Virus record (IMG/VR): IMGVR_UViG_3300046007_003718
Coordinates: 1-64,000 of that record
Direction: 5' to 3' (one strand)
Source: a virus
DNA length: 64,000 nt
Part shown: positions 1-64,000 of the stretch, in pieces
How positions within the stretch are numbered: the first letter of the stretch is position 1
Layout: each line of letters opens with the position of its first letter
Notes under the pieces: generated by a model
Databases searched by the model: none
Seen by the model: the letters and a program-made list of their open reading frames with translations, nothing else
What the model was told of the DNA's origin: nothing
Translations under genes and position numbers: made by a program

Positions 1-290
1 AACTGAACAACGTTTGAGAATAGGGTATCAAGATCATTAAAACTTGTAGAAGATAAAGACTCGTACAATTTAGGTGCTAGAGTTGCTTTTTTAATTCCAT
101 TGACTCCAGCATCTCCTAAAATTGCATACAAAAATTTATAAATAAGACTATCTGAATTTAAATTATAAACTTCTTCAGGAAAGAAGTCTTTAATCCTATC
201 CATAAAATCAACAGGAGGGTTGAGTCCTTCTACTATTTCTCTTTTTTCTATTAATTGACCGTTGTTGAGTAATGTAAAAATATCGGCCAT
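1..290 (-). CDS. Baseplate-region protein, 3' end outside window
   Basis: Partial gene: the first 96 codons are visible, beginning MADIFTLLNNGQ, and the rest lies beyond base 1. The start codon overlaps the stop of the baseplate J gene by one base (TAATG), so the two are translationally coupled. In contractile phages the slot after J usually holds a gpI-like wedge or tail-fibre protein; that role is inferred from position only, as I recognise no domain in the visible part. Confidence 0.7.
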   Translation of the reverse strand, partial: MADIFTLLNNGQLIEKREIVEGLNPPVDFMDRIKDFFPEEVYNLNSDSLIYKFLYAILGDAGVNGIKKATLAPKLYESLSSTSFNDLDTLFSNVVQ

Positions 291-2707
291 TAAACTATCC
301 AGTTATTTTGAGTTTTCTGAATTGGCGCAACAGGTTCACTTGTGCCATTTGTGTCTGGACCTAGAGAATAGAATACTGGAAGATCAATATCTTCTAATAA
401 GAAGTCCTCTTCGTAAATAGTAATATTTGTTCCATTTGCTGTAACTTCTTCCAATCCATAGTGAACAGCATCATCTGCGCTAGTAGCAAAACGAACATTA
501 TCAACTCCGGGAGTTTGATAGACAATCTGAAGAATATCGTTGAGTTGTATTACTGCTCCAAACAATTGATTATTAAAGAAAGTTTCAATGTTATTTGAAA
601 TGTCTAGATTTACAGAATTTACAACAAAACCATTTGTGTATATAACAACAAGATTAGCAATGAAATGACGGAACTTAGCAGTATGAGCGAGAACATCTTG
701 TCCAATCTGACGATGGCTATCAATAATTCTGTTTGTTAAGAAAGGCAATTTATCAAAAGTATATTCTATAGAAAACACACTTTGATTAATAGCATTAGCC
801 ATTGCGGTAGTTATTTCAATACCATCTCTACAACGGTAACTATCTCTCAAATCTGTAATATCTTTTAGCAACCAGTAATCGCTACCGAGTTCATAATCAA
901 TACCATTTATATTTAAAATCTCCGGGACGGAACGAACTGGAGTCCATATTAGATTTATAAAATAATTTGCAGTTCCGGGATGAGTTGTTGTGTTACTTCT
1001 ATAGAAATTTTCATAATGATATTTATCAGTTACATCATCTTTAATAAGATTGCCGGGGCCAGCAGTAACGTCTTCTGCTGTCTCAGTATTTTGTCCTGAG
1101 ATATAAATATCAACCTTATTCATGCTTGAATAATTATTATTTAAATCAATAACATTACGGCTCCACTTTGAAAGATATTCATGCTCTAAGAAAACGATGG
1201 AATCTTCAGTTAAATCATCGGTTGGCGGTTCTCCAACCGCAACAGAACTGTTATCATAAAAAGCAGTTATATCTACTCTTGCAGTCCCAGATGCGCTTGC
1301 ACTCCCAATTGCGGTGGTGCCAGAAGAGAGTGAATTTATATATGTAAGAGAAGATGAGCCAATTGAATGCACCGTCCCGGAATATGAAGCAACTGTAGTA
1401 GTTCCGATAGTTACAGTTCCTACAGATATTGTTCCTCCAGTTTCAATTCCGATTAGATTTGCAGATCCAGATTCTAAGTAAAGTGTTGTTGTTCCACTAG
1501 CACCGGCAGTTCTTGCAAAAGAGGTTACTGTAAACGTTCCGTGAGTTGCTATCTCTCCAACTTTTTCCCAAATTGGGTTGGCTACTCCGAGGTCTTTTCT
1601 ATAAATATTTTTAGAGGTTACAGTTCCCCCAGCGAGTGAAGTGCCTGAACTATTGTAAAGATGAGTCACCGTTCCGACTTCGTTTGAGAAAGTAACTTCA
1701 TTACTAGAAGAACTTATACCACTCTGGCCTCCGGGAGTGTAAGTGTAAGTATAAGCATATTGATAATTTCCAATTAAGAAATCTTCATCAAGTGAAGTGC
1801 CAGCAACAGGAGTGCCGCTAGGAGCAGGATTTCTCATGTTTTCTGCGTAAATTTGTGCAGTTGGTACTCCAGTTGTGCTGACACTAAAAGTGTAATCAAT
1901 ATCTGGAGTATAAAACCGAGAAACATCATTGCCTTGCGTACTTAAATAATAATTAAAATCATACACATGCTTTGAATTTGGGTTAAAACTAGACGCACTT
2001 CCCGAGGCATCTAATGTCATATATTCTTGGAATTTACTTATAGGTCCGACAATCGTTGCTCTATTTGTATATTGGTTTGCAATTGCTAATGCTAGAAACT
2101 GCTCATCTGTTCCAGCGATATTACGGAAGATATTATTCTTAAATCTAACCTTAAGTTCATCATCAGTTTCTTGGTTTGTTCCACCTGTGGTAGATGTGTA
2201 ATTATTTACCGTCGCAACATCAGAAACTTTTGTAATGATTCTATTGATCTGGTTTGCTGTTACGTTACCGACTTCACCGGGGATAGTTGCTTCGACGGGA
2301 ACTTCTGCGTATGTACCGTTTTCTGGAATGACACCATCGGCCACAGTTATGAATAGAATTTGAGAAGAAACGGCAGAGGCGGTAGTGCTAATCTGAGTAC
2401 CGCTTGGGATAAAAATTGCAGTGGGAGATGGAGTTTTTCTACTAAAGGTGACAAATCCTGAAGCACGACGAGCCGTTTGACGCGCAAAACCGAATAATTG
2501 AATAAAATCATCAAGGTCTTGCCCAAACTTAGTAGTAATATCTAATTGATATCTTTGTACAAATTGATCAAATTGTATATCAGCGAGAGATTGAGCAACA
2601 ACATCAATAATTTTTCTTTCCGGGGTGCCTACCTCTAGAGAGATTTCTGGATCTAAAATATAAAGTTGATCCCTCATTCTTTTACTAAGTTCTTCTTGCG
2701 TAAACAT
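290..2707 (-). CDS. Baseplate J-like protein
   Basis: Baseplate wedge protein of the gpJ/gp6 family, which forms the ring linking the tail hub to fibres and drives sheath contraction. The N-terminal 210 residues show the family pattern: a helical start, then a beta-rich stretch (IPSGTQIST, VEATIPGEVGNV) and the TGGTNQETDDELKVRFKN signature near residues 173-190. The protein is 805 residues, longer than typical J proteins (about 300-500); the extra length is a Ser/Thr/Gly-rich beta insertion at about residues 225-480 with glycine-serine repeats, perhaps a surface-exposed domain. It follows the gp25-like gene, the usual order. Confidence 0.88.
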   Translation of the reverse strand: MFTQEELSKRMRDQLYILDPEISLEVGTPERKIIDVVAQSLADIQFDQFVQRYQLDITTKFGQDLDDFIQLFGFARQTARRASGFVTFSRKTPSPTAIFIPSGTQISTTASAVSSQILFITVADGVIPENGTYAEVPVEATIPGEVGNVTANQINRIITKVSDVATVNNYTSTTGGTNQETDDELKVRFKNNIFRNIAGTDEQFLALAIANQYTNRATIVGPISKFQEYMTLDASGSASSFNPNSKHVYDFNYYLSTQGNDVSRFYTPDIDYTFSVSTTGVPTAQIYAENMRNPAPSGTPVAGTSLDEDFLIGNYQYAYTYTYTPGGQSGISSSSNEVTFSNEVGTVTHLYNSSGTSLAGGTVTSKNIYRKDLGVANPIWEKVGEIATHGTFTVTSFARTAGASGTTTLYLESGSANLIGIETGGTISVGTVTIGTTTVASYSGTVHSIGSSSLTYINSLSSGTTAIGSASASGTARVDITAFYDNSSVAVGEPPTDDLTEDSIVFLEHEYLSKWSRNVIDLNNNYSSMNKVDIYISGQNTETAEDVTAGPGNLIKDDVTDKYHYENFYRSNTTTHPGTANYFINLIWTPVRSVPEILNINGIDYELGSDYWLLKDITDLRDSYRCRDGIEITTAMANAINQSVFSIEYTFDKLPFLTNRIIDSHRQIGQDVLAHTAKFRHFIANLVVIYTNGFVVNSVNLDISNNIETFFNNQLFGAVIQLNDILQIVYQTPGVDNVRFATSADDAVHYGLEEVTANGTNITIYEEDFLLEDIDLPVFYSLGPDTNGTSEPVAPIQKTQNNWIV

Positions 2708-2729
2708 ATATTAATTATCTCCCGTAATT

Positions 2730-3206
2730 TTAAGCAGTAGATGATGTTTGAACGGGAATGTCAAATTCAAAAACATCTCCACTAACCATTTCTAAATCAA
2801 CTCTTACATATAATGTGTCGTAATCGCGCTGATAGTAAATATTAAAATTTTCTATTATTTCATTATCTGAGAATGTATACAGACCATTATATTTTTGAAG
2901 TTCTATTCTCAGACGAGACATTTGTTTTACTTGATATTCGTTAATTATTCTAGAAACTTCAGAAACAACCATTTGAGAATAATCATCATCAAAAATATTT
3001 AAACGACCATTTGCATATATGGAAGTGCCTTCTTCTCCAATATCAATAAATGATCCCAATTCTGGGTTCAGGGGATCGGTACCATATGGCTCTCTTATCC
3101 AACATATAAGATCTTGGACCGTTTTTGATGGGCCTTGAACTGTTTCTATGCTATTTCCGGGGCCTTTAACGATATCCCCATTAAAAAGCCTTAAACTCCA
3201 AGTCAT
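2730..3206 (-). CDS. Baseplate wedge protein, gp25/gpW-like
   Basis: A 158-residue protein matching the T4 gp25 / P2 gpW family of baseplate wedge subunits that prime sheath polymerisation. Support comes from the length, the central SFIDIGEEGTSIYANG region, the helical NEYQVKQMSRLRIEL segment and the beta-rich C-terminus (RVDLEMVSGDVFEFDIPV). It lies directly upstream of the J-like gene, the order seen in most contractile injection systems. No lysozyme active site is expected in this family despite its historical name. Confidence 0.8.
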   Translation of the reverse strand: MTWSLRLFNGDIVKGPGNSIETVQGPSKTVQDLICWIREPYGTDPLNPELGSFIDIGEEGTSIYANGRLNIFDDDYSQMVVSEVSRIINEYQVKQMSRLRIELQKYNGLYTFSDNEIIENFNIYYQRDYDTLYVRVDLEMVSGDVFEFDIPVQTSSTA

Positions 3207-3259
3207 TTAAGTTAAATCCTCTCTAATTAGGTGACGCTATCATCAACATTATTGCCTCG

Positions 3260-4357
3260 TTAGGCACCTTCATATGTTACAATTTCTTCTGGTTCAGGGT
3301 CTTCTAATGGATCTGCTTCCACTCTAAGTGGAATTATTTGCATCCAACGATTTAAAAAGTGTAAAGTAGCATTAGACGGGCTACCCAGATGGGCTGGATC
3401 TTTTCTATACACCTCAGTCAATTCATCATCTTTATTTAACGTTATTCGGTATGTTGTATTAACACTTTGTCTAGTATTTGCAGCAGCAAGGAAACCACTA
3501 AGCGTAGATGTTGGCAAAGATCCATTAATTGATAATCCTAATTGGAAACCAATATTATTATTTCCGCAGTACGCTTCGGCTCCACCGGAAAGAACATATT
3601 CTCCATCGTAAGGAACTCTTAAAACGGGGCTGCCACCATAATCAAAAATACTTGTTCCAGAAGTATTTGTATTTCCATTAAACCATGCTGTACCAATTGT
3701 TGTCACTTCTTCTGAAACAAAATTAATATAGGGAGCGCCCCCAATAAAAAGCCATTTATATTCAGAAATAGTTGCAGCGTGATATTTGAAAGACCATCCG
3801 ATATCTCTTTCGTCTTGCGTTGCAAAAAGATAATAACAATGTTGACCATCTACTACATTGCGAGATGGAATAAAATCATCAAAAGGAGTTATCAACTTTT
3901 GCGATACAACGACAGTTCCGGCATTTAATTGATCTAGAGTTGCAGACCCATATAAGGCACTTCCGGGAAAAGTTGCAGTTCCCAACTCTGCAAAACTATT
4001 TCTTGCCTTATTAAAATCACATATAATTTCTTGTTCTGCATTAATAAACAAACGTGACGGGGCATTGAGCCTTACATCTCCTCCAATAAGTTCTCCAACT
4101 GGTAGAGTTTCATTATCTTCTTCAAAGCGAGAATGAATTACCCAATTATTATCCAACTTTGTAACAAGCCAATGTTCCCCGACTTTGGGGACTTGCACAT
4201 AAGGAGATTGAAAAAATGCAAATGTCAATTGAATTTGTTGATTAGCAGAATCTCTTCCTTCAAGATATCCAACTGATGGATCACATTGGGTTATTCTAAT
4301 TTTTTTATATGAATATGCTTGATTTAACAAACGATATTGAGGAGTGTTTCCCATCAT
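3260..4357 (-). CDS. Baseplate/fibre protein with N-terminal OB-like and C-terminal jelly-roll-like domains
   Basis: A 365-residue virion protein. Residues 1-110 read like an OB-fold baseplate module (beta strands, LVTKLDNNWVIHSRFEE). Residues about 210-345 resemble a C1q/TNF-like jelly roll (PVLRVPYDGEYVLSGGAEAYCG, then NNIGFQLGLSING), a fold common in receptor-binding tips. The start overlaps the end of the CHAP gene by 4 bases. The position between tail hydrolase and wedge genes suits a spike-tip or receptor-binding protein. Domain assignments are by pattern only. Confidence 0.6.
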   Translation of the reverse strand: MMGNTPQYRLLNQAYSYKKIRITQCDPSVGYLEGRDSANQQIQLTFAFFQSPYVQVPKVGEHWLVTKLDNNWVIHSRFEEDNETLPVGELIGGDVRLNAPSRLFINAEQEIICDFNKARNSFAELGTATFPGSALYGSATLDQLNAGTVVVSQKLITPFDDFIPSRNVVDGQHCYYLFATQDERDIGWSFKYHAATISEYKWLFIGGAPYINFVSEEVTTIGTAWFNGNTNTSGTSIFDYGGSPVLRVPYDGEYVLSGGAEAYCGNNNIGFQLGLSINGSLPTSTLSGFLAAANTRQSVNTTYRITLNKDDELTEVYRKDPAHLGSPSNATLHFLNRWMQIIPLRVEADPLEDPEPEEIVTYEGA

Positions 4358-5196
4358 TCTGCAAATATCCTTCCAAAAGTTACTGTCTTATTTAAGACCC
4401 TATCTGTTGTATCTCTTAAATCATAAGTATGTTTTTTACCATAAACACCACGACCACCTAAACCTTGAGTTCCAAGAGAAATATCTCCAGTGGCGCTTAC
4501 CTTAACTTGACGGTCTGGGCCAGTATTTCCTTCAATAGTTGTAAAAAGTCCAATCTTTCCGCGATTTTCCCACGGTTTAATTCTCCATTTAGAGAAAAAA
4601 CCAACATGGTCATTTTGATAATCATCTGTTTCTAACCCGAAGACGACAAGATCGCCAGCCTCAACCTGCTTGGGTGAAATTTCTCTTAATTTTCTTTCTC
4701 CAATAAGACCAGACTCTCCCCAAGTTTTTGCTAAAGCAAGGCCATCGGTATCTTTAATATCTCTGAATCCTGCTTGGTAATAACACCAAGCGGTAAAAGA
4801 AGCACACCACGCGGCATTGTAAGCCCCTGTTATTTCTTGGTAAGGTGGAACTCCTAGCCTCGGACTTTGACTAATGTGAGGACCAGCACTATTGCCTTGC
4901 GTTGCTCGGATTTCTCTTTTGAATTCGCAATATGCAAATTCATAAGCCCTTCTTCTTATAAGCATATTTGATTTATATTTATTTGTATCATAAAAAGTTT
5001 TTCTTTTACTTTTTTTAGCAAATTCAAAAGGATTGTTCTTTAATTCAAAAGAAAAAACTTCAAATATATCTATACTCTTTGGAGTGCTACAAACTGCTGG
5101 AAAATCAGTAAATTGTTTTAAAGTTTCTGGGGGTACTCTTCCATAAAAGGGATCAAATAATTGATTATTATTTAAAGGAGTAATTATGCTTGCCAT
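4354..5196 (-). CDS. CHAP-domain peptidoglycan hydrolase
   Basis: Cysteine amidase/endopeptidase of the CHAP family that cuts wall peptides. The C-terminal half has the catalytic Cys131 (NAAWCASFTAW), His197 (NDHVGFF) after the typical GDLVVFG strand, and the acidic/amide partner in TIEGNTG near residue 222. Residues 1-100 are a basic extension, probably for attachment to the baseplate. Its place inside the tail operon, five bases after the hub gene, points to a virion-associated lysin; a role as lysis endolysin cannot be excluded because no other dedicated endolysin is seen in the window. Confidence 0.8.
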   Translation of the reverse strand: MASIITPLNNNQLFDPFYGRVPPETLKQFTDFPAVCSTPKSIDIFEVFSFELKNNPFEFAKKSKRKTFYDTNKYKSNMLIRRRAYEFAYCEFKREIRATQGNSAGPHISQSPRLGVPPYQEITGAYNAAWCASFTAWCYYQAGFRDIKDTDGLALAKTWGESGLIGERKLREISPKQVEAGDLVVFGLETDDYQNDHVGFFSKWRIKPWENRGKIGLFTTIEGNTGPDRQVKVSATGDISLGTQGLGGRGVYGKKHTYDLRDTTDRVLNKTVTFGRIFAE

Positions 5197-5201
5197 ATTT
5201 A

Positions 5202-8200
5202 TTAATTCCCATCCTGAGTCGTGATCGGATCAATTGAATTCTCTCCCTGACCCGGATTATTACCCGGCCTTGTCCCAGTTCTACTTCCGCCAGTTCTGGA
5301 AGGCGGTTTTGTTTTTGTTTTTGGCTTGGCTTTGGGCTTCGTAGTAATCCTAAGTCTTTTAGGTTTATTTTCCGCAACGTCTGGTGGATATACGAGAGTC
5401 ATCGCCCAATCATTTCCTTTATTAGTTGTTCCCGGAGCCATTAGTAATGCTTCTGTATAAAAACCATTTTGATAACTAAATGAATGAGTCACTTCTTTAA
5501 CATAGAAAGTTACTGAATTTTTTGAGTAATCCTTAACTGGAGAATTAAGTTCTAGTTCCACAATCATTCCGGGGAAAAGTTCTGGCATGAAGGTCAATTC
5601 AACTCTTGTAATAAACTGTTCCGCCCATTTTTGTATAAAAGTATGATATGCATAGAAAAATTCAAAAACAGGATGACGGATTGTAGGAATTTTTTCTAAG
5701 TATGGTCTTGCTCCATACCTTTCTAAGAATTTATAAGCAGCACCTTGACCTTCAAGAATTTCTCTAGGTCGTTTTTTGGCAGTCGCAATCTGATCGGCAG
5801 TTAATTTACTAGCATCTTCTAAAGTGTCTAAATCTGTTTTTGTAATATTGTCGTCTTCAAAAGGTCTTAAAAATGAATCAAGAATAAAAGGTCTCTCAAT
5901 TGTTACAACTCCAGAGCCGAGCAATTTTTCATACCATTCAACGTTAATTCTTCCAGCGTCGGCTTCATTAAAACCAAACGGGTTTCCTAACACATAAACG
6001 TGAGTGACAAGTTGACGGTCAGAAAGACTAATAGTACAACTTTTAATTTCAGTCGGGCTAACTCGTAGCCACGGATTTCTTCCAGTTAAGTTAAAATAGT
6101 CAGGATACCACGCCATGAAATCTCCACTAGGGAGAGATGCAAAAGTTCTCATTGATGCTTTACAAATTTCTCCAACAGATTCAAAAAGTTTTACATCATT
6201 TTCAAGAGCGCGGTCTCCCGTAAGTAACACAGACTCAAGGAGGCTTCCGGGGAAGTTGAATGCAACATTAAATGCTACAGTTTTTGCTTGAAGGAAGGCA
6301 TCTGTAGAACCAGTTCCCCCCTCTCCACTAACGTCTGATCCAAAAGAAGATGGTGGATTTTCCGTATCTCCAATAAGATTATGTCTCCATAGATTGTATC
6401 CACCATCATTAATAAAATCTTGCGCGGTTCTTTTAAATTGAGGACCGCGATTAGGGCCTTTATTCGCACTTTGATCTGGACGAGTACATTCTGCACATTT
6501 TCCATCAGCACCAACCACCATAGCAACGTGACCAGCGCCTCCTTCTCCAGTTCTAATAAAAAGATGACCGGGTTTGAATTTTGTTTTATCTTGAATTTGA
6601 ACAGAATCTGCCTCAAGCGTTCCTGTCGTATCTGCATATTTATTTTTAGGAATCAATTTTGCGCTCTTCATACATGCAGCAATAAAACTAGAACAATCTA
6701 AGTTGCCCTTTTTACGAAGAACTTCTTCCACATCAGCATAAGGACTTCTATCATCCATGCTATATCCAATATCCCAATTTGCTTCATTGTGATTAACTAT
6801 TTTTAATGCTGCTTTAATAACTTTAGAGGCTGGGCTATCATCCCCAGTATTAATCGTTCCTTCGCCAATCGCTTCAGTTCCTGCGCTAATATTTTCTTGT
6901 TTACCTTTTTCTTTATATAATTTTTGATAGTCTAACAAGGCTTTAATAAAAATTCCGGCAAGTTTATCTCTATCATATTTTAATTCCCCAGTCGTAGAAG
7001 GAAGTTCTACAATTGCGGCAGCAGAAGAGTTCGTATAATAAAAACCATAATAATTTTGCATTCTATTCCAAGTATTGCCAGATACTGTTGTTAAATCATT
7101 TATAAAATTATCTCCTGCTGTCAAACCTCTTACTTTAGATCCGATAAATGAAATGAGTTGTGCGGAATTTTTATGAAGTCCTTTGTCATCATGAATGGAG
7201 TCTCTACCACCTTCTCCATCTGAGGGTTTGACAAAACCTGCTCCTCCGATTAAATTGCCATTATTATCTTTATAATAACGGTTCGGTCCCGGTTCTCCGG
7301 GTTTTCCCGGAGGGGAAGCGCTTGTACTAGATTGAGTCCCTTGCACAGATCTTTTTGATGGCCCGGCAATCCCAATAGATGAACCCGGAAAGGCGCTAGG
7401 ATCATGATGAATTGAAAGATATACATCTCCTGCCCATCCCCTTGGGCGAGAAGTTTCTGTTGCGAATTGAATGTCTAATCTTTTTTTATCATCTTCGCTT
7501 AAGGCATTGTATGCTCTTTTCATTGCCTTAATAAAAGCAGCATTTTGCTGAGGTTCGGTATAATCTCCCCCGACTTTTGTTGCTCCGGGTTGCATCTGAT
7601 ATCCCGGCTGCATAGTTGTGTTTGGGCCGGGAGGACCGGCTCCACCAACACCAGTATGGCCTGCTTCTAAATAGACAGAAAGAATTTTATTAGATCCACC
7701 TGTTCTTGAAGAGGGATTTGTTTCATTCGGATTATTCGGCTCTGTAGCATCTAAACTGGCAGTACCAATATTTTGACCAAGGATCGAATACGGCTTATTT
7801 ATATCTACCGGAGAGCCATCTGTCTCTAATGATTTCCATATATCTGTCAAAACTTTTTTCTGGTGTCCACTGCTAAGATTCCACTTAACTAGGAACCCCT
7901 CTACAGTTTGATTATTATCTTCACCAATGTAATATTTTTTATTTCTCAAAACGTCTGCTACATAAAAAACTCCAGCGCGAAAAGATGAAAATGTCTGGTA
8001 GGTGCCGCTAGGGCCAGATACTCTTTTATACCCAAAAGCATTTTTTACATCAGCAGAAGAGTTGGGAGCGGTTCCGTATGAAGTTTCACTCGCCGCTAGT
8101 GCGGCTAAAAATCTTGGATCAATGTCATTTTTCTTACCCGCATCTATAAAATCTTCAGCCTTCATCTCAGAGCCAGAGGCTCTTGATTGAATATCTGCTT

Positions 8201-9005
8201 GAATTTTTCCAGCAATAGTTGAAGCATTATTTAAACTAGCGCCTGCTCCACCACTTCCACCACCATCCTCTTCTGCTCCACCAGAAGTACCCCCAGAAGT
8301 CAAAAATGTTTTAAGCCATTCCTGAGCGAGTCCATATCTTTCTTCCCAGTCATTGTTTACTTGAAACAATAGTGCGGCTCTCTTCATCCACGCTTCTGGA
8401 ATCGGTTCAATCCAAACATTGTCTTTATTCCAACCACCCACATCAACGAGAAGGAAATGGAGCATTGCTGCAAATCCAGTATCTTGAGGAAATTCTCCAG
8501 TAGTCGGCTGTGGCCCATTAGCACTTGGAGTCTGATTAGTTAATGCTGCTGGAGAAAAAAACGAAATTCCTCCTTCTCCCAATTGGGGAACAAATCCATA
8601 TTTCTGTAATGTTTCATAGACTTTAGGTAAGCCGGGATCCCAATATGTAAACTCCAACCTCTTAAGAGTGCAACTTGCCTCAATAATGAAAGGTTCTGGC
8701 ATGGCTTGGAATACTGGAACTAAATCTAAGTAGCCAGAAAAAATTAATATCGGTTTTGTTTTTTTAAGGTAAATAACAATACGATCCATTGGCCGCAACA
8801 ACTGAGAAAGAGTTGTATTGTTATCTTTATCTTTTCTACTTTGGACAAGAAAACTTGCAGTAGAAACCGCTTCGGTTCTTCTAGTTATTGTTCCTTCAAT
8901 AATATCATTTGATATATCAATAGGTTCAGAATCCTTACCTCCGGGCAGGATATAAACTTGTACTTCTGGAGAATATACAATTCTATTAAAATTGATATTC
9001 GACAT
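5202..9005 (-). CDS. Tail hub protein with lysozyme-like, amidase_3 and NlpC/P60 domains
   Basis: A 1267-residue baseplate hub/tail lysin. Residues 1-230 and 900-1210 look like the two halves of a hub (XkdQ/gpD type) interrupted by enzyme modules. Residues 283-395 are glucosaminidase/lysozyme-like, with Glu307 in LAASETSYG. Residues 440-697 are an N-acetylmuramoyl-L-alanine amidase (Amidase_3) with zinc ligands His450, Glu484 and His533/534 (SIHHD) and catalytic Glu667 (IVELPST), interrupted by a short collagen-like PPGKPGEPGP insert. Residues 728-880 are NlpC/P60 with Cys771 (NLDCSSF) and His826 (AGHVAMVVG). Gly/Ser linkers join the modules; the C-terminus is a Pro/Lys/Thr-rich tail. All catalytic residues appear intact. 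Confidence 0.87.
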   Translation of the reverse strand: MSNINFNRIVYSPEVQVYILPGGKDSEPIDISNDIIEGTITRRTEAVSTASFLVQSRKDKDNNTTLSQLLRPMDRIVIYLKKTKPILIFSGYLDLVPVFQAMPEPFIIEASCTLKRLEFTYWDPGLPKVYETLQKYGFVPQLGEGGISFFSPAALTNQTPSANGPQPTTGEFPQDTGFAAMLHFLLVDVGGWNKDNVWIEPIPEAWMKRAALLFQVNNDWEERYGLAQEWLKTFLTSGGTSGGAEEDGGGSGGAGASLNNASTIAGKIQADIQSRASGSEMKAEDFIDAGKKNDIDPRFLAALAASETSYGTAPNSSADVKNAFGYKRVSGPSGTYQTFSSFRAGVFYVADVLRNKKYYIGEDNNQTVEGFLVKWNLSSGHQKKVLTDIWKSLETDGSPVDINKPYSILGQNIGTASLDATEPNNPNETNPSSRTGGSNKILSVYLEAGHTGVGGAGPPGPNTTMQPGYQMQPGATKVGGDYTEPQQNAAFIKAMKRAYNALSEDDKKRLDIQFATETSRPRGWAGDVYLSIHHDPSAFPGSSIGIAGPSKRSVQGTQSSTSASPPGKPGEPGPNRYYKDNNGNLIGGAGFVKPSDGEGGRDSIHDDKGLHKNSAQLISFIGSKVRGLTAGDNFINDLTTVSGNTWNRMQNYYGFYYTNSSAAAIVELPSTTGELKYDRDKLAGIFIKALLDYQKLYKEKGKQENISAGTEAIGEGTINTGDDSPASKVIKAALKIVNHNEANWDIGYSMDDRSPYADVEEVLRKKGNLDCSSFIAACMKSAKLIPKNKYADTTGTLEADSVQIQDKTKFKPGHLFIRTGEGGAGHVAMVVGADGKCAECTRPDQSANKGPNRGPQFKRTAQDFINDGGYNLWRHNLIGDTENPPSSFGSDVSGEGGTGSTDAFLQAKTVAFNVAFNFPGSLLESVLLTGDRALENDVKLFESVGEICKASMRTFASLPSGDFMAWYPDYFNLTGRNPWLRVSPTEIKSCTISLSDRQLVTHVYVLGNPFGFNEADAGRINVEWYEKLLGSGVVTIERPFILDSFLRPFEDDNITKTDLDTLEDASKLTADQIATAKKRPREILEGQGAAYKFLERYGARPYLEKIPTIRHPVFEFFYAYHTFIQKWAEQFITRVELTFMPELFPGMIVELELNSPVKDYSKNSVTFYVKEVTHSFSYQNGFYTEALLMAPGTTNKGNDWAMTLVYPPDVAENKPKRLRITTKPKAKPKTKTKPPSRTGGSRTGTRPGNNPGQGENSIDPITTQDGN

Positions 9006-9919
9006 TAAAACAACCTTCCGATAGAATCTGAAACGTCTTTTTTCAAACCATCAAAACCTTTGTTAACACCTTCTGCTATGGCACCAATAGCAGAAGTAAC
9101 CGTCCCTAAGCCACGGACAGTTGATTGAACATTATTGTATAAACTTCTATTAAATCCATTCACTTCACTTTTAGGATCGCTAGTCAAAATCTTATCTGCC
9201 AAGGCTCCGACAATATAATCATTTTTAAAATCACTAAATTTTTCTACCCAATATGCATCTGTATCAAAATTATATATAATTGTTCGTGCTGTTGTCCCAA
9301 ATTTTTGAACATTATCATTTAAATCTTTAAAGATAGTAAAATCAAATTCAAATTCAGGAGCAACGGGGACTCCTTTATTATTTGCATCAAAACCACCACG
9401 GAAAACCTCAATAACTCCCAGATAGTCTATTTTTGCTCCGGGAATATACAGCCTAAAAAGATTTTCTGGATTCTGGCTTACTTTAATTTGTCCTTCACGA
9501 ATAAAATCCGCAAGATCATCATATTCATTTTCATCACGACAGCGGCCCTTAATGTTTGCTGGTGTCAACTTAAACGAATGAGTATAGGTTCTGGTATAAT
9601 ATTTTGAGACAGCGGTTGGCCCTGCAACAGAATAACCATATGTTGCTTCTGTTATCCAAAGATCAAATCTGCTTACTGAAGTTTTACGTTTTTTAACATT
9701 TAAACCTTCATTATTATAATATCCACGGCTCGCGCTGTCTGTTAAGGTTTTTTTATATTTATCTATATCTTTATAGGCATCTTCAAGAATCTCCAAAGGA
9801 ATATTAACTCTAGCGAGAAAAGCATGAATAGTGTTTCCTTTTTGAATTAGGTCTTCATTTTTTGGAGGGGTTTTTATTCTATGTCTTGTTGGGTTGAATG
9901 TTTCTCTTTGATAAGCCAT
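9005..9919 (-). CDS. Tail/baseplate structural protein, unrecognised
   Basis: A 304-residue protein placed between the hub and a LysM-like tail protein. I chose the ATG at 9919 (MAYQRETF), one base after the stop of the preceding gene, rather than an in-frame ATG 42 bases upstream that overlaps that gene. The body is beta-rich (YSVAGPTAVSKYYTRTYTHSF, with FEFDFTIFKD later); the last 45 residues are Gly/Ala/Val-rich and amphipathic. A hub-adaptor or tail-tube initiator role is inferred from position only. The start overlaps the hub stop region by one base at the other end, showing tight coupling. Confidence 0.65.
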   Translation of the reverse strand: MAYQRETFNPTRHRIKTPPKNEDLIQKGNTIHAFLARVNIPLEILEDAYKDIDKYKKTLTDSASRGYYNNEGLNVKKRKTSVSRFDLWITEATYGYSVAGPTAVSKYYTRTYTHSFKLTPANIKGRCRDENEYDDLADFIREGQIKVSQNPENLFRLYIPGAKIDYLGVIEVFRGGFDANNKGVPVAPEFEFDFTIFKDLNDNVQKFGTTARTIIYNFDTDAYWVEKFSDFKNDYIVGALADKILTSDPKSEVNGFNRSLYNNVQSTVRGLGTVTSAIGAIAEGVNKGFDGLKKDVSDSIGRLF

Positions 9920-9920
9920 T

Positions 9921-11057
9921 TTATTCCGTTTCGTCGGTGTTTGGTGGTGTTCTATCTCCATTACCCTCAGTTGGCGGAACTCTAGAACCGTTTGGACCAG
10001 AATATGGAGTTAGACTTCCGACTTGATAACTAAAGCCCCTAGTTATGAGAGTTTCTAATTCTTTTTCACTAAAATCTCCACCGATAAAGTCTGAGTATTT
10101 AACTGCAATATCTCTGGCTGCTTGTTTTCTAGTTTCTTGACTAGTATAAACTGGTTCAGACCATTCAATAAATTCAGAAAACCCAACCCCGTCTTTAAAC
10201 CCACCTAATGCTTTTTTAGCAATATTAGTCACTTCTTGTTGAAAGGTATTTTGAATATCTTCAATAAAATCACATTTCAATTCCCACTGAGGCATCAGTT
10301 CGTCATTTGCAAATCTAATTTTTGGGAAATCTAATGGTCGAATATTCCAGTACCAGTTAAGATGAGGGTATTCAAAAACCATATTGTTTTTATCAAAATT
10401 ACCGGCTTGCGTTATGTAATAAAAATAACTTTTGAACCATTCCGCAAATTGGACCATTCCGCTTCTCATTGGTCCATCTACCCAATTTTTATACCCCTGA
10501 GTTTCTTTTAAACTATATGATATTTCGCTATTTTCAGGACTGTATCCTTCGGGAAAATCTTCATAACGAGAGTTGCCAAATTCATTATTATCACGATTAC
10601 TTGCCTTATTAAAACCCCACATTCCTTCAGATCCAAAAAAGCCACGAATGGTAAGATTTTCAATAGAAACTCCAAGAATTTGAATTACTTGGCCTCCATA
10701 AGTGTCTATCACATTAGTTCTTAAAGTATATTCCCAACTAACGTCATTTGGAGATAGATATAAATTTATTTTTTCAGGAAACGTATATCCCGAAATTGCA
10801 CCTAGGTTGGGCGCTCTAAAAGAACAAATATTTTTTAAACTTCTAACTCCACCTCTAAAATAAGAAACTTTACCGCCAACAGAATTGGGTTCTCCTGTTT
10901 TTGAATTAACATCATCTTCGGCTTGAAGTAAGTAATCGTTTGTATTCGACGCTTCTGGAAAAGTGGATCTTAAGCGATCATATTTTTCAATAAATCTTTG
11001 TTTCTGTTCGTTGGCATTACTTTTCCCAGTATATAGAGGTCTTGGTGCCGCTGCCAT
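9921..11057 (-). CDS. Tail hub-adaptor protein (XkdP/LysM-type region inferred)
   Basis: A 378-residue structural protein directly after the tape measure gene. The segment LSPNDVSWEYTLRTNVIDT followed by YGGQVIQILGVS and TIRGFFGSEG resembles the strand pattern of tail proteins that sit on the tube end (XkdP/gp53-like, some with LysM). Aromatic residues are abundant and the C-terminus is a Pro/Gly/Asn-rich tail. The start codon shares a base with the tape measure stop. The family assignment is weak; the structural role rests mainly on synteny. Confidence 0.55.
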   Translation of the reverse strand: MAAAPRPLYTGKSNANEQKQRFIEKYDRLRSTFPEASNTNDYLLQAEDDVNSKTGEPNSVGGKVSYFRGGVRSLKNICSFRAPNLGAISGYTFPEKINLYLSPNDVSWEYTLRTNVIDTYGGQVIQILGVSIENLTIRGFFGSEGMWGFNKASNRDNNEFGNSRYEDFPEGYSPENSEISYSLKETQGYKNWVDGPMRSGMVQFAEWFKSYFYYITQAGNFDKNNMVFEYPHLNWYWNIRPLDFPKIRFANDELMPQWELKCDFIEDIQNTFQQEVTNIAKKALGGFKDGVGFSEFIEWSEPVYTSQETRKQAARDIAVKYSDFIGGDFSEKELETLITRGFSYQVGSLTPYSGPNGSRVPPTEGNGDRTPPNTDETE

Positions 11058-13348
11058 TATGGACCTCCCGGATTAGGATTTGCTCTATTTTCCGTTCCCG
11101 GAGGATTAACAACAACAAACTTACCTTGAGAAGAATTGGCTGCTTTATTAAATACATTAAACCATTTTCTAGCATCATCACTGAGACTAATTTGAACTTC
11201 ATTTTGTTTAAGAGCCTCTTTAGACATTGCCTCTTGAACTCTTTCTTGAAATGCTTCTGGACTAGAAATATCACCGCTTGTAATTTCTTTTTGAATTCTT
11301 TTCTTTTGAGATTCTTCAATAGCCCCACTTTTAACTGCTTTAGTCAAAAGTTCTGTACTTCTCTTCTTCCACTCTTTTTGGAAGTTTGCGCTAGGCTCAT
11401 CAGAAACCCAATCCCCAATTTTAAGACCGTATTCAGTGTTAAGAGTCTGCCATTTCTTTTTGTCTCCACGCCCTGCTTGCATCAGAAGGCTGGCGGCTCT
11501 TTCAGCGTCAGTTCCCTCTGCGGCAGCAATCGCTGCATCTAAATCTTCTTGGCTACCCTTACCTTGTTGTAAGCGCATTCTAGCAGTGTAAATGGCTTCT
11601 ACTTTTTCTTCAAAATCGGGGTCTCTTCCTCCAATATCAATTTTGCCAAAATCTATTCCAGTATGGCTTCTAACAGTAGGCACTCCGGGGATACCCGGAG
11701 GAAGAAAACTACTGTTTTCTCCCCATCCGGTAATTCCAACATCGCTGACCTTTCCACCGGAAAGTTTTTGAAGTTCTCCAAAAGCGGCCATACCTTTTTC
11801 ACCAACCGCCGCTGCTCCTCTTTTGGAATTTACTGACGCCCTGAAGCCTTCAGCAAATCCACCCAATTCACTACTTATTTTACTTCTTGCAATGACCTTT
11901 GGACCCTCTTCATAAATTTGTTGAATCATGTAAGGATCTTGACCAGTCATCTTAGCGACCATAAACATTGCCATATCTTTGTCACCACCACTTTGAGCAG
12001 CAACCCTATCAACAAGCCCTCTCATTGATTCTATTTGAGCAATAGCCGCTTCATCGGCTCCTTGACCATCTCCCATTCCGGGATAAAAACCCATAGCAAG
12101 TTTCATCATATCTTGTGGGTTTCTGAATTGACCACCAACTCCTCCACCCATAATCCCTGCGGCCAATATTCCCGTCATGCCCTGACCACCAAGAAAAGAT
12201 TCAACAGCACCACCTTCTAATCCTGTAAATCCAGAATAGATTGAACCTGCCTGTAGAGCAGATGGGCCTCTTGCTCCCAAAGCATTCATTCGGCTAGCAA
12301 CTTGAGTAGTTTCTCCTGTATATTCAGAAATGCTTTTTCCAGCGGCTTTAGCCATAGGACCAAATTGTTTAATCATTTCTGCGGCATCTTTTGCATCCAT
12401 TCTAAGCCTCTTGACTGAAAGACTTAACACATCAATTGCTTCACTAACATCAATAGAAGTCGTCATGATAATATCTCTTACAGCGTCTTCTACATTAACT
12501 GTTTCTCCAAGATTTCTAAAGCCAGCCTGAGCAACCCCTTGATTTATTTGCAATGATCTTTCGTATGAAAGCATATCAAAAGGATTTAAAGATCTAGTAA
12601 AAGCACGATATTGACTTTGCCATCCTTGAGATTGCGCTGGACTCATTCCGGCCCCAAAAGCGCCTCCCACAAGATTTGGATTAGTTCCACCTGAAAATAG
12701 TAGAGATGGAGCGGCGAACATTCCAGAGAAATAAGAACCAAAAGGAGAGCCTGCCATACCAGCAACACCTTCATACCCCGGACCTTGATAACCTGCCATC
12801 ATTCCTAGTTCTGTTGGGTTTGTTACTCTTCTATCTACAGAACTTTGAATTGCATACGAAGTCGCGTTATAAAGATTTCTTCCACCAGTTGGAGATAAAA
12901 TTCCCGCTACTTGTCCTAAAGCACCCTCACGACCAGTCATTCTTCCAAGATAGTATGGGAGTGCCCTATCTAAAAATGGATGACCTTGTGCAAAAGAGCC
13001 CAGTCTTTGATACATTCTCCCAAGTCCAGAACTGCTTTCTTGAGGTGCTGAAGGCTGTGCGGCTGCTCCTATTTGTCCGGGCTGTGGAGTTTGTGCATTA
13101 AAATTAGAGGCTGGTCCTCCTCCACCACCACCAATACCTCCACTCAAGTTTTGAATTGCTTGAGTTAAATTTTGTATCTTTTCAGTATTTTCAACTAAGG
13201 CTGCTTTATGCTGCTCTAAAATAGATGTAAAGTTTGTTTGACCAATAGAATTTTCATCTTTAGAATCTCTAAATACTTTAGTAAAAGTATCTCTAAGAGT
13301 TGATTCCATATCTTGCCAATTAACTACTCTTACATCTTGTGAAGCCAT
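11057..13348 (-). CDS. Tail tape measure protein
   Basis: A 763-residue protein in the canonical slot after the tail assembly chaperones. The N-terminus is helical (VENTEKIQNLTQAIQNLSGG) followed by a Gly/Pro/Gln-rich linker. The middle is a Gly/Ala/Met-rich hydrophobic region (residues about 170-480) of the kind that threads the tube. The C-terminal 170 residues are charged helix. It is the only long helical protein in the tail block; at about 1.5 angstrom per residue it would fit a tail near 110 nm (rule of thumb from siphophages). No peptidase or lytic motif is evident. Confidence 0.75.
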   Translation of the reverse strand: MASQDVRVVNWQDMESTLRDTFTKVFRDSKDENSIGQTNFTSILEQHKAALVENTEKIQNLTQAIQNLSGGIGGGGGGPASNFNAQTPQPGQIGAAAQPSAPQESSSGLGRMYQRLGSFAQGHPFLDRALPYYLGRMTGREGALGQVAGILSPTGGRNLYNATSYAIQSSVDRRVTNPTELGMMAGYQGPGYEGVAGMAGSPFGSYFSGMFAAPSLLFSGGTNPNLVGGAFGAGMSPAQSQGWQSQYRAFTRSLNPFDMLSYERSLQINQGVAQAGFRNLGETVNVEDAVRDIIMTTSIDVSEAIDVLSLSVKRLRMDAKDAAEMIKQFGPMAKAAGKSISEYTGETTQVASRMNALGARGPSALQAGSIYSGFTGLEGGAVESFLGGQGMTGILAAGIMGGGVGGQFRNPQDMMKLAMGFYPGMGDGQGADEAAIAQIESMRGLVDRVAAQSGGDKDMAMFMVAKMTGQDPYMIQQIYEEGPKVIARSKISSELGGFAEGFRASVNSKRGAAAVGEKGMAAFGELQKLSGGKVSDVGITGWGENSSFLPPGIPGVPTVRSHTGIDFGKIDIGGRDPDFEEKVEAIYTARMRLQQGKGSQEDLDAAIAAAEGTDAERAASLLMQAGRGDKKKWQTLNTEYGLKIGDWVSDEPSANFQKEWKKRSTELLTKAVKSGAIEESQKKRIQKEITSGDISSPEAFQERVQEAMSKEALKQNEVQISLSDDARKWFNVFNKAANSSQGKFVVVNPPGTENRANPNPGGP

Positions 13349-13349
13349 T

Positions 13350-14095
13350 TTAGTTTTCCAATTCTTGAGTAGACATTATATGCAAGCCATTGAGAAAATC
13401 AGTAATTGACTGAAATTCTTCAGGGGAGGTCGGGACTACTTGTTCGTAGCCATCAAGAGAATCATCTTTATTTAGATCATAAATTTCTTGATATAAAGAG
13501 GGGAACGCTTGAACCATTGACTGCTTGAATTGCTCATTCTTGTTTTCATATTCATCTTCAGTTTCCCAAATAAGAAGAGCGGAGTTCATTTGATATATGA
13601 GTTGGTTTAAGTGTTTTGAATTTCTGATAAGTCCTGCTCTATCAAGGGATCTGAGGAAGAATTTGAATTCCTCAGATCCGTTACTGATAAATTTTGACTT
13701 TCCTCTATCGTCAAGTAGACTTCATTTAATAGATCTAGATATTGTGCGTTAATTATTTCAATTACTGGCCAGTGCCAGTTCTTTCTAATATAATTAAACC
13801 TATCTCTAATTGATTGAAGAACAGCATCATCGTCAAATCTTGGCATAAAAGGTTTTTCATTAATAGATACAATTGAAGCGGCTGCAATGGCTACGGCAAC
13901 CGCTTTCTCTTCTGTAATGGTATCTTTATACTCTTTTACCAATTGACCAACTGCCAACTCTTCATCAATTCTTAGAGTTCTTATTTCAAACTGATGCCCT
14001 GACCATGAAAAAACTTTATTTAAATAACCAATATGAACAATTTGAACAAATCTATCCAAACTATCCTTTGACAAAAAATCCTGACTTGATTCCAA
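13350..14095 (-). CDS. Tail assembly chaperone, long form made by -1 frameshift
   Basis: Predicted 248-residue fusion (G-T type). Translation starts as for the short chaperone, slips -1 at AAATTTA (13688-13694) after 136 codons, and continues for 112 codons to the stop at 13350. The -1 frame is open well upstream of its first ATG (13589), and the joined sequence (FKFFLRSLDRAGLIRNSKHL) looks like genuine protein. An independent start at 13589 giving 79 residues is possible but would waste this open overlap. The pair lies between the tube and tape measure genes, exactly where frameshifted chaperones occur in lambda-like and many contractile tails. Confidence 0.8.
13607..14095 (-). CDS. Tail assembly chaperone, short form
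   Basis: A 162-residue protein produced without frameshifting. It is mixed alpha with a WSGHQFEIRTLRIDEEL start typical of chaperones that coat the tape measure before tube polymerisation. The last 26 codons overlap the frameshift hairpin and the -1 reading frame. The C-terminus after the slip site (DLRNSNSSSDPLIEQDL) is low-complexity, as expected for a region constrained by RNA structure. Confidence 0.8.
   Translation of the reverse strand: MESSQDFLSKDSLDRFVQIVHIGYLNKVFSWSGHQFEIRTLRIDEELAVGQLVKEYKDTITEEKAVAVAIAAASIVSINEKPFMPRFDDDAVLQSIRDRFNYIRKNWHWPVIEIINAQYLDLLNEVYLTIEESQNLSVTDLRNSNSSSDPLIEQDLSEIQNT
13647..13694 (-). promoter_or_regulatory. Programmed -1 ribosomal frameshift signal
   Basis: On the mRNA strand, in zero frame, the codons AAT TTA preceded by A form the canonical X XXY YYZ heptamer AAATTTA (13694-13688). 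After an 8-nt spacer comes a perfect 12-bp stem: GGATCTGAGGAA (13679-13668) pairs with TTCCTCAGATCC (13658-13647) around a 9-nt loop. Spacing and stem length are textbook for -1 frameshifting. Confidence 0.88.
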
Positions 14096-14113
14096 TTTAT
14101 TCTCCTATATTAA

Positions 14114-14719
14114 TTATAGACCCCACGGAGCATCCTTAATTGATCCTGCGCTATCAAACCTATCTGGATCATCTGCCGAAGTCACTGGCGCAGAACCTGA
14201 ATCAACAAGTTTTGTATACCAAACTGTGACTTGTAGGGGGTTAATTGTTGAATCAACGCGAGTAGTTTCATCTTCTCTCACATCAACAATTCTTGCTCCT
14301 AAAAATTCTTTTGTTCTATATCCACTTGTGGGATTTGGATCACGAATAACTCTTACGAGTTTCATCTTACTTCCATCATCTCCAGTCGCGGTTGGATTAG
14401 TCATCATCCAGTTAAATAAATCTGCAAGGTCATTGATTGTAGTTGACCCAAACTTTAGACTCAACTGTTGATAAATTGACTTATCAAAACTTTCCATGAT
14501 TGTAAGTGTAATTTCTCCGTGGGAAATCGCTCTTGGAACAATAATTTCAGTTGGTCTTAAATAATTTAAAGGATGTACTTCAACAGCAGGCGCAATTGGC
14601 TGTGGTGATCTGTGAGAAACTTCTTGACACAAAATGAATGTACTTTGTTCACTAGCATCTCCAATAAATGCCCAAGCCGTAAACGCGGAACCTGTCTGTC
14701 TTACTCTGTTAATAGCCAT
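14114..14719 (-). CDS. Tail tube protein
   Basis: A 201-residue protein in the slot immediately after the sheath gene. The predicted beta-rich sequence (RAISHGEITLTIMESFD, then LQVTVWYTKLVDSG) fits the tube-protein barrel that stacks as hexamers inside the sheath. It is coupled to the sheath by 16 bases and followed by the chaperones. Assignment is by synteny, size and beta content. Confidence 0.75.
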   Translation of the reverse strand: MAINRVRQTGSAFTAWAFIGDASEQSTFILCQEVSHRSPQPIAPAVEVHPLNYLRPTEIIVPRAISHGEITLTIMESFDKSIYQQLSLKFGSTTINDLADLFNWMMTNPTATGDDGSKMKLVRVIRDPNPTSGYRTKEFLGARIVDVREDETTRVDSTINPLQVTVWYTKLVDSGSAPVTSADDPDRFDSAGSIKDAPWGL

Positions 14720-14735
14720 TTTATATTCTTACTCC

Positions 14736-16571
14736 TTATAAGATTAGATTAATTCCGCCACCAGAAGCGGTGTTAGTAGCGCCAGTAAGACTAATACCGA
14801 AAGTAATCTGGACATAATGCACTGTGTATACGGGCTTATATTGCCAACGTACTTCCACAATAGTTGGATCGCTAGCAGAAACTCTTGCTGCTAATCCGTT
14901 GTATGCAGTAAGTTGTCCAAGATTTACTAAACTTCTCAGAGATTGATCAACAATTGAAGCGACTTTGCCGGGAGCAGCAGAATCTGCAAAAATTTGTCCA
15001 ATTACAGAATTATCTAGAGCAGAAACAACTCTTCTGATCATATTGTTTCTTTGCAATGCGACTGTAAATTCTCTCTTATTAATATCACTTGGAACGGTTG
15101 TGATTTCGTGACGAACACGAATTGAACCTGTGCTAGAAATCTGTTCAACAACTAACAATCCTGATGCAGCATCAGTATTTTTATCTAGAGTGGTTCTCTC
15201 ATCTTTCACTGCGGATAATCCCGCAATTTGTTTTCTTGTAAGAGAAGTAGCAACACTACGACCAGCGTGCATACCTGCAAGCGCTGCTGCGGCATACTGA
15301 CCACCAATATTTGTATTAACACTTAAGAAACTGTTAAAATAAGAAAATGTTGCTGGAGATACTAAACAGATATCACCCGCAGTATCAGAATCTCCACCCA
15401 AAGTCAATGCTTGGGATCTAAGACTTTCTTTTGAAATTGCTGTAGATGAACCATCCATTCCTAAGATAGTTGTCTTAAAAATATTTCTTAGTTTCATTTT
15501 AGCGATATGTGCCTGAACTAGAGAAAATACATTTGTATCTCCAGTAAGCGGAATTAATAACTGCCCATCCTCGTCATCTTCAAGTTTTAACAATGCGTCT
15601 TCGTAATCAGAAGTAGTTGCACTTGGAGGTACGGCTACAGCAACAAGAGAAGATGCTCCATTTAATATAGACAATTTAGCAGCAAACGAAAGTTCTGAAT
15701 TTATATTTCCAGTTTCGTCAAATGCATCTCCATACTTATCTACAACGTCATTAAAATCAGAAAAGATTGTTGGCTTCCAATAATTAACATCTGCATAATT
15801 ATATTGAATGACAATAGTATCGCCATCGTCTATTCCCGGAACGGGACTACCATTTCCTGTAGGATCAATAGCAGTGTCGGTATAGGTAGTTGCAGTACCA
15901 TTATTTATTGTTGGGATTCCAGCAGCGGTGCCGGGTAATTTATAAAATGGTCCCCAACTTGGATTTAAGTTTGTTCCCAAGTTTTCTGAACGATAAACGT
16001 TTCTACCAATTACCGTTACTGAGGCATCAGCAGTTCCAATTGAAGAAACTGTAATAGTATCAACTGGGTCGTCTAGAGTTACAGTTCCAGTAATACTTCC
16101 AATGCCTGTCTCATATGAAGTGGTTCCTGCACCACTTTGAATATCAAGGACATAAGAAACCGCATATCTATATTGTCCGGTCGGAATAACGGTTCCTACG
16201 GCAGTTGCGGGCGTAATTGTTGGCGCATTGGGATAAGAAACAGCACGCACTGTGGTAGTTTCATCGCCAGTTGCAGTTCCTGCGGTTTGAGAAATAATAA
16301 AGTTACCCGGCCCAATTACTTCGTATGATACCGGCTTAGTAACAGTAAAAGAAAGATTGGGAGTGGTAGCAGTCCCGATAACAATGCCTTTCTTGGCTAA
16401 AGTTACCGTTCCTGTGCCATCTAAAACAATACTTTCGCTATAAGTTTGATAACCTCTTGATTCGCCAATTAAAACCGGAACAACTTGAGATGTAACATTG
16501 CCCGGAGTTAATGGTGAGGGCTGAAGTTCTCTTACCGGAAGAACTCCGGGTGGTACATATGCCATTGCCAT
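14736..16571 (-). CDS. Contractile tail sheath protein
   Basis: A 611-residue sheath subunit. The N-terminus (MAMAYVPPGVLPVRE, then VPVLIGESRGYQTYSE) and the C-terminal half (AALAGMHAGRSVATSLTRKQIAG, REFTVALQRNN) match the sheath family: early strand handshake, then the conserved core and an exchange arm at the end. Residues about 110-250 are a Thr/Gly/Val-rich beta insertion, probably a protruding surface domain. The first ATG follows AAGGATGG at proper distance. This gene is the main proof of a contractile tail. Confidence 0.88.
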   Translation of the reverse strand: MAMAYVPPGVLPVRELQPSPLTPGNVTSQVVPVLIGESRGYQTYSESIVLDGTGTVTLAKKGIVIGTATTPNLSFTVTKPVSYEVIGPGNFIISQTAGTATGDETTTVRAVSYPNAPTITPATAVGTVIPTGQYRYAVSYVLDIQSGAGTTSYETGIGSITGTVTLDDPVDTITVSSIGTADASVTVIGRNVYRSENLGTNLNPSWGPFYKLPGTAAGIPTINNGTATTYTDTAIDPTGNGSPVPGIDDGDTIVIQYNYADVNYWKPTIFSDFNDVVDKYGDAFDETGNINSELSFAAKLSILNGASSLVAVAVPPSATTSDYEDALLKLEDDEDGQLLIPLTGDTNVFSLVQAHIAKMKLRNIFKTTILGMDGSSTAISKESLRSQALTLGGDSDTAGDICLVSPATFSYFNSFLSVNTNIGGQYAAAALAGMHAGRSVATSLTRKQIAGLSAVKDERTTLDKNTDAASGLLVVEQISSTGSIRVRHEITTVPSDINKREFTVALQRNNMIRRVVSALDNSVIGQIFADSAAPGKVASIVDQSLRSLVNLGQLTAYNGLAARVSASDPTIVEVRWQYKPVYTVHYVQITFGISLTGATNTASGGGINLIL

Positions 16572-16648
16572 TAGAAAACCATCCTTTTCGCTTGCTGCTT
16601 ATAAATGTCTACTTATTAGATTAGCGAGAACTAACACTTTATAGGAAA

Positions 16649-17308
16649 TTATTCTTCTTTACCTATATTTAGAGAAATGTCTTGGAAAGGACCGCCTACA
16701 TATGTAGTATCAATCTGAATACCTTCAACAAATTGTTGATAAATAGAACCAGAGTCAAACGTTCCAATACAACCAAAATTATATCCTACCGTATAGATTC
16801 TTTGGTCAGTAAGACCCCACGAAACTCCACTCATTGTTTGTTCTGCAATTGGATCTAAACTACCTAAAGATAATTGAAGATCTACTCTCGCTTCGCTCTC
16901 AATGAGACTTCTGAAAGGTACGTTCATAACACGACCAAAAGAAAGCATATTGACGGCACTATCTGAAATAAAATCACGGTCCATTGAAGTCAATGCAAAA
17001 ATTTCTAAAGTAATTAGGCCTTCAAAATACCATTTTTGTGCAATATTGTTTTCATCGTAATAATCAATGTGTGCAATACCAGCACTTTTTAAACTTCTCT
17101 CTTGAAAACCAACGATCAAAGATGGATATTGCTCAGGTCTTTGGGGATATTCAATAGTTATGTGACTATTTGTTAATAACTCAGAAGATTTGTAACCGGG
17201 GAAATAGGTTTCTTGATTATTAAATACGGCTTGAAAGGCAGTAACTACAGATCTTTTTACTTCCATTTTATAGTTTATGGGTGCCCTTAAAATGCTGGTA
17301 TTAGACAT
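16649..17308 (-). CDS. Neck/tail-completion protein, unrecognised
   Basis: A protein of about 219 residues located between head-tail connector-type genes and the sheath, the usual place of tail terminator or neck proteins. It contains beta-rich stretches (HITIEYPQRPEQYPSLIVGF) and ends in DISLNIGKEE. Two starts are possible: ATG at 17308 or an in-frame ATG at 17320. Both overlap the end of the preceding gene, and neither has a clearly better ribosome site. Confidence 0.6.
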   Translation of the reverse strand: MSNTSILRAPINYKMEVKRSVVTAFQAVFNNQETYFPGYKSSELLTNSHITIEYPQRPEQYPSLIVGFQERSLKSAGIAHIDYYDENNIAQKWYFEGLITLEIFALTSMDRDFISDSAVNMLSFGRVMNVPFRSLIESEARVDLQLSLGSLDPIAEQTMSGVSWGLTDQRIYTVGYNFGCIGTFDSGSIYQQFVEGIQIDTTYVGGPFQDISLNIGKEE

Positions 17309-17972
17309 AATTCCAACCATCCCCGCCAGTATATTCGGCCAAAGTAGTCCCGCTATTTATTTCAATATCATATAAAGGATCTGATCTTGGAATTCTTACT
17401 GCTTCAAAATTTTGTGATACAATTATGTCAGGGTTTTCAACATAATTAGTTTCTGAATTCATATATCCACGATTGAGTTCTGCTCTTAGCGGTACTAAAA
17501 ATACTTTTTGAATTCTAAATCTATCTCCAGTGCCGGTGATTGTTATTGCATTGTTTTGATTTAATTCAATTCTTGTTGTAATAATTAAGTCACCGTCCTG
17601 AATAGTAGGTGCCCAAGGAGCAACTCCAGAAGTTACAAACAGTTTAAAAGAACCAGTTCTATTTGGACTGTCATCATCAATCATCATATTTCCATCACCG
17701 AGAGTCATGTATGTAAAATAGCCATCACTCCATCCAGCGCTGAATCCTAGATTTGGTCCCACCGTTGAACTTTGCTCGTATACATCATCAAAAGTAGAAT
17801 CCCACTCAGTTCTACCTTTTGCAACATCATCGGTATTGTAGATACGCTTGATTACAACGGGATTGCCATATCTAAACATATAATCAAATACAGATTGGCG
17901 AACATTTCTCACTTCGGCTGGAGTTGAGCCGTCATCATATCCATATTTAAACATCATATTTTCAATAGGCAT
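17301..17972 (-). CDS. Neck/head-completion protein, unrecognised
   Basis: A 223-residue protein. A longer in-frame reading extends 84 codons upstream into the previous gene, but that part overlaps it in a different frame. The ATG at 17972 (MPIENMMFKYG), preceded by AGGA at 8 bases, is the sound start. Content is beta-rich with many aromatics (FSAGWSDGYFTYMTLGDGN). Its position suits a connector or stopper protein; the family is not recognised. Confidence 0.65.
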   Translation of the reverse strand: MPIENMMFKYGYDDGSTPAEVRNVRQSVFDYMFRYGNPVVIKRIYNTDDVAKGRTEWDSTFDDVYEQSSTVGPNLGFSAGWSDGYFTYMTLGDGNMMIDDDSPNRTGSFKLFVTSGVAPWAPTIQDGDLIITTRIELNQNNAITITGTGDRFRIQKVFLVPLRAELNRGYMNSETNYVENPDIIVSQNFEAVRIPRSDPLYDIEINSGTTLAEYTGGDGWNYV

Positions 17973-17982
17973 GTAATTAATC

Positions 17983-18582
17983 CTATCTGTAACCCATAAA
18001 GCGTGGGTAACGTACACGCATTGGGATTGGGACCAGACGACCCTGCTTGCTGTCCACAAGACCGCGAGCCTTCCCGAGTTGCAGATAACCGCGCTTAAAT
18101 ACACGAAGAGCATTTTTAAATTGCTCTTCTTCTGCGCCATAGATTTCCCTCCACCTGTTTTGATAAGTAGTTCTATCAAGATAGGTGATATTTCCCGATC
18201 CGGTCGGCATTGGAATTTCAACATAAGAACGGATCAAGTGATGAATAATTTCTAAAGTCATTGCCTGACCCATTAGAGTATGATGGTCTCTCCACGGGAA
18301 GTCGTTGAGATTAAAATGTGGTGATGGTGGGTTAGGAAAGGTGTAATTAACTCTTTCTAGTGCAAATGGAAAAAGCAAAGAAGCCTTTTCTTGGCTAAAA
18401 TTCTTACGAGAAATATCATAAAGATATGGGCCACCGGGGATGGAATCAAATCCATCTTCTACTTTTAACCACGCCAAATCTAGAGCAAATTGTTGCTCCG
18501 GTGTCAACTGTCCACTGGGGATAGTTGGATAACTTGACTGCAAACTTGGTGCTGTTGAGGCGGTTGGTATGGTTAATGCCAT
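17983..18582 (-). CDS. Head-tail connector-type protein, unrecognised
   Basis: A 199-residue protein starting the neck gene group. It begins with a Ser/Thr/Pro-rich stretch, then a helical body (ALDLAWLKVEDGF; HTLMGQAMTLEIIHHLIRSYV) and a basic C-terminus (KRGYLQLGKARGLVDSKQGR). A helical body with a basic end is compatible with an adaptor under the portal. The gene follows a strong terminator, so it may have its own promoter. Confidence 0.55.
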   Translation of the reverse strand: MALTIPTASTAPSLQSSYPTIPSGQLTPEQQFALDLAWLKVEDGFDSIPGGPYLYDISRKNFSQEKASLLFPFALERVNYTFPNPPSPHFNLNDFPWRDHHTLMGQAMTLEIIHHLIRSYVEIPMPTGSGNITYLDRTTYQNRWREIYGAEEEQFKNALRVFKRGYLQLGKARGLVDSKQGRLVPIPMRVRYPRFMGYR

Positions 18583-18621
18583 ATTTTTTCCTTTCCATAA
18601 ATTATATTAAAGAAAAAGAGC

Positions 18622-18656
18622 ATAAAAAAGGCCCAGCCGCATGGACTGGACCCCTT
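18622..18656 (-). terminator. Rho-independent terminator
   Basis: The minus-strand RNA forms a stem GGTCCAG/CTGGGCC (18652-18646 with 18636-18630) followed by a U6 run. It ends the transcript of the paralogous surface-protein genes and separates them from the neck genes. Confidence 0.85.
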
Positions 18657-18679
18657 TTATATAATATTTAATTTTTAAA

Positions 18680-19225
18680 CTAAATCTGGTCAGATCTGAT
18701 AATAATGGAAGCGTTAGTTGCAGTTCCGGCGACGGCTGCGACTTCTACTCTCAGATATCCACCCTTTGCCCAAGTGGTGTTAGTTACACCATTGCTTGAG
18801 TCGGCAAACGAACCAGTTCCGATTGTTGGTCTGTCGGCTGTTACGGTACCGAAAATTGAAGTACCAGCAGCGTTTGGACCTTGAGCGGCTGTACAATACT
18901 TAACATCAAATTGTACTGTACCGCCGTTTGTTCCTACCGCAGCATCAACTCCCTTAATAACAAGATCGCGTGGTGCGCGAACAACAACTCCAGAGGCAGT
19001 GCCTGAAGTTGCAATTGTTCCGGGGATTGCTAATTCAAAATAATTATCAGATGCGGTGATGTAACGTCCCTCACCTGAATTTCTTAGATGACGAAGAGTT
19101 TGCATATCGTCAATGTCAACGGTTTCAATCGAACCGTAACTAATCTTTACATCAGATGAAGAACTTGAATTGCTTACGCGGAAAGGCCTTCTAGACAATC
19201 CTCTTAGTCTTACATAGGTAGCCAT
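18680..19225 (-). CDS. Surface/decoration-type protein, paralogue 2
   Basis: A 181-residue Gly/Ala/Thr-rich beta protein. It is a clear paralogue of the next gene upstream: both start with a short R-G-(L/I)-x-R-x-P-F motif and share (V/I)ATSGTASG(L/V)V, RAPR, AGTS(V/I)F, KPTIG/RPTIG and GDYLRIEV/GGYLRVEV. Pairs like this near capsid genes are often head decoration proteins or head fibres. Function is inferred from composition and context. Confidence 0.65.
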   Translation of the reverse strand: MATYVRLRGLSRRPFRVSNSSSSSDVKISYGSIETVDIDDMQTLRHLRNSGEGRYITASDNYFELAIPGTIATSGTASGVVVRAPRDLVIKGVDAAVGTNGGTVQFDVKYCTAAQGPNAAGTSIFGTVTADRPTIGTGSFADSSNGVTNTTWAKGGYLRVEVAAVAGTATNASIIIRSDQI

Positions 19226-19234
19226 GATAGCCTC

Positions 19235-19783
19235 CTAGTATCCGAAGAGTTGTACAGTTAGATTTCCACCAGCAACAGATGAACCTACTTGCTCTACTTC
19301 AATTCTTAAGTAATCTCCAGCAGCAAAGTCTTGATTATTTGGGACTCCTGCTGTACCATTAAGAGTAGAGGCAAAAGCACTTGTACCGATAGTTGGCTTA
19401 CGGCCAGCAACGGTGAAAACAGATGTTCCAGCAGCGGTTGGGGCTGAACCAGCGCCTACACGCTTAACATCTAAGATAAGAGTGGCACCAGTTGGTGCAG
19501 TTCCTACCTGTGCAACAACGCCAGTTAATTTACCGGCGCGAGGGGCACGCCATACAAGACCTGAAGCAGTTCCTGAAGTTGCAACGGCTCCTGATACTTG
19601 AAGAACTGGGTAAAGATCTGGAAGAACAACAAATCTTGCTCTTTCATTTTGTAGCGTTCTACGAGTTTGACCATTATCTAGGTCAAGAGTAGCAACTGCG
19701 CTACCTGATACTGTAGTGGTTGAGGCTGAACCGGCACCAAATGGTACACGGGCAATTCCTCTTACATTTACTTCTTGTGCCAT
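19235..19783 (-). CDS. Surface/decoration-type protein, paralogue 1
   Basis: A 182-residue paralogue of the following gene, from a tandem duplication; the 9-base gap between them shows one operon. Two shared repeats of the SGTASG type and the absence of charged helices indicate a beta-sandwich. It ends in LTVQLFGY. Its place between glycosyltransferases and neck genes is compatible with a glycosylated virion surface protein, but that link is inference. Confidence 0.65.
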   Translation of the reverse strand: MAQEVNVRGIARVPFGAGSASTTTVSGSAVATLDLDNGQTRRTLQNERARFVVLPDLYPVLQVSGAVATSGTASGLVWRAPRAGKLTGVVAQVGTAPTGATLILDVKRVGAGSAPTAAGTSVFTVAGRKPTIGTSAFASTLNGTAGVPNNQDFAAGDYLRIEVEQVGSSVAGGNLTVQLFGY

Positions 19784-19884
19784 TCTGGGTCACTCCTTTT
19801 CTGAATGTACAAAGGGGACGCAGACCTTATAGGCCCCAATCTATCCTTGCTTATGGGGGAAGGTAAATCGTCTATCTTTTAAAT

Positions 19885-20580
19885 CTAAGAAAGAATACCT
19901 TTTACAGTCTCAATTTGTGCAGGTACTTTGTACTTTTCTGCGGCTTGTTTCATTAAATTAAGACGATAATCAACATCGTGATGGCTTCCATGACCATGAA
20001 AAGCCATAATTACAGGATCGGGAGAATCATTTACTTGCAAAGTGGAATTAAACTTATCATCTGCAATTTGAAACATATTCATCCATTTAAAGTCTCTAAG
20101 CAGGCCATTTACAACATCTTGTTCATACCACGGAGGTCCAGAGAATCTACGATTCCAAACTTCGTGCATAAATTCTGTCATTCTCTCTGTGCAACGAACA
20201 AGCATGACACCCATGTTAAAATGAGCGCCCAATTGTGGATGGCCGGGGACGCCGGGATGAAGAACTAGACCGAAATCCTTTCCCTCATCCAACCCATCTC
20301 TCAGATCTGTATCAAAATCAACGATTACACAATCATGATCAATCCAAAAAATGTAATCATACTTACCTTCATCAAGAAGATCCATCATAAGTTTGATACG
20401 ATCCCATGCAGGATTATATTCAGGATCGTCTGTTTCAATGACGATATCACGATTTGCCCAATAATCCATACCCCACTTTTCAGCATATGCTGAGTGAATA
20501 GGCTCTAGCCAATCTAGAGCCTTCACCATCTCTGCTTTCCAGTTTATACAGGACTGAAGAATCAAAGCATTATTAGCCAT
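19885..20580 (-). CDS. Nucleotide-sugar glycosyltransferase with DxD-type motif
   Basis: A 231-residue enzyme. The strand-acid motif FWIDHDCVIVDF (metal/nucleotide-sugar binding) followed by FNMGVMLVR, WYEQDVVN and AFHGHGSHHD matches GT-A fold galactosyl-type transferases (GT34-like pattern). I start at ATG 20580 (MANNALILQ), overlapping the previous gene's stop by 8 bases; an in-frame upstream start would overlap more. It probably works with the adjacent GT4 enzyme on virion proteins, wall polymers or modified DNA; the acceptor is unknown. Confidence 0.75.
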   Translation of the reverse strand: MANNALILQSCINWKAEMVKALDWLEPIHSAYAEKWGMDYWANRDIVIETDDPEYNPAWDRIKLMMDLLDEGKYDYIFWIDHDCVIVDFDTDLRDGLDEGKDFGLVLHPGVPGHPQLGAHFNMGVMLVRCTERMTEFMHEVWNRRFSGPPWYEQDVVNGLLRDFKWMNMFQIADDKFNSTLQVNDSPDPVIMAFHGHGSHHDVDYRLNLMKQAAEKYKVPAQIETVKGILS

Positions 20581-21823
20581 TTTTCTTAGACTGCCTTTCT
20601 TGACGACGCCTTTGTGCGCGATTTGAAGTGACACCCTTAGAAATAGGAGTTGTGTTTCTGTTTTGTTCTTTTTTTAATACTTCTAATTTATCTTCAATTA
20701 CCTTTAAGGTAGGAGCCCAATATTTATTTGTAACTAAATCAGCATCATATTGGAGCGCTCCCTCGCGGGCTGTTTCCCGTAACTTCATACGATCTTCATT
20801 CGCCATATCGTATGCTTGTTCTAATCTATCCAGAATAGCCTCTGGATCTGGGATATATTGCGTGGCAGCAAGTTGTGTAATGTAAGGCACAGCCTCGTCC
20901 CTAGTCACTTCCCAACCTGCAAACAAAAGTTCTTCCATCGCGGTCCATCCACCAATAATGACAGGAGTTCCACATGCTTGAGCCTCCATAATTGGAATGC
21001 CAAAACCTTCACCCATCGTCGCTGACATAAGAACATCAGACGCATTATAGATATCTGCAACAAATTCTGGAGGATACCCTGCAATATACTGAAATTGCTC
21101 AGGAACAATAACAGCATCTTCTAGTTTTAGCATCTTTACTAGATCCCAAAGATTATAACCACCCACTTCTGGAGTCATTAGTGTGTGAAGATATAGTTTT
21201 GAATCTGGATGCTTTTTATGAAACTCACTAAACGCCTGCAATTGTTGTGGCCAAGCCTTGCGCGGCGGAATTCCCTTATTCATCGCTACAATAGACGCAA
21301 TAAAACAGTCCTGTGGAAGACCGATCTGCTTACGAGCAACTTCTCTCATCTTGGGCTTAAATAGTTCAGTATCTACTCCGTGTGGAACATACTCAACTTC
21401 TAAGTCTCGCTCTTTAGCAGCCTCAACACCCGATTTGGAATAAGCAATAGCAACCATCGCACGCTTAAGACGCTCATAAACACCATCAGGCATAGGTTCG
21501 TGATCTACGGGGAACCACGGGACAAAAGGGACGCCTTCCATGTGTGGACCATCAAGATTCATAACCCAAGTATCATAAAGGGTCAATAGAATATCAGCCT
21601 TCCACGCCTTGGCGTAAAAACCCATAATATCCTGACCATGTGCATCAAATGCACCAGAAAAAACGGGGACTCCCTGCCAATCAAGTCGGCCACCTTGGAG
21701 TCCCCAAAAAGCAGTTATAGACATTTCATGCCCAAGTTCCTTAATGCGAGGGACAAATAGGGCCGTTTGATTAGAATAGCCTGACGGACCCCAAGGGGCA
21801 TTACTAAACCAATTGATTCTCAT
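20573..21823 (-). CDS. Glycosyltransferase family 4
   Basis: A 416-residue GT-B fold transferase. The N-terminal Rossmann start (MRINWFSNAPWGPSGYSNQ) carries the glycine-rich acceptor-side loop, and the C-terminal domain has the GEGFGIPIMEAQACGTPVI signature of GT4 with its E-x7-E pattern binding the donor. The C-terminus is a basic tail (RRQERQSKKNG). It overlaps the next transferase, so the two act as a unit. A bystander metabolic origin is unlikely given its site inside the capsid operon. Confidence 0.88.
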   Translation of the reverse strand: MRINWFSNAPWGPSGYSNQTALFVPRIKELGHEMSITAFWGLQGGRLDWQGVPVFSGAFDAHGQDIMGFYAKAWKADILLTLYDTWVMNLDGPHMEGVPFVPWFPVDHEPMPDGVYERLKRAMVAIAYSKSGVEAAKERDLEVEYVPHGVDTELFKPKMREVARKQIGLPQDCFIASIVAMNKGIPPRKAWPQQLQAFSEFHKKHPDSKLYLHTLMTPEVGGYNLWDLVKMLKLEDAVIVPEQFQYIAGYPPEFVADIYNASDVLMSATMGEGFGIPIMEAQACGTPVIIGGWTAMEELLFAGWEVTRDEAVPYITQLAATQYIPDPEAILDRLEQAYDMANEDRMKLRETAREGALQYDADLVTNKYWAPTLKVIEDKLEVLKKEQNRNTTPISKGVTSNRAQRRRQERQSKKNG

Positions 21824-21849
21824 TTTTCTCCTGACTTAACTTATATAAA

Positions 21850-22137
21850 TTAAATAATTAATTCGCCAACTACATATGGTGAACTGCCGGTTGCTGTCTT
21901 AACGAATAGTGGGCCAGTATAACCCTCAACTTCAACCATGACTGTACCAGCAGCAACATAAAGGGCACTTCCAGCCGCGACTTGTGCTGATGAAAACCCG
22001 TAGTAAAGACCAGCAGTACCTGTTTGAATGTATAGGCGCTGCCGATCCTTCTCAGCATCTACCGCTTGGGTAGCCGCTGTACCTGCTGTTCCTAATGTAA
22101 TTGTACCAGACCTAGTTCTATTAATTTTTGAACTCAT
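21850..22137 (-). CDS. Small beta-rich virion protein
   Basis: A 95-residue Gly/Ala/Thr-rich protein (GTITLGTAGTAATQAVDAEK; GSALYVAAGTVMVEVEGYTG) with no long helix. It sits two bases from the preceding gene and just before the GT4 gene. Composition and neighbours suggest a head decoration or fibre subunit. I do not recognise a family. Confidence 0.6.
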   Translation of the reverse strand: MSSKINRTRSGTITLGTAGTAATQAVDAEKDRQRLYIQTGTAGLYYGFSSAQVAAGSALYVAAGTVMVEVEGYTGPLFVKTATGSSPYVVGELII

Positions 22138-22138
22138 A

Positions 22139-22591
22139 TTAAATTCCTAGTTCGGCGCTGACTTCTGAATCGTCAGAGTTTCCTTCAATGCGAAGTTCTG
22201 AAAGAGTCTTGCCATCTCCATCATCTGGGCGGCTTCCCATAACTCTTTCTGAACCAGCAAAGCCTGCTGTGTCAACAGGAATGCGAAGAGCATCTTGCTC
22301 AATTTCCATTTCAACGGGGAGTTTCTTTTCCTCACCCTTGCTGTCAACATGAAAAATTTCTTGTTGCTTCGCTTGCTTAATAGGCTCATGCCACTTAGCA
22401 TTGATTCTTTCTTGATACTGTACTTTTGTAATTTCTTCAACCAATAGCCCAACTGAAGGAGCAAATTTCGCACTTTGAAATTGCTCGTCTGAAACCTCAG
22501 CAACATCTCTGTCCCCACGGGGGCCTAGATTAATGTCTGCAATTCTTACTGAATTCGGTGTGAGATTTCTAATGTATCTTACCTTAGCCAT
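22139..22591 (-). CDS. Capsid-region protein, unrecognised
   Basis: A 150-residue protein right after the terminator of the capsid gene. The N-terminus (VRYIRNLTPNSVRIADINLG) resembles short beta modules found in phage head proteins. The rest is acidic and charged, ending in SDDSEVSAELGI. It may be a minor head protein; nothing more specific can be supported. Confidence 0.6.
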   Translation of the reverse strand: MAKVRYIRNLTPNSVRIADINLGPRGDRDVAEVSDEQFQSAKFAPSVGLLVEEITKVQYQERINAKWHEPIKQAKQQEIFHVDSKGEEKKLPVEMEIEQDALRIPVDTAGFAGSERVMGSRPDDGDGKTLSELRIEGNSDDSEVSAELGI

Positions 22592-22627
22592 AATTTTTCT
22601 TTCTCCTTAGCCTTACTTTAAAATAAA

Positions 22628-22660
22628 ATAGGGGGGATGATAATTTACCATCCCCCCTAC
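22628..22660 (-). terminator. Terminator after major capsid gene
   Basis: A perfect 10-bp stem on the transcript: AGGGGGGATG (22658-22649 on the minus strand) with CATCCCCCCT (22639-22630), 9-nt loop, followed by ATTTTATTTT. It would cap the abundant capsid mRNA. Confidence 0.88.
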
Positions 22661-22701
22661 TGTATCAAACATTTAAAATATAATCAAGCAAATTACTACT
22701 A

Positions 22702-23667
22702 TTAAGCCTTGACAATCTTGGCAAGACCTCTGGGGTTGAGGATAAGCATTCCGATCAACTCATCCATTACCCAACCACGGTAGAATTGCTCAACTTGGTT
22801 GTTCTCTTCAACGTCAAGTGAGTACATGACGGGCATGACACCCAAGAAGTTGGGGTCTGGGACTAGGTATACGTTACCGGGTGAAATCATGATTGACTTC
22901 TGAATGGTGAACTCACCAAACTCAGTAATCATGCCACCACCGAATACGGTGTCCTTGAACTGCCAACCAGTTACGTTAATGTCCCATGAGTAGAGGTCAC
23001 GAACGTCAGCGGGATTCATAAGAATGCGCTTGGTTTCGATTTGACGCTGCTCTAGGTTAGCAACTAGGTCGTAGAAGTCAACAACTTCAAGAGGATTACC
23101 TGCACCAATTGACTTGGTGGTTGAACCAGTTCCACCTGCACCAGCATAGCGGTTTGGTTCCTTAGCAGCCCAGTCAGTTACGGCGGTGTCAAGTAGAGTC
23201 AGGAGGCGTGAGTCCTCTTGACGCTGAATGGCTTGACGACACTCATCTTGGGCGTACTCAATAGCGTTTACACGAAGGTAGTATAGGTCTTCCTTGCGTA
23301 CACGGGGGAACGCAGCGACACGGAAGAGTCTTGGGTAGACCTGCTTACCCTCAAATGGGGTGATCTTGATTTCTGAGTCAGTCTGGTTAAGAACATAAGC
23401 CTGTCCAAAGTCATCAAGAACGTCGTAAGGCAAGAGTGGACCCTTTTCCAAGGTGTCTTCTACAAGCACGTTACGAACGATACCTTCATAACGAAGACGA
23501 ATCTGAATTGGACCAATCATTGCGACACCCAGACGCTTCATAGCGTTTGACTTGTCTGAAAGAATGGTCTGTAGTTTTGCCTTCTTTTGTTCGTTTGTTA
23601 GTTTTGGCATACCAGCAAGTTTTTGAACGTAGTCATTGCTGTTAATTGCCTGTCTTGCTTCATCCAT
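22702..23667 (-). CDS. Major capsid protein, HK97-fold type
   Basis: A protein of about 321 residues. Support: size, position between protease/decoration genes and a very strong terminator, N-terminal helical delta-like segment, and the RVRKEDLYYLRVNAIEYAQ spine helix, central EQRQIETKRILMNPADVRDL and C-terminal MYSLDVEENNQVEQFYRGW pattern of HK97-fold shells. I prefer the ATG at 23667 (MDEARQ), 9 bases from GGAG, over the ATG two codons earlier, which lies too close to it. Codon use is slightly more GC-rich than its neighbours, as usual for highly expressed genes. Confidence 0.8.
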   Translation of the reverse strand: MDEARQAINSNDYVQKLAGMPKLTNEQKKAKLQTILSDKSNAMKRLGVAMIGPIQIRLRYEGIVRNVLVEDTLEKGPLLPYDVLDDFGQAYVLNQTDSEIKITPFEGKQVYPRLFRVAAFPRVRKEDLYYLRVNAIEYAQDECRQAIQRQEDSRLLTLLDTAVTDWAAKEPNRYAGAGGTGSTTKSIGAGNPLEVVDFYDLVANLEQRQIETKRILMNPADVRDLYSWDINVTGWQFKDTVFGGGMITEFGEFTIQKSIMISPGNVYLVPDPNFLGVMPVMYSLDVEENNQVEQFYRGWVMDELIGMLILNPRGLAKIVKA

Positions 23668-23679
23668 TATCATACTCTC

Positions 23680-24228
23680 CTAGGCACTCAGTAGTTCGAT
23701 TACGATCTTGCTAGCACTTACATAGTCAATAAGTCTTGCAACTGCCACGTTGCTGTCTACTTGTGCATTATTAAGAAGACCGTTAGCGTCGGCGTATAGT
23801 TTACGGTCAGCGTCTGTGTCTTCGTCAGAAGCGGTAATATTTGAGTTAAAAGCGGGTGCTAGAACTTCAAAGACGGCTGCTGGTCCACGCCATACACCGA
23901 CTTCAGTAAAGTCACCAACTTCATCAAAATCTCCACCGATAAAATTACCAAACAACCCGAATGGGGAAAGGACAGTTCCACCAGTTGCTACACACACAAC
24001 CTCACCAGCGGGGGCGAGAGCGGCGACCATACCGGGGAAAATAGGTCCATTTCCAGCAGTACCGGGTGCGGTTCCTGAACCCTTTGAAAAGGATCCAGTG
24101 CTAGTACCAGCAGTACCATAAGTGTTTGCAGACAGAACGGCGGCGTAGGGATACGCTTGAGTCTGAGCATACAAAGCACGGAGGGTACGTTGCTGATTTG
24201 CTGCTGAAATATTTTGAATTCGAAGCAT
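23680..24228 (-). CDS. Head decoration-type protein
   Basis: A 182-residue Gly/Ala/Thr-rich protein directly upstream of the capsid gene, the usual place for a gpD-like stabiliser. The sequence is beta-rich with a hydrophobic GNGPIFPGMVAALAPAGEVV stretch and a Tyr/Ala-rich start. No catalytic motif is seen. Decoration or capsid-vertex protein is the best guess from context. Confidence 0.6.
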   Translation of the reverse strand: MLRIQNISAANQQRTLRALYAQTQAYPYAAVLSANTYGTAGTSTGSFSKGSGTAPGTAGNGPIFPGMVAALAPAGEVVCVATGGTVLSPFGLFGNFIGGDFDEVGDFTEVGVWRGPAAVFEVLAPAFNSNITASDEDTDADRKLYADANGLLNNAQVDSNVAVARLIDYVSASKIVIELLSA

Positions 24229-24262
24229 TTAAATCTTCCTCCTAAAAACCTTTTGAATTAAT

Positions 24263-24283
24263 AATTCTCACAAATTGAGAATT
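24263..24283 (-). terminator. Hairpin after protease gene
   Basis: Perfect 8-bp stem AATTCTCA/TGAGAATT with a 5-nt loop, 17 bases after the protease stop codon. No U-tract follows directly, so it may be a weak terminator or an mRNA-stabilising or processing hairpin that favours the decoration and capsid genes downstream. Confidence 0.45.
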
Positions 24284-24299
24284 GGATGCTACTTAAAAA

Positions 24300-26771
24300 T
24301 TAGTTAAAGATCGCGTCGTCTGGAACGCTACCACTTGTTGAAGCAACTGATGACTCCTTAACACCCTTGAAGGATGGGAAACCAGCCAACTTCTTAGCAG
24401 GAGCCTCTTTCTTTCCAAGTCCAGCCTCTTTAATCTTTACTAAGGTTTCGTACTTGGCCTCAACGATTGAGGGTTCTTCATTTTCTAACTCAGCGACTCT
24501 TGCATACTTCATTTCCGCCTCGTTAAGACCTAATTCAACTTCTAGGTCTGCGAGTTTAATTGCAGAAAGTACCGTAGATTCACGGCCCTTACCCGGCAAT
24601 TGTGCGTGATGTTCTGAAATACCCTTAGTACCACCCTCATCTGCATACTGAGGCTTTTCAACCTCTTTCTTGACTGGAGCATACTGCTCTGGCATGGTGT
24701 CTGGGTTGTGATTCTTAATATCTTTTGTATTACCCTCGTCGGCATACTGTGGTTGCTCAACTTCCTTCTTTACACTCTGATATTGTTCAGCCATTTCAGA
24801 AGGCTGGTGTTCAGAGATACCTGAAGATTCGTTGTTTTTGTCACCCTTAAATTGTGGGGTGCTTTCGCCACCATTTGGCTGATTAAGTCCGGGTAATTCA
24901 CCAAGAGCAACTTTGGTAGTGCTTTCAACTGGCTTAGTCTGGTCAGAAATGACTTTTTCGCCTCTTGGGCGATCTGACGCAGGCTTTCCATCTTCTACCA
25001 GCGGAGTTGCACTTGAAGAGGCGCTTGCTTCCTTTTCAGGAACTGTCCACCCGAGTTCGGCTAGATATTCATCGCCGGGGACTTCTTCAACGTCTGCCGC
25101 AAGTGTTATATTTGCTTTTTTAGTATTCATCGTACTATTAACACTCCGTATTTCATTCTTTGATAGTGTTTTTTTCAATCTATCAATAAGGCTCTTGGTA
25201 TCAGACCTGAACTCTTCTTTGTTCTGTTCTTTCTTACGATCAAACGCCTTAGCCTTTGACAAATCTGGATCTGCTAATGGTGCTGGAGGTTCTTGATAAC
25301 CACATTTTTCACACCTACCAGACTCATCATCTAAACCACATTCCCCGGCAAGTCCAATTGGACAAGGTTTGTCACTTTTAAGTGTGTCAATCCTGCTAGG
25401 TGCAGTTATAGATTCCCCATACTTTTCTGTATTCATGTTTGAAACTCTTTCATATGGAGATGTATCAATATTATCCTCTAAACTTTGTGTTTCGGTATTC
25501 GCTGCTTTTAAGTTATAGTTCCCATTAACTGCCGATTCGATGCCATCTTCATATGCTTTCATATATTGATGCATATTTGAATCGTGAGGTTCTACTCCTA
25601 AATATTCTGCCATTTTAACAGAATCAAACTCAGGCACTTCTACGGGGCTATAGTGGTATGACTCTCCAGCATGAAATGCTTTCTTTGTTAAGTCATTTTC
25701 TGCATATCCAACTTTGGCAGTCTTAGCGTGGATACCGACTTCATTTAACCAACTTTTATCCTCATTAGTCATATCTACGGCTGGAATTAAAGAAGTGGCT
25801 TCAACTTCTGTTTGGCCACCATCATCCCATTGCACTTTATATGTCTTGAAAGAATCTCCATATTCATCGGAGTTCATTTCTTCAACATAATTCACAACAC
25901 CCTCTTTACCAGATTCAGAATCTTTTACTTTGTCTCCTGCGGAAAAATTACTATCCATAGAAGCGTTTTTTATAATCGGTTCTGTAAACAATGCGGTAAC
26001 GTCTGCGGGATCAAAAACAGCAGAAATCTCAAAAAAGTTAACATTATAACAGTCTTCATAAGCCAACTTATCAATACTTCCAGTTTTAAACGTTGTACCT
26101 TTTCTCTTGATGTGGCTACAATAATCTTCTACCGTAGCCGCTTTGTGGTTACAGATAGAACAAAGAGTGTGTTCAACGTTACAACCCATAGAAACTGCAT
26201 TAACTTTACCATCAAATAATGCCTTTGCTAGTTTAGGAAAAGATTTTCCATCAACTTCTAGCAAAAGTTCAATCCAAGTTTCTGGACGATGATTATCTGG
26301 CGCACTTGACCAATAAGAATCAGATGCAAGTCTTTGAGGATTCTCAATGTGAAGCATTGCATCAACCACAACGCCCCTCGCCCTCTGTGGGTCTGAATTG
26401 TTGTGATCAATAAAAACAGGTCTTCCTACGAAAGTTCTAAATCCATAATCACCCTTAGATTTAATTTCAGAACTTTCACCAGTAAACGTTAACTTACTGA
26501 TACCACCATTTTCAGAAGTCTTTGCTAATTTAGAAGCGACCTCTCTAAAATCTTTTTCATCCATACCTGCGAGTTCATTCACAGGCCAGCCATCAAAATT
26601 CTTGTTGACGCGGGAAGAAATAGCACGAACTTTGACATAAATATACCCATCACCAGTACGATAAGTATCTTTTGGAATATGATCGAAAGAAGATAACTTT
26701 GCATTGCCTTCGATCTTCTCATCTGCACTTTTAACTTCAATAACTTCACAACTGGTATATTTAGTTAACAT
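24300..26771 (-). CDS. Prohead serine protease fused to scaffold-like region
   Basis: An 823-residue head-maturation protease. Residues 40-260 carry the protease: His123 in GRPVFIDHNN, then ARGVVVDAMLHI, and the nucleophile Ser194 in NAVSMGCNVE, the herpes/T4-gp21 type arrangement. A CxxC...CxxH cluster (Cys204, Cys207, Cys218, His220) directly after the nucleophile looks zinc-binding. A second Cys cluster (CPIGLAGECG; CEKCGYQEP) lies near residue 470. Residues 540-823 are charged, low-complexity and contain tandem repeats (EVEQPQYADEG, EVEKPQYADEG), consistent with a self-cleaved internal scaffold. The length is 3-4 times a simple prohead protease. Confidence 0.8.
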   Translation of the reverse strand: MLTKYTSCEVIEVKSADEKIEGNAKLSSFDHIPKDTYRTGDGYIYVKVRAISSRVNKNFDGWPVNELAGMDEKDFREVASKLAKTSENGGISKLTFTGESSEIKSKGDYGFRTFVGRPVFIDHNNSDPQRARGVVVDAMLHIENPQRLASDSYWSSAPDNHRPETWIELLLEVDGKSFPKLAKALFDGKVNAVSMGCNVEHTLCSICNHKAATVEDYCSHIKRKGTTFKTGSIDKLAYEDCYNVNFFEISAVFDPADVTALFTEPIIKNASMDSNFSAGDKVKDSESGKEGVVNYVEEMNSDEYGDSFKTYKVQWDDGGQTEVEATSLIPAVDMTNEDKSWLNEVGIHAKTAKVGYAENDLTKKAFHAGESYHYSPVEVPEFDSVKMAEYLGVEPHDSNMHQYMKAYEDGIESAVNGNYNLKAANTETQSLEDNIDTSPYERVSNMNTEKYGESITAPSRIDTLKSDKPCPIGLAGECGLDDESGRCEKCGYQEPPAPLADPDLSKAKAFDRKKEQNKEEFRSDTKSLIDRLKKTLSKNEIRSVNSTMNTKKANITLAADVEEVPGDEYLAELGWTVPEKEASASSSATPLVEDGKPASDRPRGEKVISDQTKPVESTTKVALGELPGLNQPNGGESTPQFKGDKNNESSGISEHQPSEMAEQYQSVKKEVEQPQYADEGNTKDIKNHNPDTMPEQYAPVKKEVEKPQYADEGGTKGISEHHAQLPGKGRESTVLSAIKLADLEVELGLNEAEMKYARVAELENEEPSIVEAKYETLVKIKEAGLGKKEAPAKKLAGFPSFKGVKESSVASTSGSVPDDAIFN

Positions 26772-26779
26772 TAATTACC

Positions 26780-27037
26780 TCAAATCGCCGTTCCTGATTG
26801 AACTTCAATCTTTTCGTTTTGATACCGATAGAGTGCTGTCCCGTTTGAATGTTCAAACAACTGAGATAAAGTATCTTGAGTTTGATAAGAAAGTTGTTTA
26901 ATCAAAGCAATTGCTGCTCTTTCTTGCTTTTCGGGCAAATGCATTCCTTCTATAACAGAACACATTTTGCCGCGCAAACTATTCATTTCTCTAATTGCGA
27001 ATTCAGACGCAGGAACCCAATCGTTTCTTTGAATCAT
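26780..27037 (-). CDS. Small helical head-region protein
   Basis: An 85-residue protein with mainly helical character (LPEKQERAAIALIKQLSYQ; TQDTLSQLFEHSNG), 8 bases upstream of the protease gene and one base after the preceding gene. It could belong to the scaffold/core set. No family recognised. Confidence 0.6.
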   Translation of the reverse strand: MIQRNDWVPASEFAIREMNSLRGKMCSVIEGMHLPEKQERAAIALIKQLSYQTQDTLSQLFEHSNGTALYRYQNEKIEVQSGTAI

Positions 27038-27038
27038 G

Positions 27039-27629
27039 TTACTTCTTTAATTTTGCAATAAAACTAGTTTTAGTTTCTGATACACTGGCAATTCGATATC
27101 CAGCAAAGGAACTGTCAGAAGAAAGAAGTTCTTCAACTTCAGCAGTTGCTGAAGCAAGAGTCATTCCATACTCTTTCTCTCTTTCTAGATCCATTCCTTC
27201 GCCCTCTTCTTCACCCTCTTCATCTTCTGGGCCAAAATCTGGACGAACTTCGTCTTCAGTTTCTTCAGATTCTTTAATTTGAGAAACAAGTTCTTCTACC
27301 TTATCTAAGGCATCTTGAAGTTGTCCCATTAAATCACCTTGCTTACCTTCTTCAGCCTCATACTGAGTATCAGGCTCGTCATCTGCTCCGGGAGAGGGAA
27401 TCTCAACATCTTCAGGAGAGGGAATCTCATCCATCGCCATCTCTTCAGCGGGGACTTTATCTTGAACATTCTGATTTTGGTATGCTTCTCTTTGAATAAA
27501 AGCAATCCAACCATTGTTTGATTCTTTCAATCCGCGCACTTCATATTCTGGATAAGCATCACGGAAAGTATTTAACGCTTCACGATATGAGGCTTCTCCC
27601 TCAATGTGAGCAATTGCGGTTTTGTACAT
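27039..27629 (-). CDS. Acidic scaffold-like protein
   Basis: A 196-residue very acidic protein: a folded N-terminal part of about 50 residues, an Asp/Glu/Pro-rich middle (DEIPSPEDVEIPSPGADDEP), a helix (LMGQLQDALDKVEELVSQ) and another acidic run. Charge, coiled-coil tendency and its position before the protease and capsid genes suggest a prohead core component. The C-terminal 40 residues look folded again. Confidence 0.6.
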   Translation of the reverse strand: MYKTAIAHIEGEASYREALNTFRDAYPEYEVRGLKESNNGWIAFIQREAYQNQNVQDKVPAEEMAMDEIPSPEDVEIPSPGADDEPDTQYEAEEGKQGDLMGQLQDALDKVEELVSQIKESEETEDEVRPDFGPEDEEGEEEGEGMDLEREKEYGMTLASATAEVEELLSSDSSFAGYRIASVSETKTSFIAKLKK

Positions 27630-27685
27630 AAAAACTCCTTGTTCTATCTGTAACTATTTATTATTAAGCAGGAAACTTCAAAACC

Positions 27686-27823
27686 TTAGTTTTTGCTAGT
27701 TTTTTTGTTTTCTAATTCTCTTATTTGTTCTTCTAACTTCTGAACATAATTCTCTAAATTAAGAATTGACAATTGTAATTGTCCTACTAACATTGATATT
27801 TTTTCTAATGTCAAATGTTCCAT
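27686..27823 (-). CDS. Small coiled-coil protein (45 aa)
   Basis: A short gene filling the gap between the collar-fibre and scaffold-like genes: ATG at 27823, stop TAA at 27686. The sequence begins MEHLTLEKISMLVGQL and continues with Leu/Glu/Gln heptads (LENYVQKLEEQIRELEN), a clear coiled coil. It may trimerise fibres or join the prohead core. Confidence is moderate because of its size. Confidence 0.55.
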   Translation of the reverse strand: MEHLTLEKISMLVGQLQLSILNLENYVQKLEEQIRELENKKTSKN

Positions 27824-27843
27824 ATACTATTTAACCTAACTTT

Positions 27844-28584
27844 TTATGTTTTGATGATATATTGTAAAGTCATGTAAGGTGGGTTTGCAGCACCAGTTTG
27901 ATCAGTTCCAGAAGAGCCTGTAAGATTTGCCGAGGCTGTTCCGGTGTTTGCAGAAGATGGTGGACCCGTACTTCCCGTATATTCAATGGCTGATCCAGAA
28001 AAACCGGGGGTATTACTATTGGGCAATCTAATGGGGTGAAAGTGACTAAAAGAAGAAACTTCTGCAAAACTTCTATTTACTGTAAAATTTGCTGGCACAT
28101 TGGAAAAGGTTACATTTTGTAATACAGTTCTATATGCTTCACTATTTGTATAAATACCATCTATGCTTGTATTTATATCAGGTAAAGATAAATATAAATT
28201 ATGAGAATGATTCATTCCGTGAGAGTGATTTTGCATAGAATGAGTGTGACTGCTCATATTGTGGGTGTGAGAAGGGCCAGAGTGAGTGTGATCAAAACTT
28301 CCCCCAGTAACTCCAACAGCAGTACCGCTGGCAGTTGTCCCAAAGCCAAGGACCATTCTTCTTCTTAAATCAGGAACATTAAATGTAGAGCCTGCCCCAC
28401 CATATGTTACTCCAATGACTGAAAAAAGATTTGGGTAACTTGCCGTTCCGTGCGTTTCGCCGTTACAAAAAAGCCAACCAGTAGGGGGAGTTGAAGAAGT
28501 CCCACCATATGGCATGATAACTCCCGATGGAAGGTAAAAAGACTCTTTTGGTTCATCTGATAAAATATCACCGAAATCTGCCAT
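27844..28584 (-). CDS. Tail collar-domain fibre protein with His-rich metal-binding tract
   Basis: A 246-residue short tail fibre/collar protein. The N-terminal phage collar motif (MPYGGTSSTPPTGWLFCNGE, then YPNLFSVIG, FNVPDLRRRMVLGFG) is standard for T4 gp12-type and microcystin-dependent-protein-like fibres. Residues 98-128 contain a run of about five HxH motifs, which in gp12/gp37 trimers coordinate iron along the needle. The C-terminus ends in PPYMTLQYIIKT, the usual closing strand. Receptor binding is the likely role. Confidence 0.85.
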   Translation of the reverse strand: MADFGDILSDEPKESFYLPSGVIMPYGGTSSTPPTGWLFCNGETHGTASYPNLFSVIGVTYGGAGSTFNVPDLRRRMVLGFGTTASGTAVGVTGGSFDHTHSGPSHTHNMSSHTHSMQNHSHGMNHSHNLYLSLPDINTSIDGIYTNSEAYRTVLQNVTFSNVPANFTVNRSFAEVSSFSHFHPIRLPNSNTPGFSGSAIEYTGSTGPPSSANTGTASANLTGSSGTDQTGAANPPYMTLQYIIKT

Positions 28585-28585
28585 A

Positions 28586-29380
28586 CTACGCTCCTAGAAT
28601 TCCATTATCTTTAAGATCATTAATTAGATTGCCAACAATATCTGCGAGTTGATAAACTGATACCGATTCTGCATCGTATGTTTTAACTCCCGGAGTTACA
28701 TTAGACACATTCCAGCCGGTTGAAGAAGGAGAGCCAAGGGAAACAGATCCTGTAATTATCACATTAGCATCAATCGTCAACTCTGCGCTGCCAGATCTAT
28801 AAATTGAGGCATCTGATACTGAAGTGCCTGAACTCCAGTTCATATCACCTTCTGATGTGATAGAAAGAGTGGGGGCTGTTCCCGCTGAACTTATAACATT
28901 TAAAGCAGTTCCTCCAGCATTTCTATTAATTCCAAACAGAGCATTTGTATCAATTTTATTTGTTGGAGATGATTGTGCTGTAAAAGTTACAGTTCCATTT
29001 AAAAATTGCACACTTCCACTAGTGACTCTGAGTGTGCTATCGGTTGATAAGATTGAAGTTCCGGCTCTGTAAAGATTTGTATCTGTGGTAACACCACCAC
29101 TTCCCCAATTTACAGTTCCACCGGCTTTTATATTTAGACGATCTTCAGTATCAGCAGTTCCATACCGAATGGTCAATACAGAATCTGAAAGATTAACTGT
29201 TCCTAGAAATCTTACTTGTTCAGCCTCATCACCTGAGATTTCCCAAGTCTTTTTTAAAAGTTTAGAGTCAATTATACTCCAATTAGTGTATAACTGAGTG
29301 TGATTATAAAGATCTGATCCATCTTCCCATGAATATAAACCTAATTGTGATGTTTCTTCAGCAACTCCAGCGGTGCCCAT
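28586..29380 (-). CDS. Tail fibre-like structural protein
   Basis: A 264-residue protein one base upstream of the collar fibre. It consists of repeated beta segments with TLRVTSGSVQFLNGTVTF and similar Ser/Thr/Gly-rich strands and repeating SGGVTTDTNLYRAGT / GTSVSDASIYRSGS units, typical of trimeric fibre shafts. The last 35 residues are helical (YQLADIVGNLINDLKDNG), perhaps an attachment or trimerisation tip. Confidence 0.7.
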   Translation of the reverse strand: MGTAGVAEETSQLGLYSWEDGSDLYNHTQLYTNWSIIDSKLLKKTWEISGDEAEQVRFLGTVNLSDSVLTIRYGTADTEDRLNIKAGGTVNWGSGGVTTDTNLYRAGTSILSTDSTLRVTSGSVQFLNGTVTFTAQSSPTNKIDTNALFGINRNAGGTALNVISSAGTAPTLSITSEGDMNWSSGTSVSDASIYRSGSAELTIDANVIITGSVSLGSPSSTGWNVSNVTPGVKTYDAESVSVYQLADIVGNLINDLKDNGILGA

Positions 29381-29420
29381 TCAAATCTCCTAAGAGTGTT
29401 GTCCTTTTATTAAAATACCG

Positions 29421-29825
29421 CTAAACCCACTTTTCATGATCATCTTTTATAACATAACCATTTTGTTCATATTTATCATGAATTTTTCGGCAAATCTTCT
29501 CAGCAGAATTGCTTGCTAAAACAAAAGGTGTGCCAAAAAAATATGGGTTTTCTTTAAATTCTTTACAACTGACTTGTGCTAGCCATTCTTCAGAAACAGA
29601 ACTGAAATTATCAACTATTTCTTCTTGGAAGAAGTTTTTGATATCTTCGTCTTGAAAAAATTGTAAGATGTAATGATCATCATTGTGATCAGATATTGCA
29701 ATGACTCCAACGGCAACTAGATGGTCCTCCTGACTGGGATATCGTGCATAAATGGTGGAGTAAGTATATCTTTTGTTTACATCAACTGGTGGAAAGTAAC
29801 AAAAGAATTCCTCACTCGCAGACAT
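29421..29825 (-). CDS. Hypothetical protein (134 aa)
   Basis: An acidic mixed alpha/beta protein between a glycosyltransferase and the fibre genes. It contains Phe/Glu-rich helices (DEDIKNFFQEEIVDNF) and ends in VIKDDHEKWV. The one-base gap from the GT2 gene shows co-transcription. No motif recognised; a role linked to the transferase is possible but not demonstrated. Confidence 0.6.
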   Translation of the reverse strand: MSASEEFFCYFPPVDVNKRYTYSTIYARYPSQEDHLVAVGVIAISDHNDDHYILQFFQDEDIKNFFQEEIVDNFSSVSEEWLAQVSCKEFKENPYFFGTPFVLASNSAEKICRKIHDKYEQNGYVIKDDHEKWV

Positions 29826-29826
29826 T

Positions 29827-30606
29827 CTATAACCATTCTTCTTCTACGAATTCTTTCATAAGACGCTCTTCCCAGTTTTGACCCAATTCTTCTGAAAGCG
29901 CTTTTTGCATTGAGGATCTGGCGAGTCTTGTCCTTTCGGCTGGATCTGCCTCTGGTGCGCGGCCCAATTCAAACATATTGTTATTATGACGGTGCATCTC
30001 TAAACCATCATGCACATAAATCCCACGACCATCACGGCGAGCCTGCCATGAGTAGTAAAGATCTGTTCCATGAATGTGCAGCCTTGGATCTAACCAGTCT
30101 ACCTCGTCAAACCAGTCTGCTCTAAACAAGGCGCATGAGTGTTCCATAAACCACGTTCTGCGGGGGCCACCCGTTCCGCGATTTCTTAGTTGTTGCCAAA
30201 AGCCAATAGACTCTTCATCATGGGCTGCTTGAATTATAACTGCATTCTCATCTTCTTGCAAGTAGTTGTATAAATCAAGCAAAGGATCAACTCCGTTATC
30301 TAAGAGTTGACCTGTTGTGGTCATGATGAAGTAAGCAAAATACTTTTCGTCATTAAGGGCTTCTAGCGACTTAGCATATGAAAGACCCATTCGATATCCA
30401 TGAGTTGCCCTAAGATTGTAATCTAAATAAACCATATGAACATTTTCATCATCAAAATCATCTGGGGCAAAAGACCAGTTTACGTCTGATCCATTTTCAA
30501 CAACGATAATATCCATCGGTACTTTAGATGTTTTTAAAACCTTAATATTGTGTTCTATTATCTCTACCATGTTGTAATTCAACATAATAACTGCAACTTT
30601 TTGCAA
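29827..30606 (-). CDS. Glycosyltransferase family 2
   Basis: A 259-residue GT-A enzyme: N-terminal VAVIMLNYNMVEIIEHNIK, donor-site Asp region IIVVENGSDVNW, then the LRATHGYRMGLSYAKS loop and DLYYSWQARRDGRG with catalytic-type acidic residues. The DxD is weak (MTTTGQLLDNG replaces it), so metal use is uncertain. It is the third glycosyltransferase in the virion gene block and sits beside fibre genes, suggesting fibre or wall-polymer glycosylation. Confidence 0.82.
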   Translation of the reverse strand: MQKVAVIMLNYNMVEIIEHNIKVLKTSKVPMDIIVVENGSDVNWSFAPDDFDDENVHMVYLDYNLRATHGYRMGLSYAKSLEALNDEKYFAYFIMTTTGQLLDNGVDPLLDLYNYLQEDENAVIIQAAHDEESIGFWQQLRNRGTGGPRRTWFMEHSCALFRADWFDEVDWLDPRLHIHGTDLYYSWQARRDGRGIYVHDGLEMHRHNNNMFELGRAPEADPAERTRLARSSMQKALSEELGQNWEERLMKEFVEEEWL

Positions 30607-30629
30607 TTTAAACTCCTGACTTTATTTTA

Positions 30630-33600
30630 TTATAACAATTTCAATATATCAATTCCATAGCGGTCATTCATATAATCAACCCATTCATCATTAATTGAAA
30701 GAGCATCAGAGGGAACTCCTCCCTTGACGGCTAGAGAATTATTTAACCCATGACTTGCAAAAACATTATTGGGAGTATCAAGGTGTGAATGATCTTCCAT
30801 CCATTGCCCCAGAGTATAGTCTGGATTATTTTTATGTTCTTCTTCAAACGGCATTGACTTTAGATTAAACATATCTACACCTCGGTCAGAAAAACCAAAT
30901 GCGTGGTAAATATCCTCATCTGGTTTTATCGTAGAAGGATCTACTTTTGACATATCAATCTTGATTGCGGGAGGTCTCTTCCTAGAATAAAAATTCTTTC
31001 TACCTAGATATACATGATCTGGTCTGGAAGTGAGCCAATCATCATATTCTGATATTCCCGTCTGCTCTTTAGGCAGAATTCCATTTTGCAAAATAGATCT
31101 AACTGTATTGATTTGATCGTTTAATTCTTCTTTACTTCTTGCTGCCGCAACATCATGATACATATTTGGCTCATATTGAAAAAGTTCTCTAGATTGCTCT
31201 TCGCTTAAAGAAGATCTTTTTTTAAACTTTCTTGTCTTGTGTGTTTTGAGTGGCCCATACTTTCTAACAGACCTTTGATGATCGTTTAGAGAAGTTTGAA
31301 ACTTAGGATGCATTTTTCTTTTCTTCTTTTCTGCTTTCTTCCACTTTCCGACTTTAGATAATTTTAAATCACTAATCTTAAATTGTTCTGGGCTGTTGGA
31401 TCTATTTGAATTATTCCATGACGGATAATCTTCTGACGTATTCCACTTTAATAATTTTACATCTTCAACTGGTATGTTTGCCTCTTCTGCTGCTGTTCTC
31501 CACTTATCATCATAATAATCATCATCTTGGGTTAAAATACCGCCACCGTCAGGGGCTATTTCAACCTGTTCTGTTCTCATCTTTTCATATTCGTGCGGAT
31601 CAGACATATGAAGAATTGTCTTAGTTTCTGGATTATAAAGACCGCGCCAATAATCTCTTCTCATCAAAGCAATTCCTTGCTCTTTATCTGGAAGGGCTTG
31701 AATGTGAGCATGATGTGGGTCATCGGATACAAACATCTTTCCATCCCCCGTTATTACAGCAGCATGATACCCATCTACCCAATGACTCTTCTTTCTCCAT
31801 TTAGATTGTTTTGGAGAAATATAGCCAAACATCTCTTTAGGATTCTTTTGATACCAAAGGGGGTCCATTCTCCATCCATCTTCATCGTATTCATCAACTT
31901 TATACAGTCCTTTGAAATCATTTACTGGGACACCACTTTTACTTGCGGCTTCTCTCCAAACATCTTCATGATTTTCAATATCAGAAAGATGGTTAGGGCT
32001 TGTTGCATACTCACCAAAAGTCATCTTTTCAACAGGAGAAGTCATATGAAAAAGTTCTCCAGTATCTGGATTATAAAGTCCACGATAAGACTTGCTTAAA
32101 TCACTTCCTATCCACCCATTATCTATTAAAGTTTGTTGATGAATATCTTCCCAGTCGCCTGCAATATGCATTTTTCCATCAGGATCAATTACGGCTGCAT
32201 GAAATCCCTCTATCCAATGGCTTTTCTTTTTCCATTTAGATTCTTTATACCCAACAGGCTGAATAATAAGATCATATGGATGTTTGCCATGATCAAAGTG
32301 GAATGACCAGCGCTTCTTTTCTTCGTAAAGTTTTAGATCTTCTATTGCGTGGCCATCTTGCTCTTTAGCCTCGGGGTCAATCTTTTTATTGTCATGAGGG
32401 TTTTTCTTATTTATATATCCATTTTTAAGTTGCTTAAGCCACTTAAGAGTTTGCTTCTTTACTTCCTCCCAACTTCCGGTTGTGAGGATATCGTGGCCCA
32501 ACTCTCCATCAAGGACGGCTTCCCACGCATCTTCTTTAGATGTTTTCCATTTAGACATTCTCATCTGGGCCACCTCTGCTGGGGAATGACGATTATATCT
32601 ATTTACATCGTATCCAACATATGGATTTCTTTCAGGCTCTCCCGAAAACATTTTTACCTCTGATACTGGAATGTCAGCATCTTCAGCAGCCTTAAGCCAT
32701 TCTTTTTCGGTTTTATATGGAGATATAAAATGTTCTGGGCTATTAAACCATTCAAAACCCAGTGGCCATTGCTTTTCAGTATCATCTGTGCTGTAATCCC
32801 AACTATTTTGAAGTTTGTTCCACTCTTCGGGAGTTGTCATATGTAACAACTCGCCAGTATCCTTGTTGTAAAGACCACGATGATATTTACGCAGTCCTAG
32901 ATCGCTAAATAAACTTCCGTGAAAATGATTCCAATCTTTAGCGACTCTCATTTCGCCATTTGGAGTAATAATTGCTGCATAATAATCCTCTAACCAATGG
33001 CCTTTTTTCTTCCATTTAGAAACTTTTGGCATAAACTCTTCTGAATCTAAGAGATTAAAATCTTCTTTTTTGTTTTCACCGTGCCAAAGTTTCTTAAGAG
33101 GCTCATCTCCATATTCATCTGCATCTTTTTCGTACATTAATTTAAAATCTCTAATAGGAATATTTGACTGATTGGCAGCATCTCTCCAATAAGTTTCATG
33201 CTCTAAAGGATTTATGGCCTCATCTTTACTTAGATATTCATAACCGGGGGACATATTCTCATGCTCTTCTGAAGAGGTCATGTGGATAAGTTCTCCAGTT
33301 TTATGATTATAAAGTCCACGATATTGAGGATAACCGCCAATATCCCAATGCGTTGCGTGCCAAGTATCGTCTTCGTCAATTACATTTCCATTACCATCAA
33401 CAATAACCATTCCCGGAGGAGCAACTTCCATTTTCCCATGTTGATTGATTATTGCAGCGCTAAATCCTTCAATCCAATGCGCTTCTTTTTTGTTTCCAGT
33501 ACGTTTTGGTGCAGGAGAAGCAAAAGTAATTTGATATTCATGCTTATAATTCTCTTCTGGTTTATTCCAAAGAAATTTAAAATCTTCTGGAGATTCTTCC

Positions 33601-36600
33601 GGTATGTCTCTTTTGTGCATTACATGAACAGATCCAATAGGAATATGTTTTTTATCAACTACATTTAGTTTATCGCCACCCTTTAATAAACCACTAAGAT
33701 TGGGATTCTTGCCATTTTCATCAACGGGTCCATAATCGCCCATCTCTCCAGCCGGTTCAATAATGTCAACAGGCTTTTTTGCAGCATCCATCCAAACTTT
33801 TTGATGCTCTTCGGGGGTAGCATCTAAAGCCTCTCTATTTGGCAAGATATCGTCGTATCTATTTTTTACATATTCTGTTGGTGAACTTAAATGAATTACT
33901 TCTTTTAATTCTGGATTATATAACCCGCGATAATCAGGGAAAGTACCATTTGCTGCGTGAATATTCCAATGATTCATACCTTCGTGATTTGCAAGAATCA
34001 TTCTATATCCACCATTTTCTTCATCAGGAATTAAAGTTGTTGAGTACCATCCGGGGAAATAAGTTCCTCGTTTTTTAATGCTTCCAGTCTTTGTATCGTA
34101 TCCGCCTTGTGCTATTTCCCAAGGAGTTAGAGGACGTTTTCTTTCGCGCATTCTCATCTCTCTAGATACTTCTTCAGGCATTTCCAAATCTGCAACATTT
34201 AGATCTTCCAAGTGCCCTGTCTGATTGTTTAATACGCGAATAGAATCTAATTCGATGTTATTTTGTTCAGCAAGTTGTCTCCAGAATGCTTCCATTCTGT
34301 CGCGCTCATCTTGATCTAGATGTTTGAAGTTATATTCTGCTTCATTCCAAAAATCGGGGTGAGACATATGAATAAAATCTTTTGTGACTGGATTATAGAG
34401 GCCTCTTGCTGTATGATAATTATAATAGTCCGTGCGACTATCCTTATCTGCGACAGCCTTTCTCATGGCTTTTGTGCCAAGATCATTTATATAATCTGCT
34501 GTCACGCCTCCGTGGGTCAGTTTATCATTGAAACCCACATCCATGTGCCAAACGTCGGTGTCTGGGTCTCTTAACGCAACTGTTGCATGATATCCATCTA
34601 CCCAGTATGAGAGTTTGGACATATTATCTAATGCAATTAGAATCGCAGCCTTTTGAGAAAAACCTGCTTTGATTAGAGATTGTTCCATTTCTTGTTGCAT
34701 ATCTAGTTTACTTTTCTTTTCAGGAAGGTCTTTGGGGCTTTGCCCCTCAACATATTCACAAGCCTGAGCGCGAGTCATTCCTTTAGGTGGCTTAATTGAT
34801 CCATTGCAGATTGCTTGCATATATCTGAACTGAGCCTTACTGCGGGCTGGGGCTTCTTTAATCATCCATTTGGACTTAATAGAAGGAAGAGGTAAACGTC
34901 GTTTAGAACCATATTCTTGATAATACTTATCAATTGCATCTTTAATATCCATATCTTTTGCAGCACGACCGACCCAATTTTCTTTATAGACAGGATCTGA
35001 TTCTTCGATTATTGGATATCTTCTCATAAAGTCTGCAAAAAGATTTGCATCTATTTCCATCGGATGCTTAACATATTCCTCTTCAAACTTTTTAGCAACC
35101 TCTTCGTCTGTTAGGCTTGGATCTATTTTAGTTGGATCAAAATAAGCATCTCTCAACTCTTTTGTAAAGCGTTCTTCTTGGTGTTGATAAGCATGTTGCA
35201 ATTCATGCCAAAGTGCTTCGTTTGCAGATTCTGGAGAGATAAGAGGATTAATATAAATAAATCCACTTCTGTTCTTTCCTTGGGGAGATTCGTGAGTCCC
35301 CAATGCCGCTCTGTTCCAGTGGGTAAGGTCTGGTTTTTCTCTTCCTTTGAGTTGTGCCTGTTCTAAGGATAGAGGAAAAACATTATATTTACTTTCTAAT
35401 GGCCACTCTGGGTGATTGTATAGTCTTTCCAGATTCTCTTTATTCAATTGCCATCTGTGACCCCGAGGGTCTTTATTGTATTTGTATCTTTCTTCAATCT
35501 CTTCAGCAGAAGGCGCTGGGGCTTTTTCATATCCCTCACCGAATTCTTCTGCTTTTTCTGCTGGAGGAACGGATATTTTCCACTTAGACAGACTTACAAA
35601 ATCTTGTTTTTGTGCTTTTTCTTTCAATTTTGGATTTACTATATCTGCACCGATTGGCGTTGGAAGATTATCTTTCATCCATCTAAGAACGGCGAGAGAT
35701 AATCTTGGATATCTTTGATTAAAATTATCTACTGTTTCTTGTGCATATGGATAATAAGTCTTTGCATGACCTTGTTCATTTAATTTTTGTAAATATATTC
35801 TACTTCCGGGGTAATAACTCTGTCCATCCATATAAGTAGCAGGCACATTATAATGAATACTTTCTACATAAGTTGGATTTTTATATTCCGAATATGCACC
35901 TTCAAGATCGTTAGGATCGCTAAAATCTTCGCCATATTCCAATGGATCAGTTTCCACATAATGATTAAATAATTCTGGGTGATTTAAATTATATTCCATT
36001 CCATAAACAATTTGAAGTTTTTCTGGATCCCAAAAAGATATGTTGTGATTGATTTGAGAACGTTGAGACAAGTAAAACCTATCTTTAGACAACATTCCGC
36101 TAGGGACTTCAGTTAATGAACGAGTAAGAGCATCAGAATCTATTTCTGCAATAGGAATAACTCCATATCTTGCAAAATTAGGAACTAATTCATGAACTAT
36201 TGCATAACCCGAAGGTATCTCATACTCGTCAATATTTCTTACATCTATTGGAGTTGCTTTTTCTGACGAAACGACTACCCAAGACTGTTTTTCCATTTCG
36301 TCAAGTAGTTTAGAATAAAAGCCCCATCCTCCGATTGGATCTTTATATGTATCAGGTTGAGGATTATTCTTGCGACGAACTATTCTCCATTTCTTACCAT
36401 TAATAATTTTTATCTCATCTTCATGCTCATCTGAAGTATCTTCATTTTGAATAGATTCAAAAGTTGTTTCTGCTGCGGGAGGACCGTCTGTGTGTTGGCG
36501 GTACATTCTATTAGCATCTTGTGCCATTTTCCACTTAGATTCTTTTTGTGGTCCATAAAGCGCACGTTGCATTAATTGTGCCCGAGTTGGGACTGGAGTA

Positions 36601-37127
36601 TCTTCATTTGCAGCAGAAAGCCCTTCATGTAAACCGGGAATAAAGCCAACTCTTTGATCAGTAAAACCACCACGATCAATTGCATACCCGGTTTGACCTA
36701 AGCATTCTGTTGCCAGTGCTTTTTGTGCATGAGGACTTGATAGAGCAAAATGTGTGGAACATGCATCATTTTCACCATGCCAGCCAAAGTCACCTTCAGT
36801 TGCTGCATGACCAAAAACATCATGAACGATTCTGAAGTTTATATTATCTTGTGGGGTCCAGATGGGGTGATCTGCATTTGCAGTAGAAACAATAAAATTT
36901 CTATTGTTTCTTATATCACGGATCATATCCTCAGAAGTATCATAAGGTTCTGGATCCTCTGTTTCTGTTACATTTAAGTGTTGTTTAATGTAATCAGCGT
37001 GTTCCTTAGATTCTTCTGCCAGTTGTTTCCAAGCATATTCTGCTTTTGGATCGTACTTAGGCAAAGCCGCATATCCAGCAGCCACATCTCCAATGTTGTG
37101 GCGAGAATGATCCATATTCCATTGCAT
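30630..37127 (-). CDS. Giant modular protein with six-copy repeat domain, HExxH module and ART-like C-terminus
   Basis: A 2165-residue protein, the largest gene here. In order: residues 85-165 with a HDVFGHA...FGWHGE...ATECLGQ motif (His102, His107, Glu141); 290-500 unassigned; 605-700 a zincin-like module with HELQHAYQHQ at 641-650; 760-800 a short Cys/Lys module; 838-1890 six copies of a domain of about 100 residues with W-(V/I)-x-G-(Y/F)-x-A, R-G-L-Y-N and (I/L/F)-H-M signatures; 1985-2165 a module resembling ADP-ribosyltransferase folds (SILQNGILP, RPDHVYLG). Short SKW(K/R) linkers recur between modules. Placed at the head of the virion block, it may be a packaged, injected polyprotein; that is inference. 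Confidence 0.75.
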   Translation of the reverse strand: MQWNMDHSRHNIGDVAAGYAALPKYDPKAEYAWKQLAEESKEHADYIKQHLNVTETEDPEPYDTSEDMIRDIRNNRNFIVSTANADHPIWTPQDNINFRIVHDVFGHAATEGDFGWHGENDACSTHFALSSPHAQKALATECLGQTGYAIDRGGFTDQRVGFIPGLHEGLSAANEDTPVPTRAQLMQRALYGPQKESKWKMAQDANRMYRQHTDGPPAAETTFESIQNEDTSDEHEDEIKIINGKKWRIVRRKNNPQPDTYKDPIGGWGFYSKLLDEMEKQSWVVVSSEKATPIDVRNIDEYEIPSGYAIVHELVPNFARYGVIPIAEIDSDALTRSLTEVPSGMLSKDRFYLSQRSQINHNISFWDPEKLQIVYGMEYNLNHPELFNHYVETDPLEYGEDFSDPNDLEGAYSEYKNPTYVESIHYNVPATYMDGQSYYPGSRIYLQKLNEQGHAKTYYPYAQETVDNFNQRYPRLSLAVLRWMKDNLPTPIGADIVNPKLKEKAQKQDFVSLSKWKISVPPAEKAEEFGEGYEKAPAPSAEEIEERYKYNKDPRGHRWQLNKENLERLYNHPEWPLESKYNVFPLSLEQAQLKGREKPDLTHWNRAALGTHESPQGKNRSGFIYINPLISPESANEALWHELQHAYQHQEERFTKELRDAYFDPTKIDPSLTDEEVAKKFEEEYVKHPMEIDANLFADFMRRYPIIEESDPVYKENWVGRAAKDMDIKDAIDKYYQEYGSKRRLPLPSIKSKWMIKEAPARSKAQFRYMQAICNGSIKPPKGMTRAQACEYVEGQSPKDLPEKKSKLDMQQEMEQSLIKAGFSQKAAILIALDNMSKLSYWVDGYHATVALRDPDTDVWHMDVGFNDKLTHGGVTADYINDLGTKAMRKAVADKDSRTDYYNYHTARGLYNPVTKDFIHMSHPDFWNEAEYNFKHLDQDERDRMEAFWRQLAEQNNIELDSIRVLNNQTGHLEDLNVADLEMPEEVSREMRMRERKRPLTPWEIAQGGYDTKTGSIKKRGTYFPGWYSTTLIPDEENGGYRMILANHEGMNHWNIHAANGTFPDYRGLYNPELKEVIHLSSPTEYVKNRYDDILPNREALDATPEEHQKVWMDAAKKPVDIIEPAGEMGDYGPVDENGKNPNLSGLLKGGDKLNVVDKKHIPIGSVHVMHKRDIPEESPEDFKFLWNKPEENYKHEYQITFASPAPKRTGNKKEAHWIEGFSAAIINQHGKMEVAPPGMVIVDGNGNVIDEDDTWHATHWDIGGYPQYRGLYNHKTGELIHMTSSEEHENMSPGYEYLSKDEAINPLEHETYWRDAANQSNIPIRDFKLMYEKDADEYGDEPLKKLWHGENKKEDFNLLDSEEFMPKVSKWKKKGHWLEDYYAAIITPNGEMRVAKDWNHFHGSLFSDLGLRKYHRGLYNKDTGELLHMTTPEEWNKLQNSWDYSTDDTEKQWPLGFEWFNSPEHFISPYKTEKEWLKAAEDADIPVSEVKMFSGEPERNPYVGYDVNRYNRHSPAEVAQMRMSKWKTSKEDAWEAVLDGELGHDILTTGSWEEVKKQTLKWLKQLKNGYINKKNPHDNKKIDPEAKEQDGHAIEDLKLYEEKKRWSFHFDHGKHPYDLIIQPVGYKESKWKKKSHWIEGFHAAVIDPDGKMHIAGDWEDIHQQTLIDNGWIGSDLSKSYRGLYNPDTGELFHMTSPVEKMTFGEYATSPNHLSDIENHEDVWREAASKSGVPVNDFKGLYKVDEYDEDGWRMDPLWYQKNPKEMFGYISPKQSKWRKKSHWVDGYHAAVITGDGKMFVSDDPHHAHIQALPDKEQGIALMRRDYWRGLYNPETKTILHMSDPHEYEKMRTEQVEIAPDGGGILTQDDDYYDDKWRTAAEEANIPVEDVKLLKWNTSEDYPSWNNSNRSNSPEQFKISDLKLSKVGKWKKAEKKKRKMHPKFQTSLNDHQRSVRKYGPLKTHKTRKFKKRSSLSEEQSRELFQYEPNMYHDVAAARSKEELNDQINTVRSILQNGILPKEQTGISEYDDWLTSRPDHVYLGRKNFYSRKRPPAIKIDMSKVDPSTIKPDEDIYHAFGFSDRGVDMFNLKSMPFEEEHKNNPDYTLGQWMEDHSHLDTPNNVFASHGLNNSLAVKGGVPSDALSINDEWVDYMNDRYGIDILKLL

Positions 37128-37136
37128 AAAACAAAA

Positions 37137-37169
37137 CCCCCAGACTATACATATATTATAGTCTGAGGG
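37137..37169 (-). terminator. Rho-independent terminator upstream of giant gene
   Basis: A 13-bp stem with one G-U pair (CCCTCAGACTATA with TATAGTCTGGGGG) and a 7-nt loop, followed on the transcript by TTTTG. It ends the early/middle transcript after the glycosylase gene and insulates the virion block. Confidence 0.85.
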
Positions 37170-37179
37170 CTGGGTTTTA

Positions 37180-37614
37180 TTAGGCCAAAACTAGCATATC
37201 TACAGGCCAAACATATTCTAGGTCATTTGGAATATCAGACCAGAACTGACTGTAGTGGTCAAAATCTTTGCGGAGAAGATTAGACTTATGTGAAGTATGA
37301 AAATCTTCGTCACCAAGCCACGGAGGAAGGGTGACTTGATTGTTGCCAATACGATCACGGAACCATTCTAGTTGAGTGTCATTGTAACCGCGCTCAATCC
37401 ACTCTAGACAAATAACAGAGCCATAGTAGGCAAGAGCGGTCTCGTAACCACGCCACATATTGACAGCAGGGTGGTTGCGCCAACCCTTAGCCTCGTCACC
37501 GCGATCAATGGTAAGGAGAACTTGCTTGGCCTCAACGCGCTGCTTGCCTAGTCTGCGCCAGTCAAGAACAGAAGCGGTCTCATAAAAATCTGAATATGGA
37601 AGGAAAGTTTGCAT
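37180..37614 (-). CDS. Pyrimidine-dimer DNA glycosylase-like protein (MSMEG_6728 family)
   Basis: A 144-residue protein with the hallmark MQTFLPYSDFYETASVLDWR start, RRLGKQRVEAKQ, GWRNHPAVNMWRGYETAL and PPWLGDEDFHTSHKSNLLRK. This family (related to T4 DenV) is annotated as pyrimidine-dimer DNA glycosylase and is common in actinobacteria and their phages; it would start repair of UV-damaged phage DNA. The length is normal for the family and all signature blocks are present. Confidence 0.85.
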   Translation of the reverse strand: MQTFLPYSDFYETASVLDWRRLGKQRVEAKQVLLTIDRGDEAKGWRNHPAVNMWRGYETALAYYGSVICLEWIERGYNDTQLEWFRDRIGNNQVTLPPWLGDEDFHTSHKSNLLRKDFDHYSQFWSDIPNDLEYVWPVDMLVLA

Positions 37615-37623
37615 ATTTGTATC

Positions 37624-37902
37624 TTACAAGAATCTTATATCTTTTTCAAGGGCATAAGTTGCGCTAACAATTTGCTTCTTAAGAGCAGCATTGATTTCCC
37701 GCAATTGCTTCACTTCGATAACAAGTTTGGCAACATCGCTAGCAGCATTTTCAAAAAATTCTAAATCTGAATGAGTCATTGGCTTGCCATTCTCTCGTTC
37801 AATATAAATAAATGCATCGTCGCTAGAGATATCGGCTCTCCAATTGGTGGGAGTTGCGTTTCTCACTCGTTCAGATACTTCGTTTAGATTATTTTCAATC
37901 AC
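37624..37902 (-). CDS. Coiled-coil hypothetical protein (92 aa)
   Basis: Has an N-terminal Asn/Glu-rich part and a C-terminal helix (SDVAKLVIEVKQLREINAAL) likely to form a coiled coil. The start overlaps the stop of the previous gene by four bases (ATGA). Function unknown. Confidence 0.65.
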   Translation of the reverse strand: MIENNLNEVSERVRNATPTNWRADISSDDAFIYIERENGKPMTHSDLEFFENAASDVAKLVIEVKQLREINAALKKQIVSATYALEKDIRFL

Positions 37903-38114
37903 TTTTCTTTCCCTGCTCGTAGGTTTGCCCTTTTTACTCTATCATTGATTCTTGTTTTTTCTATTTCTCTTAAAACAAGATCTGATTTGAAAGTCTTTAA
38001 TTCTTGAATAAAATCAACAGCAATGTCTAATTGCCTCTGCAAAGACTCTTTCTCTTCTGTGGCTTCGACCAATTTATCTGTGGAATTAGCCCACATATCT
38101 TCCCAATCTACCAT
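37899..38114 (-). CDS. Coiled-coil hypothetical protein (71 aa)
   Basis: Helical throughout (NSTDKLVEATEEKESLQRQL...), with a basic C-terminus (RVKRANLRAGKEK). It is the first gene after a terminator and is translationally coupled to the next coiled-coil gene, so the two may form a complex. Function unknown. Confidence 0.65.
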   Translation of the reverse strand: MVDWEDMWANSTDKLVEATEEKESLQRQLDIAVDFIQELKTFKSDLVLREIEKTRINDRVKRANLRAGKEK

Positions 38115-38130
38115 AATATATCTCCGAATA

Positions 38131-38160
38131 GAAAGGGGGCGGGAAATCCCGCCCCCTTTT
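38131..38160 (-). terminator. Rho-independent terminator
   Basis: A perfect 10-bp GC stem (GGGGGCGGGA/TCCCGCCCCC) with a minimal loop, followed by TTTC on the transcript, just after the stop of the 65-residue gene. Confidence 0.85.
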
Positions 38161-38162
38161 AT

Positions 38163-38360
38163 TTAACTTACGACTGGAGCGCTTGACAGAACCTCATGCC
38201 AAGCGGTCTTCACGTTCTCATCTCTTGTTGCTGCGTCCTGAACAAGAGCAACAGGGTTTGAATTCGGGAAATTATCATCTAGACCAAACCGAGAAACAAT
38301 CTCAGTAGCACCTGTCTGAAGGTGGTCTGTGTGTGCAGTGCTTACAAGTCCAAAATGCAT
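38163..38360 (-). CDS. Hypothetical protein (65 aa)
   Basis: Small soluble protein, MHFGLVSTAHTDHLQTGATE..., ending NVKTAWHEVLSSAPVVS. It lies directly before a strong terminator. Not recognised. Confidence 0.55.
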   Translation of the reverse strand: MHFGLVSTAHTDHLQTGATEIVSRFGLDDNFPNSNPVALVQDAATRDENVKTAWHEVLSSAPVVS

Positions 38361-38377
38361 TTTATGCCTTTCTTTAG

Positions 38378-38662
38378 TTAATTTAAGAATGTATTGGGGT
38401 CCAACTCTGGCCCATCATAGTTGCGAACGAAATCTGCTTCATCTTCTTCAAGAAAAGTAACATTGAGTGGAATTTCAATAACTTGAAGTTTTTCACCCTT
38501 CGTCTTTTCAAAGATGAAAGACATTTGATCATAAATGTCTAGAGCATCCTCCACATCAAGAGAAGCATACACAATAGTATTCTCTCTTGCAACTACATAG
38601 ACGGATAATCCGTCGTCGTCAATCTCTTCGTCGCCGTAAATAAAGAAACTGTTCTCCTTCAT
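38378..38662 (-). CDS. Acidic hypothetical protein (94 aa)
   Basis: Mixed alpha/beta acidic protein (FFIYGDEEIDDDGLSVYVVA; VEDALDIYDQMSFIFE). Its first 44 bases overlap the end of the upstream 60-residue gene in another frame. Function unknown. Confidence 0.6.
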   Translation of the reverse strand: MKENSFFIYGDEEIDDDGLSVYVVARENTIVYASLDVEDALDIYDQMSFIFEKTKGEKLQVIEIPLNVTFLEEDEADFVRNYDGPELDPNTFLN

Positions 38663-38801
38663 TCGTGTTACTCGTTTCTGGTTGGTATGAAAACTCGTAT
38701 TTTTCCATTACTTTTGCATATTCCTTCTCAAAAGAGTTTTTATTTGACTCTTTCCATCCGTTGGCATATAAATCATGAAAATCATTCTTTTCGTTATTCA
38801 T
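38619..38801 (-). CDS. Hypothetical protein (60 aa)
   Basis: Begins MNNEKNDFHDLYANGWKES and ends in a basic LRRRRD. The start overlaps the previous gene's end by 8 bases. The last 14 codons overlap the next gene, so the true end or a frameshift link to it is less certain. Confidence 0.5.
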   Translation of the reverse strand: MNNEKNDFHDLYANGWKESNKNSFEKEYAKVMEKYEFSYQPETSNTNEGEQFLYLRRRRD

Positions 38802-39105
38802 TTACTTTTAGCCCTTTTGTCACTATTTTAAGGTTTTCTGTGCCTTTTTCGGTTAAAAACCAGTCAAAAACGGCCTTTTTAAGCCCTTTTTCGTCTAAAT
38901 CTGCGTTTGAGAGGCTAAAAGTAGTGCATCCCAAATCGGACAGATCTTCTGAATAAAACTCTACTTCCGCAGTCTTTTCGCCTCTAATTTGGGTTATTTT
39001 GATATATAACGGTTTATTGTCGCTACCATCAATAGACATTACGACACAATTTTGGACTACAGACTGTATTTTTCTAATATTTAACTTAAACATGGACTTT
39101 GCCAT
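38794..39105 (-). CDS. Hypothetical protein (103 aa)
   Basis: Beta-rich N-terminal half (NCVVMSIDGSDNKPLYIKIT) then a helix (LKKAVFDWFLTEKGTENL). First of three overlapping small genes. Function unknown. Confidence 0.6.
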   Translation of the reverse strand: MAKSMFKLNIRKIQSVVQNCVVMSIDGSDNKPLYIKITQIRGEKTAEVEFYSEDLSDLGCTTFSLSNADLDEKGLKKAVFDWFLTEKGTENLKIVTKGLKVNE

Positions 39106-39145
39106 ACACCTAACTTATCAGAATCCCACTCCCAAATCAAGAATC

Positions 39146-39331
39146 TTAGTTTTTAGAATCTTTCATTTTTGGGTGGGGAGAAATCCAACCAAATATAACA
39201 GCGGAGAGAGTTGCGATTGCCCCCGCAACAGTATCAGGCACCACAATACCAAACATAGTTAGAATCCAAACAATAATTACTCCGACTGCTCCACCTATGG
39301 CTGCTGTTCCTACGGTAGTATCTGGACCCAT
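39146..39331 (-). CDS. Holin-like membrane protein (61 aa)
   Basis: Two predicted transmembrane segments (AIGGAVGVIIVWILTMFGIV and VAGAIATLSAVIFGWI) separated by a short PDT turn, with a basic C-terminus (KMKDSKN): the layout of small two-span phage holins that form lesions letting endolysin reach the wall. The ATG at 39331 (MGPDTT) follows GGGAG at 6 bases and is preferred to an upstream in-frame TTG. No endolysin gene is adjacent; the nearest wall hydrolases are in the tail operon. Confidence 0.6.
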   Translation of the reverse strand: MGPDTTVGTAAIGGAVGVIIVWILTMFGIVVPDTVAGAIATLSAVIFGWISPHPKMKDSKN

Positions 39332-39368
39332 AATAGTCTCCCTTTTCAACTATTATGTTTCGCGGAGA

Positions 39369-39623
39369 TTATGAATCCTTTATAACTTCATAGACCTTTG
39401 TTGTGATCCATCGAATATAGGGCCACGCCAAAAACACGACAAAACTGAGGCCCCACACGGCTACCCACGCGGCAATAAGGATAGTGGAAATAATTCCACC
39501 AATGAAGATTGATACGGGAATTATCGCCAAAAGAATAAAAGCGCCAACAATAAAAAAGCCAACAAATATTTGGGCCATAGTATATTCTAGATCATCTTTA
39601 TTACACTTCTTTAGTTTACTCAT
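39369..39623 (-). CDS. Two-span membrane protein (84 aa)
   Basis: Basic N-terminus (MSKLKKCNKDD), then two long hydrophobic helices (IFVGFFIVGAFILLAIIPVS; ILIAAWVAVWGLSFVVFLAW) and a charged end. Next to the holin-like gene, it may be a second lysis protein (antiholin-like); this is inference from topology and position. Confidence 0.6.
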   Translation of the reverse strand: MSKLKKCNKDDLEYTMAQIFVGFFIVGAFILLAIIPVSIFIGGIISTILIAAWVAVWGLSFVVFLAWPYIRWITTKVYEVIKDS

Positions 39624-39653
39624 TATTCCTATCTTATATATCTCTATATCTTA

Positions 39654-39683
39654 AAGACCTAAGTATAACTCTATATAGGTCTT
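39654..39683. repeat. Inverted repeat upstream of membrane-protein gene
   Basis: Arms AAGACCTA and TAGGTCTT (8 bp perfect) with a 14-nt spacer, about 30 bases before the start of the two-span membrane protein gene. It could be an operator or a 5'-leader hairpin. Confidence 0.5.
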
Positions 39684-39721
39684 ACTCATTATGCAAATCA
39701 TATACATAACTAAAACGAAAA

Positions 39722-39749
39722 CAAAAAGGGGGCCACTCACGGCCCCCTT
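39722..39749 (-). terminator. Rho-independent terminator
   Basis: Stem GGGGGCC/GGCCCCC with a 6-nt loop followed by TTTTTGT on the transcript, just after the stop of the 89-residue gene. Confidence 0.87.
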
Positions 39750-39754
39750 AGAGT

Positions 39755-40024
39755 CTACGACCTATACTTCAAAACATCATCATAGTAATCGGGATCATAA
39801 AACCTTCCCGATGTATTGGGATCTGTACTCGCATCTTCGTTGTTTGTAAAGAACCTGCGGATAAGATCAATTACCTCTCTATATGCATATGCATCATTCA
39901 AGTTGCTCTTCTCTACAAGGCTCACATAGAAATCAAGAAGATCCTCCCGATTCATATGGATGACAACAGTTTCATCCTTCTCACTTCGGACGACGATATC
40001 GCCCTTAAGAACATCAATTGACAT
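39755..40024 (-). CDS. Hypothetical protein (89 aa)
   Basis: Start taken as ATG 40024 (MSIDVLKGDIVV) behind AGAGG; an in-frame TTG 12 codons upstream would overlap the preceding gene. Beta strand start, then a helix (NREDLLDFYVSLVEKS), acidic C-terminus rich in Asp/Tyr. Ends at a strong terminator. Function unknown. Confidence 0.6.
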   Translation of the reverse strand: MSIDVLKGDIVVRSEKDETVVIHMNREDLLDFYVSLVEKSNLNDAYAYREVIDLIRRFFTNNEDASTDPNTSGRFYDPDYYDDVLKYRS

Positions 40025-40041
40025 TAGACCTCTTAATCCTT

Positions 40042-40224
40042 TCACTCTTGGATATTCCAACCCTTATTATAACAACTATTATATGCCTGCCAATACCCAA
40101 TCGCAACATCGCGTGGGCCTACATTCTCAATGCGATTAAGTGCATCAAGAAACAGATACGAGCGCATAACGAGCGACAAATCAATTCCTCGCGGCGCAGC
40201 GTTCAAAAAATTACTTTTTGTCAC
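40042..40224 (-). CDS. Hypothetical protein (60 aa)
   Basis: Mostly helical (SLVMRSYLFLDALNRIENVG) with a Tyr/Trp-rich end (IGYWQAYNSCYNKGWNIQE). Lies between two small genes of the same operon. Function unknown. Confidence 0.55.
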   Translation of the reverse strand: MTKSNFLNAAPRGIDLSLVMRSYLFLDALNRIENVGPRDVAIGYWQAYNSCYNKGWNIQE

Positions 40225-40243
40225 AATATTGTTACAATCTCAT

Positions 40244-40435
40244 CTAGCCTGTACGACGGAGATTATAGATCTGGATATCCTGAATGAATGCTGCATTATT
40301 CAAATCAAGGGATCCTTCGGCAATCTTCGTGACAAGATCATTCTTGGCAGCCTCAATGGCCTCTGGGTCTCCCTGACCTTCGGCTTCAACATTGACAGTT
40401 AAGACAATATCTGCCTGTGCCTGATAAGTAGCCAT
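40244..40435 (-). CDS. Hypothetical protein (63 aa)
   Basis: Small protein with a beta start (MATYQAQADIVLTVNVEAEG) and an Ala/Glu helix. The pattern strand-helix-strand suggests a compact fold. Function unknown. Confidence 0.55.
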   Translation of the reverse strand: MATYQAQADIVLTVNVEAEGQGDPEAIEAAKNDLVTKIAEGSLDLNNAAFIQDIQIYNLRRTG

Positions 40436-40446
40436 CTAATTCCTTT

Positions 40447-40545
40447 CTATTTGTAATCTATAAAGATTCCTATAAGGACGATAAAGAACACTATCCCAAG
40501 GAAACATAAAAGCATAAACATAACTGCATCATGCAGGGCCTGCAT
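40447..40545 (-). CDS. Membrane peptide (32 aa)
   Basis: ATG at 40545, stop TAG at 40447. One transmembrane span (MFMLLCFLGIVFFIVLIGIF) after a short N-terminus MQALHDAV and before IDYK. Its start lies one base after the stop of the next tiny gene upstream, a sign of real coupling. Confidence 0.5.
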   Translation of the reverse strand: MQALHDAVMFMLLCFLGIVFFIVLIGIFIDYK

Positions 40546-40546
40546 A

Positions 40547-40645
40547 TCAGTCCTTATCTTGCTTGCGCTTAACGTTCCAGATCATGATTAGTATCATGGC
40601 CAAGGGAACGAGTAGCCAAACGATATATTGACCAAGGAAATACAT
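40547..40645 (-). CDS. Membrane peptide (32 aa)
   Basis: ATG at 40645, stop TGA at 40547. A single span (MYFLGQYIVWLLVPLAMILI) then a basic tail NVKRKQDKD. Together with its neighbour it adds to a cluster of four small membrane proteins at 39.1-40.7 kb, perhaps lysis or superinfection functions. Confidence 0.5.
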   Translation of the reverse strand: MYFLGQYIVWLLVPLAMILIMIWNVKRKQDKD

Positions 40646-41061
40646 ACACCTACTCTACCAAATATGCTCGCAGATTTCAAAGGGCTGGGACTCCTATCCG
40701 CAGACATACTTTGCGTTTTAGGGATATGGGGGGGTGCTTAATGGACAAAACATATAGGGGGTATATCTTTTGTCCACATATACATAGCAGAACAGTACCG
40801 TTTTCGGTACGGTCTTGCTACCGCTTTAAGGGAAAACTCTTGCGGCGGTACAAACACCCAGCCTAAGCATCTGTCGCTTGCGCCTTCATGCATAAACTCA
40901 AACTACGGAAAATTGCTTACAGATTTAAGAGGAGGGGGACTCCTAACTCAGATATGGGTACCCTTGATTTAAAAGGGATATGGGGGGAGGGGGGGGGTGG
41001 CCCCCTACACTATAGTCGGCCCCCTGTCAAGTCACACCTGTATGTCACAGTTAAGTGTAAC
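40646..41061. other. Noncoding region with inverted repeats, direct repeats and G-tracts
   Basis: No credible gene in 416 bases. Seen: a near-perfect inverted repeat (40742-40776; arms TGGACAAAA/TTTTGTCCA with inner ATATA/TATAT around GGGGG); a second (GTACCG-TTTT-CGGTAC near 40795-40810); and two diverged copies of a block of about 70 bp (40670-40736 and 40918-40994), each with CAGATTT, GGGACTCCTA and AGGGATATGGGGGG in the same order. Long G-runs occur at 40980-41000. The features fit an origin, partition or transcription control region; no function is proven. Confidence 0.6.
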
Positions 41062-41481
41062 TTACCTATTGGGATTCTCCCATGCCATAAGCACAAAGGG
41101 ATAAACGAGATACATAGCCAGAGTCACTACAGCAGAAGCATATCCCAGCATGACCATAGGCACACCAATGAGGGGCAGGGGCACCATGATGATGAGGCCA
41201 AGGACAAGTACCACAAACCCCCTTGCCACAATGGCATTGGCCCATCTCCTCCACGGGTGGAGCGTAGCCTTCCCTTCCCTGTATCCACGGCTAAACGCCT
41301 GTGTGAATGACTCCCTATGAGCCTGTACGGGCACGCTGTTTACATGAGCATGGGGAATACGCCCACTATTCACCACTTCTCCCCCACTATCCCCACCTGT
41401 GTTGGATGCATCGTTCTCCCCATAGCCAAGGGATATACGGCTGCCTTCCATCGTTGTGTAGTCCGGCTTTGTATGTGACAC
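41062..41481 (-). CDS. Membrane protein with two spans (139 aa)
   Basis: A GTG at 41481 preceded by GGAGGTG is the likely start. Residues 1-75 are polar; residues 88-130 are two hydrophobic helices (GFVVLVLGLIIMVPLPLIGV; MVMLGYASAVVTLAMYLVYP). First GC-rich gene after the noncoding boundary. Function unknown. Confidence 0.65.
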   Translation of the reverse strand: MSHTKPDYTTMEGSRISLGYGENDASNTGGDSGGEVVNSGRIPHAHVNSVPVQAHRESFTQAFSRGYREGKATLHPWRRWANAIVARGFVVLVLGLIIMVPLPLIGVPMVMLGYASAVVTLAMYLVYPFVLMAWENPNR

Positions 41482-41730
41482 CTGTGTTGCACCTCCCCCT
41501 CTGTATCTTGTCTATATGTGACATATGCTTATTGGTATGTATATGGGCCGCCGAATGGGCTTCCCTGTAGAGGTGAGTTACACCCCAAAAGTATTTTTTT
41601 TAACCGCCGACGCGAGGGCATAGCCTCCCCCTTCCTGCCGTCCCCCGCATACTATCATATGTGTCAAGTGTATGCCCTCCTCGTTTGTACCGGGTGGGCT
41701 TCTATGGGCCACGGGCATTGGATGAATCCA

Positions 41731-41776
41731 TGAGAAGCGATCTACGGGCCGCGAATGGGGCTACCCATGCTAGGAC
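41731..41776 (-). repeat. 46-bp intergenic repeat, copy 1
   Basis: Plus-strand pattern TGAGA, 7 nt, TACGGGCC, 13 nt, CCCATGCTAGGAC. Same order and exact spacing as three other copies. Lies about 250 bases upstream (in transcription direction) of the two-span membrane protein gene. Confidence 0.75.
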
Positions 41777-41904
41777 ATAGGCTAGGGGGTCGGAGGCCCG
41801 TGTAGGCCTTCCTGTGGCTTCCTGTGCATGGTCCCGTGGATGCCAGCCCCCGTGTCTGGTGGGCCAGCCTGTTCTGTATGGGTCATGGCCGTTGGATGAA
41901 TCGC

Positions 41905-41950
41905 TGAGAGGCTCTGTATGGGCCGCGCCTCGGGGTACCCATGCTAGACC
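41905..41950 (-). repeat. 46-bp intergenic repeat, copy 2
   Basis: TGAGA, 7 nt, TATGGGCC, 13 nt, CCCATGCTAGACC. The preceding GTTGGATGAATC is also shared with copy 1 (ATTGGATGAATC), so the local duplication is longer here. Confidence 0.75.
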
Positions 41951-42019
41951 CTTGCCCACCACCTCGGAGGCCGTCCTAGGCCCTCCTGTGGCCTCGGAGG
42001 CATGGTCCCCGGAACGACA

Positions 42020-42045
42020 AAGGGCCACCCCGGAAGGTGGCCCTT
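42020..42045 (-). terminator. Terminator after helicase C-terminal half
   Basis: Perfect 10-bp stem AAGGGCCACC/GGTGGCCCTT followed by TTGTCG on the transcript; located about 30 bases after the helicase stop. Confidence 0.75.
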
Positions 42046-42072
42046 GTCTCCTGCCCGTTTATCCCGTGACCC

Positions 42073-43110
42073 CTAGAAGGCCGTCACCTCCTCCACCTCA
42101 TCCTCGGACAGCAGGCCCGCCTCCACGATGAAGGGCGAGACCCCGGTGATGTTGCGCCCGTAGACGGAGGTGCTGCTGACGAACAGAACGTCCTCGGCGC
42201 GGGTCATGGCGACGTATGCCATGCGGCGCTCCTCCTCAACGTCCTGCGGGGTCTTGGCGAGCGCGTGGGGCAGCAGGCCCTCGCTCATCCCGGCGATGAA
42301 CACGACCGGCCATTCCAGCCCCTTGGAGCGGTGGATGCTGAGGATGGTCACGGCGTCGTCCTCGTTCTCGCCCCGGAGGTCGGAGGCCTTGGCGGTCACG
42401 CTCTCCTGCTCCACGAACCATGCGACGAACGCCGCGAGGTCGTCCCCGAACTCGGCCCCGGAGAGGGCTACGTCCTCCACGATTGCGATGGAGCCGTCGC
42501 CGTTGGTCTCGGGGGTCTCGGTGTCCTCCTCGGCCTGATCGCGCAGCCATGCGGCCACCCCGGAGTCCTCAGCGATGCCGCGCACAATGTCAATCACGGG
42601 CACCTTGCCGACCATCTCACGGTACTTGCGAATGAGGGCGATGAAGGCGTCCATGTTGTCCTTCTGGCGACGGTTTATACGGGCGTCCTTAAGGCCAAAG
42701 AACGGGTCGTTCGGGCAGGCAGCGTAGGCCTGACGGGCGACACCGGCACCAAGGAACCGCGAGGGCGTGGACAGGGCCGTGGTCAGGGCCTCCTCGTCGG
42801 CGTTGCCGACGACCACGCGCAGGTAAGAGGTGATCGCCTGAGTCTGGTACCGCTTCCAAAACGACGGGGAACCGATGATGCGAAAGGTGAAGCCAGCGCG
42901 GGTAAACGCGCTTTCCAGCGGGCGGGTCTGACGGTTGGTACGGACCAGCACGGCGATGCTCGCGCCGGGGACACCGGCATCGCGCAGGGCCTTGATCTGG
43001 GTGGCGATGTTGTCGGCCTCCTCGCCCTCGTCGTTGTAGTGCGCGTAGTTGATGGGGTCCAGCCCGGTGGCCGGGATGATGAACTCAGGGATATCGGTGG
43101 TGGTGTCCAT
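42073..43110 (-). CDS. UvrD/PcrA-type helicase, C-terminal half
   Basis: A 345-residue protein carrying the 2A/2B domains of a superfamily 1A DNA helicase: motif IV region (IAVLVRTNRQTRPLESAF), motif V (AVTILSIHRSKGLEWPVV) and motif VI with the arginine finger (EERRMAYVAMTRAEDVLF). It has no Walker A, which is in the separate upstream gene. Both halves lie in the same frame, 81 bases apart, divided by two in-frame stops, a hairpin and a promoter cassette. Together they should form one ATP-driven helicase; alone this half cannot hydrolyse ATP. Confidence 0.88.
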   Translation of the reverse strand: MDTTTDIPEFIIPATGLDPINYAHYNDEGEEADNIATQIKALRDAGVPGASIAVLVRTNRQTRPLESAFTRAGFTFRIIGSPSFWKRYQTQAITSYLRVVVGNADEEALTTALSTPSRFLGAGVARQAYAACPNDPFFGLKDARINRRQKDNMDAFIALIRKYREMVGKVPVIDIVRGIAEDSGVAAWLRDQAEEDTETPETNGDGSIAIVEDVALSGAEFGDDLAAFVAWFVEQESVTAKASDLRGENEDDAVTILSIHRSKGLEWPVVFIAGMSEGLLPHALAKTPQDVEEERRMAYVAMTRAEDVLFVSSTSVYGRNITGVSPFIVEAGLLSEDEVEEVTAF

Positions 43111-43135
43111 GTGGTCTCCTTAGTCGTGTAGAGGC

Positions 43136-43185
43136 ATCGTACAGGAAGGGCCGGGAGGATGCAAGCCCTCCCGGCCCCTCGTTTA
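43136..43185 (-). promoter_or_regulatory. Promoter cassette between helicase halves
   Basis: On the minus strand: TAAACG (43185-43180), TTGCAT -35 (43164-43159), 17 nt, TACGAT -10 (43141-43136). The -35 sits in the loop of the strong hairpin at 43148-43177. Confidence 0.7.
43148..43177 (-). terminator. Strong hairpin between helicase halves
   Basis: An 11-bp stem GGGCCGGGAGG/CCTCCCGGCCC with an 8-nt loop. It lacks a U-tract and overlaps a promoter, so it may terminate upstream transcripts while the promoter restarts synthesis. Confidence 0.65.
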
Positions 43186-43191
43186 TCCGGG

Positions 43192-44271
43192 CTACCCGGC
43201 CAGCACCTCCACCGGGACGCCCTCAGCCTCGTCGTGGTCACGGTGCGGGGCGACCTCCTTGCCCAGCCGCTCCTTGTTGTGGGCGATGAGGCGGGCCGCA
43301 GCCTCCACGATGGGGCGACGGGAGCGGTAGTTGGTACCAAGGTTCACGACCGTCACCTCGCCCTTAGTCTGGGCGATGAACTCGGCAGGGACCGCGCCCC
43401 GGAACGAGTAGATGCTCTGGTCGTCGTCCCCGACCATCGTGAGGTTGGAGGTCTGCGATGCCAGCACCCGCATGAGGCCGAACTGCACCGGGTTGCAGTC
43501 CTGCGCCTCGTCCACGAACACCCACTTGACGCGGCCGATCACGGCCTCGCGCACCTTGTCGTCCTTGGCGGCAGCGAGACCCCGGATGCCCATGCATGAG
43601 AAGGTGACGCTAATCACGCCGCCCTGCCGACGCTTCCAGCCCCGGTCGCGGCCCTTACCCTGAACCGCCCAACCCTCGTCCAGCAGGCGCTCCATGATCT
43701 TGTAAACGGTGCCCACCACCGGGTCGGCATCGGGCAGGGAGAGGTACTGCTCGGCGGTGAGGTTCTGGTCCATGATCTTGGACACGGCCTTGGCGATCTT
43801 GCCAGCCTTGCGGGGCATGTCCACGCCGTACTCGGAGCCGCCCCACTCGCTGTCGTTGGCGAGGTTGTGGCCGAACGGGCAGTAGCGCGAGGGAGCCTCT
43901 ACGATGCCGCGCACCATGCCTGTCACCTGACTCGGGGACAGCAGGGAGCCGCCGTACTTGCCAGCGTTTATCCGCTTACCCTTCTGCTGGCGGTAGAACT
44001 TGTACCCCAGCGAGTGCAGGGTGCCAACGTGGGCCAGCCGCTCCACGACCTCATCACCGACAAGGGTGGCAAGGCGGGACTTCATCTCCTCGGCGGCAGC
44101 CGTGGTGAAGGTAGCCAGCACGATGCTCTCGGGGGCCTCGCCCTCGGAGATGAGGCGGGCGACACGGTGAACCAGCACGCGGGTCTTACCGGAACCAGCA
44201 CCAGCGTTAATGACCAGCGGCCCCTCGCCGTGGTCAATCGCCGTCTGCTGCTCGGGACTCATGGTAGCCAT
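43192..44271 (-). CDS. UvrD/PcrA-type helicase, N-terminal half
   Basis: A 359-residue protein with domains 1A/1B of a superfamily 1A helicase: Q-motif (MSPEQQTAIDHGEGPLVI), Walker A (NAGAGSGKTRVLVHR), motif Ia (VLATFTTAAAEEMKSRL), motif II (VFVDEAQDCNPVQ), motif III (VGDDDQSIYSFRGA) and the start of motif IV (NYRSRRPIVEAA). It ends by TAG exactly where the 2A domain should begin. The ATG at 44271 follows GGAGG at 7 bases; upstream in-frame codons cover promoter DNA. A host-acquired repair helicase or phage replication helicase are both possible. Confidence 0.9.
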   Translation of the reverse strand: MATMSPEQQTAIDHGEGPLVINAGAGSGKTRVLVHRVARLISEGEAPESIVLATFTTAAAEEMKSRLATLVGDEVVERLAHVGTLHSLGYKFYRQQKGKRINAGKYGGSLLSPSQVTGMVRGIVEAPSRYCPFGHNLANDSEWGGSEYGVDMPRKAGKIAKAVSKIMDQNLTAEQYLSLPDADPVVGTVYKIMERLLDEGWAVQGKGRDRGWKRRQGGVISVTFSCMGIRGLAAAKDDKVREAVIGRVKWVFVDEAQDCNPVQFGLMRVLASQTSNLTMVGDDDQSIYSFRGAVPAEFIAQTKGEVTVVNLGTNYRSRRPIVEAAARLIAHNKERLGKEVAPHRDHDEAEGVPVEVLAG

Positions 44272-44315
44272 GCTCTTTCCTCCTCGTTCGGCGGGGCCGT
44301 TCCCCGTGTTCACGC

Positions 44316-44356
44316 ATCGTACCACAGGTGGTTCTGAGATTGCAAGTCCTCGTTTA
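44316..44356 (-). promoter_or_regulatory. Promoter cassette of helicase N-half
   Basis: TAAACG (44356-44351), 5 nt, TTGCAA -35 (44345-44340), 18 nt, TACGAT -10 (44321-44316); start codon about 45 bases further on. Confidence 0.7.
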
Positions 44357-44669
44357 GACGGGGTGCCGCATTGGCGTTTGGGCGCGAGTAGCACACCTTG
44401 TCTGAATCCACAAGTACCCCTTGTGCGTACTTGCTACAAAGTCGGTCCCGAGATTGTAAAGTCCCTGCTCCGAGCAGGCACTTTCACCAGAGCCGTTCTA
44501 CGGGCCTTGGAGGGATTCCCGAGGGTCGTTACACCTGAGACCTGTAAAGTCCCTGCTCGTAGCGACTTTCGGGGGTTGGCACGGAGGCCCGAGAATCGCC
44601 TGAGAGCGATTGTGGTGAGACTTTGTGCGAGATTGACACAAGCAAGTTGAGGTCGCTTGTGCGGATTCA

Positions 44670-44907
44670 GCACAATCTCAGTTGCTTGCACTCGCAAGGA
44701 CTCAGTTGCACTTGCAAGTACCTTGTAGCACTTTGTCACAAGAATCCCGTTAAAGCCGTTGGGTTTCTTGGGTATAAAAGCCTGAGATGTTGTTGGGATT
44801 CTTGTGCTGATTTCGCACAATGTTGTTGCAGTAGCAAGTACCTTGTTCAGTTTCGCACAAGGTCACGCTTGTAGGTATCCGCACAATGTAGTTGCAAGTG
44901 CAAGCAC
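44670..44907. repeat. Iteron-like repeat cluster
   Basis: Three copies of GTTGCA-N3-GCAAG (44705, 44825, 44891 onwards), the first two extended by TACCTTGT. GCACAAT precedes at 44670, 44815 and 44881. The arms GTTGCA...TGCAAG-type sequence also give local dyads. Such arrays typically bind a replication initiator or regulator. Confidence 0.6.
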
Positions 44908-44986
44908 AGCGTTTACACGCGGTCCTCGGGGCCTTACACGATTGGGGAGAGAATGTCAAGGGCTACGGGCCTCAGATTTGACGCCC

Positions 44987-45032
44987 TGAGAGGCGATATA
45001 CGGGCCTCGGAGGGCCTACCCCATGCTAGGAC
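44987..45032 (-). repeat. 46-bp intergenic repeat, copy 3
   Basis: TGAGA, 7 nt, TACGGGCC, 13 nt, CCCATGCTAGGAC; extended identity with copy 4 on the left (GCCCTGAGAGGCG). Confidence 0.75.
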
Positions 45033-45119
45033 ATTCGGGAAGCATGGAAGGCCCGTGTGTGGCCTCCTGTGGCCTCCTAGGGGGTATCGGGGTATCCGGG
45101 CCTGTCCATCAACGAAAGA

Positions 45120-45137
45120 GGGGGCCTTGCGGCCCCC
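45120..45137 (-). terminator. Terminator after 121-residue gene
   Basis: Stem GGGGGCC/GGCCCCC with a 4-nt loop, followed by CTCTTTCGTT on the transcript. Identical stem-loop to that at 46093-46110. Confidence 0.75.
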
Positions 45138-45170
45138 TCCCTGTCCTGCTCCTCGTTTGTACGCGGTGCC

Positions 45171-45536
45171 CTAGACCGCTGCCTGCTCGGCCCGCTGCTC
45201 ACGGGCGAGGTCGTACAGAGCATTGGCGGCTGCGGTCTTGGTTGTGTAGAGGCCGACCTTCTCGCCACCACGGTCGTAGGCGTGCCACTTGCCGTTCGCC
45301 CGATAGACCTCGCCCAGATACATCTCGCTGCGCCAGCGGTAGTAGCCAACCGCGTGCGGATTCCGCATCTTAACGACCTCGCGGCCCTCGGTCACGATGC
45401 CGTCCTCCCATGCGTAGATGCCCTGCGATGCGTAGATGGTGCTGACCAGAGGCTCATGGGCGCTAACCTCACGATGCCCCCATCGGATGTTCTCGTTGGG
45501 GACATACTCCTCGTTCTGGATGGTCTGGATTCTCAT
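45171..45536 (-). CDS. Hypothetical protein (121 aa)
   Basis: Soluble, aromatic-rich protein (IRWGHREVSAHEPLVSTIYA; KWHAYDRGGEKVGLYTTKTA) with a C-terminal helix ending in EQRAEQAAV. The beta-rich core with conserved-looking Trp/Tyr could be a small DNA- or RNA-binding fold, but no family is recognised. Start ATG preceded by GGAGAATCCC. Confidence 0.6.
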   Translation of the reverse strand: MRIQTIQNEEYVPNENIRWGHREVSAHEPLVSTIYASQGIYAWEDGIVTEGREVVKMRNPHAVGYYRWRSEMYLGEVYRANGKWHAYDRGGEKVGLYTTKTAAANALYDLAREQRAEQAAV

Positions 45537-45594
45537 GGGATTCTCCTGTTCGTTGGCTGCTGAGGCAGTCTAGCACGTTTGTACCGCGTGCGCC

Positions 45595-45879
45595 CTAGCC
45601 CTCCTGCGCCTCCATGTAGTCAAAGATTGCGTGAACGCCCTCCTTGGTGAACCAGATCACGGGGTCGCCGGGGTCGTAGTGGTCGTCCTCGTCCACGAAC
45701 ATCAGGCCCTTGGCGACCAGAGACCCGATCACCCCATCGGCCTCATGCTTGTTTCCGATGATGCGCTGGGCACCAGAGAGGTCAAGGTTGGAGTAGTTGT
45801 CGCTCAGTTGCCCCTCCCGGTCGTCGTAGTTGAGGGCGGCGGTCAAAAGGATTGCCTCGCGCTCGGTGATGTTGCTCAT
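45595..45879 (-). CDS. Hypothetical protein (94 aa), winged-helix-like
   Basis: Start at ATG 45879 (MSNITEREAILL) with GGGAG at 7 bases. Helix-rich first half (REAILLTAALNYDD; ADGVIGSLVAKGLMFVDEDD) then strand-turn-helix (VIWFTKEGVHAIFDYMEAQ), reminiscent of a small winged helix that might regulate transcription. This is a pattern impression only. Confidence 0.55.
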   Translation of the reverse strand: MSNITEREAILLTAALNYDDREGQLSDNYSNLDLSGAQRIIGNKHEADGVIGSLVAKGLMFVDEDDHYDPGDPVIWFTKEGVHAIFDYMEAQEG

Positions 45880-45957
45880 GGTCATGCTCCCTGTTCGTTG
45901 GCTGCCAGAGCAGCGTATCACAGATTCCAGACGTAGGCCCGATTCGCTGTGAAGCCC

Positions 45958-46003
45958 TGAGAGGCGTTCTACGGGCCTCGGATGCCTTCCCCCATGCTAG
46001 ACC
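45958..46003 (-). repeat. 46-bp intergenic repeat, copy 4
   Basis: TGAGA, 7 nt, TACGGGCC, 13 nt, CCCATGCTAGACC; about 80 bases upstream of the start of the 94-residue gene on the minus strand. Confidence 0.75.
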
Positions 46004-46092
46004 CTTCCCAGACCATGCGAGGCCCTTCTAGGCCCCTTAGAATCGCTCCTAGGCCCTACCGGGGGTCACGACCCCATCCCCGGATGCAGAAA

Positions 46093-46110
46093 GGGGGCCT
46101 TGCGGCCCCC
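46093..46110 (-). terminator. Terminator after 60-residue gene
   Basis: Stem GGGGGCC/GGCCCCC with TTGC-type loop followed by TTTCTGC on the transcript; about 30 bases after the stop. Confidence 0.75.
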
Positions 46111-46140
46111 TCCCCGTTTACACGCCCTGTACCTCCCGGC

Positions 46141-46323
46141 CTAGTAGTCGTCCAGCACCTCGTCCAGAAGGTCGCGCAGGCGCTCCACCTCATCCCCGGT
46201 CATGGCGACCGACACCTGCGGGCCGTCCAGCGTGGGGAAGGCGTGGAGGGTGATGTTGGCATCCCCGTCGCCCTTGTCAGTCACGAACACCACGGGGCCG
46301 TGGTAGGTCTCAATGCTGCTCAT
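46141..46323 (-). CDS. Hypothetical protein (60 aa)
   Basis: Small beta-then-helix protein (YHGPVVFVTDKGDGDANITL; MTGDEVERLRDLLDEVLDDY). The ATG lies three bases after the upstream gene's stop in the sequence GTGTAAACGATG, so it is coupled. Function unknown. Confidence 0.6.
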   Translation of the reverse strand: MSSIETYHGPVVFVTDKGDGDANITLHAFPTLDGPQVSVAMTGDEVERLRDLLDEVLDDY

Positions 46324-46326
46324 CGT

Positions 46327-46530
46327 TTACACGCTCCTGTTCTCGTTGTTGAGGTGATGCTTGCCGCCACACTTGGGGCAAGCCCGGACGAACGTGAGTC
46401 GCCCGGTGCTGTTCTCCCTGAGCCAGAGGGTGCCCTCCTTCTCGGGCTTGCCGACGTACATGCTCATCCCCCGCCCGGTGACGGTGTTGCCACCGGGGCA
46501 GGGAGCAGAGATGAATGAGGTGGCCCCCAT
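46327..46530 (-). CDS. Zinc-ribbon-like protein (67 aa)
   Basis: Contains CPKCGGKHH near the C-terminus and an N-terminal CPGG, suggesting a small zinc site. The stop TAA is embedded in TAAACG just before the next ATG. Same junction pattern on its upstream side. Function unknown. Confidence 0.55.
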   Translation of the reverse strand: MGATSFISAPCPGGNTVTGRGMSMYVGKPEKEGTLWLRENSTGRLTFVRACPKCGGKHHLNNENRSV

Positions 46531-46533
46531 CGT

Positions 46534-46836
46534 TTACACCCCCTTCTCGTCGTTGGGAAGGAACATGGCCTCGCGCTTGGCAGCCTTGGCGAACGACGAC
46601 CCGCTGATGGAGTACCTGCGGGGCCGGGACGGGGCGGCGATCAGAGCCGCGTGGAACTCGGTCGCCAGCGACTCGGCCTCGTAGGCGCTCGCCAGAGCAA
46701 CGTCGGCCTCCAACCCCTCGGGCAGAGCGTCGGCCTGCCGGTGGTACTCCTCGGCACGGGCTTCCAGCGCGTCCACGATGAACGCGGCCTCACCGATGCA
46801 GAGGTTACGGATGGAGACTCGGTACGGATTACCCAT
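46534..46836 (-). CDS. Hypothetical protein (100 aa)
   Basis: Start ATG 46836 (MGNPYRVSIRN) behind AAAGGAC; the longer open frame upstream runs through promoter DNA. Largely one Ala/Glu-rich helix (FIVDALEARAEEYHRQADAL; ASAYEAESLATEFHAALIAA) with a basic tail (SRPRRYSISG). Function unknown. Confidence 0.6.
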   Translation of the reverse strand: MGNPYRVSIRNLCIGEAAFIVDALEARAEEYHRQADALPEGLEADVALASAYEAESLATEFHAALIAAPSRPRRYSISGSSFAKAAKREAMFLPNDEKGV

Positions 46837-46921
46837 GATGCTGTCCTTTCGGTTGGTGTTGGGGCATTGTAGCACGCCCCTCAGACGGATGCCCTCCCCG
46901 TTTATCCGGGGAGGGGAGGCA

Positions 46922-46947
46922 GGGCAGGGCGGTGGCCCGCCCTGCCC
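46922..46947 (-). terminator. Hairpin after 117-residue gene
   Basis: 11-bp stem GGGCAGGGCGG/CCGCCCTGCCC immediately after the stop and TAAACG; no clear U-tract. Confidence 0.55.
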
Positions 46948-46954
46948 CTGTCGT

Positions 46955-47308
46955 TTAGACCCCCTGCTCGGTGGTCTCCTCGTCCTGCGGCCCCTCCTCG
47001 TACTCGCGGGCGGCAGCGAGCAGCACCTCGGCAATCTCGCGGGCCTGCTGGGCGGTGAACTTGGCGTGAACGTATCCCTTCTCCTGCCCCTCGGAGGTTG
47101 CCAGCGTCCCCAGCACCATGACCGTCACCTCACCGAACTTTCCGCCAGCGATCTGGTAGTCCTGCCGGTGAGTCGTGAGGGAGTCGTTTCGCTCATGGGT
47201 GAATGAGGTGCCGTCGTTGGTGACGTAGGTGTACGGGCCGACGCCCTCGCCCTGCACCGTGTAGGTGGTGTAGTCGTCGTTCTCGTAGTTGCTGATGTTG
47301 ATGCTCAC
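46955..47308 (-). CDS. Hypothetical protein (117 aa)
   Basis: I place the start at a GTG (V/MSINISNYEND) about base 47308, 6-8 bases after GAGGAG; upstream in-frame codons lie in promoter DNA. Beta-rich front (TTYTVQGEGVGPYTYVTNDG), C-terminal helix (AKFTAQQAREIAEVLLAAAR). Function unknown. Confidence 0.55.
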   Translation of the reverse strand: MSINISNYENDDYTTYTVQGEGVGPYTYVTNDGTSFTHERNDSLTTHRQDYQIAGGKFGEVTVMVLGTLATSEGQEKGYVHAKFTAQQAREIAEVLLAAAREYEEGPQDEETTEQGV

Positions 47309-47400
47309 GATGAAACTCCTCGGTTCAGTTGCTTGCTGAGGGGAAGTGTACCACACCCCTCGGACGGATGCCCTGCCCGTTTATTCGGGGAGGGGCGAGG

Positions 47401-47430
47401 GAGGGGGAGGGGAGGTGGCCCCTCCCCCTC
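47401..47430 (-). terminator. Hairpin after SprT-like gene
   Basis: Perfect 12-bp stem GAGGGGGAGGGG/CCCCTCCCCCTC with a 6-nt loop, about 12 bases after the stop; no U-tract, so termination would depend on stem strength. Confidence 0.55.
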
Positions 47431-47441
47431 CGGGGTGGTGA

Positions 47442-48203
47442 CTAGGCCCCGTGGGGAGCCGTCACCTTGGGCTTGCGGGTCTTGCGGGCGACCACCTGCA
47501 TACGCTCGCCGCAGCAGGGGCAGATCGGCGTGCCAGCCGCTTCCAGCCACTTGGCCGTCATGTTGAGGTTGTAAACGTCCTTGCCCTCACCGCTGGGGTC
47601 GCAGCCACGGGTGCCGTCCTCCTGCGGGGTGCAGCAGGCGACCTTCACCAGACGGGTGGCCTGCGGCTTGTGGACGACGTTCATGCCCTTGTGCGGGTAC
47701 TCGCCCAGCGACTCGCGCAGGCGGGCAGTCAGGGCCACGAAACGGTCCCCGGCGTAGGTGGCGGTGGGCTTGCCAGCGAGGCCGATGGTGCGAATCATCT
47801 CCACGAACGGACCCTTGTGGCCGTTCTTGTTGCCGTCAATGGCGTGGACAATCTCATGGGCGAGAACGTCCAGCACACCCGGCTCGCGCTCGTCGTTGCC
47901 CAGCGTGTCCTTGCGGCCCGTCTTGGGGCCGATAGCGTGGGCAAGGGCGGGCGACACGGTGATGTGCCGCACGTTGCCCTCGGGCGAGGAAGTCTCATGG
48001 TAGGCCATGCCGACCACGGAACCCTTGCCGCTCTTACCCAGCCACGCCCGCTTGTGCGAAAAGGACAGGTGCGGGGCGACGGTGTAGCCCTCGGGCATCG
48101 GGAAGCCAGCCTCGGCCAGAATGGTGAGCAGGCCGTCAGTTGCGGCGGCGATGTAGGACTCAGGCGTGTCGTGGACCTGAGCGTGAATCGGTGAGTAACC
48201 CAT
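47442..48203 (-). CDS. SprT-like zinc metalloprotease
   Basis: A 253-residue protein with the zincin motif LAHEIVHAIDG followed by NGHKGPFVEMIRTIGL (third ligand His), as in SprT/Spartan domains. The C-terminal 60 residues hold a zinc ribbon (CC...C, CPCCGERM), also typical of the family. Spartan-type enzymes degrade DNA-protein crosslinks; in phages the role is unproven but DNA-linked. Start ATG 48203 follows AAGGAG. It has its own near-consensus promoter at 48237-48290. Confidence 0.8.
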   Translation of the reverse strand: MGYSPIHAQVHDTPESYIAAATDGLLTILAEAGFPMPEGYTVAPHLSFSHKRAWLGKSGKGSVVGMAYHETSSPEGNVRHITVSPALAHAIGPKTGRKDTLGNDEREPGVLDVLAHEIVHAIDGNKNGHKGPFVEMIRTIGLAGKPTATYAGDRFVALTARLRESLGEYPHKGMNVVHKPQATRLVKVACCTPQEDGTRGCDPSGEGKDVYNLNMTAKWLEAAGTPICPCCGERMQVVARKTRKPKVTAPHGA

Positions 48204-48236
48204 GATGCTGTCTCCTTGGTTGGTTGCTGTACGGGG

Positions 48237-48290
48237 ATTAAACCAGATGGTGTGAGCCGTGTCAAGTGCCCGGTGTGGGCGGCTCGTTTA
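48237..48290 (-). promoter_or_regulatory. Near-consensus promoter of SprT-like gene
   Basis: TAAACG (48290-48285), hairpin GCCC/GGGC, TTGACA -35 (48265-48260), 17 nt, TTTAAT -10 (48242-48237). Closest to the sigma-70 consensus of all cassettes seen. Confidence 0.8.
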
Positions 48291-48303
48291 TCCCTGCCCC
48301 GGC

Positions 48304-48332
48304 AGTATGACAGATGCTCCGGGGGAATACAA
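48304..48332 (-). promoter_or_regulatory. Promoter-like element without its own gene
   Basis: TTGTAT (48332-48327), 17 nt, CATACT (48309-48304), directly after a terminator hairpin. The next element downstream is another full cassette, with no gene between them. Confidence 0.5.
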
Positions 48333-48362
48333 GCCCTCCCCGAATCCTCGCTCGGGGAGGGC
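48333..48362 (-). terminator. Terminator hairpin after 79-residue gene
   Basis: Perfect 11-bp stem GCCCTCCCCGA/TCGGGGAGGGC with an 8-nt loop; preceded by CTAAACG after the stop codon. Confidence 0.65.
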
Positions 48363-48373
48363 GTTTAGATGCC

Positions 48374-48613
48374 CTAGAGGTCGGCCTCGTACTCATCGGC
48401 CAGCCGGTCCAGCGTGTAGGCCTGATACTCGGCCTCCCGGTGGGTCTCCATCCACTCACGCTCGCGCTTGGGGTCGTAAGCGAACCCATCCTCATCCCCG
48501 AATCCTGCGGCGATATGCAAGGCATCAGCGGCCTTCTCACGCAGAGCCTCGGCTCCTGCCCTCAGAACCTCCACCCTCTCCTGCTGAATCATCCGGCTTG
48601 TTGCAACACCCAT
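48374..48613 (-). CDS. Hypothetical protein (79 aa)
   Basis: Start ATG 48613 (MGVATSRMIQQE) after GGGAG. Entirely helical and charged (REREWMETHREAEYQAYTLD); likely a helical bundle or coiled coil. Longer upstream reading overlaps promoter DNA and the next gene in another frame. Function unknown. Confidence 0.6.
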   Translation of the reverse strand: MGVATSRMIQQERVEVLRAGAEALREKAADALHIAAGFGDEDGFAYDPKREREWMETHREAEYQAYTLDRLADEYEADL

Positions 48614-48678
48614 CGTTGTCTCCCTGTTCGTTGTTGGGGGACCGTAGCACAGATTGGGGAGAGGGCACAAGGCCCCGT

Positions 48679-48864
48679 TTATCCTTCCACCCACGACCAC
48701 ACCTCGGGGTCGGTAGGATGCTGCTCGGGGAGGGTGGCAAGGCGCGGCCATGCAGTCATGCCTTCCTGCTCCATGATGGTGAAGGCCGCGTTTACACGGG
48801 CGGTGATGTTGGTGAACTGCCCCTCACGGAGCCACTCCATGTACCGCTGCTCATCGCTCAACAT
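48679..48864 (-). CDS. Hypothetical protein (61 aa)
   Basis: Start ATG 48864 (MLSDEQRYMEWLREG) overlapping the previous gene's end by 14 bases. Helical N-terminus, Pro/Trp-rich end (HPTDPEVWSWVEG). Function unknown. Confidence 0.55.
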   Translation of the reverse strand: MLSDEQRYMEWLREGQFTNITARVNAAFTIMEQEGMTAWPRLATLPEQHPTDPEVWSWVEG

Positions 48865-49030
48865 GACCAAGCCCCCTAGTAAGAATCCACGCATCCAGAG
48901 CATCCTGAACAAACGATGTGATGCGCTCCTGCACCGTATCAAAGTCCACGGTGCCCTCCTGCTTGTCCCACTCAGCGGCGTCCAGCGAAACCTGAACGGA
49001 GATTGGCAGAGAGATGTTGCCGCTTACCAT
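48851..49030 (-). CDS. Hypothetical protein (59 aa)
   Basis: ATG 49030, stop TGA 48851, preceded by AAGGAGGAAGTGTC, a strong ribosome site inside the upstream gene. Begins MVSGNISLPISVQVSLDAAE with beta strands, then a helix (VQERITSFVQDALDAWI). Strand-helix layout is like small antitoxin or regulator folds; function unknown. Confidence 0.6.
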   Translation of the reverse strand: MVSGNISLPISVQVSLDAAEWDKQEGTVDFDTVQERITSFVQDALDAWILTRGLGHVER

Positions 49031-49191
49031 GACACTTCCTCCTTGTGCTTACGCTTGCGCGTGTAACGGATGTTTACACGCTCGGGCGCATCCTTGCGCG
49101 AGCGCCTGACCTCAATGCGAACCCGCTGGCGCATACGACGCGCACGCTTAGGCTCAACGAACTTCTCCTCGTCCCGCTCTTGCTCGTACAT
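49024..49191 (-). CDS. Very basic small protein (55 aa)
   Basis: ATG 49191 behind AGGAGATACC, stop TAA 49024. About 40 percent Arg/Lys (KRARRMRQRVRIEVRRSRKD; RYTRKRKHKEE): likely binds nucleic acid. Overlaps the start of the next gene. Function unknown. Confidence 0.6.
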   Translation of the reverse strand: MYEQERDEEKFVEPKRARRMRQRVRIEVRRSRKDAPERVNIRYTRKRKHKEEVSW

Positions 49192-49254
49192 GGTATCTCC
49201 TAATAGTTATCTATCTAACTAATGAATATCTATCTAACTGCTTGCTGCTCAGAC

Positions 49255-49293
49255 AGCATACCATCTCAGATGAGAGATGCAAGGCCTCGTTTA
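49255..49293 (-). promoter_or_regulatory. Promoter cassette of the basic-protein operon
   Basis: TAAACG (49293-49288), 5 nt, TTGCAT (49282-49277), 16 nt, TATGCT (49260-49255), overlapped by dyad GCTG-N6-CAGC. The TAA of TAAACG is also the stop codon of the upstream gene. Confidence 0.8.
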
Positions 49294-49620
49294 TTCGCCC
49301 TCAATCTCCATACCAATCGTGAATCCTAGGCTAGCACCAGACTTGGTGTTGTAAACGCCGTCAGGCACCCATCCGCTAACATCGTAGAACGACTCCAACA
49401 CAGTCCCCTTCACGGATTCTAGCGAACGGTGAAGGGTAAACCACACTTCACTCTCATGCACCTTGCGCTCAACTAGAAGCCACGGACGCTCCTGCTGCCC
49501 AGCAACCTCCAACCGAACATTGTCTGGGTCAATGTGGAAATCCTGATCGTAGTCCTCTAGGATTTCCACAATCACCTTATTGGTGATCTGAACATCGTCA
49601 GGGATGCAACTAACACTCAT
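49291..49620 (-). CDS. Hypothetical protein (109 aa)
   Basis: Beta-rich soluble protein (VRLEVAGQQERPWLLVERKV; SGASLGFTIGMEIEGE). ATG follows the upstream stop in GATTAAACGATG. Function unknown. Confidence 0.6.
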   Translation of the reverse strand: MSVSCIPDDVQITNKVIVEILEDYDQDFHIDPDNVRLEVAGQQERPWLLVERKVHESEVWFTLHRSLESVKGTVLESFYDVSGWVPDGVYNTKSGASLGFTIGMEIEGE

Positions 49621-49623
49621 CGT

Positions 49624-49884
49624 TTAATCCTCCTGTATGATTTCGGCAATATAACCTGCATAGCAGTTAAACTTCTCCTCATCGTTGGCTGATGAAGGAA
49701 CCTCAACATAACCATCGTGAACCCAAACATCATGCCCATCTATGCAACCGGGCTGACCGTCAAAGAGCATACGGCAGACCTGATGTGAAGTGCTGCCGTC
49801 GTCGTAGAACTGCCACCAATCATCAGAGCCAAAGCGGAGGCGATGAAGGGTCACAGTCTCCTGCTCGTACTTCTGGGGAGGCAT
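49624..49884 (-). CDS. Hypothetical protein (86 aa)
   Basis: Start taken at ATG 49884 (MPPQKYEQETV), just after the upstream stop at 49887; mixed fold with WWQFYDDGSTSHQVCRM and an acidic end. Function unknown. Confidence 0.6.
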   Translation of the reverse strand: MPPQKYEQETVTLHRLRFGSDDWWQFYDDGSTSHQVCRMLFDGQPGCIDGHDVWVHDGYVEVPSSANDEEKFNCYAGYIAEIIQED

Positions 49885-49886
49885 GA

Positions 49887-50264
49887 TTAAACGCCCCACT
49901 CAGAAAGGTTGCCATTGGCACGCTCAGGGACTCGGACACGGTACTCGGGGTAATAGACCTCACCGTTGGTGGTGTCCACGATAGCAACCACTACCCACAC
50001 ACCCTGTGCGTCAGCGTCCACCACAGAGTCGTAGATAGAGGTGTCGGCGTACTCGGCAGCCTCGTCCCACTCATCCTTGCCGTCGTAGAGAACATCGAAG
50101 TCCCCGCCCTTGACGACAGCGATGAAGCGGTACAGGTTGCCGTCAGAATCCCAGAATCCCGACTGCGGGGAGCCATGACGGGGAGTTCCCCACGCACTCT
50201 GAATCCTGTCCATCATCTCCTCAGCCTGCTCGCGCTGCTCAATCTCTGCATCGGTAATGCTCAT
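49887..50264 (-). CDS. Hypothetical protein (125 aa)
   Basis: ATG 50264 preceded by AAAGGAGATTCTG. N-terminal helix (DAEIEQREQAEEMMDRIQSA) then a beta sheet of Tyr/Val/Asp-rich strands (RFIAVVKGGDFDVLYDGKD; GVWVVVAIVDTTNGEVYYP). First gene after a promoter cassette. Function unknown. Confidence 0.65.
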   Translation of the reverse strand: MSITDAEIEQREQAEEMMDRIQSAWGTPRHGSPQSGFWDSDGNLYRFIAVVKGGDFDVLYDGKDEWDEAAEYADTSIYDSVVDADAQGVWVVVAIVDTTNGEVYYPEYRVRVPERANGNLSEWGV

Positions 50265-50296
50265 CAGAATCTCCTTTAGTTTGTTGCTGCTTAGAC

Positions 50297-50335
50297 AGCA
50301 TAGCACCTCAGACCTAAGATGCAAGTGCCCGTTTA
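50297..50335 (-). promoter_or_regulatory. Promoter cassette
   Basis: TAAACG (50335-50330), 5 nt, TTGCAT (50324-50319), 16 nt, TATGCT (50302-50297), dyad GCTG-N6-CAGC. Drives the 125-residue gene. Confidence 0.8.
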
Positions 50336-50557
50336 TTCGTCGTAGTAGTCGAAACTGTCTGAGACCGGACCTTCCTGCTGTAGCAGGGAGAACACTTCCC
50401 ACGCCTCGTCCTCGTCCTCTATGTAGAAAGAAACGTCCCGTAGTCCAAAGCCAGCACCAGAATCGAACTGATAACCCTTAGACTCTCGGATGCCCTCAAA
50501 GAAGTCCTGCAACTCGTTTAGACGCTCAATGGGATATGAAGCAGAAACAACAAACAT
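50333..50557 (-). CDS. Hypothetical protein (74 aa)
   Basis: ATG 50557 overlaps the upstream stop (TAATG). Ferredoxin-like strand-helix-strand pattern (MFVVSASYPIERLNELQDFF; DVSFYIEDEDEAWEVFSLLQ). Stop codon is part of the cassette's TAAACG. Function unknown. Confidence 0.6.
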   Translation of the reverse strand: MFVVSASYPIERLNELQDFFEGIRESKGYQFDSGAGFGLRDVSFYIEDEDEAWEVFSLLQQEGPVSDSFDYYDE

Positions 50558-50892
50558 TATCCCTCCCTCCACTCAGGCCCCTCGTCCAGAATGTCCATAA
50601 CCTGAACATCTCCGGGCTGGCAATCAATAAGGTCATGCCAAGCCCAACGGTCGGGGCAATCATCTGAGGCATCGGTTGTGATGCGAAGGGTGATGGTGTA
50701 AACGCGCATCTCTCTCACGTTCAGAACGTAAGCAGGAAACCTCTCACCACAGTCGTAGCACTTGTAGCCACAGACCAGAACCTCACGGTCATGCTCATCA
50801 ATCTCAACATCATGCCCAGACTGCGAGGTGACGTTCTCAGACTGACAGTTTACACAACACTCGGGATTATCAACAAAGTTTACGGCACTCAT
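50557..50892 (-). CDS. Zinc-ribbon-containing protein (111 aa)
   Basis: Two CxxC knuckles (CCVNCQ and CYDCGER) 28 residues apart form a likely zinc ribbon, followed by a beta domain (VYTITLRITTDASD). ATG lies three bases after the upstream stop in TTAAACGATG. Nucleic-acid binding is plausible but unproven. Confidence 0.65.
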   Translation of the reverse strand: MSAVNFVDNPECCVNCQSENVTSQSGHDVEIDEHDREVLVCGYKCYDCGERFPAYVLNVREMRVYTITLRITTDASDDCPDRWAWHDLIDCQPGDVQVMDILDEGPEWREG

Positions 50893-50895
50893 CGT

Positions 50896-51075
50896 TTAAC
50901 CATCCTGTCGGGGAGTGATGTACCCAGCCTCAATCAGAGCCGCAGCCATGCGACCGTAAGAGCCTTGCAGGCTCCATGCCATACCTGTATCCACAAGGTA
51001 CTGAAAGAGGTCAATGATACCCTCCTCATCCAACTCACCCTGCTCATACTCCATAATCGAACTAACGTAATCCAT
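50896..51075 (-). CDS. Conserved small actinophage-type protein (59 aa)
   Basis: ATG 51075, stop TAA 50896. The sequence [19 protein letters not shown], then [20 protein letters not shown] and [10 protein letters not shown], matches a small protein I know to recur in many tailed phages of actinobacteria (DUF7417-like). All helix; function unknown in the family. Confidence 0.75.
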
Positions 51076-51085
51076 TTCTATCTCC

Positions 51086-51166
51086 TTACCTAGTCAGAGA
51101 AAACGTAAGACCGGCCACTACCCACACGGCCAGAACGCCAACTGCGATTACAATAAAAGTTTCCAT
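51086..51166 (-). CDS. Single-span membrane peptide (26 aa)
   Basis: ATG 51166 behind GGAGGGCAAG, stop at 51086. Almost entirely a transmembrane helix ([20 protein letters not shown]). First gene of a cassette-driven operon; role unknown. Confidence 0.55.
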
Positions 51167-51193
51167 CTTGCCCTCCTCGTTGCTTGCCTTGTA

Positions 51194-51233
51194 AGCATAG
51201 GGAATATATCTCACTAATGCAACTATTCGTTTA
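51194..51233 (-). promoter_or_regulatory. Promoter cassette
   Basis: TAAACG (51233-51228), 5 nt, TTGCAT (51222-51217), 17 nt, TATGCT (51199-51194), dyad GCTT-N7-AAGC. Confidence 0.8.
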
Positions 51234-51239
51234 TTCAGC

Positions 51240-51455
51240 CTACCACTCAAAGCGAGCGGAAAGAACCTTGTGGTCTGGGAACAAACACCTAACCTGCTCC
51301 ATCGCTCGGTCCACCATCTCTGTGATGATTTCACTATCCTCAAGGTTTCCCCAAACATAGTCTAGCGTGTCCTCGTTCTGCTCGGTCAGGCTTGCCTCAT
51401 AGGTAAAGTTATCGGCAATACCATTCTCACTAACCATCTCAACGGTAACAAACAT
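51240..51455 (-). CDS. Hypothetical protein (71 aa)
   Basis: ATG directly abuts the upstream stop (TAAATG). Acidic, strand-helix-strand pattern (MFVTVEMVSENGIADNFTY; NLEDSEIITEMVDRAMEQVR). Function unknown. Confidence 0.6.
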   Translation of the reverse strand: MFVTVEMVSENGIADNFTYEASLTEQNEDTLDYVWGNLEDSEIITEMVDRAMEQVRCLFPDHKVLSARFEW

Positions 51456-51812
51456 TTAGATGCGCTCCTCGCTCATTGTGTCCTGTCGGATGTTCTCCAT
51501 CTCCTGTTCGTTGAGCCATGCGTAAGCCTCGGCACGACTCTCCTCGTCAGCCGCAGCCTGTCGCAGAATCTCGTTCCACTCCTCGGGGTCGGTGACATAG
51601 GACTCAGCATCAATCTCGTCCCGACGACGCCGATACTCCTCCTCAATCTGAGCCTCAATGATGCCCTGTCGGTACTCAACCCAGAGAGTCAGAGCCTCAT
51701 CAAGAATGACGAACTGCTCAATGGTGAGGTCTCCGTTTACAGTCAGGTCGTCCAGACGGTGATAGAGAGCCGTAGCCTTGTCCTGCATAATCATAACATC
51801 GTCCTGCATCAT
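51456..51812 (-). CDS. Acidic helical protein (118 aa)
   Basis: Almost entirely helix (LTIEQFVILDEALTLWVEYR; EEEYRRRRDEIDAESYVTD). Either of two tandem ATGs may start it; the first follows AGGAGATAGACCA. First gene after a cassette. Function unknown. Confidence 0.6.
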   Translation of the reverse strand: MMQDDVMIMQDKATALYHRLDDLTVNGDLTIEQFVILDEALTLWVEYRQGIIEAQIEEEYRRRRDEIDAESYVTDPEEWNEILRQAAADEESRAEAYAWLNEQEMENIRQDTMSEERI

Positions 51813-51842
51813 TGGTCTATCTCCTTTCGTGCTTGCTCGTCA

Positions 51843-51882
51843 AGCATACAGGTTAATAGGAAAAAGTGCAACCCCTCGTTTA
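51843..51882 (-). promoter_or_regulatory. Promoter cassette
   Basis: TAAACG (51882-51877), 5 nt, TTGCAC (51871-51866), 17 nt, TATGCT (51848-51843), overlapped by perfect dyad GCTTG-ACGAG-CAAGC. Confidence 0.8.
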
Positions 51883-52251
51883 TTCAGCGTAGAAGGGGTC
51901 GGGGCACCAATGCGAAGCAATCTCCATCTCTCGCTTCCACGAACGCTCCTCCTCCACACACTCGGAGAATCGCTCAATAATGATAGAACCGATGCCCTCC
52001 AACTCCTTGCGGTCTGTATCAATCTGGTTCATCGTGCAGTACGAAGCATCCTCAGCATAATCCCAATCACCATCAGGCTCCTTGGTCAGCACAGAGAAGC
52101 GAAGCAGAGGCTCGTCGGTAGGGTCGGTAGGGTCGAAGTCCCCATACCATCCCTCGCCAATGTAGTCCCACTCAACCTTCACAGTCTGGTCGTCGTTCGT
52201 AACCTCTAGTGGAATAAACGACTCAATCTCAGTTGTCCAATCCTTACTCAT
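51880..52251 (-). CDS. Hypothetical protein (123 aa)
   Basis: Acidic, Trp-rich protein (VKVEWDYIGEGWYGDFDPTD; DGDWDYAEDASYCTMNQ) with a C-terminal helix. Ribosome site AGGAGGAAAG overlaps the upstream stop. Function unknown. Confidence 0.6.
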   Translation of the reverse strand: MSKDWTTEIESFIPLEVTNDDQTVKVEWDYIGEGWYGDFDPTDPTDEPLLRFSVLTKEPDGDWDYAEDASYCTMNQIDTDRKELEGIGSIIIERFSECVEEERSWKREMEIASHWCPDPFYAE

Positions 52252-52259
52252 CTTTCCTC

Positions 52260-52427
52260 CTAGCGTCCGTAGTAGTCTGGGTGATTCATACGATACTTAG
52301 CCTCCTGCTTCATGGCTGCGATACACTCATTATCGCAGCGAGCAGGCAAACCAAGCGTTACCACGTTATACAGCATAACACTTCCAATCACAGAAAGCGA
52401 AGCGTAAAGAATAACCTTCCACATCAT
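52260..52427 (-). CDS. Small membrane-anchored protein (55 aa)
   Basis: Starts at tandem ATGs (52427) overlapping the upstream TGA. N-terminal hydrophobic helix (VILYASLSVIGSVMLYNVVT) may be a signal anchor, followed by two Cys (CDNEC) and a Tyr-rich tail. Function unknown. Confidence 0.55.
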   Translation of the reverse strand: MMWKVILYASLSVIGSVMLYNVVTLGLPARCDNECIAAMKQEAKYRMNHPDYYGR

Positions 52428-52591
52428 CGGTTTCTCCATTCAGTATAAACGCCCACAACTTCATTGTAGATATCGAACGGCTCATCTAGAGTGTGGCCTG
52501 CATCGTCCCGATAGCCACAGTCGTCGTTAGAACCAACATCGCATGAAAGATAGCACGCAAGACCTTGGAAATAGTAGTCAGGCTCTAGCAT
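52424..52591 (-). CDS. Hypothetical protein (55 aa)
   Basis: ATG 52591, stop TGA 52424 (ATGATG overlap with next gene). Starts MLEPDYYFQGLACYLSCDVG with three Cys; could bind metal. Function unknown. Confidence 0.55.
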   Translation of the reverse strand: MLEPDYYFQGLACYLSCDVGSNDDCGYRDDAGHTLDEPFDIYNEVVGVYTEWRNR

Positions 52592-52593
52592 GT

Positions 52594-52803
52594 TTATTCT
52601 CCATCCTCGGGGTAGCCAGCCTGTGAGCGCAGGCTATCAATGAGTGACTGAATAAACTCAACATTCTGCTCGTCAGCATCCTCGTAAGATGAGGAGTCAC
52701 GAATCTCCTCAACATTCTGCCAGAGAGACCAAAGAATGTAGTCCAAGTCCTCAATCGGCAGAGTCACGTTTACATCTCGGTTCCAAAAGTCGTTGGTAGT
52801 CAT
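52594..52803 (-). CDS. Hypothetical protein (69 aa)
   Basis: Acidic helical protein (IEDLDYILWSLWQNVEEI; SYEDADEQNVEFIQSLIDSL). ATG overlaps the upstream stop (TAATG). Function unknown. Confidence 0.6.
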   Translation of the reverse strand: MTTNDFWNRDVNVTLPIEDLDYILWSLWQNVEEIRDSSSYEDADEQNVEFIQSLIDSLRSQAGYPEDGE

Positions 52804-53021
52804 TACATAACCTCCGGTGTAGGAATGTGCAGTCGAAGTCCACCAGCCTCGTAATCGTTCAGAGCATAGTGGATAGCATCAGGCAGGGTAGCAATCATAG
52901 TCTCTACCTCCCCACCGTCGCCGGGACCACCATGATACCAGATATCCCAGCACCTATCATCCATCGCGGGATAAATGTCGTACACGAAGCCCTCGCCGTA
53001 GATACGATCAATAGTCCTCAT
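52803..53021 (-). CDS. Hypothetical protein (72 aa)
   Basis: Start ATG 53021 (MRTIDRIYGEGFVYD) lies inside the previous gene's end, 14-base overlap. Compact fold likely (YPAMDDRCWDIWYHGG; ATLPDAIHYALNDYEAG). Function unknown. Confidence 0.55.
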   Translation of the reverse strand: MRTIDRIYGEGFVYDIYPAMDDRCWDIWYHGGPGDGGEVETMIATLPDAIHYALNDYEAGGLRLHIPTPEVM

Positions 53022-53331
53022 CGTCGTCCTCGTCCATCTCAAAGTCGAACTCCACGATGAGGCGAGCGACACGACCATCGTTGTCGTACTCAACGAACAC
53101 CGGATAAACGCCGTCACCCCAGCCGGTGCTGGTGCAGACCGCATCAGAAAAACGACCCTGAGTAGAGAACTGCCCCGCCCGCTCGTCGCTCAGGCTAGCC
53201 GCACAAGCGCGACCATATGGGGAATCCTCACCGTACTCGCCGTCAAGGACGTAGCAGGGGTCCACAACGAACACCTGACCAGAATCAACGGGAACCTGTC
53301 CCACCTTCACGCGCATACCAGACCTACTCAT
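53008..53331 (-). CDS. Conserved phage-type protein with DPCY motif (107 aa)
   Basis: Has the pattern V-D-S-G-Q-V-F-V-V-D-P-C-Y near residues 15-27, a mid CTSTGWGDGVYPVFVEYDN and an acidic C-terminus. This VDSG...DPCY...GDGVYPV arrangement recurs in small phage proteins of unknown role (DUF4241-like). Function unknown. Confidence 0.65.
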   Translation of the reverse strand: MSRSGMRVKVGQVPVDSGQVFVVDPCYVLDGEYGEDSPYGRACAASLSDERAGQFSTQGRFSDAVCTSTGWGDGVYPVFVEYDNDGRVARLIVEFDFEMDEDDDEDY

Positions 53332-53359
53332 TACTGCCTCCTTTGTTGCTTGCTCGTCA

Positions 53360-53400
53360 AGTGTAGCAGATCAAGTCTGCCGATTGCAACTACTCGTTTA
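53360..53400 (-). promoter_or_regulatory. Promoter cassette
   Basis: TAAACG (53400-53395), 5 nt, TTGCAA (53389-53384), 18 nt, TACACT (53365-53360), dyad CTTG-N5-CAAG. Confidence 0.75.
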
Positions 53401-53589
53401 GATGCGGGTACGCTTGCTGCGCTGATTGACCCTCATCAGAATCTCGTAAACCTCAGCCTCATTCACCGCCTCATGCAGAGAATCAAACTCAGCATCCGTG
53501 AACTCGCTCTCATCAATCACGATAAGATCATCCTCGTCGCATCCACCCCAACTGCCGTCAGCGGCGCTCATCCAGATCACACGACCCAT
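53398..53589 (-). CDS. Hypothetical protein (63 aa)
   Basis: Acidic start with Trp/Cys (MGRVIWMSAADGSWGGCDED), then a helix (DSLHEAVNEAEVYEILMRV) and a basic end. Stop codon forms the next cassette's TAAACG. Function unknown. Confidence 0.55.
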   Translation of the reverse strand: MGRVIWMSAADGSWGGCDEDDLIVIDESEFTDAEFDSLHEAVNEAEVYEILMRVNQRSKRTRI

Positions 53590-53591
53590 GA

Positions 53592-53849
53592 CTAGGCCTC
53601 CCGAATGATCGTAGAGATATACTCAGCGAGCATACCACGCTCATCAGAGTCGTCAGGAAGGGGAATAACGATGCTGCCCACATTGGTCTTAGTGCCGTGG
53701 GCAGTCGTGGACTCAATCAGGATGTTTATACGACCACCCGGCTTGGCAAAGATGCCGACCTCGTAAGTGCGAGCGTAATCCTTTCCTGCATCACGCTCCA
53801 CCTTGTAGATATAGGCCACACCGTTTACATCGTTATTGGTACCAATCAT
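53592..53849 (-). CDS. Hypothetical protein (85 aa)
   Basis: Beta-rich (VAYIYKVERDAGKDYARTYE; RINILIESTTAHGTKTNVGS), ending in a helix. Two bases from each neighbour. Function unknown. Confidence 0.6.
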   Translation of the reverse strand: MIGTNNDVNGVAYIYKVERDAGKDYARTYEVGIFAKPGGRINILIESTTAHGTKTNVGSIVIPLPDDSDERGMLAEYISTIIREA

Positions 53850-53850
53850 A

Positions 53851-54267
53851 TTATGCCTTCCTTTCGTAAGAATCGTACTTTTCGTTTAGAATCGGTCGAA
53901 ACTTCTGCTCAACAAGCGCCTGAGCAGTTTCATACACTTCCTGAGCAAATGCGTTTGTCCACGCCCCGGTCATATCAAAAGAGTCAGGGAGATAAGTGTC
54001 GAACAACTCATCCACCAACTCGCAGGGAGAGGGCCAATAAACGCTGTCCACGTTCTTATCCCAATACTCCCATGCGATGTTAGCGAATACCTTGCCCACA
54101 TACTCTGCATTGTTATTGGAATAAATGACCACACCATAGATGCTCCCATCGAAGGGGTCCACATACGGAGTAAAGGTGATGCCTGCATCGTACTCCACGG
54201 TCTCCTGAAAAGTCTCGCGGAAGTCTTGCAGCACAGCCTTGCTAACAGAACCATAGGACTCACACAT
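53851..54267 (-). CDS. Hypothetical protein (138 aa)
   Basis: ATG 54267 (MCESYGSVSKAV) overlaps the upstream stop (TAATG). Mixed alpha/beta with VIYSNNNAEYVGKVFANIAW and a helical end (FAQEVYETAQALVEQKF). Function unknown. Confidence 0.6.
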   Translation of the reverse strand: MCESYGSVSKAVLQDFRETFQETVEYDAGITFTPYVDPFDGSIYGVVIYSNNNAEYVGKVFANIAWEYWDKNVDSVYWPSPCELVDELFDTYLPDSFDMTGAWTNAFAQEVYETAQALVEQKFRPILNEKYDSYERKA

Positions 54268-54422
54268 TAGGCATCCCACCCACTCACGCGGGCCTGCTGC
54301 TTGGCCTTACGGCGCTGGGTCTTGCGACTCTGGATGCCATGCGTCTGAGAGTGCATGATAGCGAACCGCTGGCCGGTCGTGCTGGTGTCCTGCCGGAACT
54401 TCTTTCGCTGCTTGTTGGTCAC
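54267..54422 (-). CDS. Basic small protein (51 aa)
   Basis: Start probably GTG 54422, 6 bases after AAAGGAG (an ATG two codons earlier is too close). Lys/Arg/Gln-rich (NKQRKKFRQDTST; QSRKTQRRKAKQQARVS), probable nucleic-acid binding. Function unknown. Confidence 0.55.
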   Translation of the reverse strand: MTNKQRKKFRQDTSTTGQRFAIMHSQTHGIQSRKTQRRKAKQQARVSGWDA

Positions 54423-54450
54423 GATCATCTCCTTTGCTTGATGCTCTAGC

Positions 54451-54490
54451 ATCATACAGTATGGAATCCAAAAGTGCAACTGCTCGTTTA
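54451..54490 (-). promoter_or_regulatory. Promoter cassette
   Basis: TAAACG (54490-54485), 5 nt, TTGCAC (54479-54474), 17 nt, TATGAT (54456-54451), dyad GATGC-TAGA-GCATC: the arms differ from other cassettes but still pair. Confidence 0.8.
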
Positions 54491-54697
54491 TTTGCCTTCC
54501 TCTAGGGCAATCAGAGCATTGACAATCTTGCGGGCCTTCTCCTCTGCTTGCTTCATGTAAACGCTACGGTCGCCCTTCACATCCTTACGGACAACGATGA
54601 TACAGACCTCTCCACCCTCCTCATCCATGACCTCAATATGGTCTGCATGAGGAAGGGCAAAGTCGGGTTCCTCGTTCCAATACCAAGCATACATCAT
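54488..54697 (-). CDS. Hypothetical protein (69 aa)
   Basis: Trp/Tyr-rich start (MMYAWYWNEEPDF), beta strand (EVCIIVVRKDVKGDRSVYM), C-terminal helix. Function unknown. Confidence 0.6.
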   Translation of the reverse strand: MMYAWYWNEEPDFALPHADHIEVMDEEGGEVCIIVVRKDVKGDRSVYMKQAEEKARKIVNALIALEEGK

Positions 54698-54706
54698 CTA
54701 AATCAC

Positions 54707-55174
54707 CTATCCGTAGATGAGCCGACCGAACACAGCAATCTGAACCAGAACATCGGCGCAGTCTGCGTCAAGATAGCCGGGGTCGTTCTCACGAAGGGCA
54801 CGCTGAATGTAGCCGGTGATGCTGGTGTTAGCAGGAGGCTCCTCCTGAACAAAGGTCTGGAAAGCCTTAGTCAGATTCTCAGCATTGACCGTATAAATAG
54901 GGGATTCGGTCTCAGCCACATCCTCATTCTCGCGGAGAGTAACCTCGTACCACAGTTCATCAAGAATGTCTCCACTCTCAGGCTTAGTTACCTTAATGTT
55001 TAGAGCGTCAGCCCAATAGAAGGAAGCGCCATAGGAACCATCAAAAGCCCCGACAAGCACAGCGTCCACCATATGCGCGGTAATAGGAAGGGTCGTCGTG
55101 ACCACACCAACCACCGTGGACTTGTCGTACTTCTCCTCTAGAGCCTTAAGACTCTCCGATACATAGTCACTCAT
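54707..55174 (-). CDS. Hypothetical protein (155 aa)
   Basis: ATG 55174 (MSDYVSESLKALEE) after GAAAGGAG. Mixed alpha/beta (STVVGVVTTTLPITAHMVDA; NIKVTKPESGDILDELWYEV). First gene after a cassette. Function unknown. Confidence 0.6.
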   Translation of the reverse strand: MSDYVSESLKALEEKYDKSTVVGVVTTTLPITAHMVDAVLVGAFDGSYGASFYWADALNIKVTKPESGDILDELWYEVTLRENEDVAETESPIYTVNAENLTKAFQTFVQEEPPANTSITGYIQRALRENDPGYLDADCADVLVQIAVFGRLIYG

Positions 55175-55203
55175 ATTGCTCCTTTCGTTTTCCATCTGAA
55201 TAG

Positions 55204-55243
55204 ATGGTATCAGATCAACCAACCAACTGCAACTACTCGTTTA
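55204..55243 (-). promoter_or_regulatory. Promoter cassette
   Basis: TAAACG (55243-55238), 5 nt, TTGCAG (55232-55227), 17 nt, TACCAT (55209-55204), dyad CATCT-ATTC-AGATG. Confidence 0.75.
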
Positions 55244-55477
55244 TACTCCACGCCAACCAGAACAGGTGCCGCATGTGCAACAGCAACTTGTGGGGGATGC
55301 AAGCCAAAGGTAAGCGATAGCCCTCTCAGCATAACGTCCTTTACTATCGGCACAATAAATACGCTGCCAAATAGAGATTGTATCATCGCAGAAGTAACGC
55401 CTATGGGGGTTATCCCATGCCCTCTTATAGATAGGCTTATTAAACCACTCATTATTAGAGCATCCACATCCACACAT
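55241..55477 (-). CDS. Cysteine-rich protein (78 aa)
   Basis: ATG 55477 after AAAGGAGGC. Nine or more Cys: MCGCGCSNNEW at the start, FCDD, YCADS in the middle and TSCCCTCGTCSGW at the end, suggesting one or two metal sites. The C-terminal codons run into the next cassette. Function unknown. Confidence 0.65.
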   Translation of the reverse strand: MCGCGCSNNEWFNKPIYKRAWDNPHRRYFCDDTISIWQRIYCADSKGRYAERAIAYLWLASPTSCCCTCGTCSGWRGV

Positions 55478-55502
55478 AAAAGCCTCCTTTAATGATTTAT
55501 AC

Positions 55503-55596
55503 TACCCCTAGCGGGAGTCGAACCCGCGATAAACTTCCGCGTAAGCCAAGCGTCCTTGTGCGTTACCGGCGTCGTTGCCGCTAGACCATTAGGGGC
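55503..55596 (-). tRNA. tRNA-like gene (94 nt), anticodon not assignable
   Basis: On the minus strand: 7-bp acceptor stem (GCCCCTA with TAGGGGT, first pair G-U), 3-bp D stem (GTC/GAC) with a GG-containing loop, and a perfect T arm (GCGGG-TTCGACT-CCCGC) with the GTTCGA core. The 40-odd nt between D and T arms do not form a standard 5-bp/7-nt anticodon arm; a GTAA/TTAC stem enclosing CAAG/CTTG forms instead. It could be a class II tRNA with a poor stem, or a degenerate tRNA. CCA is not encoded. Its promoter starts transcription at about base 1 of the tRNA. Confidence 0.6.
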
Positions 55597-55602
55597 ATGA
55601 GT

Positions 55603-55630
55603 ATTATAGACGGTTCCACAATCAAGTCAA
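55603..55630 (-). promoter_or_regulatory. Consensus-like promoter of tRNA-like gene
   Basis: TTGACT -35 (55630-55625), 16 nt, TATAAT -10 (55608-55603); the expected start, 7 bases on, coincides with the first tRNA base. Confidence 0.75.
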
Positions 55631-55669
55631 AGGTAGGCTTGACGTAACAATGCCCGCTCCCTGCTCACC

Positions 55670-55846
55670 CGTCACCGACAACCGATTCCTTTAGTTTACT
55701 TATTATTAGTATAAATGGCTCTCGCGCCTAACGTCCCATATTGGTTGTTAGGATTTCCCGACCTACCAATCGGTTTCTTACGGAGATTCCTCCACCCCAC
55801 TAGGTCAAGAGTGGTAGCCCTCGCCTAGTAGGTCGTGAGAACCGCT
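55670..55846 (-). ncRNA. Structured RNA candidate with pseudoknot
   Basis: Runs from the hammerhead cleavage site to about 40 bases before the tRNA promoter, with no reading frame. Closing stem CGACCTAC (55835-55828) with GTAGGTCG (55766-55759) encloses hairpins CCACT/AGTGG and GGAG/CTCC. AACCGATT (55775-55768), inside that stem, pairs exactly with AATCGGTT (55687-55680) outside, giving a pseudoknot. A further stem CCTAAC/GTTAGG (55752-55747 with 55732-55727) and hairpin GGC/GCC follow. The density of perfect pairings is far above chance by eye. I do not recognise the RNA class. Confidence 0.5.
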
Positions 55847-55891
55847 GACGCCTCTCGGCGTTTCGTCCTATCAGGACTCGTCAGAGCGGCT
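55840..55891 (-). ncRNA. Type I hammerhead ribozyme
   Basis: All conserved elements are present in order on the minus strand: stem I 5' strand AGCCGCT, core CTGACGA (CUGANGA), stem II GTCC/GGAC with a 5-nt loop, core GAAA, stem III CGCC-GAGA-GGCG, cleavage triplet GTC, and stem I 3' strand AGCGGTT (7 bp with one G-U). Cleavage is expected after C at 55847. Stem I is the open one, hence type I. Its 5' half overlaps the last codons and stop (TGA) of the gene at 55871. Confidence 0.9.
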
Positions 55892-56041
55892 AGTTGCCAT
55901 TACCTTCTTATGAACCTGCATAACCCAACCATCCTCAAAGTCGTGAGCATCACACGCCTCGCCAAGACTTTCGTAGGGGCCATAAGCCATGTACCCCGTA
56001 GAGAGATTACCGACAAGAAATACAAAAGTGTAGTCACCCAT
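55871..56041 (-). CDS. Hypothetical protein (56 aa) ending inside ribozyme
   Basis: ATG 56041 (MGDYTFVFLVGNLSTGY) behind AAAGGAGATAGATTC. Small beta-rich fold with YMAYGPYESLGEACDAHDF. Its last codons (TSRSDES) are encoded by the hammerhead stem I, core and stem II, and the stop codon lies in the stem II loop, so self-cleavage would remove the 3' end of its mRNA just after the stop. Confidence 0.65.
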   Translation of the reverse strand: MGDYTFVFLVGNLSTGYMAYGPYESLGEACDAHDFEDGWVMQVHKKVMATSRSDES

Positions 56042-56071
56042 GAATCTATCTCCTTTCTCGCTTGCCCAACA

Positions 56072-56100
56072 AGCATACAGCACTCAATCTAGAAATGCAA
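56072..56100 (-). promoter_or_regulatory. Promoter (cassette without TAAACG)
   Basis: TTGCAT (56100-56095), 17 nt, TATGCT (56077-56072), dyad GCTTG-TTGGG-CAAGC. It drives the gene that ends in the hammerhead ribozyme. Confidence 0.8.
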
Positions 56101-56103
56101 GCC

Positions 56104-56361
56104 TTAGTCGGACTCTGAATAAACGTAACTGACCTCTCCCGAAAGATGATCTGAATGGCGATCATCAAAGAAACGATTGTCGTAAGTACCCCAGACTTCC
56201 TCTCCGGGGACATTAGACGCTGCTGCTTTAGACGCATCAAGGATAGAGTTAGCCAAACTCATAGCCTCGTCTGGATAGAGAGATAGGATAAACCCGAAAG
56301 TGCTATCTCCCGAATCAATCACAACTTGGTCCTCCACAACTGAAACATAGAACTTACTCAT
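56104..56361 (-). CDS. Hypothetical protein (85 aa)
   Basis: ATG 56361 (MSKFYVSVVEDQVV) after GGAGTGAGT. Beta start, helix (DEAMSLANSILDASKAAAS), then acidic/aromatic end. Function unknown. Confidence 0.6.
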   Translation of the reverse strand: MSKFYVSVVEDQVVIDSGDSTFGFILSLYPDEAMSLANSILDASKAAASNVPGEEVWGTYDNRFFDDRHSDHLSGEVSYVYSESD

Positions 56362-56442
56362 ACTCACTCCAAAGTCTGCTTGCCACACACCTGTAGATTA
56401 GCAGCCCCCTATCCCCGTGTCAAGGGATAGGGGGCAACCGAT

Positions 56443-56931
56443 CTAAATGGCCGCGCCGAAGAACTCGGGCTGCTCCTCTGGGGTGTCCACGGCCTGCTGC
56501 TCAAAGGCGGGAGTCGGAGTAGAGAACTGCATGAGCGAGTAGTCGCCGCTCAGGACAAGAGCGACCTTAGTGAGAATGCTCCTCAGAGCCTTATTCTCCT
56601 CCTCCACAGCCTCTAGACGCTGAATAAACTGAATGGAAACGGCCTCGTCGTCCATGCGCTCGTTGAGCATACCCTCAACGACATACTCCACACGGGAGTC
56701 GAAGTCGTCAATGTCGTCGGAATCGAAGGTGCGATAGCGAAGGGCCTCCTCAACTCCGTCAGAGAAGTCAAGGTTGTTGTCAATGTAGTCCTGCACGCGA
56801 CCATCAATGTCAGACTCATCCACGACAGTCTCAGCGATATCGCGGATAAACGACTCGCTGTTATAGACAGCCTCGGTGGCCTTCTCGTCCACCAGAGTCT
56901 CAATGTCTGCGGGCCAATCCTCAAAACTCAT
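56443..56931 (-). CDS. Acidic coiled-coil protein (162 aa)
   Basis: Strongly acidic with repeated Asp clusters (DESDIDGRVQDYIDNNLDF; SDDIDDFDSRVEYV) and a helix with heptads (IQRLEAVEEENKALRSIL). Pro/Gln-rich end. Acidity could mimic DNA; this is speculative. Function unknown. Confidence 0.6.
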   Translation of the reverse strand: MSFEDWPADIETLVDEKATEAVYNSESFIRDIAETVVDESDIDGRVQDYIDNNLDFSDGVEEALRYRTFDSDDIDDFDSRVEYVVEGMLNERMDDEAVSIQFIQRLEAVEEENKALRSILTKVALVLSGDYSLMQFSTPTPAFEQQAVDTPEEQPEFFGAAI

Positions 56932-56963
56932 TACAGTCTCCTCTCGTTGATTGCTTCCCTAGA

Positions 56964-56991
56964 AGCATACAGTATGGATTCTAAAAGTCAA
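56964..56991 (-). promoter_or_regulatory. Promoter (cassette without TAAACG)
   Basis: TTGACT (56991-56986), 16 nt, TATGCT (56969-56964), dyad GCTTC-TAGG-GAAGC. Drives the acidic 162-residue gene. Confidence 0.78.
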
Positions 56992-56994
56992 GGG

Positions 56995-57414
56995 CTAGTG
57001 CCAACCCTCGTCCTGCTCATCTAAACACTCAGTCAGAGCCGCGATAGCACTCTCCAAAGCGGGAGGGGTATAATCCAGACCAGCAATCGTGCCATTGATT
57101 AGCGCACGAATCTCGTCCTCGTACAGATAAACAGGCATCTGCCCCTCATCAAGCACGTTTTCCCAATCGCTAGAGATAACGCTAAGAGATGCAACTCCGC
57201 TCAGAGGCACGACGCACTCGTAAACAGGAGCAGCATCGCGGATAAACGACCGTCTTGCCATGAAAGGCTTACCCACAGAAAGATGCTTCTGAAAATCAAT
57301 AAGACGACGCTGCTTTGCAGGCTCGGGATTCTCCCTAGCCCACTCAGTAGTGTTCTCCCAATCAGTATAAAGGGTGCGCCCATCAACAGTACGAATCTGG
57401 ATGTAAGAACTCAC
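56995..57414 (-). CDS. Hypothetical protein (139 aa)
   Basis: GTG start at 57414 overlapping the upstream stop (TAGTG). Beta-rich (SSYIQIRTVDGRTLYTDWEN) with a C-terminal helix (PALESAIAALTECLDEQDE). Function unknown. Confidence 0.6.
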   Translation of the reverse strand: MSSYIQIRTVDGRTLYTDWENTTEWARENPEPAKQRRLIDFQKHLSVGKPFMARRSFIRDAAPVYECVVPLSGVASLSVISSDWENVLDEGQMPVYLYEDEIRALINGTIAGLDYTPPALESAIAALTECLDEQDEGWH

Positions 57415-57575
57415 TACTCCACCTCAATATCGTTAGAAAACTTCATAACGTCCCAGCCATAATAACCCTCAATCAGAGAAGCGGCCTCCTCAATCGCAAC
57501 CTCCCGGTCAAAATCAGGAGGAGCAATCACCGAAGTTGTGAGGGTGAAATAATCTCCAATAAAAGTCACATTCAT
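57414..57575 (-). CDS. Hypothetical protein (53 aa)
   Basis: ATG 57575 (or 57578, tandem), stop TAG 57414. Begins MNVTFIGDYFTLTTSVIAPP, then helix and GWDVMKFSNDIEVE: a strand-helix-strand miniature fold. Coupled to the next gene by a one-base overlap. Confidence 0.6.
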   Translation of the reverse strand: MNVTFIGDYFTLTTSVIAPPDFDREVAIEEAASLIEGYYGWDVMKFSNDIEVE

Positions 57576-57622
57576 CATCTATCCATCTCCTTTCATCGCT
57601 ACGGGAGTAGCGTAGCATAGAA

Positions 57623-58156
57623 TCACTTAACAGGCAAGGTCCGAAGGTGACGGACCCTATCTCTTGCCCAACGCCTACGAGGCTCGGTAAACGGGTAGTT
57701 GTTCTCAATGCAACCATCCAGCATCTCCAAAACCCTGCTCTCGTCAGACCCCGTTTGTACCGCGAAGTCGTGAATCATCCCGCGAGCGATCTTAAGGTCG
57801 TGAAGGTTCTTTTCCCTGAGAAGTTTACGGTCGTCAGTAGCCTTGTTCTTACGAGCCTGCCGAATAAGACGCTTGGCCTCATCCTTTACCTCACCAACAA
57901 GGTGCTTGTTTGCACCAAGGAAGGTCTCAATGCAGTTGGAACCGGCGATGAGGTCGCCCCCATTGTCCACATCAGAAAGGTGGAACTCATACCGGATTCC
58001 ACCGTGACCACACACCTCGCAGGTAGTGTAGTTACCGGGACCGCGATCAACAGCCCCGACAAGACGAAGCCGGTGAGCATCCCTCTGCTCCTCGGGAACA
58101 CGAATGTCCTCAAAGAACTTCTGGATACCACCGGCCTGTCGCTTGCTGAACTCCAT
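57623..58156 (-). CDS. Zinc-knuckle protein (177 aa)
   Basis: Starts MEFSKRQAGGIQKFFEDIRV. Residues 45-80 have CEVCGHGGIRYEFHLSD and GSNCIETFLG, a possible zinc site; residues 90-125 are Lys/Arg-rich helix (KDEAKRLIRQARKNKATDDR). The C-terminus is Arg-rich. A nucleic-acid-binding role is plausible. Family not recognised. Confidence 0.65.
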   Translation of the reverse strand: MEFSKRQAGGIQKFFEDIRVPEEQRDAHRLRLVGAVDRGPGNYTTCEVCGHGGIRYEFHLSDVDNGGDLIAGSNCIETFLGANKHLVGEVKDEAKRLIRQARKNKATDDRKLLREKNLHDLKIARGMIHDFAVQTGSDESRVLEMLDGCIENNYPFTEPRRRWARDRVRHLRTLPVK

Positions 58157-58186
58157 TAGAATCCCCTCTCGCTTGCTTACGAAGGA

Positions 58187-58215
58187 AGCATAGCATACCC
58201 ATTAGGGGGAATCAA
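58187..58215 (-). promoter_or_regulatory. Promoter (cassette without TAAACG)
   Basis: TTGATT (58215-58210), 17 nt, TATGCT (58192-58187), with GCTT/AAGC dyad. Drives the zinc-knuckle gene. Confidence 0.7.
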
Positions 58216-58218
58216 GCC

Positions 58219-58578
58219 CTAGTAGTGACCATCATCATAATCACAGGGGAAATCAGGCTCGCGGGGTTCATCATCGTACCATCCACTTGCAGCCTCATAC
58301 TCAGACTCAGCGATATCACAACAAGCCTCAAAACTCAACTCAGCAACGATGTATCGTTTAGATGCCTCTGGCTCATCCTTAACGATACTGTCGTACAAAC
58401 TCTGAATCTCCTCCTGAGTACCAATCTCGTCTGGAACCTTGTCGTAGTTGATGATATCTCCCGTTTCGGGGTCTGTATCATACAGCCCGTACAAACCGCG
58501 CTCATAGACGAGTTCTGCCTGCTTCTGAAAAGAATACTCAGGCGGGTCGTAATAAGAATCTGGCATATGAAACGACAC
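58219..58578 (-). CDS. Acidic hypothetical protein (119 aa)
   Basis: GTG 58578 overlaps the upstream stop (TAGTG) with AAAGGAGG at 8 bases. Tyr/Asp/Glu-rich (GLYGLYDTDPETGDIINYD; YEAASGWYDDEPREPDF) with two Cys. Function unknown. Confidence 0.6.
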   Translation of the reverse strand: MSFHMPDSYYDPPEYSFQKQAELVYERGLYGLYDTDPETGDIINYDKVPDEIGTQEEIQSLYDSIVKDEPEASKRYIVAELSFEACCDIAESEYEAASGWYDDEPREPDFPCDYDDGHY

Positions 58579-58727
58579 TACAAGTCCTCCTTTGTAACAG
58601 GAATACAGTTTTCGCAATATGGAAGCCCCTCAGTCCAAGTAACTGCCTTGGTTGCTGGGTTAATCAGCACCACTTTGTCGGTCTCAACCGTATGACCACA
58701 CATACATACAGTAGTCTTTGTGTCCAT
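58578..58727 (-). CDS. Zinc-binding small protein (49 aa)
   Basis: ATG 58727 (MDTKTTVCMCGHTVET) behind GGAGGAAAG. CxCGH at the start and CENC near the end give a C-C-C-C zinc ribbon. Function unknown. Confidence 0.6.
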   Translation of the reverse strand: MDTKTTVCMCGHTVETDKVVLINPATKAVTWTEGLPYCENCIPVTKEDL

Positions 58728-58764
58728 CTTTCCTCCTCTCCCCCTATTGCTCTGTCGCTCAGAC

Positions 58765-58794
58765 AGCATAGCATAGGTCGTTGGCTAAAAGCAA
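58765..58794 (-). promoter_or_regulatory. Promoter-like element
   Basis: TTGCTT (58794-58789), 18 nt, TATGCT (58770-58765), followed by dyad CTGTC-TGAGC-GACAG. Drives the zinc-binding small gene. Confidence 0.65.
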
Positions 58795-58807
58795 ATGCTC
58801 GTATAAA

Positions 58808-58927
58808 TCATCGGGCGTGCCAAAAGTTTGGCTTAGGAACGCTAGCCTTGCGAGGCTTGCTGACCTTCATCTTAGCAACACGAACCTTACGCGGCTTGCT
58901 AACACCTGTACGACGAACCTTACGCAT
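58808..58927 (-). CDS. Very basic peptide with VSKPRK repeats (39 aa)
   Basis: ATG 58927 after AAAGGAGATTAC, stop TGA 58808. MRKVRRTG then two VSKPRK repeats separated by VRVAKM, ending KPNFWHAR. Resembles basic DNA-compacting or RNA-binding tails. Function unknown. Confidence 0.55.
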   Translation of the reverse strand: MRKVRRTGVSKPRKVRVAKMKVSKPRKASVPKPNFWHAR

Positions 58928-58985
58928 GTAATCTCCTTTGTTTGATCTATCTAACTTACGAAGTAACTCTATCAACTTACATATC

Positions 58986-59168
58986 TTAAGTCAAGTCATC
59001 CTCGTCATCTTCATCTATAACTATAAATGTCCTTATGAACATCAATAACATTCCTGAGATTATAGCCCATACCCCGGCGTTCCAATCTCCTGTAAGCAAA
59101 TAAAAGGTGCCGAAAAAGAAGCAGACGAGAGCAACGAATAAACCCGCTGCTCTAACCAAGTCAGTCAT
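58986..59168 (-). CDS. Two-span membrane protein (60 aa)
   Basis: ATG 59168 (MTDLVRAAGLFVA). Two hydrophobic helices (AAGLFVALVCFFFGTFYLLT; VWAIISGMLLMFIRTFIVI) and an acidic tail (DEDDEDDLT). Function unknown. Confidence 0.6.
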   Translation of the reverse strand: MTDLVRAAGLFVALVCFFFGTFYLLTGDWNAGVWAIISGMLLMFIRTFIVIDEDDEDDLT

Positions 59169-59457
59169 TAACAATCTCTTTCCACGCTGCCCATGCCGCC
59201 TTACTTGCTCTATCTAGTCGAGACCATCGCTCTTTGTAGAATCTAACTCTAGTCTGAATAGCATTGTAGGATTCCATCTGCATCTCTACTTTGAGAATGT
59301 CTTTACTTCCGGGGAAGTCTGGTACGTTGGGTTTGCGAATGGTGCTTGCTATATCCCTCGCTATGAGGTAATCGCGGTGCGCCTCATTTGCACGACGAGA
59401 TATAGCCTTCCAAGCCCTATAGAACAAATCTGCGTTCTTTGGGCTAGGCTCGGACAT
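59161..59457 (-). CDS. Hypothetical protein (98 aa)
   Basis: ATG 59457 (MSEPSPKNADLF) overlapping the previous gene by 14 bases. Helical, basic/aromatic (FYRAWKAISRRANEAHRDYL; RFYKERWSRLDRASKAAW). Function unknown. Confidence 0.6.
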   Translation of the reverse strand: MSEPSPKNADLFYRAWKAISRRANEAHRDYLIARDIASTIRKPNVPDFPGSKDILKVEMQMESYNAIQTRVRFYKERWSRLDRASKAAWAAWKEIVND

Positions 59458-60223
59458 AACGAGTACCCCTACGCTCTCCCTCAATGTTTACACGCTCATC
59501 GTTCTGTAGAACATAACGCACGCTAGTCCACTCAGTAGTCGAAAGACCGAAGTGCGAGATGAGTTCTGCCTTAGACGTTGGCCCATTGTCTGAGATAAAC
59601 TGAACAATAACATTCATCACATCAGTATCAACCGTAGGCGTCTTGTCCTCAACGATAACCTCATAAGTGCGACCGGGGACAGTATAGTTTGTCCCTCGCT
59701 TGGTGCCGTTCTTAACTACCTTGCCTGTCTCAACCGCAGCGTTGATTACCTCGGAATAGATCGAAGCCGGGATAAGGTCGCCAATATGCTTCTTAGTAAC
59801 AGGCTGGTCTGACTCCTCTACAAAGAGGATAAACTCGTCGCGTACAGCAGCAATCCTCTGAGCCTTCTCGTCGCTCTGCTTGCGCCCCGGCTTGTACCGA
59901 AGGACGCGACCATACTCATCAACGGGGGCACCGCGAGCAATAGCAGCCTGATCGGCTCGCTCCTGACACTTGGCAATCCACTTTCCCAAGTAATCCTCAC
60001 GATGGTTAATAGCCTCGTCCTCGGGCAGAGAGCGAAGCAACTCCATACGGTTATCATGCACCTCGTTTAGATCCTCAAAAGGAAGCGTAATGCGATCATT
60101 GTCTGATGTAAGAATAGTTGCTTCCTTATCCTGTGCCGCAAGCACAAGTGCATATCGAAAGCCACCCTCGCTATTCCAAAAACTAATCGTGTCACCGCGA
60201 ACGGGCGCAACCTTGGTCTGCAT
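59444..60223 (-). CDS. Putative DNA-binding protein with two winged-helix-like domains
   Basis: Start preferred at ATG 60223 (MQTKVAPVRGDTIS) because AAAGGAGG lies 6 bases before it; an in-frame ATG 21 codons upstream adds a Lys-rich tail and cannot be ruled out. N-terminal beta domain, a Lys/Arg linker (RYKPGRKQSDEKAQR), then two winged-helix-like units: VTKKHIGDLIPASIYSEVIN and TSKAELISHFGLSTTEWTSV, each with a following wing (GTKRGTNYTV; GERRGTRYVRA). Probable regulator of phage transcription. Confidence 0.65.
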   Translation of the reverse strand: MQTKVAPVRGDTISFWNSEGGFRYALVLAAQDKEATILTSDNDRITLPFEDLNEVHDNRMELLRSLPEDEAINHREDYLGKWIAKCQERADQAAIARGAPVDEYGRVLRYKPGRKQSDEKAQRIAAVRDEFILFVEESDQPVTKKHIGDLIPASIYSEVINAAVETGKVVKNGTKRGTNYTVPGRTYEVIVEDKTPTVDTDVMNVIVQFISDNGPTSKAELISHFGLSTTEWTSVRYVLQNDERVNIEGERRGTRYVRA

Positions 60224-60297
60224 ATCAACCTCCTTTGACTTAACATTTCTCTTAGTAAGTTTGTTACTCACTCGTTTCTTACCCATAAGTTACCTAC

Positions 60298-60522
60298 CTA
60301 ACTCTCTACTGTCAAGGCCTCATCAAAGATCGCATTTAGACTATCTGCGATCACATCCCTCTCTTTAGTCAGACAAGGGGAACATTGTGCCTCGGGGTTA
60401 TACCGTGAGAGGCGAGCATCGCACCGGGTACAATGCCGCACCTCCGCAGGCTTGTCGTCCACGAAGTCAAATGGGACCATATCGCCCATAGATTTCGCAG
60501 GAATAATCTCATCAAATCGCAT
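60298..60522 (-). CDS. Zinc-finger protein (74 aa)
   Basis: CTRCDARLSRYNPEAQCSPC gives two CxxC knuckles as in small actinobacterial zinc proteins that accompany DNA-binding domains. N-terminus acidic, C-terminus helical. Probably a regulator or recruitment factor; not proven. Confidence 0.65.
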   Translation of the reverse strand: MRFDEIIPAKSMGDMVPFDFVDDKPAEVRHCTRCDARLSRYNPEAQCSPCLTKERDVIADSLNAIFDEALTVES

Positions 60523-60532
60523 AACTTACCTC

Positions 60533-60790
60533 CTAGAACGAGTCCGGGTATTCTGCTGAAAGGATAGTCAGCATAAAGTTAAGAGAGTGAAACGTAGAGT
60601 CGGCAGGAGTCCATGCCTTCTCAAAGTTGTCATACACACGCCACTCCTGCTTGCGGCCACGCTTACCAATGCCGCGAATCATAAAGCGCCCATCCTTGGA
60701 CTCATATACACCGGACTCAACACGGTGAAGGGACTTAGTGCGGGGACGGCCCCGGCCACGCTTCTCCTCAGTAACAGTTGCACTAGACAT
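60533..60790 (-). CDS. AT-hook-like small protein (85 aa)
   Basis: Contains KRGRGRPRTKS near residue 10, a classic AT-hook that lies in the minor groove, followed by a compact domain (SGVYESKDGRFMIRGIGKR; EWRVYDNFEKAWTPADST). Co-operates by position with the zinc-finger and winged-helix genes downstream. Confidence 0.65.
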   Translation of the reverse strand: MSSATVTEEKRGRGRPRTKSLHRVESGVYESKDGRFMIRGIGKRGRKQEWRVYDNFEKAWTPADSTFHSLNFMLTILSAEYPDSF

Positions 60791-60888
60791 ATGAATCTCC
60801 TTTAGGTCGTATTGACGATATAACAGTAACTTAGCATAGGTACTATAGGAGATGCAAGTGTAACTATAATCGCATTTATACGGAGATA

Positions 60889-60929
60889 TTCGCGGGGCGT
60901 TTAAACGCTGAGTCCACGGGGGCGTACAA
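60889..60929. repeat. Palindrome and direct repeat
   Basis: Palindrome GCGTTTAAACGC followed 22 bases later by a second copy of its right side (ACAAACGCTGA versus TTAAACGCTGA). It contains the cassette word TAAACG on both strands and lies 5' of the AT-hook gene. Confidence 0.5.
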
Positions 60930-60939
60930 ACGCTGACCT

Positions 60940-61365
60940 CTACTTCTCGTCAAGAGGAGGAGCGTCTGGAATGGAGCGGATAAACTCCTCAACGATAGCC
61001 TCCTCTTGCTCCCCGATTTTCTTATCAACGCGCTTCTTAAACTCGTCAATCTGCGCCTTGTATTGATCGGGGAATAGAGCCTGCATTTGTTCGATAGAAA
61101 CAAGGACGGTTGCCATCGCGCTTGCAAATTCAGAAAGAGAAGAAACAATCGCCCTTCCATTTGGAGTGTCTACGATCTCTGCCAACTCGTCGGGTGGAAT
61201 TTTAGCCATTTTAATATCCACTTCAGAACCGATGGCGCTAAGAAGGTTGTGAATGCCCTCCATAATCACGATTGCCATCTCGCTGATGTTCATCTCTTTT
61301 GCCGTTTCCCAATTGGCATTTATAATCATCTTTAACTTGTCGGGCACTTTATCATCTTTAGGCAT
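60940..61365 (-). CDS. Hypothetical helical protein (141 aa)
   Basis: Nearly all helix (ISEMAIVIMEGIHNLLSAIG; VSSLSEFASAMATVLVSIEQ; YKAQIDEFKKRVDKKIGEQ) and acidic C-terminus. Leader contains GTTAGTTAGATA. Function unknown. Confidence 0.6.
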   Translation of the reverse strand: MPKDDKVPDKLKMIINANWETAKEMNISEMAIVIMEGIHNLLSAIGSEVDIKMAKIPPDELAEIVDTPNGRAIVSSLSEFASAMATVLVSIEQMQALFPDQYKAQIDEFKKRVDKKIGEQEEAIVEEFIRSIPDAPPLDEK

Positions 61366-61423
61366 AATAATTATCTAACTAACTTTCTAATAGAATTTAA
61401 TAGGATTTAACTATCTAACTAAC

Positions 61424-61603
61424 TTAAATTAGTCCCATCTTACGAAATGGGGATGTGCATCCTACAGGGCACCAACCATCCATCTCTACATATTCACCGT
61501 GGGGGCAAATTAGGTGAAAGTCGAAAGGGTCATTGCCTTCCATCTCCCAATCATCTGGTAGCAAATCTTCTAGAGTCTCCCAAAGACCATCATACTTGCT
61601 CAT
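61424..61603 (-). CDS. Conserved small phage-type protein (59 aa)
   Basis: ATG 61603 (MSKYDGLWETLEDLLP) behind GAGAGGG. Shows a HLICPHGEYVE and CPVGC pair (two Cys sites with His) that recurs in small actinophage-type proteins. It overlaps the upstream gene by 14 bases. Function unknown. Confidence 0.65.
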   Translation of the reverse strand: MSKYDGLWETLEDLLPDDWEMEGNDPFDFHLICPHGEYVEMDGWCPVGCTSPFRKMGLI

Positions 61604-61874
61604 CATCACCCTCTCGTAAATAAATTAATAAACTATCTATCTGACTATTTACTGCTGAAAGATTCTCCATCATAGTTTTCTTAATCTTATCAGATTTTGA
61701 TTCATGAAACAACTGCATTAGTTCATCTCTTTCCAAGAATAGATTAACTAACTTATTTGAAAGATACAACTTTTGTTCAGCGATTTCTTTTTGTTCAAGT
61801 GCTTCTGCCATCTTTTTCCAAAGATGCTCTGCTTGATAAAAACGCCACGGGTCTTTTTCTTTATCTTCACTCAC
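61590..61874 (-). CDS. Coiled-coil protein (94 aa)
   Basis: Long charged helix (EHLWKKMAEALEQKEIAEQK; LFLERDELMQLFHESKSDK). Overlaps both neighbours by a few bases. Function unknown. Confidence 0.6.
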   Translation of the reverse strand: MSEDKEKDPWRFYQAEHLWKKMAEALEQKEIAEQKLYLSNKLVNLFLERDELMQLFHESKSDKIKKTMMENLSAVNSQIDSLLIYLREGDDEQV

Positions 61875-62133
61875 TACTTAAATTTTCGTTCTTTTCGTTA
61901 GAAAGAGCCTTTTCCTTAGCAGACCGCGATGCTAAACGGAATAAATCACCATCTGCATTTTTTGAAGCCCATATTGAGAGTCCACGCTTTTTTGTCTTTG
62001 CAATAACATGCAATTTATCTCCAGAGATGTGGCATTTGCCCGGAGTGTGCGTTTCGGGGTCTTGCCAAACTTTCTTTTCTTTCCAGCCTTTAATTTCTTC
62101 AGGCGGGTTGCGACCTTCTCCCAATGGCTCCAT
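61867..62133 (-). CDS. Hypothetical protein (88 aa)
   Basis: Start ATG 62133 (MEPLGEGRNPPEEI) with AAGGA upstream; an open extension upstream overlaps thyX and is rejected. Lys-rich with a possible SH3-like core (GKCHISGDKLHVIAKTKKRG). Function unknown. Confidence 0.6.
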   Translation of the reverse strand: MEPLGEGRNPPEEIKGWKEKKVWQDPETHTPGKCHISGDKLHVIAKTKKRGLSIWASKNADGDLFRLASRSAKEKALSNEKNENLSSE

Positions 62134-62137
62134 TTGT

Positions 62138-62995
62138 TTATCCTTCCTGTGATCTGAATACGTTTGGCGCGATTCTTTGAAGTTGTATACGGACAAGTTT
62201 TGCAACTTCTTGGAACATAGCATCTGCTTCTGGGGTGTCGCGCTTTTGTAGATATTCATACCAAGACCTAAGATTGCCTGTGATAACCATCTTTGTTTCC
62301 GTACATTCTGGAAGGATTGCTCTCGCCGCCTCTCGGCTTTGCTTCTTAAGTGCAAAAGAGTCCTCCCCAATACTATTGTAAAGATCGCTAAGGTTATCAA
62401 CATACTTCTTTCCAACCTTTTCGCCATAATTCAAAAACTCCTTCTCAATATTCTTCTCTCTCCACAGAGCGGGAGGAATAACTAACTCAACCTTGTCGGG
62501 TACAAAAAATCTTTGAGAAAGTTGTGAATAATTAAAATGACGATGCCTGACCTGTTCATGACTCCAATAACGCGGGACTCTATCAACATAGATGGAAACA
62601 TGAGTATGTTCTAAAATTGAATAGTGACCCACTTCCATAATATGTTCAAGATAGTCTGACGCATTCTTTCGCCCTGCCTTGTCACCAAATGATTGATAAC
62701 AAATTCTTCCAGCAAAGATTGGAACCTGTTCTTCTAAAGCAGAGTCATCCTCAATCTTATGACCAAACAATTCCGACAACTCTCTAAAGGGAGAGGGATA
62801 TTTAAATGAATCCCACATCGGACGAGATGACTGAATCGCCACCACGCGAGGTTTGCCAAGGAAAACACGGCTGTATTTACCCTCAAACACAAGACGAGAT
62901 ACATCACCCCACACACCTGTAAAGGTGTCTTTTTCAACGTATTCCTTTAGGGGTGTCGTTACATCTGACTTAAATAAACTTAAAAGTGATTTCAT
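62138..62995 (-). CDS. thyX: Flavin-dependent thymidylate synthase
   Basis: A 285-residue ThyX, converting dUMP to dTMP with methylene-tetrahydrofolate, FAD and NADPH. The signature region VRHRHFNYSQLSQRF (canonical RHRxxSxxxxSxR with Asn-Tyr before Ser) binds FAD/dUMP. N-terminal residues 95-140 (SVFAGRICY-type FAGRICYQSF; HYSILEHTHVSIYV) and C-terminal ARAILPECTETKMVITGNLRSW complete the active site. Start ATG 62995 lies two bases after the upstream stop; an earlier in-frame ATG overlaps that gene. It secures thymidine for phage DNA. Confidence 0.93.
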   Translation of the reverse strand: MKSLLSLFKSDVTTPLKEYVEKDTFTGVWGDVSRLVFEGKYSRVFLGKPRVVAIQSSRPMWDSFKYPSPFRELSELFGHKIEDDSALEEQVPIFAGRICYQSFGDKAGRKNASDYLEHIMEVGHYSILEHTHVSIYVDRVPRYWSHEQVRHRHFNYSQLSQRFFVPDKVELVIPPALWREKNIEKEFLNYGEKVGKKYVDNLSDLYNSIGEDSFALKKQSREAARAILPECTETKMVITGNLRSWYEYLQKRDTPEADAMFQEVAKLVRIQLQRIAPNVFRSQEG

Positions 62996-62997
62996 AA

Positions 62998-63279
62998 CTA
63001 GAATGGCCTTCTCATTCCACACTTGTCACATCTTGTTAAATAATGACGATGAGGGCCAGAACAATCTGGTTCATCGCAGCCCCATTCCTCTTTTGGTAGT
63101 GGAGACTTGCCAAAATTTCTTGGAGTAACATTTGAAGAGAACTTACCCTCTAGAATCTTTCGTGAATGCATATCGGTGCCAAGATACTTCAAAGGTCCAG
63201 TAGTGGTTCCTTCGGGGATACCATCTCTAACCGGATCCATTACTTTAACTTTAATTGGCTTATCTTTATTATCACTCAT
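62998..63279 (-). CDS. Zinc-binding protein (93 aa)
   Basis: C-terminal CDEPDCSGPHRHYLTRCDKCG gives a Cys/His zinc module. The N-terminus is basic and extended. Coupled to thyX by position; function unknown. Confidence 0.6.
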   Translation of the reverse strand: MSDNKDKPIKVKVMDPVRDGIPEGTTTGPLKYLGTDMHSRKILEGKFSSNVTPRNFGKSPLPKEEWGCDEPDCSGPHRHYLTRCDKCGMRRPF

Positions 63280-63291
63280 CTAACTAACTCC

Positions 63292-63582
63292 CTATGGTGT
63301 AATTAAGGAACCACCACCAACGGCTCCCGCTGCTGCTGCTCCTTGCATCATACCAGCCAGTTGTCCAAGAACAAAGGCTAGATTAGCAATGCTATTAAAT
63401 CTTCCGGCAAAATTGATTGCTTCATCAACATTTAGAAACAATTCACTCTTATTACCATTAATATCTGTGACAAGCAACTTAACTCCAAGACCATACAGAG
63501 GATGTTCACTAATCCCGACTGAAATACCCTTATTGTTAGAAGCCGAAGGCTCTTCTTGTGCTTGCTTCTCTTCTTCTGACAT
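63292..63582 (-). CDS. Hypothetical protein (96 aa)
   Basis: Strand-rich start (GVKLLVTDINGNKSELFLNV) then hydrophobic helix (IANLAFVLGQLAGMMQGAAA) and Gly/Ala end. May associate with membrane or oligomerise. Function unknown. Confidence 0.6.
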   Translation of the reverse strand: MSEEEKQAQEEPSASNNKGISVGISEHPLYGLGVKLLVTDINGNKSELFLNVDEAINFAGRFNSIANLAFVLGQLAGMMQGAAAAGAVGGGSLITP

Positions 63583-63597
63583 AATTACCTTTCTTAT

Positions 63598-63828
63598 TTA
63601 AAATTTCCACGGCTTAGAATCAAACAATGTTAATTGATTGTTAAAATCCTCAACCTCGGGAGTTTCTACGCTGGCAGACTTTTCTGCTAGATCTAATCTT
63701 TCTCCATCAGATCTAACTGAGATACCCATATCATCTATTACAATAGATATTCTATCAGTCGCATTAACTTTTGTTTCAAACGGCATCTCGTTATCTTTAT
63801 CAATGCGAATTCTAATCATCTGACTCAT
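63598..63828 (-). CDS. Hypothetical protein (76 aa)
   Basis: Start uncertain between tandem ATGs at 63831, 63828 and 63819. All overlap the upstream gene's end; AGAGGTGG precedes. Beta-rich (RISIVIDDMGISVRS), acidic end. Function unknown. Confidence 0.5.
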   Translation of the reverse strand: MSQMIRIRIDKDNEMPFETKVNATDRISIVIDDMGISVRSDGERLDLAEKSASVETPEVEDFNNQLTLFDSKPWKF

Positions 63829-63997
63829 CATCCACCTCTTTCCAAAATCTAAATACTGGACTAATAAGCCCAGCGCGAATTGCCGCAGCAACCGCTGACG
63901 GAGGGATTCCTATATTCATATATTCTTCCACTTCCCGGATTGTAATTGATTCTGTTCTCTGCTCTACTTCAAAATTCCGGGTTAACTGCACATACAT
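63812..63997 (-). CDS. Hypothetical protein (61 aa), possible HTH
   Basis: ATG 63997 sits at the window edge, so an upstream extension cannot be excluded. IGIPPSAVAAAIRAGLISPV resembles a helix-turn-helix of MerR/excisionase type. Overlaps the next gene by 17 bases. Confidence 0.5.
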   Translation of the reverse strand: MYVQLTRNFEVEQRTESITIREVEEYMNIGIPPSAVAAAIRAGLISPVFRFWKEVDDESDD

Positions 63998-64000
63998 TAC

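What the first reader, a model, noticed from the sequence alone, without database searches (positions are those of the whole stretch)
55840..55891. Complete type I hammerhead ribozyme overlapping the 3' end of a phage gene
CTGACGA, GAAA and the GTC cleavage triplet are in exact register with stems I (7 bp), II (4 bp) and III (4 bp). The open stem is I, the less common arrangement in phages as far as I know. The stop codon of the gene at 55871-56041 lies in stem II, so the ribozyme is partly coding. Cleavage after 55847 would split the transcript between that gene and the downstream structured RNA and tRNA-like gene.
Basis: partly seen in the sequence, partly recalled or inferred. Interest (0 to 1): 0.9.

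Follow-up and report, generated by a model that had tools for sequence, protein, structure and literature searches.

The report
Phage self-cutting RNA beside tRNA mimic
A phage genome carries a genuine hammerhead self-cutting RNA motif that most likely frees the front end of a folded RNA followed by a tRNA-like molecule without a normal decoding loop; the motif is a known kind, but this pairing looks new and testable.

Summary
Minus strand 55891-55840 is a complete type I hammerhead: 29.0 bits to RF00163 (gathering 34; E 2e-6 in the 110-kb phage record). An orthologous locus (G006) changes stem I, stem III and the triplet (GUC to AUC) and keeps the fold. Type I is not unusual in phage contigs: 67 stretches match one strict pattern, and 32 of 53 distinct copies contain a stop codon of an upstream ORF (11% at random places). 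Here the stop is in loop II, not stem II, and the overlap is absent in G006.

The surroundings are the news. In three phage lineages the hammerhead precedes a stable branched RNA domain; between window and G006 it has three double compensatory pairs, and its closing stem reuses the ribozyme's stem I 3' strand. Two conserved blocks and a tRNA-like RNA with an abnormal anticodon arm follow (ARAGORN's 'tRNA-Cys aca' is probably an artefact). Four of five cassette records encode a CCA-adding-like enzyme (the fifth is a 32-kb record); 0 of 24 records without it do. Most likely the ribozyme trims the polycistronic transcript to free this RNA. Cleavage is untested; the RNA's role is inferred.

The parts
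55840..55891 (-). type I hammerhead ribozyme; predicted cleavage between 55847 and 55846
   Evidence: RF00163 29.0 bits; MFE fold; ortholog with compensatory changes
55871..56041 (-). upstream small gene (56 aa from ATG with AAAGGAG upstream; 70-aa ORF from GTG 56083); stop codon 55873-55871 in hammerhead loop II
   Evidence: sequence and ORFs; homolog in G006 ends before the ribozyme
55717..55846 (-). structured RNA domain whose 5' end would be set by the cleavage; closing stem 55843-55837 with 55723-55717 reuses the stem I 3' strand; four branches
   Evidence: z -4.63 and 0 of 200 shuffles; same fold in G006, z -4.96; 3 double-compensated pairs in the fourth hairpin
55660..55696 (-). 37-nt block identical in window and G001/G002; its 17-nt core (55685-55669) also in G006
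   Evidence: alignments; in a scan of viral contigs for the 17-nt core 8 stretches match, 4 of them these phages and 4 others without the cassette's other features
55603..55630 (-). sigma-70-like promoter match TTGACT-16-TATAAT; 18-nt TGTGGAACCGTCTATAAT (55620-55603) identical in three lineages, -35 and spacing to the acceptor not kept in G006
   Evidence: two promoter-like sites were found in 1.2 kb against 1.3 expected from shuffles
55502..55597 (-). tRNA-like RNA: acceptor, D and T arms standard, anticodon arm apparently replaced by a longer hairpin with apical CAAG-GACG-CUUG; no encoded CCA
   Evidence: ARAGORN, alignment of three lineages, model R1 116.8 bits (the window is one of the three sequences the model was built from)
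55241..55477 (-). next gene downstream (78 aa) with AAAGGAGG ahead of its ATG; no Pfam match

Best explanation
The element is a cis-acting type I hammerhead that cuts the minus-strand polycistronic transcript at the 3' end of a small gene and so creates the 5' end of a phage noncoding RNA cassette. Once cut, the freed stem I 3' strand (AGCGGUU...) can pair with 55723-55717 and close a five-way-junction domain, which should make the cut irreversible. The cassette ends in a tRNA-like RNA that is probably trimmed by host RNase P and given CCA by the phage's own CCA-adding-like enzyme, and that probably does not decode because it has no normal anticodon arm. Shown: motif, fold conservation, conserved downstream domain and tRNA-like RNA, co-occurrence with the enzyme gene. 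Inferred: cleavage activity, refolding, RNase P and CCA processing, and that ribozyme and tRNA-like RNA work together.
For: RF00163 match and exact core. Compensatory changes in stem I and stem III of the G006 ortholog, core kept. Domain after the cut: z -4.63 (window), -4.96 (G006) and -3.75 (G002), 0 of 200 shuffles each; three double-compensated pairs and a closing stem kept by two one-sided changes between window and G006. Hammerhead and tRNA-like RNA stay together, in the same order, in three lineages although the upstream ORF differs in G001/G002 and neighbouring gene modules lie on the opposite strand in G002. CCA-adding-like gene in 4 of 5 cassette records (G000, G001, G002, G006; not in G003, a 31,792-base record) and in 0 of 24 records without the cassette. 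Type I hammerheads in viral contigs sit at gene junctions: stop inside in 32 of 53 distinct copies, start within 60 nt in 27 of 53, both in 18 of 53, against 11.2%, 14.6% and 2.1% of 2000 random places.
Against: No cleavage data. The score is below Rfam's gathering cut-off. Only three lineages (window; G006; G001/G002), so pair statistics are weak: 135 of 500 shuffles reach the double-change count and 28 of 500 the covariation score; the tRNA-like RNA has no covariation at all to test. In uncut stretches of about 200 nt the fold with stem I enforced is 2.7 (window) and 3.2 (G006) kcal/mol less stable than the best fold, so activity would depend on folding during transcription. The domain sequence is not alignable between window and G001/G002. 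A promoter-like site before the tRNA-like RNA suggests it may be made independently. Enzyme co-occurrence is confounded by kinship of the carriers, one cassette record (G003) shows no enzyme gene, and many comparison records are fragments.
Confidence: 0.58

Rival explanations
1. The hammerhead is an ordinary intercistronic processing site, as in many phage contigs, and its link to the tRNA-like RNA is only positional: the tRNA-like RNA is transcribed from its own sigma-70-type promoter, starting at the first acceptor base.
For: TTGACT-16-TATAAT, 11 of 12, with position +7 falling on G55596 (read also in G001/G002); the -10 region is kept in three lineages; 59 of 68 type I pattern matches in viral contigs have no ARAGORN tRNA within 3 kb of held sequence.
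Against: Two promoter-like sites in the scanned 1.2 kb are about what shuffles give (mean 1.3). In G006 the -35 is lost and TATAAT is 3 nt, not 6, from the acceptor. A conserved structured domain lies between ribozyme and tRNA-like RNA, and the unit stays together through rearrangement.
Confidence: 0.28
2. The tRNA-like RNA is a working phage tRNA (tRNA-Cys, as ARAGORN says, or another) and the hammerhead is a leader-processing device.
For: ARAGORN calls it in window and G001/G002 with a 7-base loop, and in G002 four of five anticodon-stem pairs form; acceptor, D and T arms intact and invariant.
Against: In the window two of five anticodon-stem positions do not pair; the three-lineage fold prefers a longer hairpin; ARAGORN calls nothing in the G006 stretch.
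Confidence: 0.08
3. A chance or dead hammerhead-like sequence.
For: Below Rfam gathering score.
Against: E 2e-6 in the record, intact core in three lineages, compensatory changes, slid controls 31-55% paired against 96.1%.
Confidence: 0.03
4. A circular-RNA or retrozyme-like element needing two ribozymes or a ligase.
For: Hammerheads make circular RNAs in retrozymes and viroid-like agents (PMC7761336, passages seen).
Against: Only one RF00163 match in the record, no other Rfam ribozyme in the window at E <= 0.05 or in the rest of the record at E <= 0.01, RtcB match in 0 of 4 records (records may be fragments).
Confidence: 0.02

Closest known systems
Hammerhead ribozyme, type I (Rfam RF00163)
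   Same: Core letters, three stems, open stem I, NUH triplet
   Different: Below gathering score; stop codon in loop II; followed by a structured domain that competes for the stem I 3' strand
Theta ribozymes of gut phages (PMC10879173; abstract and one results section read)
   Same: Small self-cleaving ribozyme beside a phage tRNA; CCA-adding enzyme genes enriched in the carrier phages
   Different: Theta ribozymes are HDV-like, and the tRNA-associated ones cut within 5 nt of the tRNA 3' end; this is a hammerhead about 250 nt before the 5' end of a tRNA-like RNA with abnormal anticodon arm
HHphage hammerhead of haloviruses HF1/HF2, 13 nt before a helicase start codon (PMC3088659, passages seen)
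   Same: Ribozyme between genes of a virus of prokaryotes
   Different: Here the next unit is an RNA domain and tRNA-like RNA, not a start codon
Bacterial Y RNA YrlA (recalled, tRNA-like module; no call supplied its structure)
   Same: tRNA-like module attached to another RNA domain
   Different: TROVE (Ro60) match in 0 of 4 records, no Rfam match to such a family at E <= 10 in the cassette

Membership tests
Hammerhead ribozyme type I | CUGANGA, GAAA and NUH core in register with three stems | tested here: met
   intact in three lineages
Hammerhead ribozyme type I | Stem I open, stems II and III closed by loops | tested here: met
Hammerhead ribozyme type I | Score above the Rfam gathering cut-off (34 bits) | tested here: not met
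   29.0 bits; G001/G002 28.5, G006 21.1. A curation threshold, not a mechanistic feature; E 2e-6 in the record
Hammerhead ribozyme type I | Stem conservation by compensatory change | tested here: met
   Two pairs with changes on both sides in the ortholog (few sequences, 135 of 500 shuffles reach this); stem I pairs 1-6 kept in 39-48 of 48 distinct viral copies, shuffle means 18-24
Hammerhead ribozyme type I | Self-cleavage giving 2',3'-cyclic phosphate and 5'-OH | not testable with these tools
   Needs in vitro transcription
Theta ribozyme | HDV-like fold with cut at the tRNA 3' end | tested here: not met
   Hammerhead fold, about 250 nt upstream of the tRNA-like 5' end
Functional tRNA | Seven-base anticodon loop on a five-pair stem | tested here: not met
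   ARAGORN: 7-base loop but 3 of 5 stem pairs in the window, 4 of 5 in G002; no call in the G006 stretch
Functional tRNA | Acceptor, D and T arms | tested here: met
YrlA / Ro60 Y RNA | Ro60 (TROVE) partner and family match | tested here: inconclusive
   TROVE match in 0 of 4 records, but records may be fragments and a host Ro60 is possible
tmRNA | Full tmRNA structure with tag frame | tested here: not met
   Only the T arm matches in the window, 18.5 bits against a gathering score of 47; ARAGORN reports no tmRNA in the window

The most novel reading that the evidence does not exclude
A new phage noncoding RNA family in which a hammerhead makes the 5' end and a tRNA mimic, finished by a phage CCA-adding enzyme, makes the 3' part: a self-processed tRNA decoy, for instance against host tRNA-cutting defences or to occupy tRNA-handling enzymes, with a ribozyme whose product strand refolds to lock the cut.
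Probability: 0.25. Interest if true: 0.8.

Novelty: new variant of a known kind. Interest (0 to 1): 0.58.

Why it matters
What hammerheads do in phages and bacteria is an open question (the review PMC6155905 says so; passage seen). This locus gives a concrete, conserved substrate: a ribozyme tied to a defined downstream RNA, with an ortholog and a diverged relative, and a simple prediction (5' end at 55846). The wider count also suggests that type I hammerheads in phages often mark gene junctions and often carry the stop codon of the gene before them.

Tried and rejected
Chance motif: rejected on score, conservation and slid controls. tRNA-Cys: thought unlikely on the anticodon arm; since that arm is only one pair short in G002 I give this rival 0.08. 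Y RNA: TROVE in 0 of 4 records, inconclusive. Circular RNA: single ribozyme, no RtcB in 4 records. A 10-nt inverted repeat flanking the tRNA-like RNA (55495-55504 / 55707-55716) is not seen in the G001/G002 alignment. Cassette relatives in deposited phages: blastn of the cassette against 50,697 records gave only short or weak matches (3 records, 2 records and none). Five cultured phages with related sheath or ThyX (Phrappuccino, E3, RedWattleHog, Ava3, Pupper) plus Wentworth were scanned with RF00163: 4 of 6 no match at E <= 0.1; Pupper 18.3 bits, in what looks like coding sequence, and Wentworth 14.6 bits, not followed up, both taken as chance. Model R1 also matches stretches of ordinary tRNA length (Ava3 40.3 bits, G006 33.8, L012 31.8, against 114-130 for the cassette; not checked one by one), so weak hits to it mean little. 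Protein-based searches found more relatives only through the tail sheath. Two scans of bacterial genome contigs for conserved cassette strings found nothing. Four extra hits to the 17-nt core (L089, L091, L092, L093) show none of the cassette's other features and are taken as chance. Literature: in the titles and abstract starts listed (lists capped: e.g. 25 of 212, 20 of 58, 12 of 327) I saw no paper on a hammerhead linked to a tRNA-like RNA in a phage; preprints are not held, and I recall, without having seen it here, a preprint on hammerheads near viral tRNAs. On re-checking I corrected the enzyme count: G003 also carries the cassette, so it is 4 of 5 and 0 of 24, not 4 of 4 and 0 of 25, and I lowered the main odds slightly.

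Full report
Check of the observation. RF00163 matches over its full length with 29.0 bits: E 3e-4 in 4 kb, E 0.0048 for the whole window against 4227 families, and E 2e-6 in the 110,395-base virus record for this family alone, the only match at E <= 0.001. It is under the gathering score of 34, so a default scan reports nothing. The isolated 53 nt fold into the hammerhead (-21.2 kcal/mol, z -2.58, 1 of 200 shuffles as good). The stop codon of the small upstream gene (55873-55871) falls in loop II rather than in stem II.

Relatives of the locus. A strict type I pattern (core, stem II and stem III fixed, stem I free) occurs in 67 stretches of viral contigs, 68 matches. Stem I was not part of the pattern, yet among 48 distinct copies pairs 1-6 form in 48, 48, 48, 45, 39 and 39 of 48 (shuffle means 18-24); pair 7 forms in only 5 of 48 (shuffle mean 15.6), so the usual stem is six pairs and the window's seventh A-U pair is unusual. 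L019 (record G003) is identical to the window over its 7350 bases. L007 and L039 (records G001 and G002) carry a diverged copy with the same tRNA-like RNA downstream; their cassettes are identical to each other. A further relative, G006 (129,640 bases; tail sheath 90% identical), has an orthologous cassette at 88,937-88,484. Together these are three lineages: window/G003, G006, G001/G002.

Conservation of the ribozyme. In G006 stem I changes one CG to UA, stem III changes one CG to UA, the triplet becomes AUC and the core stays intact. Counted on the three lineages, 96.1% of cells pair, against 31-55% when the partner is slid by 1-3 columns; two pairs change on both sides. With three sequences the shuffle control is weak (28 of 500 reach the covariation score, 135 of 500 the double-change count).

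Gene junctions. Of 53 distinct viral type I copies (68 matches, duplicates dropped at +/-12 nt; the window itself not counted because L019 is identical to it; copies may still be related), 32 have the stop codon of an ORF of at least 60 codons inside the ribozyme, 27 have such an ORF starting within 60 nt downstream, and 18 have both. ORFs are mechanical, and frames open at a stretch's left end were allowed. At 2000 random places in the same stretches the figures are 11.2%, 14.6% and 2.1%. So sitting on a gene end is common. It is not fixed at this locus: in G006 the homologous upstream gene stops before the ribozyme, and in G002 an ORF without evident homology (MITLKEAQ...) ends in the same loop, both C-termini reading RSDES because the ribozyme encodes them.

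The RNA after the cut. The 130 nt from 55846 to 55717 fold with z -4.63, and the matching 130 nt of G006 with z -4.96 into the same five-way junction; the corresponding G002 stretch, different in sequence, has z -3.75; 0 of 200 shuffles are as good in each case. A first G006 stretch with shifted ends gave z -2.81, 3 of 200. RNAalifold on window and G006 finds 51 pairs, four with changes on both sides: one in hammerhead stem III, three in the domain's last hairpin. The closing stem GGUUCUC/GAGAGCC, kept in G006 through two one-sided changes, uses bases of the stem I 3' strand, so ribozyme and closed domain exclude each other. In G002 the predicted closing stem also uses that strand. In uncut stretches of about 200 nt the fold with stem I enforced is 2.7 (window) and 3.2 (G006) kcal/mol worse than the best fold. 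A ribozyme that folds and cuts during transcription and then loses its stem I strand to the domain fits this; it is an inference.

Conserved blocks and tRNA-like RNA. A 37-nt block (55696-55660) is identical in window and G001/G002, its 17-nt core also in G006; the 18 nt TGTGGAACCGTCTATAAT just before the tRNA-like RNA are identical in all three lineages. In window and G001/G002 these 18 nt sit in a good sigma-70 match (TTGACT-16-TATAAT, 11 of 12) whose +7 is the first acceptor base, although two promoter-like sites in the scanned 1.2 kb are no more than shuffles give (mean 1.3). In G006 the -35 is gone and TATAAT is only 3 nt from the acceptor, so the promoter reading is uncertain. The tRNA-like RNA has acceptor, D and T arms that do not vary except for one acceptor pair, so they give no covariation test. 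Its anticodon arm looks like a longer hairpin of varying length with an invariant apical ACAAGGACGCTTG. ARAGORN's 'tRNA-Cys (aca)' has two non-pairs of five in that stem in the window and one in G002, and it calls nothing in the G006 stretch. From memory, acceptor and D arm resemble actinobacterial tRNA-Glu; no call shows that.

Does it belong together? In G002 16 ORFs with homologs in the window keep roughly the window's genome order (with local swaps) but lie on the opposite strand, while ten ORFs beyond keep the window's strand; the hammerhead-to-tRNA-like unit is flipped as one piece with its inner order kept. Four of five cassette records (G000, G001, G002, G006; three lineages) encode a PolyA_pol-family protein; in G000 it is 636 aa with PolyA_pol, RNA-binding, HD and nucleotidyltransferase domains, best NCBIfam match CCA tRNA nucleotidyltransferase, 181 bits against a cut-off of 439. 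The fifth, G003 (31,792 bases), has none. Nor has any of 24 records without the cassette: 7 deposited actinobacterial phages and 17 of the 64 other contigs with type I hammerheads. Kinship and incomplete records weaken this. RtcB and TROVE matches: 0 of 4 records each.

Setting. The phage is a myovirus whose tail sheath is 31-37% identical to those of Mycobacterium, Gordonia and Rhodococcus phages in the 15 rows listed of 214 records; no similar DNA to 50,001-58,000 was found in 50,697 phage records.

Comparison with the known. Hammerheads of all three types in prokaryotes and phages are established (PMC3088659, PMC6155905, PMC7761336; passages seen). Bacterial hammerheads are reported to be enriched near genes of Mu-like phages (PMC10085705, passage seen). 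Theta ribozymes (PMC10879173; abstract and one results section read) are the nearest functional parallel, since they sit at phage tRNA 3' ends and their phages are enriched for a CCA-adding enzyme; fold and position differ here. The ribozyme is a new member of a known kind; the conserved cassette is what makes it a new variant.

Verdict (my estimates). Hammerhead real: about 0.97. Cuts in cells: about 0.85. Cuts to shape this downstream RNA cassette: about 0.58. Role of the tRNA-like RNA as a decoy or mimic: speculative.

Noticed in passing
L077:1956-16390 (G002) against window 49,000-65,000: 16 small ORFs of G002 keep roughly their genome order relative to the window but lie on the opposite strand, as if modules had been flipped one by one; ten ORFs beyond 12.5 kb keep the window's strand.
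   Followed up: partly
L012:7526-7675 (IMGVR_UViG_3300008012_000002): A type I hammerhead whose cut lies about 40 nt before a tRNA for which ARAGORN cannot settle an anticodon (two letters only): a possible second, separate case of ribozyme plus odd tRNA.
   Followed up: partly
L094:1502-1553 (Streptomyces phage Wentworth); L095 (phiRKBJ001): What reads as a permuted (type II) hammerhead between CDS 76 and 75 of Wentworth; found by a 29-nt match to the ribozyme half, read by eye in Wentworth only, no Rfam match there at E <= 0.1.
   Followed up: partly
window 1-40000 versus 40001-64000: G+C is 0.36-0.44 up to 40 kb, 0.58-0.63 at 40-48 kb, and falls back stepwise to 0.42 at 60-64 kb.
   Followed up: no
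viral contigs: Pair 7 of stem I forms in only 5 of 48 distinct type I copies (shuffle mean 15.6), hinting at a fixed contact just above a six-pair stem.
   Followed up: partly
L028:3571-3610 and 4478-4518 (minus): Two type I hammerhead matches about 0.9 kb apart on one viral contig.
   Followed up: no
L071:12363-14273 (minus): CCA tRNA nucleotidyltransferase-like gene of this phage; tblastn matches in 424 of 50,697 phage records.
   Followed up: partly
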